This document shows, piece by piece, positions 1 to 64,000 of a DNA stretch of 64,000 bases. The notes under the pieces are model-generated. The model worked only from the letters and a program-made list of their open reading frames with translations, was not told the origin of the DNA and ran no database searches. Source of the DNA: Lytechinus variegatus (lineage: Eukaryota > Echinodermata > Echinoidea > Temnopleuroida > Toxopneustidae); the NCBI RefSeq assembly GCF_018143015.1, contig NC_054743.1, forward strand, positions 64,075,244-64,139,243, given 5' to 3'. The translations under genes were made by a program, and so were the position numbers. Numbering within the stretch: the first letter of the stretch is position 1; every line of letters begins with the position of its first letter.

Positions 1-2212
<2,212 letters not shown>

Positions 2213-2403
2213 AAACTTTCAATTTGACGAACAATGAACCCAACCTTTCAGAAATCATCGGCAAAAACATCCTTGAAAAGATCACGATATTCTAACAATA
2301 CCTTAATCGAATTTCCGTCCACTTGCTCGCGACTTTCAGAGGGAAAGTAAAATTATTCTCATAACACAAAACGGTAATATCTCCACAGAATGGGATCATT
2401 AAG

Positions 2404-2409
2404 ATTAAA
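2404..2409 (+). promoter_or_regulatory. Candidate poly(A) signal of gene A (ATTAAA)
   Basis: An ATTAAA variant about 190 bases after the stop of gene A, followed by a T- and GT-rich stretch (2440-2510). No canonical AATAAA was noticed in the first 600 bases after the stop. Confidence 0.3.
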
Positions 2410-3329
2410 TCATGATCAACCTAACATTTTCCTCATCTTGTTTTTAGTAATTTTTTGTTTTGCGTTGACTGGTCTTGCGTCAGGTGTCTTTCTTTGTTGG
2501 TTTGTTCAGAATGAGTTGATGTGTTGTAGCGAGTGTCCGCAATTTGGGCAGGAAAACTGCAATTTTGTACATTTCATAACATATAAAATTTTGTTTACAA
2601 ATGTAAATACAGGATTTCATTAATTTTGGTGAGAGCGATACAGAGGTACAGATACTGCCCTACTTATAAGTTAGTGACATTTGAAAAATATTTTTAATTT
2701 AATCTGTTTTCAAAATTTTATGATTTTATTTAGACCACATTCTACAGAAAAGTAATGAATCAGAAACCGGAAATGGCTGGTTACCCATCATGCTATTACA
2801 TTTGAATTTATGTAAATTGTGGAAAAATTTTACTCTTGTTGCAGGAAGTTACACTTTTTTTCAAAATAGGGGAGTGTTATGTGTACGAAAGTGATGCTGG
2901 CTGTTAAAGACAAGAGGGAAATATGAAGAAGAAGCGGGTTTAAATGTGGCAAGGGATTATGTGCTATGGCAAGTGAAAGAAGATGGGAGAGATACTTGTG
3001 ATGAGAGATGAGGAGGCAGCTAACGGGAGGAGTGAGAGAAGGGTAATATGGAGACAGAGTGGAAGGGAGAGGGTGAAGGAGAGCTATCAAGGTTTCATAG
3101 GCGGAAATCTGACCCAAAAGGTAGGGGGGACCAGGGGCTGGAAAATTTGACAAGTTATCACCCAAAGTGTAAAAAAAATTGACAGCAAAAACAAAACAAA
3201 AAAAGTTCACCCCGAAATGTAAGGTCATTAAGTAAAAAAATACAGGCATTATTTTGATTGTGAATGATGATTTTTTCTCCATCATAAAAGATCAGAAATA
3301 GGAGGGGATTTTGATTTGTGCTCCCTACT
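2410..3329. other. Intergenic DNA, no gene seen
   Basis: AT-rich sequence downstream of gene A. A minus-strand open frame at 2830-3285 has biased, repetitive composition and no recognisable domain. It may be the body of an old repeat whose right terminus is at about 3340-3395. Confidence 0.5.
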
Positions 3330-3395
3330 ATTTTTGGTGGGGGGGGGGGGCACGTCCCCCTGTCCCCCTGGGATTTACGCCCATGCTAGGTTTGA
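3330..3395. repeat. Terminus of a hAT-like element (G-run plus GGGATTTACGCC)
   Basis: A run of G followed by cacgtccccctgtcccc and GGGATTTACGCCCATG. This closely matches the right terminus of the element at 37096-38801, whose inverted repeat reads CACTGGCGTAAATCC. The matching left end was not located, so this is a partial or worn copy. Confidence 0.4.
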
Positions 3396-3739
3396 GTGGG
3401 TTGCTTATACATGTTTTTTTATATATCCAATGAACTATATCCCCAATACAATCAATTTTATTCGATTCTAGCTACAAGCTATTGTATTCCATCATTCACA
3501 TTTTTTTTAAACAACGTTCATATTAAGAATTAAACCCCGAGCGGTGGTTGGTAGGGGTGAGGGGCTACATGGGGTTCAATGTCATAATAATGTGTACATA
3601 AAACACGCCCCGTAAAATCTATAAAAATGCCAAAATCGGGGGGGGGGGGAAGGGTACGATTTTCAAAGATATCCAATTGTGAAAATTATGTATTCATTAT
3701 TCAGGGTGGGAAATCCAAGGAAAACGTGATTTTTTATGG

Positions 3740-3888
3740 GTTTATTTCAAATTCGTCCATATGCCAACTCGTCTACTATCATTTAGTCTACCACCAGTTT
3801 GTCCACTCACCATTTCGTCTAATAATCAATTGGTCCAATAGCCATTTAGTCCATATACCATTTGGTCTAATTGGACTAAGGTTAATTG
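3740..3888. repeat. Degenerate short tandem repeat (CATTTRGTCTA type)
   Basis: About eight loosely repeated phrases of the kind 'catttagtctac', 'accagtttgtccac', 'catttggtctaat', spaced roughly 15-20 bases apart. The same phrase recurs at 63515-63600, so it is a dispersed family and not a one-off microsatellite. Confidence 0.55.
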
Positions 3889-4995
3889 TGCAAAATGAAT
3901 GGAAATGAATGGTAAAAATTGTGACTTATTCATATCCTCACTTTCGGGGGGGGGGGTCGATCACTGCAGATTAAAGGTACTGGAGATTGTCGGTAGCGTA
4001 AAGAGAAAAAATTAGGGGGCAAACATCACGAAGGAAGCAAAAGTTCTCAAAAGATGAGAAATAGCGAACATTTTTGTTTAACCTTTTCGATACAATAATA
4101 CTTTCTTTAGATTGTCATATACAGAAAATAATATATTTCACTCTCCCCCCTCCCTTTCCCCTTTAAAAAAAATAGGGTGGGGGCCATGACCCGGCCCTGC
4201 ATGCATCTGTGGGCCACTGCTGATTGTGACAATCTTTGGAGAGAAATCCGGACCAGGAATGTCGATATGTGATTACATGGTCAAGAAAAGTTTGTATACC
4301 AAACACCCTCTTTATACAATTTCAATATAATTTTAATATAAATGCGCAGAAATCTAACATCTATTTCATATATGAGTTTCCATCCCTGTTTTGCATTCTG
4401 TAAGTATCGCGTCTATGATATTGTTAGTAGTATGAATCAATCCTTTATGCATTGCACACTTTTGCAAACATGCTTTATATTATCTTTTATTTTTAAAATT
4501 TGTTTTATCTGCTCCATGACAGTTGCTCCGCCGACAATTGCTCTGCCCTAAATTCAAAACACACTAATCGAATGTCCTACTTCAACCCTGGATACCCTAC
4601 CCTAAGCACCCCAATACTCGTTGGAGTACGCCTAAATTCATCACCGGGTTTGGATCCAATGTAACCATGGTAACTGCCTCCAAATTCCTACCGGAACACA
4701 CAATGGACAGAATGTGATTCACGTTTCCCTTTGATAGCATTTTTTAAAACATTTTTTTTTCGGGTAGGGGTCAGGCTCCCAAATCTATTCTATCCGGCAT
4801 TCATCGAAGGGTTATTGTAATTCACATCGTCATGCCTGATAGAACAGAATGACTTGGGACAGTAGATTAACAAGCCGATAACGATCCAGTATGCAGTACA
4901 CAGGCATAGTATTATTTTAAAAATTTGCTATTATGGTAAAATTTATGTTTTGAGTAATGAACCCTCCACAGAAAAGGGTAGAACAAATACAAAAT
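3889..4995. other. Intergenic DNA, no gene seen
   Basis: Low-complexity G- and C-runs (3950, 4145-4190) and AT-rich sequence. No open frame with a recognisable domain on either strand. Confidence 0.5.
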
Positions 4996-5262
4996 ATGAT
5001 GATGATGATGATGGTGGTGGTGTTAGTAGTGGTTTTGGTGAAGATGATAATGTTGGTGGAGATGGTGATTGTGGACCAGGTGGTGATGCTGCTGCTGATG
5101 ATGATGATGATAATGGTGATGATGATGGTGATGTTGGTAGTGGTGATGGTACTGATGATGACGACTATGATGATGATGGTGATTCATGATGATGGTGGTG
5201 ATGATGGCGATCATGATGGTGATGATGATGATGGTGGTGGTGGTGGCGATAATAGCTGATGT
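4996..5262. repeat. GAT/GGT trinucleotide microsatellite
   Basis: Imperfect (GAT)n mixed with GGT and GAC triplets over about 265 bases. Open frames through it (Asp/Gly-rich on plus, His-rich on minus) are composition artefacts. Confidence 0.9.
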
Positions 5263-5911
5263 CGATGAACCGGATGGTCCCAATCGATCATCTCCATTGA
5301 ATAATTACTAGGCCTATGGTAAAATTGTGCTAAAATCACAATTCATATATTTCCTCCGGTAAAGATTTTGATTCAAATTCTCCAAAAAGACAATTAAGGA
5401 GAGTATCGCAATCCTGGGATTTCAATATTTTCAAGAAGTCGTTGATATTTGTCAATTTGTGTATTTTTTTCTCTAATGTGCATCTTGTTTGTATTTTTTT
5501 GCTTGTACCATGGTCCAAGCATTTCGTGCAGTGCCGCAAAAAATATAGAGCCACATTAAAAAAAAAGAATGTCACCTTCAGGACCTGTCAAAGAAGGTTT
5601 CTATAAAGATTACGAAATCCTTTTATTGTTCATGATTGCCGAATTCATCATCTGCATTCATGACTCCGAAACGAAAATCGAACGCCATAATGCCTTAGCA
5701 CGGCTATAGCAACCAACTCAATGGCGTTCTTTGTGTTTACTATAGGCAAGGTAAACAAAAGCTTTCCGCCATGTGTGCGAGTGTGTTGTAAATGCGTGTA
5801 TCGCTTTTTGCATTGCTCTAGCCATTTTCGCAATTATTTCTCAACTTGCTGATAGACACATCGCACGTCAGAAGCATTTTGTGGAAATTGTGTACACCTT
5901 GATTTACCATC
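5263..5911 (+). promoter_or_regulatory. Promoter and 5' leader region of alpha-tubulin gene B
   Basis: The 650 bases before the predicted ATG exon of gene B. No clear TATA box is visible at a sensible distance; the nearest is a weak TTTACTATAGG near 5737-5747. Upstream ATGs near 5770 and 5791 would be upstream starts if the leader reaches that far. The transcription start cannot be placed from sequence alone. Confidence 0.4.
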
Positions 5912-10225
<4,314 letters not shown>

Positions 10226-10318
10226 AGTTATTCTCCCCTCTCTCTGAGCTCTAAGTACAACAGTTTTTTATGTTATGATTGTATGTTTATTTATTTCATA
10301 TTTATTTCATATGCTTTA

Positions 10319-10734
10319 AGGCGACCGCACACCTTACGACTGGTCTGCGACCCGATTTTAGAATAAAATGAAGTAGAATTTGATGCTGATATTGAGACTT
10401 GGAATATCTTACTGTGTAATGTTCTAAATCATCGTACGAGTACCTATGATCAAATTTGTGACTATGCTATCATCCTTCTTAGAATAAAAGCGAATTTAAT
10501 ATCTAGTCGTAATGACGTCATAGCAGTCATACGATTTGCTACGATTTGAAACTAATTTTGACTTTTTTCCAAAACAAGGGCTTGAAATCTATCAAAATGG
10601 TTATAATATTATCATTTCAATTAATTCTAACCTCAAATAAAATGATATGTTCCATTCACATCTTCAGAAAATGAGCAAAATGCGATTAGTTCCAAAATCT
10701 GGTCGCAGACCAGTCGTAAGGTGTGCGGTCGCCT
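10319..10734. mobile_element. MITE with perfect 34-bp inverted ends and TTA target duplication
   Basis: The terminal inverted repeats at 10319-10352 and 10701-10734 are identical in all 34 bases (outer end AGGCGACCGCAC). They are flanked by TTA at 10316-10318 and 10735-10737. A three-base TTA/TAA duplication is typical of PIF/Harbinger elements, so that superfamily is the first guess. There is no coding sequence inside (416 bp). The perfect ends suggest a recent insertion. It starts 94 bases after the stop of gene B and so probably lies in its 3' UTR. Confidence 0.85.
10362..10367 (+). promoter_or_regulatory. Candidate poly(A) signal of gene B, inside the MITE
   Basis: The first AATAAA after the gene B stop codon (137 bases downstream) lies just inside the left inverted repeat of the MITE at 10319-10734. 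No other canonical signal precedes it. Confidence 0.4.
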
Positions 10735-11094
10735 TTAGCGTTTTGTTGGTCACGTTGCTGATGTTACATTGCCTTCGCCACCTCATCAATGATGTCAATG
10801 CATAAAATAATAATTGGTAAATAGAATTACAAAATTCATTCAGTATCCCAGACAAAATTCATATCCGGGCACAACTCCATTAGAAGACAACTCTCGAAGA
10901 CACCTTTCTCAAATAGTCAATATCCTAACGACAATACCTGCAGTTCCCGGGGAAGTCGTCCTCCTTGAGTAGTTGTTTAAGCGCCATAATCAAGAACTTT
11001 AAAAAAAAAGGTGGCAAAAGGAGTGTAATGGCAACGGGAATGTTGCCACAAAATGTTGCCACAAAATGTTGCTATATTTTAAACACAACATGTG

Positions 11095-11345
11095 TGATGA
11101 TACTGATGATGGTGGTGACGGCGATAGGGATGATGATGGTGATATCGACGTTTCTGACTGCGATGAAAATGATAAGAGATGATGACGATGCTAAATGATG
11201 ATGATGTTGACGGTGCATGGTAATAGCATTGACGATGATAATTGTGGTGGGGATGATACGACGACGATGATGTTGGAGTTCGTGTTGTTGTTGTTGTTGT
11301 TGTTGGTGTGGTGGTGGTGGTGGTGTGAGTGGTGACTTAAATGTT
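11095..11345. repeat. GAT and GTT/GGT microsatellite block
   Basis: Imperfect GATGAT, then GTTGTTGTT, then GGTGGTGGT triplets. Open frames through it are artefacts. Confidence 0.85.
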
Positions 11346-12344
11346 GGTGTCAATGATGATGTAAAAGATGACGAAACAATTTGTTTCAGCTTTGTTCTAT
11401 ATTTGTGTATTTAAATTTTGGCAATAGTGCGACTACTGATTTTACATACATGTACATATGCATTCAGTTGTTCAACTTGCCTTTTATGTTATAATTAAAG
11501 AAGGAGTCGACTTTTCAAATGACTAAATGAAAGAGTCGATTTCCACCCACGTTTATTGAAACTAGATCAGAGTTAATTGTTAAGAATGAGATGAACACAA
11601 CCTGAACGATCAGTTACGCAAAAAAAAAATCATTGACTTATAAAAAAAAGAAAGTCTTGTAGTTTCATTTCCCGGCGTTACACGCAAGTAGTCCTCCACT
11701 TTTCATGTAATGTAAATTCCATAATTACATTTTTTGTGAAAAGAAATGAAAATAACTTCACCTATACCTCCAATATATAAACATGTGTATTTCTTCATGC
11801 ATGTTTATAGATACATGAATTTCATATCATGACGTGTAAAATACATGTAGCTGCTCACAAGGGACGACACAAATTTGAAATCATGAAAACTCAGTTTTCT
11901 ATGTCTGATTTTAACCAGATATCTATCAGTACTTTTATCCTATTTCTTGCTTTCAATAGTGATAGCTGAGGTGGTCTTTAATGTCATATTCAGATGTATA
12001 TTACCCCAATACCGTTTTATTTATTTAAAACACAACTACATCGTATTTATGTTTTTGAACTCGATTCATATTTATATTTTACATATAATGTGTTCTTACA
12101 TGTTTCTATATTAGTGGATTAAAGTAAATTTAGAAGAAAAACAATAATTTGCCAGATGAATATTTCACTTAAGATAGGTTTGGTATAATATGTTTACATG
12201 GTTTAAGTGGATTGAATGGGAGACAGCGTACAAGGTACAAGGAAAGAGAGGACGTGGAAGAGAGGGGGGGGGGTACAGGATAGACTAATCTCTCCTCATT
12301 AATAGTAGGAGACATGGTTACACTTTGAAATTCCGAAACACGTA
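11346..12344. other. Intergenic DNA, no gene seen
   Basis: AT-rich sequence with no recognisable gene or repeat, apart from a short G-run near 12263. Confidence 0.5.
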
Positions 12345-12640
12345 AATTGCCTATATCTCGATGTTCGTTAATCCGAAAACGTAAAAGGGTTCGTTAATCC
12401 GAACATGTGTGGCGTTATTCTGAATGTTCAATAATCCGAAAACGAAATAAGGTTCGTTAGTCCGAAAACGAAATAAGGTTCGTTGTTCCGAAGGTTCGTT
12501 AATCATTTCGTTTTCTGACTAACGAACCTCATTTCGTTTTCGGACTAACGAACCTTCGGAAATACGAACCATCGGAATAACGAACCTTCGGAACAACGAA
12601 GCTTCGGAATTACGAATGGATGCGGGAAAAATAGCAGAAG
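12345..12640. repeat. Palindromic array of TTCGTTAATCCGAA-type repeats
   Basis: The phrases TTCGTTAATCCGAA, TTCGTTAGTCCGAAAACG and their complements CGGACTAACGAACC and CGGAATAACGAACC recur about a dozen times. The left half is mostly in one orientation and the right half in the other, with the switch near 12505. The whole block is a loose inverted repeat, consistent with a foldback-type non-coding element. Confidence 0.7.
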
Positions 12641-12734
12641 CCATATAAATATTAATTTCGTCACCCTTACAGCAATTATTGCAGGACTTTTAATTATTTT
12701 GAGGTGGTCTTCATCAGATAGGAAACGGGTGCGC

Positions 12735-13005
12735 AGTGCCGTCACCAGCTTTTTTCTAGGGGGGGGTGCTTTTTATGAAAAAAAACACAAAAACACAAAA
12801 AACAACGTATTAACTCAATTTCATGCAGTTATATAGCCCGCCGGCCAGAATGGATATAGAAAGTACATACTGGTCAACATGCCTATTGTTCCTCAATGCA
12901 GTTTCGTTTTTTTTTTGTTTTTTTGTTTGTTTTTTTTTATTACTTTTTTTTGGTTCTGAAGGGGGGTGCGTTCGCACCCTCCGCACCCCCCCTGGCGACG
13001 GCCCT
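12735..13005. mobile_element. Short non-coding element with inverted ends AGTGCCGTCACCAG
   Basis: Left end AGTGCCGTCACCAG (12735-12748) and right end CTGGCGACGGCCCT (12992-13005) are inverted copies with a few mismatches. Runs of G/C lie just inside both ends, as in the hAT-like elements at 37 kb. I could not confirm a target duplication. Confidence 0.5.
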
Positions 13006-13387
13006 GGGTACGTGGGGTGTAGAAAGGAGAAAGGTAACGCCTCCTGAAGAGTCTTGATATCGTCTACCATCATCACCACTGCTAACAGTGGTGATCACCC
13101 GTCCTCTCTCTCTCCCTCTCATTCCATCTCCCTCTCTTTTAACCCCCATTTCAGTAGCTCAAATATTTCAATCCCCTTGTTGATAATTGTACGCTAGTGT
13201 AGGGTATGAACTAAATGTGCTAAAATTACAAATGTGCAGGGCGCCATCTCATTGCATCTTCCTAACTTGAGAAATGAGGATAATGAACAAATAACATACT
13301 CGTCGTAGACAGACCACTTGGTCGTGGTTAACCAGAAATCTTATCTTCACCATTTTACCGTTTTTAACATTTATTCTTCTTAATTCT

Positions 13388-13680
13388 TTTGACCTTTCTT
13401 GTTTTTTCGACATCTTCTATTTCATCTTCGAATAAAAAAATCTTCTTCTTCTTGCTCTTCTTCTTCATCATCATCTTCTTCCTTTTATTCTCTTCTCCTC
13501 ATCCTCCACCTTCTTCCTCATTCTTCTTCTCCTCTTTCTTCCCCTTCTTCTCCTCCTCTTTCTTCCTCTTCTTCTCCTCCTTCATCATCTTCTTCATTTT
13601 CTTCCTCTTCTTCCCCTTTCTTTTCTTCATGTTCTAATTTTTCTTCTCTCATCATCATCATCATCATACCCTACCACTAA
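13388..13680. repeat. Polypyrimidine (CTT/TCC) tract
   Basis: About 290 bases almost wholly C and T on the plus strand. The Ser/Phe/Leu-rich open frames are artefacts. Confidence 0.9.
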
Positions 13681-13879
13681 TATCGCAATTATTGTGATCT
13701 GCCCATTACCATTTGCTCAGACATGTTAAGGTTTTAAATAAAAGCGAATACTACCCCCAAACCTAGGTTGTTATCGACAAGCGGCAACCGGATAAAAGAG
13801 GAATTAATGTATTTGAAACATATGATATTATGTCCTCTATGTTTGTTTGTTTTTTAAGATACATTACCATAGGAATTAC

Positions 13880-14300
13880 CATGGCTCAACTTGCCCCATG
13901 CTGTTTGGCTCAACTTACCCCAGTCCGAACTTAGTGCGATAATTTTGTATCCAAACATTTATTATGCATCCATCATATAAAAGACTATGACAAGAATGAA
14001 GATCCATACCTGGACTAATAATGTTGTTATTATATTTTAAGACGTCTTTATTATATTTAAAGACGTGTGTGTTTATAAAACACTTATCTATTTCACACTC
14101 TTTTTTACTTTTTTTTGCTGAAATTCATATTTTTCCCTCTAAAAAACTACTTTTTGTTTCAAAGTTGGAAACAATGTGGTGGGGTTAGGGGTTATGCTAT
14201 GAGTCATCAATACATGACACCACCACAATGTCTGACTCATTCATTATTGGCCTGGGGGTGGTGGCTCAACTTGCCCCAATGCTCAACTTACCCCGCCTTC
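13880..14300. repeat. Repeat bounded by GGCTCAACTTGCCCC direct repeats
   Basis: Paired phrases GGCTCAACTTGCCCC and GCTCAACTTACCCC occur at both ends (13883-13921 and 14262-14294) in the same orientation, enclosing about 340 bases of AT-rich DNA. It looks like a non-coding element with direct terminal repeats. The family is not recognised. Confidence 0.45.
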
Positions 14301-14637
14301 CCCTACAGCAGCCTATGGTGAGGATCGCCTCGCTCCCCCCCCCCCTCTCCCTGCCTTCTGAGAGACCCAAAATCTAACGAAATCTACTCAGACTTAATGA
14401 CTAAAATGAATAAACTGAAAATAAGGAGAAAAAACAACAACTGTAAGACGCAAAAGCCTGAAAAGGGTCTAGGAATCCTTGTTTGTTCAGTTAGCCCTAA
14501 TCCTGTTTTGCCACGTTCAGACTGTTCCCCGATGTCATGTATATTGAGGATGTCCCAGTGCGCGGGATATCCTCTGACAAACGCAAAGTGTGGATGCTCG
14601 CTCGGATCCCCCATGAATGCAATTATATTTTGAAGAG

Positions 14638-14658
14638 AGAAAGAGAGAGAGAGAGAGT
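14638..14658. repeat. (GA)n microsatellite
   Basis: A short perfect GA tract. Confidence 0.8.
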
Positions 14659-14936
14659 GATAGGGTCCCACTTTCACAAACACTCAAATCACTTTCGAAA
14701 TTGGCATTACCATTGTCGGTACTGGATTCCAAATTATCGAATACTGGTCTATAATCTTTTAATTCTAATTGTAAAAAAAATACTTCTTTAGTGATTCACA
14801 AACTATGTGACTGATATTTCAGTGTAACTAAAATCAAAATGGGATTCGTTTAATTACGAATAGGATACGAACAGAGGCGATGCCACAAAGGGCAAAGGGA
14901 AAGCTGGTCCCTGCTAAATTTGCGATCAATACGAAT

Positions 14937-15110
14937 ATATTCAATCTTTAATCTTTATTGATTTGATTTGATTTTATTTGCCAATATAAAAACAATACAT
15001 ATAAAATTACAACATAATATAATACATGATAAAATAACATTGGATGGATCGCCCTACTCAGCTGAGCCATTACAGGACAACTGTTCTGCCGAGGGGTCCA
15101 GCTATATTAA
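14937..15110 (-). mobile_element. Probable 3' end of a non-LTR retrotransposon (LINE), minus strand
   Basis: Read on the minus strand it runs through 'ttttatattggcaaataaa' into ATCAAATCAAATCAA. A unique tract, then AATAAA, then a short 4-5-base tandem tail is the usual 3' end of CR1/L2-type LINEs. No reverse-transcriptase coding sequence remains, so this is a 5'-truncated copy. Confidence 0.4.
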
Positions 15111-16109
15111 ATAAACAACATGAAATTCATATTATAAAAATAAATTATTGCAACCACCATGACCACATTGCATATTTTACAAGGTTGGATTATTTACAGA
15201 TGAAATGGTTGACAATTTCACATTTGAAAGATTGATAATTTGTATTAAATTACGAAAATATAGTAGGCCAGAGGAAAAATGGATGGTGAAAGGGGGGAAA
15301 AGAAGGCAGGCACATGACGAGCATAGAAAATGAGACCTATCTCATCTTGTACACTGAACTAACAACCATATCTCTTTAATGTATTGATGAGAAAAACGCC
15401 TATGTCGAAATTCACCGGCACCCCCTAGATACAGACAAACTTGCATGTGTACCTGGTAACGGCTTTGTCAAACATTTGCTGAAAAGTGATGCGTTAATGA
15501 TATTTGAAAGACGTTCACAAGCATTTTAATGACCTTGCATGATAGAGTGTAAGTTTAGTGCGACATGGTGTGAATAAGCTAATTTTAATGAAATGTCATT
15601 TAAAAAGACATTGTCACACGCGCTTCCATAGTAAGTAATATAGACCCCGTAAATCTCAAACCTATATCTGATACGACCTTTTGCGAAATCAGCATTCCGT
15701 GAAATGAAAGAACTAGGTCGACAACTGTTAAAATTTTACTAACTTTTTAAAACCCGATTATCATATTTACGAGACCACGAATTCTTGTTCGTTTTTGTGA
15801 GTATGACAAGAATATGCCACTCATTTTATTACCGCCATTACACAAATTATCTTTAATACTCCATGAATGCACTCGATGGCATGGCAATGGATGGAGCATG
15901 GAGCTCGTGCGTTTACTTTAAATCTTCATTTTAAAAAGCTGATTTTCGTATTTTCGTAAAAACGTAAAACGTACGAATCCCCGTTTTTAAAAGCTGATTA
16001 TGATATCATACTTGTATCATGTTCATGTTTATCTAAGAAAAGAAGTCCGCAACTAATTTTATCATTTCCCAAATTATATTGCTCCTTATTGGTTAAGATG
16101 GAATCCATA
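15111..16109. other. Intergenic DNA, no gene seen
   Basis: AT-rich sequence without a recognised repeat family or gene on either strand. Confidence 0.45.
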
Positions 16110-17233
16110 CAGTGGCGTACCGTGGGTCACGGCATGGGGGGCACCAGCAATTTTTTGTTTGTCACCTTTGGGCGCGCGAAGCGCGATCGATTGCCAGGTA
16201 TACTAACCTAAAAGAAACATTCTAAGGACTGTGTCATTAAATAGATATGCATCCCACTGATCAAAATAATGCGAGTGCGAAGCGCAAGCTGGAATTTTTT
16301 AATATTCATACCTACAAAAGGTACATTATAAGCAATTTTTTTAATCCATATACGTATCTTTCTCACTTAATGCGAGCGCGAAGCGCAAGCTGAAATTTTT
16401 GTTTATATTGACCCCAAACAGGGACATTTTAAGGACTATTTCCTATGTATTCATAAAAGAACATACATATCTCACCATGTATTTATCTAATGCCAGTGCC
16501 AACGTGCGTGCTGATTTTGTCAGAACATAAAACACATTTTATATAGTCATTGTAATCATGGACATGATATGTATCTCACGAATCGAATATTGCGAGTGCG
16601 AAACGCGAGCTGAAAACTTTTGAAATTCAGACCTGAAGAGGGGCATTCTAAGGCTTGTTCGTAGGAATTTACTATAGACCCTACGTAATTCACTAACCAG
16701 AAGTTGCGAACGTGAAACGCGAGATGAAAGTTTTGATATTCATACCAGAAATAAGGGAACATTTTAAGGAGTGTTTTTAGGAATTCATGAAGAGCTGACA
16801 TATCTCACAAATCTACCAATGCGAATGTAAGCACGAACTGGAACTGTTTTATAGTCAGGCCTTAAAAGGGAGTATTTACTTTAAGTAGTCATGAAAAAGA
16901 AGCATATGTCTCTACATAAAACAATAATAAGTCGAAGTGCAAGGAAATATATTGGGTGTGGACTTGAAACCTGATGTTTTAGTACAACAGGATTATTTAT
17001 CTCATTAAACAGGCAGTGCGAGCACCAGGAATGATGAATACATATAGACCCTAAGCAAATTATGTTTCATAAAGCTATCATCATATGTATATGTATAATA
17101 CAACTATGGAGCCATTACAGAGCTCCATGATACAACATAATATATAATAATATACAGTAATTTCTTCTTTCCCCACATCCGTTTTCCTTTCCCCCGTTTT
17201 TTTTTTGTTGGCCAGCCGATGGGGGGGGCACTG
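16110..17233. mobile_element. hAT-like non-autonomous element with GCGAAGCGC unit array, copy 1
   Basis: Left end CAGTGGCGTACCGTGGGTCA, right end GGGGGCACTG. Flanks AATCCATA (16102-16109) and AATCAGTA (17234-17241) look like a worn 8-base target duplication. Inside are about six units of 100-120 bases, each built round 'gcgagtgcgaagcgcgagctg', followed by 'ttcagacctgaa..gggcatt' and 'aggaattcatgaagag'. It is the same element as 37204-38379, with the units in the same order, but more diverged. No coding capacity. Confidence 0.7.
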
Positions 17234-17776
17234 AATCAGTATCTCTACAGACTGCAAACTGAAAAAAACAATCGTTTCGTTTTACCGCGTTCTTATCATT
17301 TTCTCTTCAAAAAAATACTTTTTTTAATCACATGAGAACGAGCAGCAAAACTGCCGACCCATCAGCTAAACAGTTGATTAATCACTACTAATCTGTGATA
17401 TTGTTTGCTGAATGTGCCTACACCCCCAACTGTCGGCAATTAAGGTAGCGATGGCTTATTTGCTCTCTCTCTCTCTCTCCAAACAATTGTCATCTGGGTC
17501 CCGTAACACAAAGGCTAGCGATTAATCGGACGCTTGATTTTTACGATTGATTGTACATCGTTGTCAATGCAATCAATCGTTAAAAAAATGTTCCACGATC
17601 ATTGCTAAGCTTTGTGTCATGGGCCTATGGTGTGACTTCGGGGGACGTCAGCGCTTTTCATTGATTTTGGTTGCCATAGTTACGGGAGTAATGTTTACAC
17701 GATACAGCAGGGTAAGCAGTCACTCGATCATTACAGCATCCCAACATACCAAACTCAACATCCTCTTCACGACACC
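17234..17776. other. Sequence upstream of the GPCR pseudogene
   Basis: Contains a (TC)n tract near 17463. No clear TATA box or exon was recognised. The open frame at 17547-17783 has no domain and overlaps the GPCR start in another frame. Confidence 0.4.
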
Positions 17777-18755
17777 ATGTTGACAGCGTCTACCAATGGA
17801 ACATCGTCGCCGACTTGGTCGTGGGATGCGATTGATTGGGACGATTGGCACACACTGCTTTAGTTAGTTCCTGCATGTTTAGGATGTCTTGGTAACCTAG
17901 TGGTTATGGCTATCCTGTTTCCACGAAAGTCACAGAATAGATCTACAGATACCCTGATCGGCCATCTTGCTGTGGCCGACTTTCTAACATCAGTGTTTCT
18001 TCTGCCAATCCCTTCGGTTAGGAATGTACCTCAGAGCTGGGCTGGGTTCTTATATTGTGGCTTCATAGATACACAGAGCTGCCGTCTGGTCTGCATCTTC
18101 TCCTCGATTTACATACTCGTCGTTATCTGTTGCGATCGCTACGTTGCTGTTGTCTACCCTCTGCAGTTCAATCGTTGGCTAACGAGAGGGCGCTAGCTGC
18201 ACCTTGTCCATTGCTCTCACTTGGCTGGTATCCTCAGTAGGCCAATTCACAACGACTTTCACCAGTCTGGATATATCAAAGAGCGTTTGCAGGTTGTCGT
18301 CAGGGTATTATAGTCGGGTCATCGGTGGTTCTCTGAATTTCTTTTTTGTTTTCGCTTTACCCGCCCTGGTCATGCTCACATCACAACTAATCGTTGCCCA
18401 TAAGTTGCTCCGGAAGTCCCGACGTTTCAACTCCGCAAAGAATGGCCCATCTGATATCCCTTCCTTCCACTTGGTCGCACGACGGAAGGTGCTGAAGATG
18501 ACGGCCATCGTAGTCGCCATATTTGTGACCACCGTTGGCCCCAACCAAACAAGTTACTTCTGCTACAACGTCGGGATTGTGCCTCGGGAATACCTATCGG
18601 GAGAGTTTCATCGCTTCACGTTTCTTCTCGCTTGCTACAACTCGTGTGCCAACCCATTTATATACGCCTCACAGAACAAGAAGTTCAGGGAAGCATTTTT
18701 GAACATGTGGACGATATGGAAATGGCCCCAGTCTCGTGACCTTCCTATATTTTAA
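17777..18755 (+). pseudogene. Intronless rhodopsin-class (class A) GPCR, broken
   Basis: A seven-helix receptor on one exon. From ATG 17777 the frame reads an N-terminus with one glycosylation site (NGT), then meets TAG at 17861-17863 as helix 1 begins. It continues in frame through the helix 1 motif GNLVV, helix 2 LAVADF and the helix 3 end CDRYVAVVYPL, and stops at TAG 18194-18196 in intracellular loop 2. The rest (helices 4-7) runs one base out of frame to TAA 18753-18755, with helix 6 (TAIVVAIFVTTVGPNQ, lacking the usual CWxP) and helix 7 NPFIYA. So there is one nonsense codon and one frameshift in about 325 codons, while all helices are otherwise preserved. That means recent loss, or two sequence errors. 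Large families of single-exon rhodopsin-class receptors are known in sea urchins. The ligand is unknown. Confidence 0.85.
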
Positions 18756-19321
18756 ACACTTATCATAATCGGATTAATACTTTCTGTTCCAGTGTTACGA
18801 ACATTATCCAGGACTAAATTTTGTTCGCTATGTAGTACTTAAAGAATAATCTTTAAACTTGAGATTTACCCATTTAGGAAGGAAACTATTCCCGACCATG
18901 TTCGTAAAGTATCAAAGAGTACCGTATACTGTATTTTTGATATTTTTATTAAATGATTTACATTCTCTGGTATAAACCCCTATCATTCTCAAAAGGAATA
19001 ATAATCCATATAGAATCATAACATTAATAACTGTATCAATTAATTTTCATACCTGGTATGCTTTCTAATACGATCTGCCAAGTGGCATACGAAACATTTT
19101 ATAAACCATGCAGGAATGTAAACATTTCTGTACAAAAAAATGTTGGCCATCCGCAGTGTGATCGGGGGGGGGGGGGGCTTTGGACGAAAGGTTGGGTCAG
19201 TCGCGTCAACGCGATGCGACGCTACCCACCCTTCCGGTACACACCGTTGAGGTCTTATCACAATGATATGAAGAAAGAAGACAGCTAGAGAGAGAGAGAG
19301 AGAGGGGGGGGGGGGTGATCG
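18756..19321. other. Downstream of GPCR pseudogene, no gene seen
   Basis: AT-rich DNA with poly(G) runs near 19165 and 19306 and a short GA tract near 19290. Nothing else recognised. Confidence 0.5.
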
Positions 19322-19602
19322 ACCGATCTCTGAGGTGCCGGTGACCGCTCGACAGCCTTTGATCCAACGAGTTCAAGTTTTGACCTGTTTCTGTTTATGG
19401 TAACTCAGGTAGGAACTAGGAAGAACAGCGTTTTGCTGGTAAACGCCAAGCTGGTATATAATATACATTTTACATCAAGTTTCAGTCATAGTGGCTGACG
19501 TAGACGACAGATATTATAGTGAAGACAATGGCAGAGTAGGGATTTGAACTCTCAACCTTGCGATTATGAGTCCATAGCTCTAACCACTGGACCACACGAC
19601 CC
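19322..19602 (-). mobile_element. Composite tRNA-derived SINE, copy 1 (minus orientation)
   Basis: The minus strand starts with a tRNA-like head at 19602-19530 (GTGGTCCAGTGGTTAGAGC as A box, CAT at the anticodon place, GAGTTCAAATCCC as B box). A body follows with 'gtcgtctacgtcagccacta' and 'ccagcttggcgtttaccagc'. The far end, 19322-19383, is a worn second tRNA-like segment pointing the other way (plus strand, GAGTTCAAG as B-box remnant). The head cannot form an acceptor stem, so it is not a tRNA gene. Confidence 0.7.
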
Positions 19603-19886
19603 GTGTGGACCTAAATTGATTACGTCGGCGCCCGGACGGCGACCACCCGGGCAACGAGCGTATTTAGGGCAGCGAGTGAAAAGTGAGCAGGCGCCACCAG
19701 AAATTCAATTCCGCGCCAAATCTTGAGCAACGACCAAGCGATACCCAAACCAGTGGTGCCCGGACGGCCGCCGTTCGGTGCCCGGGCGAAATAGGCTAAA
19801 AACTCGCCGCCAGATCGCCGAGCACGCTAATTTTGGGGGTCGCGACCTTAGCAAATGTGTTGACTGGGGATTGATGCCTTGTCAAA
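19603..19886. other. Spacer between the two inverted composite SINEs
   Basis: GC-richer than its surroundings. It carries 'gcccggacggcgaccacccg' and a partial repeat of it (gcccggacggccgccgttcg) near 19749, perhaps an old short duplication. No gene. Confidence 0.5.
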
Positions 19887-20222
19887 GGGTCGTGTGGTCC
19901 AGTGGTTAGAGCATTGGACTCATAATCGCAAGGTTGTGAGTTCGAATCCCAACTCTGCCATTGTCTCCACTTTGATAAAAAGGCCCGAGAGTGATATCTG
20001 TCGTCTATAACGTCAGCCACTATGATTGATTTACCTAGACGTAAACGTTTCATAGGTAATTGGTTATATGCCAGCTTGGCATTTACCAGCAAAAAATGCT
20101 GTCCTGCCGAGTTCCTACGGGAGTTACCACAAACAAACAGGACGCTAGGCCATGGTGGGATTCGAACACACGACCCTCTGATTACAAGGCGAGAGTCAGA
20201 ACCGCTACACCACGGCGCTCCC
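19887..20222 (+). mobile_element. Composite tRNA-derived SINE, copy 2 (plus orientation)
   Basis: Plus-strand head at 19887-19960 matches copy 1 (CAT at the anticodon place, GAGTTCGAATCCC B box). The body is shared with copy 1. The right end, 20222-20152 on the minus strand, is a second tRNA-like head (GTGGTGTAGCGGTT A box, TGT at the anticodon place, GTTCGAATCCC B box). Two internal pol III promoters therefore face each other across a 336-base unit. Neither head has a pairing acceptor stem. Confidence 0.75.
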
Positions 20223-20473
20223 ACTCAAAATATCATCAGAATATAAATTATTCTTTAAAGTATTGAAATCTATGAAATTCCCCCTTTTCGTGATACAGGG
20301 AGCAGTGGAGAATTTTACATATTTATCGGACCTTAATGTAGTCCTATGATTCTTTGACGGATTGGCCCTCTATCAGATTTGACTGTCCATTGTCAACAGT
20401 CCATAGCTTGAAAACCAGTCACATAATAGACACTGACTCCAAATCGATTAATCGACTGATGGTTCTGCAATGC

Positions 20474-20552
20474 GGAGTTGCAGTGACCGAGTTGTCTGAG
20501 GTGCTCGACTGTACATGCAAAGTCCGGGGTTCGATCCCGGCCGCGCGAGGGA
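20474..20552 (+). repeat. tRNA-Leu-like SINE head
   Basis: A box TGACCGAGTTGTCTGAGG (leucine-tRNA style) and a perfect B box GGTTCGATCCC. The 5' and 3' ends do not pair as an acceptor stem, so it is a SINE promoter region and not a tRNA gene. Its family differs from the neighbouring composite SINEs. Confidence 0.55.
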
Positions 20553-20841
20553 TGCTCTTTTATCCTGTATTCAAATAAATAGAAATGCTATACGCATTCC
20601 TGTTAACTAGGTGTGCCTTTGTTTAAAGAAAAAATGGTTGGCATACTATTGGTCAGTCTGAAGTCGCGCTTTCACAGGTGTGACGGTATCCCTTGTTGTA
20701 TAGAGGCCGCACGTAGTACAGATGCTAGACTTGCAATCAGACATAATTATCTTAAAAAGAAATCAAACGCAATTCGATTTTCAACCAATCAGAGGTCTTT
20801 GAAGAACTTTCGTTCAACGGAATTCTTTACGGAGCGTGGCC

Positions 20842-21119
20842 CTGGGTCCCGTCTCACAAACAGTTACGATAGATCCAATCAATCACAGCTATGGAACACC
20901 AGCAATAATGTCCCCATCTAAAACAAATGTTTGTTCAAAATATTTTCTAGATATGATGTATATTCCTACATTCATCGTTCTCTTCAAGAGTCAGTGTGCT
21001 TCTTTGTGTTAACAAAGGTCGTTGTGCAAATTTTATATATGAAAAATTATGACAATGAGGGATTTCCATATACACTTGAGGTTGATCGGATCAATCGTGA
21101 CTCTTTGTTAGACGGGCTT
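20842..21119. mobile_element. MITE with GGGTCCCGTYTYAC ends, copy 1
   Basis: Left end GGGTCCCGTCTCACAAACAG with 'gttacgatagatccaatcaatc'-type sequence next to it. The right end is the inverted counterpart (GATCAATCGTGACTC, then GACGGGCT). It matches 36047-36332 in layout, and the hairpin at 59193-59229 belongs to the same family. Non-coding. Confidence 0.65.
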
Positions 21120-21535
21120 TGTCGGTTTCCTGTTGCATAACAGACGGTTGGACAATTGAATACTTCAAAATATTTTATTTCAGATGTGCAGGAAGGACGA
21201 TTTTGTCAATTTCGTCTCATCTTTATCATAGCATAGTAAGAACGATGAAGCTAATTATATGGTAATTAGTGGACGAATGCAATGCAGAATCCACATTGAA
21301 ACCCGAACAAATTATGCTTTATAAAAAGCTAAAAACAAATACATTTTCGAGATTGTGTCTCATATCGTTGATTCATGTAAATATTTTACCATTTCCCGGT
21401 ACATTAATGCACTGAGAGATTAAAGTAATTCCTTGACTTTTATTTGTTTCTTTTTAAAATTTACGTGGCATGTATCCTTTTTTTCTGTGTTAAAAGGCCC
21501 ATCAATATCCTTCTTATTGATTCTAACTGACCTTT
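21120..21535. other. Intergenic DNA, no gene seen
   Basis: AT-rich, with no family recognised. Confidence 0.5.
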
Positions 21536-22152
21536 TTAAATGACAAGTCCACCCCAACAAAAACTTGATTTGAATAAAAAGAGAAAAATTCAACAAGCAT
21601 AACACTGAAAATTTCATCAAAATCGGATGTAAAATAAGAAAGTTATGACATTTTAAAGTTTCGCTTCATTTCACGAAACAGTTATATGCACATCTCGGTC
21701 GGTATGCAAATGAGGAACTGATGAGATCACTCACTCACTATTTCTTTTGTATTTTAGTATATGAAATATGAAATATTTTATTTTTTCTCTTCATTGTCAT
21801 GTGAAATGAAGTTTCATTCCTCCCTGAACACGTGGAATTCCATTATTTTAACATTTTGTGCTTCAGGCAAGGAGGTCCTAATCATCAAATTCGTAAAAAT
21901 TGAAATATTGTATAATTCAAACAATAAAAACAAAAGAAATAATGAGTGAGTGACATCATCGACTCTCTCATTTGGATGTAACTGGCTCGTTCATATTTTG
22001 TTAAAATATTTTGTTAAAAATAAGCGAAACTTTGAAATGTCATAACTTTCTTATTTTACATCCGATTTTTATGAAATTTTCAGCATTGTGCTTGTCTGAT
22101 TTTTCTCTATTGATTAAAATCAACATTTTTCTGAGGTGGACTTGACCTTTAA
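21536..22152. mobile_element. MITE with AAGGTCAAGTCCACC ends, copy 1
   Basis: Long imperfect inverted arms. The left arm has 'gacaagtccaccccaac', 'ttcatcaaaatcggatgtaa' and 'agttatgacattttaaag'. The right arm repeats these in complement up to GGTGGACTTGACCTTTAA. About 617 bases, no coding sequence. The same family is at 28247-29494 and 59909-60482. Confidence 0.75.
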
Positions 22153-23199
22153 GTATTCCATAAACTATGATATCACACTATTATAGCTGCAAATAATTGC
22201 TTAGTATTGTCCATTGGCAGCTATCGCGGGGGCCAGAAGGACGCCCCTCCATTTTAAAATTGTGTACAGCATCTTACATGTCTTATGATAGTTGGTCGTC
22301 TCGTCACCCCCCTCCCTTAGATGGTCAAAAAAGGTTACGAAATCGCCGCCGTTGGTATTGTGTTTAGTATGAAGCATATTGCACCGGGAAATAAGTTTTA
22401 CCATTTATCACAAGCCACCATAGCCTTCCCATGTTTCCTTTCTGATGATAATCTTTGAACAATCACTTCCGGCAGCGTGTTTTCCTCTTATTGTTGTTTC
22501 CTGCAAAGGCAACTGTCTTTCCTGTTGTTGTTTGAATTGTTATCATGGAACTTAGATCACAGTAATATGGAAGTAAAAAAAAAGTGTGAGGGTGGGGCAA
22601 CTATCCCAATTCAATTTCAATTAATTTCAATCCAGTCAAAGCACACGGATAGCATTAGAAATGCATGTTTGTTTGTTTTGTTTTTGTTTACAAAGTCTCG
22701 GCTTCAGGGTACAAAATACAAATGTGACAGGAAGACCCAAATAGAATATTGCAATATTGCAAATATTGCATTGAGAACATCGACAAAAATTAATAAATGA
22801 ACAAAAAATAGGATAGATGCTCCCAAAATGTTTGAAAAATGAAAATGCAAACAACAACGCGAATTAAATCAAAATTTTCAGGTTGTTTTCAGATCCTTTT
22901 GATTTCCCTGCGCCCCCCCGCCCAAAAGAAACAAAATTGTTATGCCACTGTCCTGTAAGAAAAACGAGGGAAACAGGTTTTGGTTTTGTTTAATGTCACA
23001 TATCCGTGATAAGCACACACATCGTGACAAACGTTCTACCACAACACTCTCGTATTCACCTTCATTATATATACAATTCACCCTCTCAATATTGTTTTAG
23101 ATATTATAGGCTAAATTCAAACCTAGATATTTTGGAGGACGATTTAGATATGGAATAGTATTGAAATAAATTGGTATAATTGATACAATCGAAATGGGT
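22153..23199. other. Intergenic DNA, no gene seen
   Basis: Mixed AT-rich sequence with short open frames but no domain or motif I recognise. Confidence 0.45.
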
Positions 23200-23390
23200 C
23201 CCTAATTTCCTATCTTTTGCCACAAGATTGTTTGCGACTGTTTCTGAATCCATGTACCCCTTACTCCAAATAAACTCTAAAATTGATTGATTGATTGATT
23301 AGTTGGTTGACTGATTGATTCATCATTCATTGATTGACTGACTGATTGTTTCTTTGATTGACTGTTTGATTGATTGATGATTGGCTATGA
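23200..23390 (+). repeat. Possible LINE 3' end plus degenerate (GATT)n tract
   Basis: 'ccttactccaaataaactc' is followed by TTGATTGATTGATTGATT and a long imperfect GATT tract to about 23390. AATAAA followed by a four-base tandem tail is usual for CR1/L2-type LINE 3' ends. A free microsatellite after a chance AATAAA is equally possible. Confidence 0.35.
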
Positions 23391-24099
23391 TCGTGATTAT
23401 AATCTAGCTATCATTTATAATGTTGAACAGATTTTTTAATCAATTTGGTATGCATATCCATTTCAGAACTGATCGCAATTTATATCAATAATGCAACAAT
23501 CGTCTATTATGATCACGAAGGTATCGCAATTTACATTAATAATGCAACAATAATCGTCTATTATGGTCATGAACGTGATAATCTATTCAAAATTCAATTT
23601 TACTCATAAAAATCAAACTGAGAAGTGAGCAGGTCTTCTGAGATAATCAGGTGAACTGGAATCGAGGCCCGTTTCATGAATAACTTACGATTACAGTAAC
23701 CATGGTAACTGTCATTCTGCAGGTGTATACCAACTGAAATCTCGAATTTGATTGGATGCAGGGCTCTGCTACGACAGTTACTATAATGATAAGTAATTAT
23801 ATTACGTTATGGAACTGACCCATGATCTTGATAAACATATAAAAAAGGTCATTGAGATAATTTTGATATCATAATATTTGTGTTATCATTGCTGAATAAC
23901 AAATAATAACGAATGGGAAGCCGCTACGTCTTTGCATATCGGCCCAATTCACCAACAAAAATATCTACATTGATTAGACACTAACGGAGTAATCCATTGG
24001 TTAATATCCGGTTACATGACATTAATTTTGCTCTTGCGACAATATTGATCCGCTGTAAATTCCACGCACTAATGAATAATAAATAGATGAATAAATAAT
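23391..24099. other. Intergenic DNA, no gene seen
   Basis: Contains a short local duplication: 'atcgcaatttatatcaataatg' type at about 23473 and again at about 23524. Near 23665 is 'ggcccgtttcatgaataactt', resembling the ends of the GGGTCCCGT MITE family. No gene. Confidence 0.45.
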
Positions 24100-24330
24100 A
24101 TTGGATTTGTATAGCGCACGTATCCACCTTGCTAGGTGCTCAAGGCACTCCTGTATTACCAAGGCTAAGCTAGTCTACCAATTCCGGTGCTCACAGCTTT
24201 TAGAGGAATTACTTCCTGCCGGAACCCATTTACCTCACCTGGGTTGAGCGCAGCACAATTTTGGGCAAATTTCTTGCTGAAGGAAAACACCACACTCGTG
24301 GAATGACCAAATGCGATCCTCGATTTAACA
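24100..24330. repeat. SINE-like repeat, second full copy
   Basis: 'ggatttgtatagcgcacgta', 'cacctgggttgagcgcagca' and 'atttcttgctgaaggaaa' follow in the same order as at 7781-8035. No coding content. Confidence 0.6.
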
Positions 24331-24663
24331 ATATCATGAATATGCCCTATCCTAAAAAAAAAACCTAGCCCTATATCTTAGTCGAAATAAAAGCCCAGAG
24401 CAATTGTCCACGAAAGCAAATATCGTGTCACCAATATATATGTCATCGAAGTTGGAAGGGGGATGGGGTCTAAAATTGATCTTTTTTTGTAAGTGTATGA
24501 ATTAATCTTCGCTTATTTCCCCCTTTTCATCCACGACATTGCCAATATCGTAGGCATATACAAGCTGTAGATTTCTTAAAATTCAATTAAACAACAAGTT
24601 CATTTTCATGAAAAAATCGAGGTAATTAAAAATAAAACATTCTTTTGGAAGTGATTCGCCTGC

Positions 24664-25202
24664 CCTTTAAAGGATGGTCCAGGCTGGAGATATCTATATC
24701 TCAATAAATAGAGTAAAATTCACAAAGCAAAATGCTCAAAATTTGATAACAAATAACGAAGTTATTAATCCTAAAGATTTGCATTATTCCGGTAAAACAG
24801 TTCTAGGCATGTCTTATTAGGTTTAATCATTTTTTTTTCTACCAAGAACTAAAACAATTGGATTGACAACTGATTAAGTACATTATTTTTTCATTGCCTC
24901 AGCCTATTTCATCATAATGGAGACACATCATTTACCCATGTATGAAAAAATGAAACATTTATGATTTCATATAATAACACAAGAAAAGGGAAAGCGGAGA
25001 TGTGACATCGTCACCCCAGCTAATGAATTATTCATGACGATGTGCATATAACTATATTTTCACAAAATATTGACAAAATTTGAAATTCAATAACTTCGTT
25101 ACTTGTTATCCTATTTTGATGAAACTTTCATCATTTTGCTCCGTGAATTTTACTCTATTTATTCAGATATAAATATTTTGAACCCGGACCATCCCTTTAA
25201 AA
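24664..25202. mobile_element. MITE with TTTAAAGGATGGTCC ends, next to the gene C promoter
   Basis: Left end 'ctttaaaggatggtcc', right end 'ggaccatccctttaaa'. Matching inner arms ('gagtaaaattcacaaagcaaa' against 'gctccgtgaattttactct', and 'aacgaagttattaatcc' against 'aataacttcgttacttg'). About 539 bases, non-coding. Its right end is about 62 bases upstream of the TATA box of tubulin gene C. Confidence 0.75.
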
Positions 25203-25263
25203 CGCATCCCAAATCACCCCTTCCTGTTCCTGGCGTTGGTTAACCCCGGATGTTAAAAGTTAG

Positions 25264-25270
25264 TATAAAA
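25264..25270 (+). promoter_or_regulatory. TATA box of alpha-tubulin gene C
   Basis: TATAAAA about 195 bases upstream of the predicted ATG exon. A start near 25293-25298 (CTCACTT, pyrimidine-rich) would give a leader of about 170 bases. Confidence 0.6.
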
Positions 25271-25464
25271 CCTTGCGCCAGCCGATAAACCAAACTCACT
25301 TCTGATAATACTCAGCTTAGCTTCCACCACCCTCTTGCTTCTTGGTCCGCCCATCGAAGACGGCTCTGAGAAGACGCAGGAACTTTTATCCATCGAAAAT
25401 ATCAAAATAACCATCTTCTTCTTTTTCAATTCTTCTCAGTTGTTGAGTCTAAATATCCATCAAT

Positions 25465-35322
<9,858 letters not shown>

Positions 35323-35373
35323 ATATCCAGACGATCGGGACTATGTTTCCTGAAATTAATTATAAAAAAGCAA

Positions 35374-35379
35374 TTAAAA
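35374..35379 (+). promoter_or_regulatory. Candidate poly(A) signal of gene C (ATTAAA)
   Basis: ATTAAA 52 bases after the stop. A canonical AATAAA is much further on (36884-36889), so which one is used is open. Confidence 0.3.
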
Positions 35380-36046
35380 TTACTACAAATTTGATATCAA
35401 CCAATCAAATGCTATTATTTCATCAGCCTTTAACAGTTATCTTATCAAATATCAGGTTTTACAATTTTGTGAAACAAGACCCAATTGAAGTTCCATATTT
35501 CATTACTACTGCCTCGTCATGACATCATCTCAACAAAAAACTTTAAACTTTCTATTACCTGTCAATATACGTTCACCAGAATTTATTCTTGGGAAAGGTG
35601 GGAGGTATGATTGTTGAAATGTATGGATCAAAATGAAAGAGAGGGAGAAAAGCGGCCGAGCTGATAATGGATGCAAGGGGGGGGGGTAAATCAAATTAAA
35701 TTATAAGACATTATGCGTACTTTGGGTAAATAATATGTTTGTGAACTCACCACAATAAGACTGCTATTCCCAAATGATATCTTAAACAATTTTATGAAAA
35801 ATCAGGAGATATTTTTGTTTTCTATATGAATATTGTTATGATAAATGAGTCCAAATATTGTGATATTTCTGTGATTATGTTCTACTTAAATTATATGATC
35901 ATACTATATTTCTATCGATGATGATTGTATGATGTATAATCCTCTTGCTATGTTTCTTGCCAATGTCTTTCTTTGAGATTCTCTGGTTTAATTTGCTCTT
36001 TGCAAGCCTCGACTCTTAACAAACCCAAAACGTCAACCTGCGCTTC
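35380..36046. other. Downstream of gene C, no gene seen
   Basis: AT-rich with one G-run near 35680. It may be 3' UTR. Confidence 0.45.
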
Positions 36047-36332
36047 AGGGTCCCGTTTTACAATGAGTTACAAACTTACAATTGATCAGTTCAATCGTAA
36101 CTCTATGGAAATCCATCAGTGTCATAATTTTTTTTTCTACATGAAATTTGCACAATTTACTTTGTGAAGAACAAGATGCCGGGCAAGAAGCACACTGAAT
36201 TTTAGAGGAAACAATGGATGTATGAATATACATCATATCTAAAAAACATTTTGTATTTTAGATATCGAAGTTGCTTGCTTTCCATCGTTGTGGTTGATAT
36301 GATCAATCGTATAACTTTGTAAGACGGGCTCT
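36047..36332. mobile_element. MITE with GGGTCCCGTYTYAC ends, copy 2
   Basis: Left end GGGTCCCGTTTTACAATGAG, then a worn hairpin, 'gatcagttcaatcgtaactc'. Right end GATCAATCGTATAAC and GACGGGCT. Same layout as 20842-21119. Confidence 0.65.
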
Positions 36333-36883
36333 GGTGTCCACAACACACAGCTTCGCAATCATCGTAGAAGAATATCTTTAAGATTGATTGCATTGACTAC
36401 AATGAATAATCAATTGTTACAATAAGCGTACGTTTAATTGCTAATGTTTGTGTTACGTGACCCCGCTATTCACACCCCAACGAAGCCGATTCCAAACTAG
36501 TTTGTCTTTAAAAATAACGTCAAATCTTTGATCGGTTTGACGTCTGTATGGTTTGTGTGACTGTCACAGAAGGGCTGTGAACCTCTATGGAGTCTTACAC
36601 CCTCTCTTGAAAATGGTGAATTTGGTGAATGTGAATCCACCGAAAACAATTGTCAAAATCATTGTTTAGAATGTCCCAACATTTGGGCTGATTTTTTTTC
36701 CATTTTCATTTTTCTGTCGGATATACATTCCCCAATATATTTTGACCATTTCAAGAGTAACTTCTTTGCCATGTCATGAGTTAGGCTGCTTCATAGAGTG
36801 AAAAACCGAGACTCAATGAGGCTTATTTTGAATATATTCTATTGATTTATTGTTGCCATGTCTGTGTCAATGTCTGAATATCA

Positions 36884-36889
36884 AATAAA
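36884..36889 (+). promoter_or_regulatory. AATAAA downstream of gene C
   Basis: First canonical poly(A) hexamer noticed after gene C, 1.56 kb past the stop and beyond a MITE. It is a possible distal signal. Confidence 0.25.
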
Positions 36890-37009
36890 GTTGAGAAAAG
36901 AACTGTATTTCGAAGTGCATTAGTTTTTATTGCAAGTTTTCTGTAGGTGCCGACTCATCGATTGTGAAAATAAAAACGATTTACGACTGAAATCGACTGT
37001 GGATTAGGA

Positions 37010-37029
37010 GGTGCCGTGGCCGAGTGGTC
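37010..37029 (+). repeat. tRNA A-box remnant of a truncated SINE
   Basis: GGTGCCGTGGCCGAGTGGTC is a Leu/Ser-type tRNA 5' end with A box. No B box follows. A duplicated 'gtggtcataaataaa' comes next. Confidence 0.4.
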
Positions 37030-37095
37030 ATAAATAAATAAAAAAGTGGTCATAAATAAAACCCTGGTTTAATGTTGTGGTTTAAATGTGGAGAG

Positions 37096-38801
37096 CACTG
37101 GCGTAAATCCGTGTTGATGGGTGGGGGGATGACTGAAATACTATTTTGGCTTTTTGTGCAAACATGTTTTTAGATATGCAAGGTATTGTCATTGATATGT
37201 CCACAGTGGCGTGCCGTGAGTCACGGCATAGTGGGGCACCAGCAAAATTTTTAAATCACTGAGTGAGCGCGCGAAGCGCGCTCAGTTGCCAGTTATACTG
37301 ACCTAATAGAGACATTTTAAGGACAATGTCATTAAACGGATATGTATCTCACTGATCAAATAATGCGAGCGCGAAGCGGGAGCTGAATTTTTTTTATATT
37401 CACACCTAAAAAGGGACATTATAATCAAATTTGTGTAATCATGATAGGTACCTGTCTCGCGAAACAATGCGAACGCGAAGCGCGAGCTGAAATTTTTGTA
37501 TATTTTGACCCCAAACAGCGAGATTTTAAGGAATATATTTTAGGAATCCATTAAGAGTATGCATTTCTCACCGTCAGCATCTAATGCGAGTTCCATGCGC
37601 TTGCTGATTTTATCAAATTTACATCTGAACACATGAAACATTTTTGTAGTCATTGCAATCATGATTATCATATGCATCTCACTACTCAAATATTGCGAGC
37701 GCGAAGCGCGAGCTGAAAATTTAGATAATTCAGACCTGAAGTGGGGCATTCTAAGGTTTCTTGGTAGGAATTAACTAGGACCAGACGAATTTCATTAACC
37801 AAATGATGCGAGCGCGAAGCGCGAGCTGAAAATTTTTGATATTCAGATCAGAAGGGACATTTTAAGGACTGATTTTAGGAATTCATGAAGAGCAGACATA
37901 TCTCACCAATCCACTAATGCGAACGTTATCATGGACAGGAAATGTTTCATACATTTTCATACAAGACCTTAACATGGGGCAATCACTTTTTGATTCATGT
38001 AAAAGAAGCATACGCCACTACATAAAACAATGATAATTCAAGTGCTAAGAAATATATTTGGTTTATATTGACTTGAAAACGGGATGTTTTAGTACAACAG
38101 GTTTATATATCTCTTTAAACAAACAATGCGAGCACCAGAACAATGAAGACGTAGGCCCTGGGCAAATTATGTTTCATAAAGTTATGATAAAAATGTTTAT
38201 TATGTAATGTAACATAACAGAATAAAAATATATATAACATTTTGATGAATAATATTTTCTTATTTCCCACTACGTTTCTCTTCCTTTCTCCCTATTTTCT
38301 CCTTTCCCCCCTTTTCCCCGTTTTTTGTTTAGGGGAGGGGGATGTGCCCCCATGCCCCTCCCCCGTAGTTACCCCACTGTATGTCCATATGGCAAATACC
38401 CCTCCAACATATTATCTTTTTTTCCCCATGATGGTTAAATGGTTTTGTTAGAGATTACGTTAAAAATTGTTTCACCTTCCATCTTAATCCCTTCCCAAAG
38501 ACCCCAACATTGATGAATTGGAAGAAACGGGGGTTTCTTTTCAATGTTATAATAAGGACATAAATATTTCGTTTGGAAATGGTGAACTGGCTCTCTATTT
38601 GCATTTTATGATTCAATAATATTGTTTTATTTGTTAAGCGGGATTTTAGGAAGAATTTTCACCAATAAAACAATTATCTTGTGATTTTTTTTTCATTTCT
38701 TTCGTAAAAAGTGGGGGGATGTTTGTACAGGCCATCCACCCCTCCTCGAAAACTGGGGGGATATATCCCCCCATCCCCCCCCCGCGGGATTTACGCCAGT
38801 G
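37096..38801. mobile_element. Outer hAT-like element with 8-base target duplication
   Basis: Terminal inverted repeats CACTGGCGTAAATCC (37096-37110) and GGATTTACGCCAGTG (38787-38801) are perfect over 15 bases. Identical GTGGAGAG flanks lie at 37088-37095 and 38802-38809. An 8-base duplication and CA..TG ends fit the hAT superfamily. After removal of the inner element (37204-38379 plus one duplication copy) about 520 bases remain, without coding sequence. Confidence 0.85.
37204..38379. mobile_element. Inner hAT-like element with GCGAAGCGC unit array, copy 2
   Basis: Ends CAGTGGCGTGCC and CCCCACTG. Identical 8-base flanks TATGTCCA are at 37196-37203 and 38380-38387. Units start at about 37363, 37467, 37583, 37693, 37805 and 37916, roughly 104-116 bases apart, each with a form of 'gcgagcgcgaagcgcgagct'. 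Unit 3 is worn in the same way as unit 3 of the copy at 16110-17233, so the array was already like this in the source element. It sits inside the outer element. Confidence 0.88.
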
Positions 38802-38809
38802 GTGGAGAG

Positions 38810-39504
38810 CCAATTGGGGCACGTATCCCTATTCAGTAAACATTCAATTTAATAACTCATTATATGACACTCAAATTTTCATAATTGTCTGAGAATGATA
38901 ACTGTATTTTTCTTCGTTATGAATACAAAATGAAACAAAATACTTAACATAAGTAATAAACAATATATTTTCTTTTGGAATTTCTGGATTCCCCATAATT
39001 TTAGCTTAGACCGTGGTCTAAGTTAAAACTGACTTCAGAATACGGGCCACTGTGGTACACACGGGGTACTCACTGTGGGGCATTGTGTACTTTACAGTAG
39101 GTCTCTTCGGTCCCAAGTCTAAGAGGTTGTCCTGACGTAGGCATACGATCTAGAGAAACGTAATGCTAGGACTATGATTTTTTCATGAAGAATTTTCACA
39201 ATTTTTGGATAAAAAAAGATCTAATATCACAGTGTGACGTTATAGAGAGAGCCCCCGGAGAGAGCCTTGTATCTGCTTATCATGCCAAACTTTGTCATAC
39301 GAAAGTGGAGATGTTTATCAATCCTTCATGTGTATGTTCTTCCGGAGTGCACGTCACCGGATCGGCCATGCATATCTCGGATATCCACGCTCTTAGCTAT
39401 GACCCCCGACCCCGACGCGACCCGTCTTGCCGGAAAACACCATTCATTCATCAATAAAAAAAATCTAATATAGCGGGGAGTTGTTTGTTCGTGTATCATA
39501 ATGA
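38810..39504. other. Upstream of the zinc-finger gene
   Basis: At 39000-39095 are fragments of two repeat families: TTAGACCGTGGTCTAAG, seen in part also at 63690-63722, and a CACTGTGG-rich piece like 30547-31427. The open frames at 39185-39473 have no recognised domain. Confidence 0.45.
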
Positions 39505-39514
39505 TTATATATAA
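39505..39514 (+). promoter_or_regulatory. Candidate TATA box of the zinc-finger gene
   Basis: TTATATATAA about 135 bases upstream of the predicted start codon at 39649. A start near 39540 would leave a leader of about 110 bases. Confidence 0.4.
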
Positions 39515-39648
39515 CGGTATTTAATTCTTCTGCTGTCTATGGTCTTCATCGGAACTCACTGGCAAAAACACTGCAGTTTTCGAAGAAGTGATCGTGCAAG
39601 ACTGCAGAGCAGTGCAAGCCTTTCTCTGTGCGAGTCTGCCCAGTCAAT

Positions 39649-39664
39649 ATGACAACGGAACAAG
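39649..39664 (+). CDS. Predicted first coding exon of the zinc-finger gene
   Basis: ATGACAACGGAACAAG followed by GTGAGT gives Met-Thr-Thr-Glu-Gln plus one base, the phase needed by exon 2 (45777). A TATA-like box lies upstream and the leader looks plausible. No transcript evidence is visible, so this is inference. Confidence 0.5.
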
Positions 39665-42600
39665 GTGAGTGAGTCGCCCGGACTTCCCCCGGCCGCGCCC
39701 TAGCCAGGGGCGTTGTGGGGAGTGAAAGTTATATACTGTACGTAGCTCACTCCCCACTATAACGCCACTCATTCAATGAACAAGGTTATAATATAACCTT
39801 GTTCTCAGTTATATCTCCATGTGTGACAAAATAAGGGTGGCAATGTTTGGCTTATTTTCTCTTTTTCTTTGGGGCAAATGCTTGATTTTTTTACACAGAC
39901 AGTTTCCATTAGACCTTCTAATTCATACCACTTGGCTCTTATTTAAATTTGATTCTTTATATCATTTTTTCTTAATTAAAAATAGAGATAAAAAAATGAA
40001 AATTTTCTTGCCATATTACTTTCCACCAATAGAGGGCGTACACAAAAATATGCCCAAAATTCAAGTTTTTGAGCGCTCTGGTGAATACAAAAATTATTAC
40101 AACATTACTAATGATAAATAAATTAAAACTATATGGAAATTAGTAATTTTGGTCACAAAAGTGATATTTTAATGATTTTTTAAAGTGTGTGCTCTATACA
40201 GCATTGGCATACCATAGTCCTACCTGTAGATTCTCCACAGGCCAGATGGTAGCAGTGAACAAGTGACTAACGCCAGGAATCACCGTACATGCCTTTGCGT
40301 ATCGGACAGGATTACCCATGGTGAACCTAGCCTGGGGCGTTTTGGGGAGTGAAAGTTATATACTGTACGTATGGAGTCACTCCCCACTAACGCCTGGGAT
40401 TCCTCCCTATACTTCCCCACATACGGGTACAAAACCAGAAACTTTCGCCCCCGAGAATTCTACTTTCCCTCTAAAAGATCTAGCCCTAAAACATGTACAT
40501 GGGGTCCAACTTCATTTCCAACATTTCAGCGATATTGATTTCATTTTTAAAGAAGAATTCATTAAAAAAACGAGAGATTTGTTTTGAAAAGATGGAAAGA
40601 GCTTACTTCCGTGTTTACGTCGCCATCTTGATTTCTTTGTCTTCCGCTTGGCGACATCATATATATCATATAAATTATTTCATATTTTTCAACCAAAACA
40701 AATATTTTACAAATCGTGATTTTTATTGACAAATGCAAGTATTTTTTAAATCTAAGTTGCAGCTCTGCATGCGTGTGTATCTAGGTATCATAACAAAAGA
40801 AATCAAAATGGCTTCGTAAACAGACGGGGGTAAGTGAACGCTATTGCTCTTAATTTCTTTCAATTTTACAACTATTTATTTAATGAAAAATAAAAGAAAT
40901 ATAATCATATGGGGGTAAACATAAAACTTGCCCATGTACATAACTTTGGGCGAAAAACTATAACTAAAATTGGTGATTTAGGTCTAGGTTCACCATGGGT
41001 AATCCTGTCCGATACGCAAAGGCATGTACGGTGATTCCTGGCGTTAGTGGGGAGTGAGCTACGTACAGTATATAACTTTCACTCCCCACAACGCCCCTGG
41101 CTACCGCGCCCCAGGACAAGACTGGTGCGCGGAGGCCCCAAAATGCCTGCGCATGTGAACATGATGGGGGGGGACCTAGCACCGGTACGTTAAAGCTTCG
41201 CACTTTGTTTTCAAACTATAAAAACTATGCAAATTTCAATATTTGAACAAATTATCTTTTACCAATTTTTTTTTATCATCTCCATCGCATTGACCATCCC
41301 TCATGTCCCTCCCCCCTGGCCCCGGGGCCTGGGGGGAGGGCCACTTACATTGACGAGTGGATACCATGCGCGACCAAAAAACACGTAAAAAGGTTTTTTT
41401 TTCAAGATTGGGTTACGTACGTAACGTGATAAGGGTGGCAAAAACACAACAATAATGAAAAAAGGGTATCTATTTCGCTAGGAATGACATGTTTAGGGTC
41501 AAATTTTCGGGGATGATAAAAACAAATTAAAATGTTTTCTAAAAGAAGTCCTTTTTTGCCCCAATATTACGTGTTTAGAGTCCGATTTGCGCGAGGTGTA
41601 GAAGGTGGGGTCATACTAAACAAAATGATGTGTAAGGTAAAACCTAGACAGGAATAACCGTCGTTTCTGGGGATTTATTCAACAATTTCTGACATTTTAC
41701 TGTAATCCCCATTCACCGACGGTAAAGTGTCCGTGTGGGCTCCCATTCGTTATAACCCCAGCACCTTTGTCCGACCAGAGTCCAAAGTTTGAGGTTCTTT
41801 TACACATCGAGGTTACAATCTAAGGATATTTAAACTAAACATTCTTAATATTTAAATATTCAATTTTACAAAAATTTAAACGATACAATATAGATGAAAA
41901 TGCATGAAAATTATTCTTTACCGATGTTTAGTTGGGTACGACACAGGAAAACAGGTCAAAATGGCATGAAATATTTACAAACGAACGCGGAGAGGGCGTC
42001 AACAATGTACGAATGTGATATCGATATTGCATTCCACCAGCACACCTACAAGGCAATAATACGATACGGATACGATACACTCACGAAGACAAACGATAAT
42101 AGTTATAATCGCGATATATCGAGACATTAACGATAATGACGTCATTCAAGATGGCAACTTGCAAGATAAACCGTCAGGTCAGGAGAAAATGGCTTAGATG
42201 ACAGATTTCTCAATCATCCAGTGGATTTTTTTATCAATAAATCCGGTCCAAGGTATGCAATTACTTAAATTATTTGTATTTCCCTGAATTTCATCATTAA
42301 ATTTCGCTCAAAAAACAGTTTTAAATCGCGATCTATAAAACGCTAGTTCACTATACTATGTCTGTAGTATAGTGAACTTAAATTTCGCTCAAAAAACAGT
42401 TTTAAATCGCGATCTATAAAACGCTAGTTCACTATACGTTGTCTGTAGCCACGGACCCCCAACCACTTCAGTCTATGTATGGTGAGTGGAGCCAACGCAG
42501 TTCAGCGGAACAACCAAAATACAGAGACTGAAGCTTTTGGTCTAGGTAAAACCGAGCGACGACCGAAGGACCCGTGTACTTGTTTAGGGGTTCATTTCAG

Positions 42601-45600
42601 GGAATATTTTCCAAGAGTATCGTTTTGTTTCCAATATACTTGTTAAAGATAGGGTTTCACACGCCAATACTTGTTAACGGATGCATTTTCAGAATATGGA
42701 AATTACGTGTTTAGGATGCTTTTCGAGACCCCATGGTCGCGCATGGTATCCACTCGTCAATGGAAGTGGCCCCCGGGCCCTCCCCGCATCATCTCTTTTT
42801 ATGTATTTTTAGAAATACAAAAATCAAGGAGCCCTGTCCTGTCGGGGGTTTTAGTATTGTCAACCCCTTAATGGCAGCTGTACGATCGCAAGTCATCTGT
42901 TTTCGAGGAGAAATTAAAACAATTGAAATTGTTTATAAACTCCTCAAAACAGACAGCTGCCAGCCGTCTATGGCTAATCAAGCTGAGCTGATGGAACCGT
43001 CAATCTTGTAAAAAATGTGATAAAAAAATGTGACCATTCCAAAAGATGATTAAATCTGTTGTCTCTTCCGTGATGCTAGACCGAAAATCTTAAATGCACA
43101 CTGCACTTAACCAGTATGATAGTACACCAGACTGTTACCGGAACTTCGGAAGAAGAAAAGAAGTTAGCTGATGGTTAACTTGAACCATAGAGCTATTAAC
43201 AGTTAATCGACGCGATCGACAGCTCGGGTTTGCGCTTGCGCAGTAGCATTATGCATTTCACATCGGCTTCACGAATTTTATCCAAACATGGTGGCTCACG
43301 ATTTCAAAGACGAAAATCTGGTTTTGGAACCAGCTGAATGCAGGGTGACCAGATTTCTCCAAAAGAAATACGTGACAATTGACAAAGTATATGCTGCATG
43401 AGCGGATCGACCGAGCCAGGTTTTAAAAAAAGATCAACAAAGGAGGCTACACGGTGTTCAACTTGGGAAAAAATGTACAGAATTGGAAGGGGGGTGAACG
43501 AAAGAATGAAGGAGAGAGTGAAAAGGCGAAAGAAAAGAGTTGAATTGAGAAAGGAAAGAAAGAAAAAATGAAGGGGAAAATGAAGGAAAAAATAAAGAAA
43601 AAAAAGGAATGTTACAATAAAATGATTAAAGATAGAATAAAAGAAAAAAAAAACGTTTCCGTCATTCTTTGAAATGAATTAAGAGGGAAAGAAAAAGAAA
43701 AGGAAGGGAAGATGTGTGAAAGAAAACATAAGGGAAAGAAAAAAAAGAAGCAAGAAAAAAGGAGGAAAGAAAGAGCGAAGAAAAGAAAAATGTTTCCTTT
43801 ATTCTTTGAAAGAAAAGAAATAAAGAAAGAAGAAAAACAGGAAGGAAGGGAGGGAGGGAAATAAAGAAAAAAAGGACACAAAGTAGAAGGAAAAAATCTA
43901 GTAAAGAAAGAAAGAATGAAAGAGAGGGAGGAAAAAATAAAGGGAGGAGAGAATTGAAAAAAAGAGAAAATAATAGGAGAGAAAGAACAAAAAGAAAAGG
44001 GAGAAGGAAGCAAAGAAAAGTTTAAGGAAAGAAAAAATGAAGGGAAAAAAATAAAAAAGGGGAAAGAGAGCAAGACAAAGAAGGAAAAAAAAAGGAAAAA
44101 TGAACAGAGAGAGACAATCAGGTAAGAAAGCCGATAGGATGGAATAAAAAAGGGGCAAAGAGGAAGGATAAAATAATGAAGAAAAAACGATATTAAAGAA
44201 AAAAGTACAATCTTAAAACAAACAAAAAATCCCATAATCTAACAAAAATCATAATGATATTTGGTGTTTCTAAATATATTTAGAACAGAAATAGAATGTT
44301 TTAGAAGTGAGGGGGGAGGTCGGGTGTCCGGACACTATATTTTGGAAGCCTCCTTTTTTTTCTTTAGATTAAACTAAGAATATGAATTCAATAGTTGTAA
44401 TCATCTTTTATTTTGTTCCCTGTAATATTTTTTAAATCATGATTATTTTTTTGTACTAAAAATTGTCAAACTTCGCTTGTAATTTTTTCCAAATGACTTT
44501 GTAACTTAAAATGAATCGTCCTGACATAGAACTGGGTATACTTCTTTGTGGTCCCAAACATGTTGTTTTTAAGTTCATTATTATGTAGAATAACTTTTTT
44601 TTGTACTTTCTCCTTTTTACTGGTTTGTGAATTAAATTTATTCGCTCCGCGGCCCCTGCTATTTTCCAAAAACGATCCAGAGACAAGAGCTGAGCGAGCA
44701 CAGAGCTCCCGTCATTCATTACACTCACTTTCAACTTACACAAATAGGAGTGCGTGGGGCACCGGAGGGTACTCCACGATGCGACAAATGCCAGAGAAAT
44801 GCCCCGCAGATTCGTCGTTATATTATCAAAGTCATTGTAATCATGCTGATGATCTTTGCATCAAAATTAGGCTCAAAGTATGCTTTTTCTCCGTATTATA
44901 ATTTCTAAAACATGTACGTGCAGGGAAAGATTTAACTATGGAAGAAAGACAGACATACTTAAAATGACCAATCTCCAACTTCGTTTGTAATTTTGTTGAG
45001 TCAAATCAGATTGTGACGAATTTGGTATGTATGCAAAGGGGATCATCTCAGAAGTTTAACCATACATAAAAGATGTACACCAGGAATCTGTACGAAGAGA
45101 TATGGATGTTAGAAGAACAGCAAGTCGTGTTTCAATTTTGAAAAAAAAACTGAGCTCGGGGGGAAGTTATGTGGGAGAACGTTGTTTACGGCGGTGCCTC
45201 GCAGGGTCCTTCAAAAAATCTCTGACCTCAGAATTTACAAGGGGGTTTATCGCGTTATGTAAGCAGGCTCTAACTTTCGCCTGGCGGCTCGCCGATTGAT
45301 GTTAGATTTCGTTCCTTTGCCCGAAGGAAGCGATAACAAAGGATTAACAGAGGAATTGGAAGATGGTTCTCCTCAGTAATAGCTCCATGCTTGAACTACC
45401 ATCTTGGCTTTGGTCAAACTGACAGTAGTTGTGCATCAATGGGTTGATCATTCAGCCTGACAATTGATTCACCCAGTAGTAGCCAAAACAAGGACCATGT
45501 GGATACCTGAAAGAGCAGCTTGAAATGAAATAATTGCTTATGAAAATGGTGAACTATCTTATTAGAAGGTCTGATATTATTAATGTGTTCCATTACCCTA

Positions 45601-48600
45601 GTATAGATACTCAATCCAATACAAGGAAAGGTGGAATATGATGAACTCTTATCAATTCAGCAACTTAGGTTCAAAAGTATTAAAACCAAGATTGGGTTAA
45701 ATTTTGATATCATGCACATGATCGATGTTATGTCACCAACTTACAATCAATTTTTTTTTGTCTTCTTTTACACCAGTTTCAACTGCTTCTGTTGCTATCG
45801 AGCAGAAACTTCAAGAAGATGTTTTCCAACAAGGTAAGAGATCATCATTTAGCCAACAATTAACAAAATTTGTTGATCATCAAGCAGTTATGTTTAAGTG
45901 AAATTTAGTCTCACACTACAGTATTTGCTCATAACTTCAGTAAAAAAAAAACCCAGCTGAAGTTGATACGATTACATGTGAACTGAAAATTATCTTAAAA
46001 ACATCTGGATCTACGACAATATTATTTGTTGATACATAAATGAATTCATTCTGCATGTGTCATAATCAACCAAGTACATTATGGCATATAACTTTATGAT
46101 TTTAGGGCAGTGATTGATGGGTACAAATCATAAAGGAATGCCTTTGTTTAAAAAGCTCAAAGTGTGCATTTGCCTCTCCGGCAACTTGAATAAATAATTT
46201 CCATCATATGCATATTTTGGATAGGAGGGCAAATACAAAATTGCATTATGCTTAGAAAACAGGAATGAATGCATCTACACTTTGAAAATTAGGGGGGGGA
46301 TCCTTCCTCACCCCCAGAAAAAAAAGAAAAATGAGGGCTGACCCATAAAGGGATCATTTTGATTTGCATTAATTTGTTTTTCTGGTTTAATATAATAATC
46401 CTATCATGTTCATGATTCATTTCAGAAATTGGCCAAGACAAGACTCAAGATGAGGTATTAAATGAAATAGATTCTGATGTGAATACCAGTTCTCAAGCAA
46501 CAACAGAAGGTATGTAAAATGTAAATGAAGATTTTGAAATCAACTTCTACTTCTAATCTGCCACATCCATGGGAATGATTTTTATTTTCACCAGGTGTGC
46601 TGGTATTGGTACTCTAGCTACAGTATTGATCAGCCATTTTGCTGAATTGTTTTTATTTTAAGGCCTTGGTCACCAAAAAGTGTGAAATTACTTTGCCCAA
46701 AATGGCAATGTTCTTGTAAAAAATAATCCTTCAAGTTAAGTATTTTTCTCAGATTTATTGTTATGAGTCATTATTCTATAATTATTGATATTACTTCATC
46801 TTATTATGATGCAACTTGTATTATTGTAGGAAAAGCCGTATTGATTGTTTTGTGTAAGAATGCAATATGTGTTAAAGGAGAAATATATTGAATATGAATG
46901 TGGTCTTATTATATATCAATGGAAAGGTAATGATGTGGGGATCATCAGTGGGTCATTCAAAAATACCTAAAATAATACAAAAAGGTGAAAATCGCCGATT
47001 AAAAAACGCTAAAATGCCCCTCCGAAATATGCCTCGCATCGGTCTCTGAATTGACTGGAATTTGATGACGTCACTGTCTGTACGAGAGGCGTGATTGGCT
47101 CTCCCACGTGAAGCTCCACTTGCATGCAAAACCTGTTGCGTGGGTACGTTTTCTCCACACTGTCACTGAATACTTCTATCACGAAATGAAAGAAAACCCA
47201 GAATTTTATCTAGATTTGGATTTTCAAATTGATGATTTTAAAGATGAAGAGAATGATGATGAAGTGAACAACACAGTGAGGTAGTTGGAGGTAAATAATG
47301 GGGGAACAATGCCGATGATTATGATGAAAATTCAACTTGCCTGACGATCACAAGTAAAGTCATGTACATGCCGATTCGCTACCAACTCATGCAGCTGCTG
47401 CTACAAGTGGTAGCTATACGTACACCGCGCGGGCCCAATTTAATCCATGAAAATGAATAACCACATCCAGAGAGAGTCTATCATAAGAAGGAAAATAATG
47501 ATATAACTGTACTTACAAACAAGTGAATAATCCGAATTAACCTGAAAGCAAATCAACTCAACGAATAGCAGCAGACGATATGCACCGACGATAAACTTCA
47601 TGTGGCTGGGATAGATTGTCACTCGTTCTGTTAGATGTAATTTGTAACTCATTAATTTGACAAAATTACGAAACTCGGGGAATTATTTATATATAAAAAA
47701 ATATAGTAACATCTCTTATTATTTTTTGTATTACGATAAAACCTCTTTTGAAGGAAAACGTTGAGATAAACTAAAATTACTTTTAAACCCCCCCCCCCCA
47801 ACATGCGTAGCTTGTATGTCATTGCAAACAAACCATCGCAAACATGCACGTATTCCTTCCTTGCTGATTGAGAGCTGTGCAACACGTGCATAGATCTATT
47901 CTCTCAGTCTCAGCAAAGGCGAGCAAACAATACGGCATGTGTTGTTGTGATGGTTTGTTTACGATGACATAATGCTACATTGTTCGCATGATGGGATGAT
48001 CTTTTACATCTAATTTTAATTTACCTCAACGTTTTCCTTCAAAACAGGTTTTATCGTAATTCAAAAAATGATAAGAGATGTTACTATATTTTTATATAGA
48101 ATAATAATTCCCCGAGTTTCATAATTTTGTCAAATTAATGAGATAAAAGTTACATCTAACAGAACGAGTGACAATCTATCCAGCCACATGAAGTTTATCG
48201 TCAGTGCATATGCCATATCGTCTGGTACTATTCGTTGAGTTGATTTGCCTTCAGGTTCGGATTATTCACTTGTTTGTAAGTACAGTTATATCATTTTCCT
48301 TCTTATGATAGACTGTCTGGATGTGGTTATTCATGTTCAGCATGAATTCAATTTGGCCCGCGCGGTGTAGCTAGCACTTCCAGCAGCATGAATGGGTAGC
48401 GAATCGGTATGTACATGACTTTACTTGTGATTGTGTTGCAAGTTGAATTTTCATCATCATCATCATCGGCGTAATTCCCCCAATTTACCTCCAACTATGT
48501 CACTGTGTTGTTTTACTTCATCATCATTCTCTTCATCTCAAAATCATCAATTTGAAAATCCAAATCTAGATAAAATTCTGGGTTTTCTTTCGATCATTTC

Positions 48601-51600
48601 GGGATCGAAGTATTCAGTGACAATGTGGAGAAAATGTACCCTTGCAACAGGTTTTGCATGCAAGTGGAGCTTCACGTGGGAGAGCCAATCACGCCTCTCG
48701 TACAGACAGTGACGTCATAAAAAAATCCCCAATTTCGCGGACGTAATTCTGCGTGTTTGAAGCATTCAGAGAGAGAACTTTAAACTATCAATTAACTGAG
48801 TTTCATCCGTCTCCATGATAAATGATGTACACCATCGTGTTCTCCTTATTTTCTCCTTTATTGTGATATATGATTCTCCAGTTTTACGATTTTCAATATA
48901 TTTCTACTTTAAACAGTCATTGTAATCCCATGTGTTGTGTATAAAAAACCCTGTTAATTGAATAATAGAAATGAAAATCACAAATGTTAAGAAGTGGTAT
49001 TTTCTTTGATTTTCTGTCTTGGCAAGAGTGAGGAGAGTATCCAGCTTCATGGTGAAAAATTGCAGAATAATTCAAGTGGATGTCAGGCTGCTTATCAATT
49101 AAGAGAGATGATTGTGAAAGATGGAAGAAAACCTAGACAAAGTCAAGAGGGGATTAGAAAGTGTGCTAAAGAAGGGGGGGGGGGGAGAATGATTGATCAT
49201 TGAGTGAGAGAAGCAGGGAAGAAATTACATGGAGCTTTGGGTGACTTCTCCCCTGAAAAAAAATGCCCCCAAAATGCTCATAAGAGTCAGGAACTCAAGA
49301 AGGAGCACTGGAAAATTCAACAGTAAAAACTATGTACTGTAATACTGAAAAATTGATACAAGTTAATATCATTAATTATCATTTGTTTGGCGTCACCTGT
49401 GCGTGGGAGGCAAAAAGCGAACTGAATCACTATGACCTGCAAGTTTCTCATCCCGATATTATAAGTGATTGGGGGGCATGCAGGTGGACCGCTACATCAG
49501 GGTTTCCTCCTACTCTTATACGAATAGTGCAGTGGGTTCTCAATGTGCAAAGGTTGTGACTCTCTTGTACAAGGGGCCTCCATTTAACGTCCTATCCGAG
49601 GGACAGAGTGTTTTACATTGTAACATAGCCTGCATCTATCAAACATGGGAGAGGCGATTTATACACACAACGCACTGGCTTCAGTCATCCGCCCGGGTTA
49701 GACTCGAACCCACGATCTTTGGTTCATATGATTCTGTAAAAAAAAGTAAAGAACAAAAATGAAGATAGGATTTGTGACTGTTGGCAGCATGATAAGATTT
49801 TTTTTTGGGGGGGTGCACTTCAGCAGCACCAGTACCGTACAGTATTACTGACTGTAAATAGTTTGGGTAAATACCAGTGTTGTAGGGTTGAATCAACCCC
49901 CGCGACCATTTCTGTGACCATTCCCCTGCACGTACATGTAATGTTTCAACCGCGCCACTCACATACATTTTTGTTGAATTCTTACACATCTTTTGAGACC
50001 AAATTCATGATGCCCTGGAATGCGTTTGAAAAATGAAAAATTATGCAACAATTCGTGACTGCATGTCAGACCTAAAATTGCTAAACGTGATTTTGTGTAC
50101 AGTGTACAAAGTCAACGTACATTGAGTTTTCTCATCTTATTCATAGAGATATTATTTTTACTTTCATCAGCTGAAATTGATTGATTTTAGCATACATGTA
50201 TATACGCTTAACAAAATGTGACAAAGAAATTCATAGAACAATAAAATACATAGGAAATTCATTTACAAAGCAGAATTTTTTTCATTAATTGTTAGCAATT
50301 TATTACGGCAAAAAGTATGTTTTACACATAAATTAGCATAATGAATTTATGTGAAAAAGATTATTTCAAAAAGAGTTACCATACAGCCTATAGATCACAT
50401 CCTATGCTATTATCATGCCAGTTTTCATGGCGTTCGTGCACGATCAGCGGCTGAGATCTCAAGGGGGGAGTTTGAATCAACTCCCCCCCCTTCCCAGTTA
50501 TATAACACCCAAAAAAGCCCCGCCTGGAATAGGGTTAAGCTGGGTAAAAGTATGCGGCTCTTAGAAACATTTTTAAAGTGCCATGTACATGTAAATGCTG
50601 CATTTTAGTATTAGTAATATGTCAATTTCCATTCCTGTAGTCAGACAGAGTGGCGTTTAAGTCCCGCATGCAGTGAACATTTCTTGTTGATTGTGTTTGA
50701 GATAACACCCCAATACCAACTGCGTGAAAATTGGAAAATGTCACACAACACAAGTAACCTACCAGACTTCTGCCAGCTAGGCGACGCTATGATCATTTAG
50801 AATGGGATTCAATATTTTAGGCCAAATTGGAAGGTCAAGGATGTACTTAAAATGAGCTAGACTATGCCTTGTTATGTTTTAATATGTATCCTGTTATAAG
50901 GCTTGAGTTTGAGTTTGAGTTTGCTTTTTTTTTTTAACATTACCATTAACAGTATTCATTTCCGAAAAAAATTCTTCCACAAGTTGCCATCCCACTTTCC
51001 TCAAGACAGGTGAATATGCATTATCATATTCAGAGCTGCCAAGTAGTATGGATTTTCAGTATTTAGTACTGAAAAATGAGAAGAATACTGATGGTTTACC
51101 TGCAAAATACTGATTTCTAAAGTTTCAGTTTATGTGTTGTCCTTTGCTATTTCCTTGGAAATACTGATGTCCTCACCAAAATACTGATTTTCAGCTTTAG
51201 AAATACTGAAATGTTCTTGTTCGGGTTGGTAGCTCTGCATATTTTCCTTCCCCTCCTTTTTACTTCTCATTCTTCCTTTTCTCATCTTTCTCATTTTTTT
51301 CCTCTTTCTCTTTATCTTTTTCCCACACCTCCCTCTCCCCCTCCTCTTTCTTCTCCCTATTCTCATCATCACCATCCAATTGGTAATGTTTATTTTGTGT
51401 TGAGCACACCAGATTGACTGACACTTTGTCAACATGTGTTAATTTTCAGTGATTGATCGTAGCCAGAATCATGGAGAGATTTCTTTTCAGGAAGATTCAG
51501 CACTCACAAATTCCGAAGAGCTACCTTCATCACAGACCACAGCAGAAGGTAAATACATGTACATGTAACTTAACCAATCATCATCTGGGCTATTCCACGG

Positions 51601-54600
51601 TTACTCACGTTACATTTGGAGACACCTTGACTCATACTTGGAGCTGTAACTCCATTAATATTGATAGGAACTAAACATCTCCTTATCACAGCAAAGTACA
51701 CAGTCTGAATATCCTTTGTATAAAAACAAAACTTGGGAAATTTTATTATGCTCCTGGCAAATCTTTGGAATGTGTCGGTTACTCACGTTACATGATTTGG
51801 ACATGCATAAAATTAAAAGTCGACATAATTGAAAAGTCTCATCATACAAGGCTTTTATGAAAGTTGATTATATCCATTTCAAAGAAGTATATTAGGGAGA
51901 CAAACTGTATAAAAAAATAAAGAACACATGGTTTTTACTTGGGATGCAGATAATATGGTTACTCACGTTACGGTTACTCACGTTACATTTTGTCCATGTA
52001 TGGTTAACAACACACATGTCATTAAAGATTTAATAATGTGTGTAAAATTCATTGCTAGGAACATCAAAAAGAGATTTTATACCAAAAATTTGAACAATTG
52101 GAGCTTTATTGGGGAGTAAGAGGGAAAAGTATGATTTCGCTTACTAATTATGCATACATATAAATTAGCATAATCGCTTAATACCAATTTGCATGAAAAA
52201 AAATTACTGTATAGAATTGTAGATTATGTCCAAGACAACCTGCGCGCAAATTTTTGGCGTGATCATGCTGCTAATGGCCACCCCCCCCCCCCCCCCCGGG
52301 CCATATCAACTCCCAACATACCCTGGCCGTGATAGGGTTACAGGTTAGAGCATTCAATGTGTTGTTCGAACACTCTTTAAAGTTTGGTTAATTGAAACCA
52401 AGTCTTACTAATGCACTCTCGCATTGTGAATACTTCTACTAATATTCAATTTTTTTGTGTGATTGTATGACCACTGATATTTTGATGAACAAAGAGTCAT
52501 ATCAAAGAGGTGTACCCTCATTTTGCTTTTAATTAATCAAAAATAACTTCACAACTCACCATGAGACTTAAAACTTGACATCCCACAGAAAATGTTACCT
52601 AACTGAATAATCTTTACTGGTTACTCACATTACATGATGGTTACGTTACAAAGTTACTCACGTTACAGTTTTCTTCATCATTTTTATAAAAATTGTACTT
52701 TTTAATGATTTTGATAGTCATCACTGTGTCAAAGATTGTTTGAAGGAAGAGAATGTAAAATCCCACCAATTAGTTGTGTAGAATTTTTCTCTCAGAAATC
52801 AAAGTCAGTTTTTTGTCTCACCTGCGAAGCAGAGTGAGACTATAGGCGCCGCTTTTCCGACGGCGGCGGCGGCGGCGTCAACATCAAATCTTAACCTGAG
52901 GTTAAGTTTTTGAAATGACGTCATAACCTAGAAAGTATATGGACCTAGTTAATAAAACTTGGCCATAAGGTTAATCAAGTATTACTGAGCATCCTATTAG
53001 AGTTTCATGTCACATGACCAAGGTCAAAGGTCATTTAGGGTCAATGAACTTAGACCATGTTGGAGGGATCAACATCGAAATCTTTACCTGAGGTTAAGTT
53101 TTTGAAATGTCATCATAACTTAGAAAATATATGGACCTAGTTCATGAAACTTGGACATAAGGTTAATCAAGTATCACTGAACATCCTGCACGAGTTTCAC
53201 GTCACATGATTAAGGTCAAAGGTCATTTAGGGTCAATGAACTTTGGCCGAATTGCCGATATCTGTTGAATTCCCATCATAACTTTGAAAGTTTATGGATC
53301 TGATTCATGAAACTTGGACATAATAGTAATCAAGCATCACTGAACATTTTGTGCAAGTTTCAGGTCTCATGATTAAGGTCAAAGGTCATTTAGGGTCAAT
53401 GAACTTTGGCCGAATTGGGGGTATCTGTTGAATTACCATCATAACTTTGAAAGTTTATTGGTCTAGTTCATTAAACTTGGATATTATAGTAATCAAGTAT
53501 CTCTGAACATCCTGTGCGCATTTCAGGTCACATGTCCAAGGTCAAAGGTCAATGAACTTTGGCCGAACTGGGTGTATCTGTTGAATTACCATCATAACTT
53601 TGAAAGTTTATGGATCTGATTCATGAAACTTGTACATAAGAGTAATCAAGTATCACTGAACATCCTGTGCGAGTTTCAGGTCACATGATCAAGGTCACAG
53701 GTCATGTAAGGTCAATGAACTTTGGCCATGTTGGGGTTTTTTGTTGAATAACCATCATATCTCTGTAAGTTTATTGGTCTAGTTCATAAAAAGTGGACAT
53801 AAGAGTAACCATGTATCACTGAACATCTTGTGCAAGTTAGAGTAGTATTCAAAGTCAGCACTGCTGCTATATTGAACCGCGTGGTGCAGGTGAGACGGCC
53901 AGAGGCATTCCACTTGTTTGGTTACTCACATTACCTCACCTGAGCAGCTTGCAATATTTATTTTTGAATGAGTACTACAAATTTACTTGAAAAGCTGTTG
54001 TGTATTTTAAGTAATTTGACTCTTCTAAACTTCAGAAATATATAAAGTGGTATGTTGTTGCAATAACAAAATGGTAATAAGGCATATTTCATTTTTCACT
54101 ATTTTTCTTGTATTTTGGTACAGAATGGAAGACACAATTTTTGACCATTTTTTCCAAAGTATACATATGAAAATAAACTTTTTATTTCTTGTTCCTGAAA
54201 CTATCATGTATAAAGGACTTAAAGTATTAAAAAATTCAAGAAAATATTGAATTTAAATTTTTAAGCTCATGTCCACCAACCTGTGGAATTACCCATCTGA
54301 AGATGCTTTTTGTCTCACCTGCGAAGCAAAGTGAGACTATAGGCGCCGCTTTTCCGACGGCGGCGGCGTCAACATCAAATCTTAACCTGAGGTTAAGTTT
54401 TTGAAATGACGTCATAACTTAGAATGTATATGGACCTAGTTAATAAAACTTGGCCATAAGGTTAATCAAGTATTACTGAACATCCTATCAGAGTTTCATG
54501 TCACATGACCAAGGTCAAAGGTCATTTAGGGTCAATGAACTTAGACCATGTTGGAGGAATCAACATCGAAATCTTAACCTGAGGTTAAGTTTTTGAAATG

Positions 54601-57600
54601 ACATCATAACTTAGAAAATATATGGACCTAGTTCATGAAACTTGGACATAAGGTTAATCAAGTATCACTGAACATCCTGCATGAGTTTCACGTCACATGA
54701 CCAAGGTCAAAGGTCATTTAGGGTCAATGAACTTTGGCCGAATTGCCGATATCTGTTGAATTCCCATCATAACTTTGAAAGTTTATGGATCTGATTCATG
54801 AAACTTGGACATAATAGTAATCATGCATCACTGAAAATTTTGTGCAAGTTTCAGGTCTCATGATTAAGGTCAAAGGTCATTTAGGGTCAATGAACTTTGG
54901 CCGAATTGGGGGTATCTGTTGAATTACCATCATAACTTTGAAAGTTTATTGGTCTAGTTCATCAAACTTGGACATTAGAGTAATCAAGTATCACTAAACA
55001 TCCTGTGCGCGTTTCAGGTCACATGACCAAGGTCAAAGGTCAATGAACTTTGGCCGAAATGGGTGTATCTGTTGAATTACCATCATAACTTTGAAAGTTT
55101 ATGGATCTGATTCATGAAACTTGTACATAAGAGTAATCAAGTATCACTGAACATCCTGTTCGAGTTTCAGGTCACATGATCAAGGTCACAGCCAGGTCAT
55201 GTAAGGTCAATGAACTTTGGCCATGTTGGGTTTTTTTGTTGAATAACCATCATATCTCTGTAAGTTTATTGGTCTACATGTAGTTCATAAAAAGTGGACA
55301 TAAGAGTAACCATGTATCACTGAACATCTTGTGCGAGTTATAGTAGTATTCAAAATCAGCACTGCTGCTATATTGAACCGCGTGATGCAGGTGAGACGGC
55401 CAGAGGCATTCCACTTGTTTTACAAGTACAGACAGTTGCAGCATTATAATGCTACATTCTGACATGCCAAGTGCATTCCTAGAATCAGTTCTTTGCATGC
55501 TTACTTGATTCCAAGGAAAGGGTAATGCCAATTGCTATTTGTATTTTTGTTAAGTCTTGCTTTCCTTATTGCATCATTGATACCAGTACCATAAACGTTA
55601 TTTTCACAGAATTATTTTTTCTCGCTTGGCGGCTCCAAAACATTTTAACTTTAATTTTCTTTAAGTCGCGCTGCCCACTCCATAATCACAGTCACTTCCT
55701 CCCCATCTGTGAATGGTTTTAATTAACATTTCAGCGGCAAAATTGTATTTTCTGATCACAATTCTAGCTCTAAAGCGACGTAATTCAGCATTGTTTTGAT
55801 CCAATCATGAGCTTTTGTGACATTTAGCGCAACTTCTCTCTGCGGGGCGGACATCGAGGAAGGCCAAATGGAGGCACTGCTGGCCTGGTATGGACGGCCG
55901 AGGACCGGGGGGGGATTACGGTTATTCAAAGTACATGGGATCAATCAACAAACCTGTGCGATCGACCCAACGTCTTCTTAAAAACGAAACAGATCTAAGC
56001 ACTCAACAATCAAACAGCAATTCATATTTCAACCAAAATCATAATTTAAATACAGATCTGCGACTGTTTAGAAAATGATTGCGTTGCTTTGGAACAAATT
56101 CTTGCGATGCATATGATTTTGGAGCTCAAGCTTGCTTGTTTTAATGTTCCCCCTCTACAGGTCAAATTATGCAATCTCTTTGCCAAAATGATACATGCAA
56201 TTGAAATGCGGTTCAAAACTTGCATTAAAAATGCTCATAAATTTGTGTGTTTTAAATTCGCGCTCGCATATCTTGCTGCGGAATCCGCGAAAATTTCAAC
56301 TTCAACAGTATGGTACAGTACTTGTTCAAAGCAATATAGCTGTTTAATAGATCCTCTGTTGCAAATATGGCCTATAATCTGGGCAGAGACTACAGCTTTT
56401 GTCTGATACTGTTCGCGTATGTGAGCAATACGTGCGCTGAGAAGACTACCCACCTGGTTGCATAGCAGCCAGTGGCTATACAGTCTGGTCTTACATTAGT
56501 ACTTTTTTATTGACTAAGATTTGCTGCAGGTTTTTTCTTTACGAAAAACTGCATTTGGATATTTGTTGATTAATTTATCTTTTATTCAAATCAGTTTGAT
56601 CAGTGCTACCTTGAAGTGTGTTTCAATATACATTTCTAAAACACCTTGTCTCTTCTGTCTTTTTTTTCTCCCCAGAAATGTGCAATATTGAGCCACAAGG
56701 TGACATATCTGGAGAACAAGCTTCAACACTCACAAGTTCAGACGAACAACTCACACCAAAAGTATCACCAGCAGGCACCTCTGCTATCGTAATGGAAGCA
56801 GCATCTAGCTCTACAAGTCATGAAGAATGCAGTGAGGAAACCAGAGAACAGTTGGACTCAGCTATTGCGATGGAAGCAGCATCTAGATCTCCAAGTCATG
56901 AAGAACTCTGTGAGGAAACCAGAGAACTGTTGCATTCTGAATTGGATGCAACTAGTTCTGACCAGGTTGAGAAAGTAACAATTACGAATAGTCATACCTC
57001 GCACTTGAGAATAAAACTCAGAGACAGATCTCCAGCTTGCCCAACAGTGGATGAGAACCTGCAGGGGAAGCCACCACCCCGTGGACGTGGACGGCCTCCT
57101 GGAAGGGGACGTTCCCCCGGTGGTGGACGTCCCCGAGGACGGCCTCCGGGAACTGGGCGTCCCAGAGGACGCCCTCGCAAGCCGGTGGAAGAAAACGAGA
57201 ACCTTCAATGTAGTGTGTGCCAGAAGGATTTTTCTAATAGACATAATCTGAGGAATCACATGAGGATTCATATCATGGATAAACCCCTGCAGTGCCCGGT
57301 GTGCGGGAAGGGTTTCTGCTTCAAGTCAGACTTTGAGCGTCATATGAGAATCCACAGCGGGGAGAAGCCGCACCGTTGTGAAGAGTGTGGGAAGGAATTT
57401 ACCCAAAGAAGCCACCTCTCGGATCATATGCGGATTCACACGGGGGTGAAGGAGCATCAGTGTCCTGTCTGCAAGCAATTCTACGCCCGGAAAACCCATC
57501 TCAAGACTCACATGCGGATCCACACTGGTGAGAAGCCTTACGCATGCACTCTCTGCGAAAAGGCGTATTCCCGAAGGAACGATCTCAAGAAGCACATGCG

Positions 57601-58861
57601 TTCCCACACGGGAGAGAAAGCCCCCCACGTGTGCTCCGTGTGTGAGAAGGGGTTCTCACACAAGAGTCATCTGGCTCACCATATGAAATGCCACACCGGA
57701 TCCGAACCGTTCCGTTGCTCCGTCTGCAACAAGGGTTTCCTCTTCAGATCTGATCTGATAAGACATGAGAGGATCCACAGCGGTGAGAAACCACACAGCT
57801 GCAAGATCTGTGGCAAAGTTTTCGGCCAGCGATGTCATTTAACTGATCATATGCGCACCCACACCGGCGAAAGACCACATAGATGCTTGTTGTGCGGTAA
57901 GGGGTTTTTCCGTAAAAATCAGCTTACGGCTCATATGAAACATCATGCGGGTGAAATGCTACCTGTAAACTGTGCTCTCTGCGGTAAGGAAGTCCCCATT
58001 GAGAATATAGAACACATACCGGAATATTGCGTTGACTGTTGTAAGAAACTCCTGTCGCAGGGCGATGCCACGCAGGGGGTCAGAGCGCAAGAAGGCCCAC
58101 TCCCATTCAACTGCCTCGAGTGTGACAAGAAGTTTTTATTGCATTCCCAACTTCTGGAACATGTGAAGTCACACACAGACATGAAGCCGTTCCACTGTCC
58201 AGACTGTGATCACCAATTTGATAAGGCATCTGATTTTATAGATCATATGGAATTGCATGACAGTGGAAAGTCTTTCCAGTGTCTAGACTGCTTTCAGAAA
58301 TTTCCTTTGCGTTCCGAACTCATGAGCCACAGGCAAACGCACAAAAAAGATAAGTCGTTCAATTGTTCTAAGTGCACGGAGAAGTTTCACACAGAGTCCG
58401 ATCTGACCACCCATGAGAAGTCGCATCGGGATGAAACGCCTTTCCCACCTACCCAATGCAACAACAAATTTGATATCGAAGCTGATCTTCGGACGCACAA
58501 CAAGTCATATCGGGAAGAAAAGCTGCTCCATTGTTCAGAGTGCAAAAAGCCATTCAAAGTAGAGTCCGATCTTCTTGTCCATGAGAAATCCCACCTCAAG
58601 GAAAATCTGTTCAGTTGCCCCGAGTGTGATACGAAGTTTCCCGTACAGGAGAACCTCATGGTTCATATGAAAATGCACAAAGGTGAAAAGCCTTTCCATT
58701 GCCTTGAGTGCAACCAGAAATTCCTCTTGCAGCGTGATCTGTTGGACCATGTGAAAACTCATCCAGGAGAAACCTCATATTATTGCTTAGAATGTGATAA
58801 AGGGTTCAGTACAGAATGGGATCTGATGAGCCATGTCAGTATACACACTGGAGAAAACTAG
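39649..58861 (+). CDS. AT-hook plus multi-C2H2 zinc-finger protein (five exons)
   Basis: Predicted exons are 39649-39664, 45777-45833, 46426-46509, 51450-51548 and 56676-58861 (TAG). All four introns are phase 1 with GT-AG ends, giving 813 residues starting MTTEQVSTASVAIEQ. The acidic Ser/Glu-rich N-terminus (1-215) holds a 25-residue tandem repeat at about 122-172 (AI.MEAAS..SHEE). Three AT-hook motifs (RGRPP, RPRGRPP, RPRGRPRKP) lie at about 221-255. Nine C2H2 fingers at about 264-509 have mostly TGEKP-like linkers. A degenerate CxxC..CxxC knuckle is at about 518-541. Nine more fingers at about 565-809 have non-standard linkers, and one of them (about 680-697) has lost its first Cys and last His. 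It is probably a nuclear DNA-binding regulator; its targets are unknown. Exon 5 is certain, exons 2-4 likely, exon 1 least sure. The gene spans 19 kb, mostly repeats. Confidence 0.8.
39690..41110. mobile_element. Inverted-repeat element with 60-base hairpins in zinc-finger intron 1
   Basis: The hairpin-forming motif (GGCGTT..GGGGAGTGAAAG..ATATACTGTACGTA..TCACTCCCC..AACGCC) occurs at 39707-39768 and 40337-40394, and inverted at 41040-41096. Next to it, 'catgcctttgcgtatcggac' and 'ggattacccatggtgaacct' at about 40280-40330 recur in complement at 40978-41035. The left end 'gccaggggcgttgtgggg' mirrors the right end. It begins about 25 bases after the exon 1 donor. Other DNA is inserted in both arms, so the limits are approximate. 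Confidence 0.6.
41645..42544. mobile_element. 900-base insertion with 9-base target duplication
   Basis: GGTAAAACC stands at 41636-41644 and again at 42545-42553. The short copy of the host element has a single GGTAAAGCC at the matching place (about 62152-62160), which is the empty site. Ends TAGAC..GTCTA match for only five bases. A 9-base duplication would fit Mutator-like elements, but the family is not recognised. No coding sequence. It contains the tandem duplication at 42298-42448. Confidence 0.7.
42298..42448. repeat. Tandem duplication, period 81
   Basis: The segment from 'aatttcgctcaaaaaacag' to 'cgctagttcactata' is repeated almost exactly, starting at about 42299 and again at about 42380. 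The two copies are joined by a short palindrome (TTCACTATACTATG..TAGTATAGTGAA). Confidence 0.85.
42788..43439 (+). other. Zinc-finger intron 1, middle part
   Basis: No repeat family recognised. A small open frame at 43288-43401 (37 residues, MVAHDFKDENLVLEP..) follows a GC-richer stretch 'tttgcgcttgcgcagtagc' that resembles a TATA-less promoter. It could be an alternative first exon or chance, and it is not called as a gene. Confidence 0.35.
43440..44225. repeat. Long polypurine (GAAA/GGAA) tract
   Basis: About 790 bases of nearly pure A and G on the plus strand with no fixed repeat unit. The 207-residue Phe/Ser-rich minus frame through it is a composition artefact. Confidence 0.9.
44226..45776 (+). 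other. Zinc-finger intron 1, 3' part
   Basis: No repeat family recognised. It ends with a T-rich acceptor (TTTTTTTTTGTCTTCTTTTACACCAG). An open frame at 45102-45299 with a GTAAGC site was considered as a first exon and set aside. Confidence 0.5.
45834..46425 (+). other. Zinc-finger intron 2
   Basis: GTAAGA donor to ATTTCAG acceptor. AT-rich, nothing else recognised. Confidence 0.7.
46872..48913. mobile_element. 2-kb foldback element with arms of about 0.9 kb
   Basis: The left arm (about 46872-47790) and right arm (about 47995-48913) are inverted copies. Paired landmarks include 'gacgtcactgtctgtacgag' against 'ctcgtacagacagtgacgtc', 'gattggctctcccacgtgaa' against its complement, 'attttatctagatttggat', 'aaccacatccaga', 'tgtcactcgttctgttagat' and 'ggaaaacgttgag'. 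The ends read TTAAAGGAGAAATATATTG and its complement. About 200 bases of spacer lie between the arms. Arms agree closely, by eye above nine bases in ten over long stretches. No coding sequence. It lies in zinc-finger intron 3. Confidence 0.85.
48914..51237 (+). other. Zinc-finger intron 3, 3' part
   Basis: Mostly unassigned. The open frame at 48994-49203 has no supporting splice pair that keeps the exon phases. G-runs lie near 49177 and 49803. Confidence 0.45.
49676..49728 (-). repeat. tRNA-like SINE fragment (minus strand)
   Basis: The minus strand reads 'atgaaccaaagatcgtggg' then GGTTCGAGTCTAACC, a B box with the flanking anticodon side. The 5' half is poorly preserved. Confidence 0.4.
51238..51365. 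repeat. Polypyrimidine tract
   Basis: About 130 bases of C and T on the plus strand, ending about 85 bases before zinc-finger exon 4. Confidence 0.8.
51599..52667. repeat. Dispersed GGTTACTCACGTTACA motif cluster
   Basis: GGTTACTCACGTTACA or a near-identical form occurs at 51599, 51777, 51957, 51972, 52619 (CAT for CGT) and 52652, with a partial form at 52639 and a further copy at 53920. Sequence between copies is unrelated by eye. All are on the plus strand, in zinc-finger intron 4. Confidence 0.7.
52279..52298. repeat. Poly(C) tract
   Basis: An uninterrupted run of C of about 20 bases. Confidence 0.85.
52813..53919. mobile_element. 1.1-kb repeat with five nuclear-receptor-type units, copy 1
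   Basis: Begins TGTCTCACCTGCGAAGC and ends 'gcaggtgagacggccagagg' with 'cattccacttgttt', so GTCTCACCTGC is inverted near the two ends. A GGC triplet run is near 52860. The interior is five units 153-192 bases apart, each with 'gtttcaggtcacatga', AGGTCAaAGGTCA and 'tcaatgaactttggcc'. These direct repeats start at 53021, 53213, 53376, 53539 and 53692 (the last with c as spacer). No coding sequence. Confidence 0.85.
53920..54310 (+). other. Spacer between the two 1.1-kb repeats
   Basis: AT-rich. It starts with a GGTTACTCACATTAC motif. Nothing else recognised. Confidence 0.6.
54311..55420. mobile_element. 1.1-kb repeat with five nuclear-receptor-type units, copy 2
   Basis: Same element and orientation as 52813-53919, and very similar throughout. 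The first GGC run is shorter (three against six triplets). AGGTCAaAGGTCA is at 54512, 54704, 54867 and 55030. In unit 5 a four-base insertion changed the spacer to five (AGGTCAcagccAGGTCA, 55183-55199). Confidence 0.85.
55421..56675 (+). other. Zinc-finger intron 4, 3' part
   Basis: No repeat family recognised. The stretch 55790-55930 is GC-richer than its surroundings, without a clear exon. It ends with TTTTTTTTCTCCCCAG before exon 5. Confidence 0.5.
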
Positions 58862-59908
58862 TGAACAATTTTCCCTACTGCTTGTATATTCTACAGTAGA
58901 GGGCAGTATTGCTGCATATTACATAGGTTATATCGATTCGAATCAGTGTTAGGTCAATACGCCGTGATCATTACTGTAAGGATCGCATTTGTTATATTAT
59001 TTCTAGGTTTTGACGTCACCTCGATGGATATAACTGCCTTGTATTGTAAATGGGGGCAATATATTCACTGAGGTGACATCACTCATTGCTTATAAGCCAA
59101 GTAATCAGGTATTTCATTTGATATAATCACTTGTACATGTATGTACGTGTAGATTGCCTGAAGCATGCGCAAGCTGTGTTTTTCTATCATAGATAGAGTT
59201 ATGATTGATCCAATCAATCATAACTCTATGGATATCCATCAGTGGCCATTAGTCTGACAGAAGAATAACTAAAAGCGTTGTCACCAAAAACGTATGGATT
59301 CTAGTGTTAGGGGTCATTGTATAACTGAATATCATTTCATTTCTCAAGAAGGGCATAAGTTGTTTTTTACAAAAACATCAACTCTAAACTTGAAATCACA
59401 CATTGTTTTGGGCCACACCCCATTTTACATCCACTGTAAAGTATGCGTGTTTATAATGAGTATCGTGTTACTGTTATCTATTGTAAAAGAGACGCTTCTA
59501 TCTCCTTTATTGTTCACTTGCATGTATAATATTATAAAGCACTCAAAAGTGTAGCTTACAGCCTCACAATCTATCCAATACAAAGAAATAGAATGTTTGC
59601 ACTACTCGTGTTTACTGCAGAATTGGGGGGTACCTTCTTTGTGACTAGCTACTCCTTAACCATCAATTACATGTAATCAGGGGCTGCGGAACTGGGGGGG
59701 CTCCAACAATGTAAGTAACTTGATTTTTACATTTTGGCATGGTTAGCCCCCCCCCCCTTCTTTAAAAACCATTCTGCAGCCCCCGTTTGTCACCAGGAAA
59801 GGTTCTCTGTGAATAGTCCAAATAGTTTTTTTTTATCAGAAATTAGAAAATTAGCTAATCCGAAAAAGTGATTCTTCATGCTGTTTGCAATTTGAAGCTG
59901 TAAAATTG
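58862..59908 (+). other. Downstream of the zinc-finger gene, likely 3' UTR
   Basis: No AATAAA seen here. It contains the hairpin at 59193-59229 and G/C-runs near 59693 and 59750. The open frame at 59294-59554 has no domain. Confidence 0.45.
59193..59229. repeat. Perfect 17-bp hairpin with CCA loop
   Basis: ATAGAGTTATGATTGAT, CCA, then the exact complement. The sequence matches the subterminal part of the GGGTCCCGT MITE family (20842-21119, 36047-36332), so it is probably the tip of a broken copy. Confidence 0.85.
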
Positions 59909-60482
59909 AAGATAGTCCACCTTAGAAAAATTTTGATTTCCATCAGTACAGGAAATCACTATAGCATATTGCTGAAAATTTCATCAAAATTGGATGTGAA
60001 ATAAGATAATTATGATATTTTCTATAAAGTTTTGCTTATTTTTCACAGAACAGTTAATGCACAACTCAGGATATGCAAATGAGAGAGTCAATGACATTTC
60101 TCACTATTTCTTTTGTTTTTTTATTGTTTGAATTGTACAATGTTTTATTTTTTACAGATAAGACAATAATGACCAACCTGACGGAACCATAAATTGATAA
60201 AACAGTGGCAATTCCACATGTTCAGGAAGGGATAAAACTTTGTTTCACATGCTAATGAGGAGAAAATACAAATATTTCATGTGGGTTGATGATGTCATCA
60301 GTCCCCTCATTTGCATACTAATCAGGATTGCATATAACTGCTTTGTGAAATAATGCAAAACTTTAAAATGTCATAACTCTCTTATTTGGCATCTGATTTT
60401 GATGAAATTTTCACTGTAACACTTATTTGATTTTTTCTCTCTTTATTCAAATCAGCTGTTTGTTGGGTGGACTTGTCCTTCA
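59909..60482. mobile_element. MITE of the AAGGACAAGTCCACC family, copy 3
   Basis: Left end 'gatagtccacct', then 'ttcatcaaaattggatgtga'. The right arm has 'atctgattttgatgaaattt' and ends GGGTGGACTTGTCCTT. Both arms carry 'aaaatgtcataactctctta'-type sequence in inverted form. Same family as 21536-22152. Confidence 0.7.
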
Positions 60483-61310
60483 AATAAAACACCTCTTTTC
60501 TAGACTGCTTGGAAGTTTCACTGAGATTGTGCAGAGTGTGCACATCCTATATATGAGTTAACTTTAAAGGTAAATGCCAGTTTTGGTAACAATATCAAAA
60601 TGAGTTCTTACAGAATCCAATGAAATGACCACCAAAGTGTCTGTTTGTATAAATAAAGAATGTGCCAAAGGATTCTGGAAGAAATTGTGTAATTGCTGAG
60701 AAATTAGCAAATAAGCTCAGGATTCGGGTCAAGCCTGGGGCACGACATTCAAAACAAGAATAATACACTGTCCCACATGCACTTATCTGTGTTGATAATC
60801 TTCAGTGTGAATATTTTTCAGCGTAGACTTCAAGATTCCACAAAGTTCAGTTTATGTGACTGTACCAGATCTAGATCCTCGATGATATACTGACAATTAA
60901 GCCTGGTTTTACAGACTTTCTCTCGCAATCAGTGTTAACTGCAACTACTGGCATTTCTCTTAACCTTCGAACCCCAAACCATTCTTGAAGCTTGCCCTGA
61001 ATCTAGTCTGTAGCTTTCTCATGCCCAGATGGCTTATTTATAAAAATGAATATAAAATATAACCAAGAGAGGGCACCAGACACCAACTTTTGTATGCTAA
61101 CAGCTAAAAAAAAAAACCAGACAATGATTACTACATGCATGTAATATTGGATTCCTGATGATACTGATATTACTGAGCCTGTGCAGGTATTTGAAAAATA
61201 AGTTCCATTCATATTGGAACATAACAGAAACATGTTGGCACTGTAATTGTTAATAATGTCTCTGAAAAACCATCATGTAAAGACAACTTTTCGAGTATTA
61301 AACCTTGCCA
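60483..61310. other. Downstream region, no gene seen
   Basis: AATAAA hexamers at 60483 and 60652 are possible poly(A) signals for the zinc-finger gene. Otherwise unassigned. Confidence 0.4.
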
Positions 61311-61316
61311 AATAAA
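61311..61316 (+). promoter_or_regulatory. Candidate distal poly(A) signal of the zinc-finger gene
   Basis: AATAAA followed by a GT-rich stretch (GTTGTAGGACGGATTGGTGT) is the best-formed signal in this region, 2.45 kb after the stop. Confidence 0.35.
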
Positions 61317-61831
61317 AAATGTTGTAGGACGGATTGGTGTTTATGAATTGTTTTCTGTTTATGAAGACATGCTTGTATTTATTACTCTTATTATACAATC
61401 TAATGTGTTTAAACATATTCTAAGTGATTATAACCACTACACATGCACCTTTTCAAGATCATGTGTGTTTTTGACTATTTGAAGATGCTGCCTTCATTGT
61501 ACATGTATTCTGTGTGAGGAGGTGATGTCATTCGTATGGTGACCGAATTGAGAGATTTGTTACTGTGGAACAGAAACTGATGCATCAGATTATAACAGTG
61601 TTCAGCTAAAACAATGTTCACTACATGTATCAATGCACAAAGACAACTCAGTCTGATGCCAGTATTTAAAACCTTATTTTTACTTGACTATACTTGCCTT
61701 CAGTTTTTCATCATATAAAATTCATGCTTTATCTAGAGATTATGATGACCTCTCAGTTGCCAACAGAAACATCTAAGACTTTAGATAAAATAAACCCAAA
61801 GTGATAAGTGATTAATAATACAGATATAGGT

Positions 61832-62412
61832 CCGGGGGGGGGGGGGGGCCACTTACATTGACGAGTGCATACATGTACCATGAGTGACCAAAAAAACACG
61901 TAAAAAGGATGTCTTTTTCACAATAGGGCACGTTACGTTCGTAACGTGATAAGGGTGTCAAAAACACAAAAATAATGAAAAAAAGGGTATCTATTTCGCT
62001 CGGAAAATTACGTGTTTAGGGTCGAATTTGCGGGAATGATAAAACAAAATTATTATTTTTTTTATAAAGGATGTCCTTTTTGCCCCAACACTCGTGTTTA
62101 GAGTCCGATTTGCACGAGGTGTAGGAGGTGGGGTCGTACTAAACCAAATAAGGTAAAGCCGACGACCGAAGGACCCGTAACAATAAAACATTCTTGTACT
62201 TGTTTAGGGGTTCCTTTCATGGAATATTTGCCAAGAGTATCGTTTTGTTTCCAATACTTGTTAAGGGTAGGGTTTCACACGCCAATACTTGTTAAGGGGT
62301 GCATTTTCAGAATATGAAAATTACGTGTTTATGGTGCTTTTCGAGACCCCATGGTCGCGCATGGTATCCACTCGTGAATGGAAGTGGCCCCCCCCCCCCC
62401 CCCCCCCCCCGG
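61832..62412. mobile_element. Palindromic element of the GGCCACTTNCATTGACGAG family, short copy
   Basis: The ends are a G-run and a 24-base C-run with GGCCACTTACATTGACGAG inside and its complement at the right. Flanks ATATAGGT (61824-61831) and ATACAGGT (62413-62420) look like an 8-base target duplication with one change, which fits a hAT-type transposase. The interior is collinear with 41325-42787 but lacks its 900-base insertion. Non-coding. Confidence 0.75.
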
Positions 62413-63514
62413 ATACAGGTACAGTGGTGCTAAGAAGTTTAATAGTGAGCCCTATCAGAAAATGAAAGTTCTGCCATGTTATAGACATTTAATTGTGAAT
62501 CCAGGTGATAAAATATTACATTCAATTAACTTTGTTGCTCTTGGCAAGCCCAACACTGTTGTGTTGGTGTCTGCATTCAACATTCCGCAAGAAGGGTGCA
62601 TTTTATGGTGGGGCTCGCTCTAACTTTCTACTATAAATGTATTTTTCATGCAGTTCAGTGTCATTTAATGAGGTATTGATCTTATTTCTGTAAAGCGTTT
62701 GAAGCTTTGAAAATAATGAATGTCATAATTTGATTTCAGTGTTAGCGTCCTACGTGGTACCTATTTAAAACTTGTGTAGAGAGTAGCAAACATAGATAAA
62801 TTCCTTGCCAAGTGGTGTATTGTGCTGCAGTGGGATTTGAACCCTGGAACTTGTGGTTCAAAGTGCAGGTACTCATCCACTGACATCAATACATTAAAAC
62901 TACATTATGGAGTATTTTAGAACAAATTATTTTTACATTCATTTGGACTAAGGAATTTCTGTGACAATTCCTTTGAGTGCATGCTTACATATATATTCGG
63001 GGGATTTTGTGCATGTTTAGACAAAGAAACCCATGGCTTGTGCAACAGTATAAAAATTGTATTTGTTTTTATTTATATTCCATCATGATGCATGTACAAT
63101 GTAGTCTAGAAATAATTTTGTATAGACCTTGTAAAACTTTGATAGCGGGGGAGGGGGGTACATGTATGAGCAAACTATTATAATACCTGTACGCTATTCT
63201 AGTATTGTGAATCAGACTACAACGCTTCTCACACAAGACCTCATACCCAAGACCAACGTCAGTCAGTTGTCTGTGGGGGGCAAGGTTTTTGAGCAGTCTG
63301 TAATTTGGTGGAAAATCCCATGCCCTTTTTTTTCTTAAGTCAATTTAAGTAAAAAAATATTGAAATACATGGAAATTCAGTACATGAGATTGGGATGGAA
63401 GTTGTATTCATGGGGTTGGAATCTTGTATGGTGATATTTTCACTAGGCCTGTCTTGTAATTTTGGAAAAATAAGAGTTTATTGCAGCTGTTGGTAGAGAA
63501 AACATTCTAGTCAT
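62413..63514. other. Downstream region with a tRNA-like fragment
   Basis: On the minus strand at 62833-62880 'gggttcaaatcccactgca' is a tRNA B-box remnant next to 'ttccttgccaagtgg', as in the SINE-like repeat of 24100-24330. The open frame at 62378-62623 begins in the C-run of the MITE and has no known domain. Confidence 0.4.
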
Positions 63515-63600
63515 TCTGTCTATTCTCAATTTAGTCTAATTTGCCATTTGGTCTACACTTTATTTGGTCTAATACCTATTTTAGGCTTATCCCAATGCCA
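63515..63600. repeat. Degenerate CATTTGGTCTA repeat, second site
   Basis: 'atttagtctaatttgccatt' and 'tggtctacactttatttggt' repeat the phrase seen at 3740-3888. Confidence 0.5.
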
Positions 63601-64000
63601 AGGTGGTCTGATTTTCACTTTGATTTCTTTTTTTTTACTTCGTCAAATTGAAAATTTTGGTTATAGTCTGTTCATTTAAGCATAAAGGCCGAATTCTGAA
63701 GTCAGGTTTAACTTAGACCATGCTCTATCTGTCTGCAAAAATTATGTGGAGCCAAAAATTCAAAATTTTGTTTACATTGTTTATTTCTTATGTTACTATT
63801 TTGTCTCCTTTTGCTTTCATAATGAAGAAAAACAGTTATCATTCACAGGCAATTATGAAAAATTTTGATCTCATAGTATTTAATAAATTGAATGTGTACT
63901 GTCAAAGATTTGTGGTCCAATTGAATCTCCATACTAGATAACCACAACTTAAGACATTGGCTAAAAAATCTGAGCTGCGAGGTCCCACTTGTTACCTGTG
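63601..64000. other. Window end, no gene seen
   Basis: Contains 'ttctgaagtcaggtttaact' and 'tagaccatgctct' (63690-63722), a fragment of a family also seen at about 39000-39045. The open frame at 63720-63941 has no domain. Confidence 0.4.

Follow-up and report, generated by a model that had tools for sequence, protein, structure and literature searches.

A HINE-like element with nuclear-receptor-type half-sites in its satellite-like monomer: two apparent insertions upstream of a C2H2 zinc-finger reading frame

Introduction

HINEs are non-autonomous relatives of the Helentrons, and the closest described counterpart of the element reported here is Cg_HINE of the Pacific oyster. According to the cited sections of PMC7492417, oyster HINEs start with a subterminal inverted repeat (subTIR) of 11-12 bases, which is followed after 1-12 bases by a complementary arm of 7-12 bases and then by a microsatellite. 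The central array mostly holds no more than five monomers, each measuring 140-180 bp; a 3' subTIR with a palindrome after it completes the element, and the insertion sites are T-rich. Pearl, DTC84 and MgE of bivalves are related to Cg_HINE (PMC7492417). In mite HINEs, the 3' repeat is located approximately 38-60 bp from the 3' end (PMC4067079). Repeats of different origin are able to supply binding sites for proteins: DINE-1-like elements provide sites for the MSL complex in D. miranda (PMC4067079), and Alu repeats carry DR2 sites (PMC1785376) as well as HNF4alpha sites (PMC3252374). Statements on these systems, here and below, are confined to the sections of the papers that are cited.

In a 64-kb stretch of DNA from Lytechinus variegatus (64,000 nucleotides, referred to as the window), two copies of one repeat contain dense arrays of half-sites of the type bound by nuclear receptors. 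The best explanation, which we hold to be probable, is that both copies are insertions of a single HINE-like, that is, Helentron-derived and rolling-circle element, whose satellite-like monomer contains a block of about 30 bases with half-sites in DR1, DR4 and IR1 arrangement.

Two copies of one element

A preliminary description of the window had reported two same-strand copies of a 1.1-kb repeat and had regarded the half-site arrays as repeat-borne. Both statements were confirmed: the copies, located on the forward strand at positions 52813-53919 (copy 1) and 54310-55420 (copy 2), have the same orientation, are about 1.1 kb long each and share 96% identity, and the arrays lie within them. 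BLAST searches with both copies (E <= 1e-3) revealed no further copy in the 64-kb window, all matches being confined to the two copies. A blastn search of plasmids and phages with copy 1 gave no match, and neither did a search of Rfam over positions 52000-56500. Six loci from pattern scans, four in viral contigs and two in genome contigs, were considered as further copies; they were dismissed as chance occurrences because their match to the element spans only 18-22 bases at or beside the pattern. Nor is the repeat taken to be of coding origin, since no stop-to-stop frame of at least 90 amino acids overlaps either copy. The flanks of the two copies have no same-strand match of more than 15 bases in common (E up to 1). 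As the flanks share no such match, the copies look like two separate insertions rather than one duplicated segment.

Half-site layout of the repeat units

The nuclear-receptor-type half-sites (RGKTCA) stand in the accepted layouts DR1, DR4 and IR1. Exact matches to AGGTCA-n1-AGGTCA (DR1) occur nine times in the 64-kb window, every one of them inside the two copies; when one mismatch was tolerated, shuffled sequences contained a mean of 0.28, and none of 100 shuffles reached nine. The composite block of DR1, DR4 and IR1 is found on the forward strand at 53021-53050 in unit 1 of copy 1, and the same layout starts at 53213, 53376, 54512, 54704 and 54867 on this strand. In both copies, ten bases of the block are missing from unit 4, whose forward-strand blocks at 53539-53558 (copy 1) and 55030-55049 (copy 2) consist of DR1 and IR1 without DR4. 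In unit 5 of copy 1 (53692-53721, forward strand), a DR1 with the spacer C is combined with a DR4 at 53699/53709 and an IR1. The corresponding block of copy 2 (55183-55216, forward strand) contains a four-base insertion, which has converted the DR1 into a DR5 at 55183/55194; DR4 and IR1 follow. Exact counting gives a DR1 in nine of the ten full units. This count, the AGGTCA-tgta-AGGTCA of unit 5 in copy 1 and the change from DR1 to DR5 in copy 2 agree with what had been described before.

Other parts of the earlier description could be extended. It had mentioned a GGGTCA four bases further on and an inverted TGAACT, both of which are present, and it had left unnamed the IR1, most of the DR4-type pairs and the type of carrier: the first motif forms DR4-type pairs with the preceding AGGTCA (eight of ten full units, including unit 5 of copy 2), and the second completes a perfect IR1 (RGKTCA-n-TGAMCY) in all ten. 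IR1 is the most constant layout among the full units and is not matched exactly anywhere else in the window, in which 0.08 matches are expected. Each copy additionally has DR8 pairs with an upstream AGGTCA in its units 4 and 5, four pairs altogether. The two copies hold 50 half-sites of the form RGKTCA/TGAMCY, 25 each, so that the previous estimate of about 30 was too low. Their density amounts to approximately 22.5 per kb in the copies and to 2.3 per kb (147 half-sites) in the whole window with the copies included, and 26 of the 45 exact AGGTCA sequences of the window are located in the copies.

Structure and origin of the tandem array

Units were delimited using Tandem Repeats Finder and an alignment of the units. 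The central array of copy 1 (52921-53754, forward strand) is made up of five full units of 192, 163, 163, 153 and 163 bases, and that of copy 2 (54412-55249, forward strand) of five full units of 192, 163, 163, 153 and 167 bases. Each array is followed on the same strand by a degenerate sixth unit, which extends into the 3' end and lacks the motif block (53755-53919 in copy 1, 55250-55420 in copy 2); the number of five units per copy given previously is therefore correct for full units and overlooks this partial one. The distances from DR1 to DR1 in copy 1 are 192, 163, 163 and 153 bases. A regular spacing of 150-190 bases, close to that of nucleosomes, had been pointed out before; the spacing itself, measured as 153-192 bases, is real, and nucleosomes are not needed to explain it because most monomers in the central arrays of oyster HINEs measure 140-180 bp (PMC7492417).

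Over the first 100 bases, a unit of one copy and its counterpart in the other share 93-99% identity, whereas different units share 70-92%. Equivalent units are therefore closest to each other, and this comparison shows that the array predates both insertions and arose in an ancestral element. Tandem Repeats Finder also reported an additional period of 316 bases in copy 1, which may be in keeping with growth of the array by dimers.

Conservation of the half-site block

It had been proposed to compare the preservation of the half-sites with that of the remaining unit, and this comparison was performed with the five full units of each of the two copies, inside the window only. In the ten full units, 23 of 24 half-site columns are invariant, whereas outside the block this holds for 75 of 133 (Fisher p 7e-5); the 30-column window that covers the motif is joint first among 134 windows. 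When the half-site columns were shifted circularly, two of 163 positions were as good or better, the true position included, and one neighbouring shift outscores the true position. A second count considered differences between the two copies, taking half-sites from either copy and leaving out indels, the sixth units and the ends of the element: none of 138 half-site bases differs, compared with 22 of 696 other bases (p 0.018). The comparison favours preferential conservation and shows that, on this small sample, the block has changed less than the remainder of the unit. The sample comprises five kinds of unit with non-independent columns and a motif that was picked after it had been seen. With correlated columns and a block chosen for being shared, its conservation is a lead and not a proof of selection; selection on the block, whether within the host or in active elements, is regarded as rather unlikely.

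The strongest competing explanation, which concerns the motif and leaves the carrier aside, holds that the block is ordinary native sequence of the element without any receptor-related role, and that its apparent conservation is due to the small number of units and to attention bias; we regard this reading as evenly balanced. It agrees with the descent of all five types of unit from a single ancestral array and with the p values of 0.01-0.02 that are obtained with the less biased tests of a motif selected after its sighting. It is also in line with the fact that the layout has been altered or is missing at several places, namely through the four-base insertion in copy 2, which is the lone indel between the copies inside the block and disrupts a DR1, through the loss of ten bases in unit 4 and through the absence of the block from the sixth unit. 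However, the substitutions between the copies, which constitute a separate set of changes, spare the half-sites, and the IR1 is intact in every one of the ten full units.

The carrier as a HINE-like element

Both copies start with GTCTCACCTGC right after a T-run, and a perfect complement of GTCTCACCTGC is located 20 bases ahead of a second T-run. The subTIRs are 11 bases long and perfect in both copies. In copy 1, the 5' subTIR (52815-52825) together with its complementary arm forms a hairpin at 52815-52840, and the 3' subTIR occupies 53886-53896, with the T-run 20 bases on; the subTIRs of copy 2 are found at 54312-54322 (5') and 55387-55397 (3'), and the coordinates of all these features refer to the forward strand. 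The 5' hairpin of copy 1 has a folding energy of -9.6 kcal/mol (z -3.95), figures that apply to copy 1; copy 2 has one substitution within the complementary arm. A CGG run in the left flank differs by six bases in length between the copies. T-runs flank both ends of both copies, and a T-rich target-site duplication would be indistinguishable from them. The 3' fold is weak at -3.9 kcal/mol, and with 80 and 57 of 200 shuffles equally stable, folding gave no support for a palindrome of the HINE type at the 3' end. Most structural hallmarks of HINEs are nevertheless present: the inverted repeats, the 5' hairpin, the CGG run, the T-runs, the unmatched flanks and the lack of a long reading frame agree with the accounts in PMC4067079 and PMC7492417. 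Judged by its structure, the carrier is apparently HINE-like, and the label is kept at this level because the palindrome is unsupported and the distance of the 3' repeat, 20 bases to the T-run, lies below the 38-60 bp of mite HINEs.

The missing support for a palindrome and the short 3' distance also speak for a carrier that is not derived from Helentrons and represents a non-autonomous DNA element of some other kind, such as a MITE-like foldback element that resembles the present one in its hairpin and its inner tandem repeats, and the T-runs at both ends would mask a short T-rich target-site duplication of such an element. On the other hand, the inverted repeats are not both terminal, as the 3' one is set back by 20 bases, and the order of subTIR, complementary arm, microsatellite, array and subTIR is the order of HINEs in the cited sections of PMC7492417. 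Such an origin outside the Helentrons is considered unlikely. According to the favoured explanation of two insertions of a HINE-like element, the Rep/helicase of a Helentron would recognise the ends of the element and mobilise it in trans; the array had formed prior to both insertions, and the half-site block was inherited along with the monomer and, on this small sample, has changed less than other parts of the unit.

Putative receptor binding and function

The sequence AGGTCAaAGGTCA is the DR1 consensus of an HNF4alpha binding array, and for this receptor the CAAAG core turned out to matter more than the half-sites (PMC3252374). Eight of the ten full units, namely units 1-4 of each copy, have a DR1 that matches AGGTCAaAGGTCA exactly. 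On binding arrays, type II receptors are promiscuous for direct repeats (PMC6555819), and AGGTCA-N-TGACCT, an IR1, is a high-affinity site of FXR-RXR (PMC8874704). Given the identity of the DR1 of units 1-4 to AGGTCAaAGGTCA and the promiscuity of type II receptors, HNF4, RXR or COUP-type receptors are predicted to bind in vitro, which appears reasonably likely from the motifs. Sites of the AGGTCA-N-TGACCT type are also used by EcR. Since the half-sites differ less than the remainder of the unit, the element could spread putative receptor sites.

A more far-reaching explanation also starts from a Helentron-derived family and regards the monomer as a working composite DR1-DR4-IR1 receptor element: selection would keep the block in active copies, each insertion would deliver about five response elements, and genes controlled by receptors of the RXR, HNF4 or FXR/EcR type would be rewired. 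This is considered unlikely. The copies are located approximately 1.2 kb upstream of a C2H2 zinc-finger reading frame, and a polypyrimidine tract with an AG (about 56660-56675) immediately precedes the ATG of this frame. Because this acceptor-like site lies ahead of the ATG, the copies may reside in a candidate intron of the 5' untranslated region, and the earlier placement of the repeats in an intron is plausible. Binding in vivo that would influence the nearby zinc-finger gene is very unlikely. Co-option of both copies by the host as a receptor-controlled enhancer of this downstream gene, for which the position ahead of the acceptor-like site and the 50 half-sites could be put forward, is highly improbable, as no upstream exon was identified for the zinc-finger frame and the copies resemble ordinary insertions.

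If receptors bind, about five composite sites would arrive with each insertion, the case of the Helentron-type elements of D. miranda would extend to hormone-type receptors, and a simple test would be at hand of whether satellite monomers of mobile elements persist on account of the protein-binding sites in them. Without receptor binding, the locus would show an ordinary HINE-like monomer that mimics a regulatory array.

Comparison with known systems

Searches of the open-licence literature found no DR1-DR4-IR1 block in a HINE-type monomer among the matches listed, no satellite DNA with tandem AGGTCA nuclear-receptor motifs and no occurrence of the element's own sequence strings. In its architecture, the element resembles Cg_HINE, with which it shares subterminal inverted repeats of 11-12 bases, the complementary arm and microsatellite of the left flank, a central array of similar make (in Cg_HINE mostly no more than five monomers, each of 140-180 bp) and T-rich surroundings of the insertions. 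This likeness is one of structure, without a comparison of the monomer sequences; a 3' palindrome is reported for Cg_HINE and is unsupported in the present element, and a receptor-type motif is not mentioned in the cited sections of PMC7492417. The DINE-1/HINE elements of Drosophila and mite likewise combine subTIRs with central repeats (PMC4067079).

That repeats can carry receptor sites is already known from Alu, and that HINEs can carry binding sites is known from D. miranda. Alu, a high-copy repeat, carries pairs of nuclear-receptor half-sites as does the element described here; however, it is a retroposon, the sites counted per copy are mostly between one and three, and its binding was demonstrated by ChIP (PMC1785376, PMC3252374), whereas the present element is HINE-like, has nine or ten units with composite sites in two copies and is known from its sequence. 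The DINE-1-like elements of D. miranda offer the parallel of a Helentron-type element that spreads sites for a DNA-binding complex of the host, a likeness that extends here to putative sites; the factor in D. miranda is the male-specific-lethal complex, while the candidate sites of the present element consist of a nuclear-receptor-type motif.

Short words in and around the element copies

Two short words recur in or beside the two direct copies of the HINE-like non-autonomous element. The palindrome CTTAACCTGAGGTTAAG has three sites and lies close to the head of both copy 1 (52890-52906) and copy 2 (54381-54397); copy 2 has an extra site (54573-54589) between units 1 and 2, the first two tandem monomers of its central array. 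The word GGTTACTCAC[G/A]TTAC is repeated at 51957-51986, 52619-52633 and 53920-53934, the last of which abuts the right end of copy 1 but lies outside it, and is perhaps a piece of an older repeat. A further tandem array, which is separate from the element copies (30681-31234, periods of 107-132 bases), contains CACTGTG-type words.

Coding features of the window

A long C2H2 zinc-finger reading frame with ten zf-H2C2_2 stretches runs without interruption from 56615 to 58858, and an acceptor-like site (polypyrimidine-AG) lies directly 5' of its ATG. A rhodopsin-type receptor (7tm_1, 17864-18752) is split, with one half in the reading frame at 17864-18193 and the other in a second frame at 18183-18752 that overlaps the first. 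The split may come from a frameshift or an error in sequencing, or the gene may be a pseudogene. The window also holds three tubulin-like genes (Pfam Tubulin) in the same orientation, located at 1004-2209, 8037-10222 and 32907-35319. The coding sequence of the third switches reading frame somewhere around 34744-34876, and the second matches alpha-tubulin chains.
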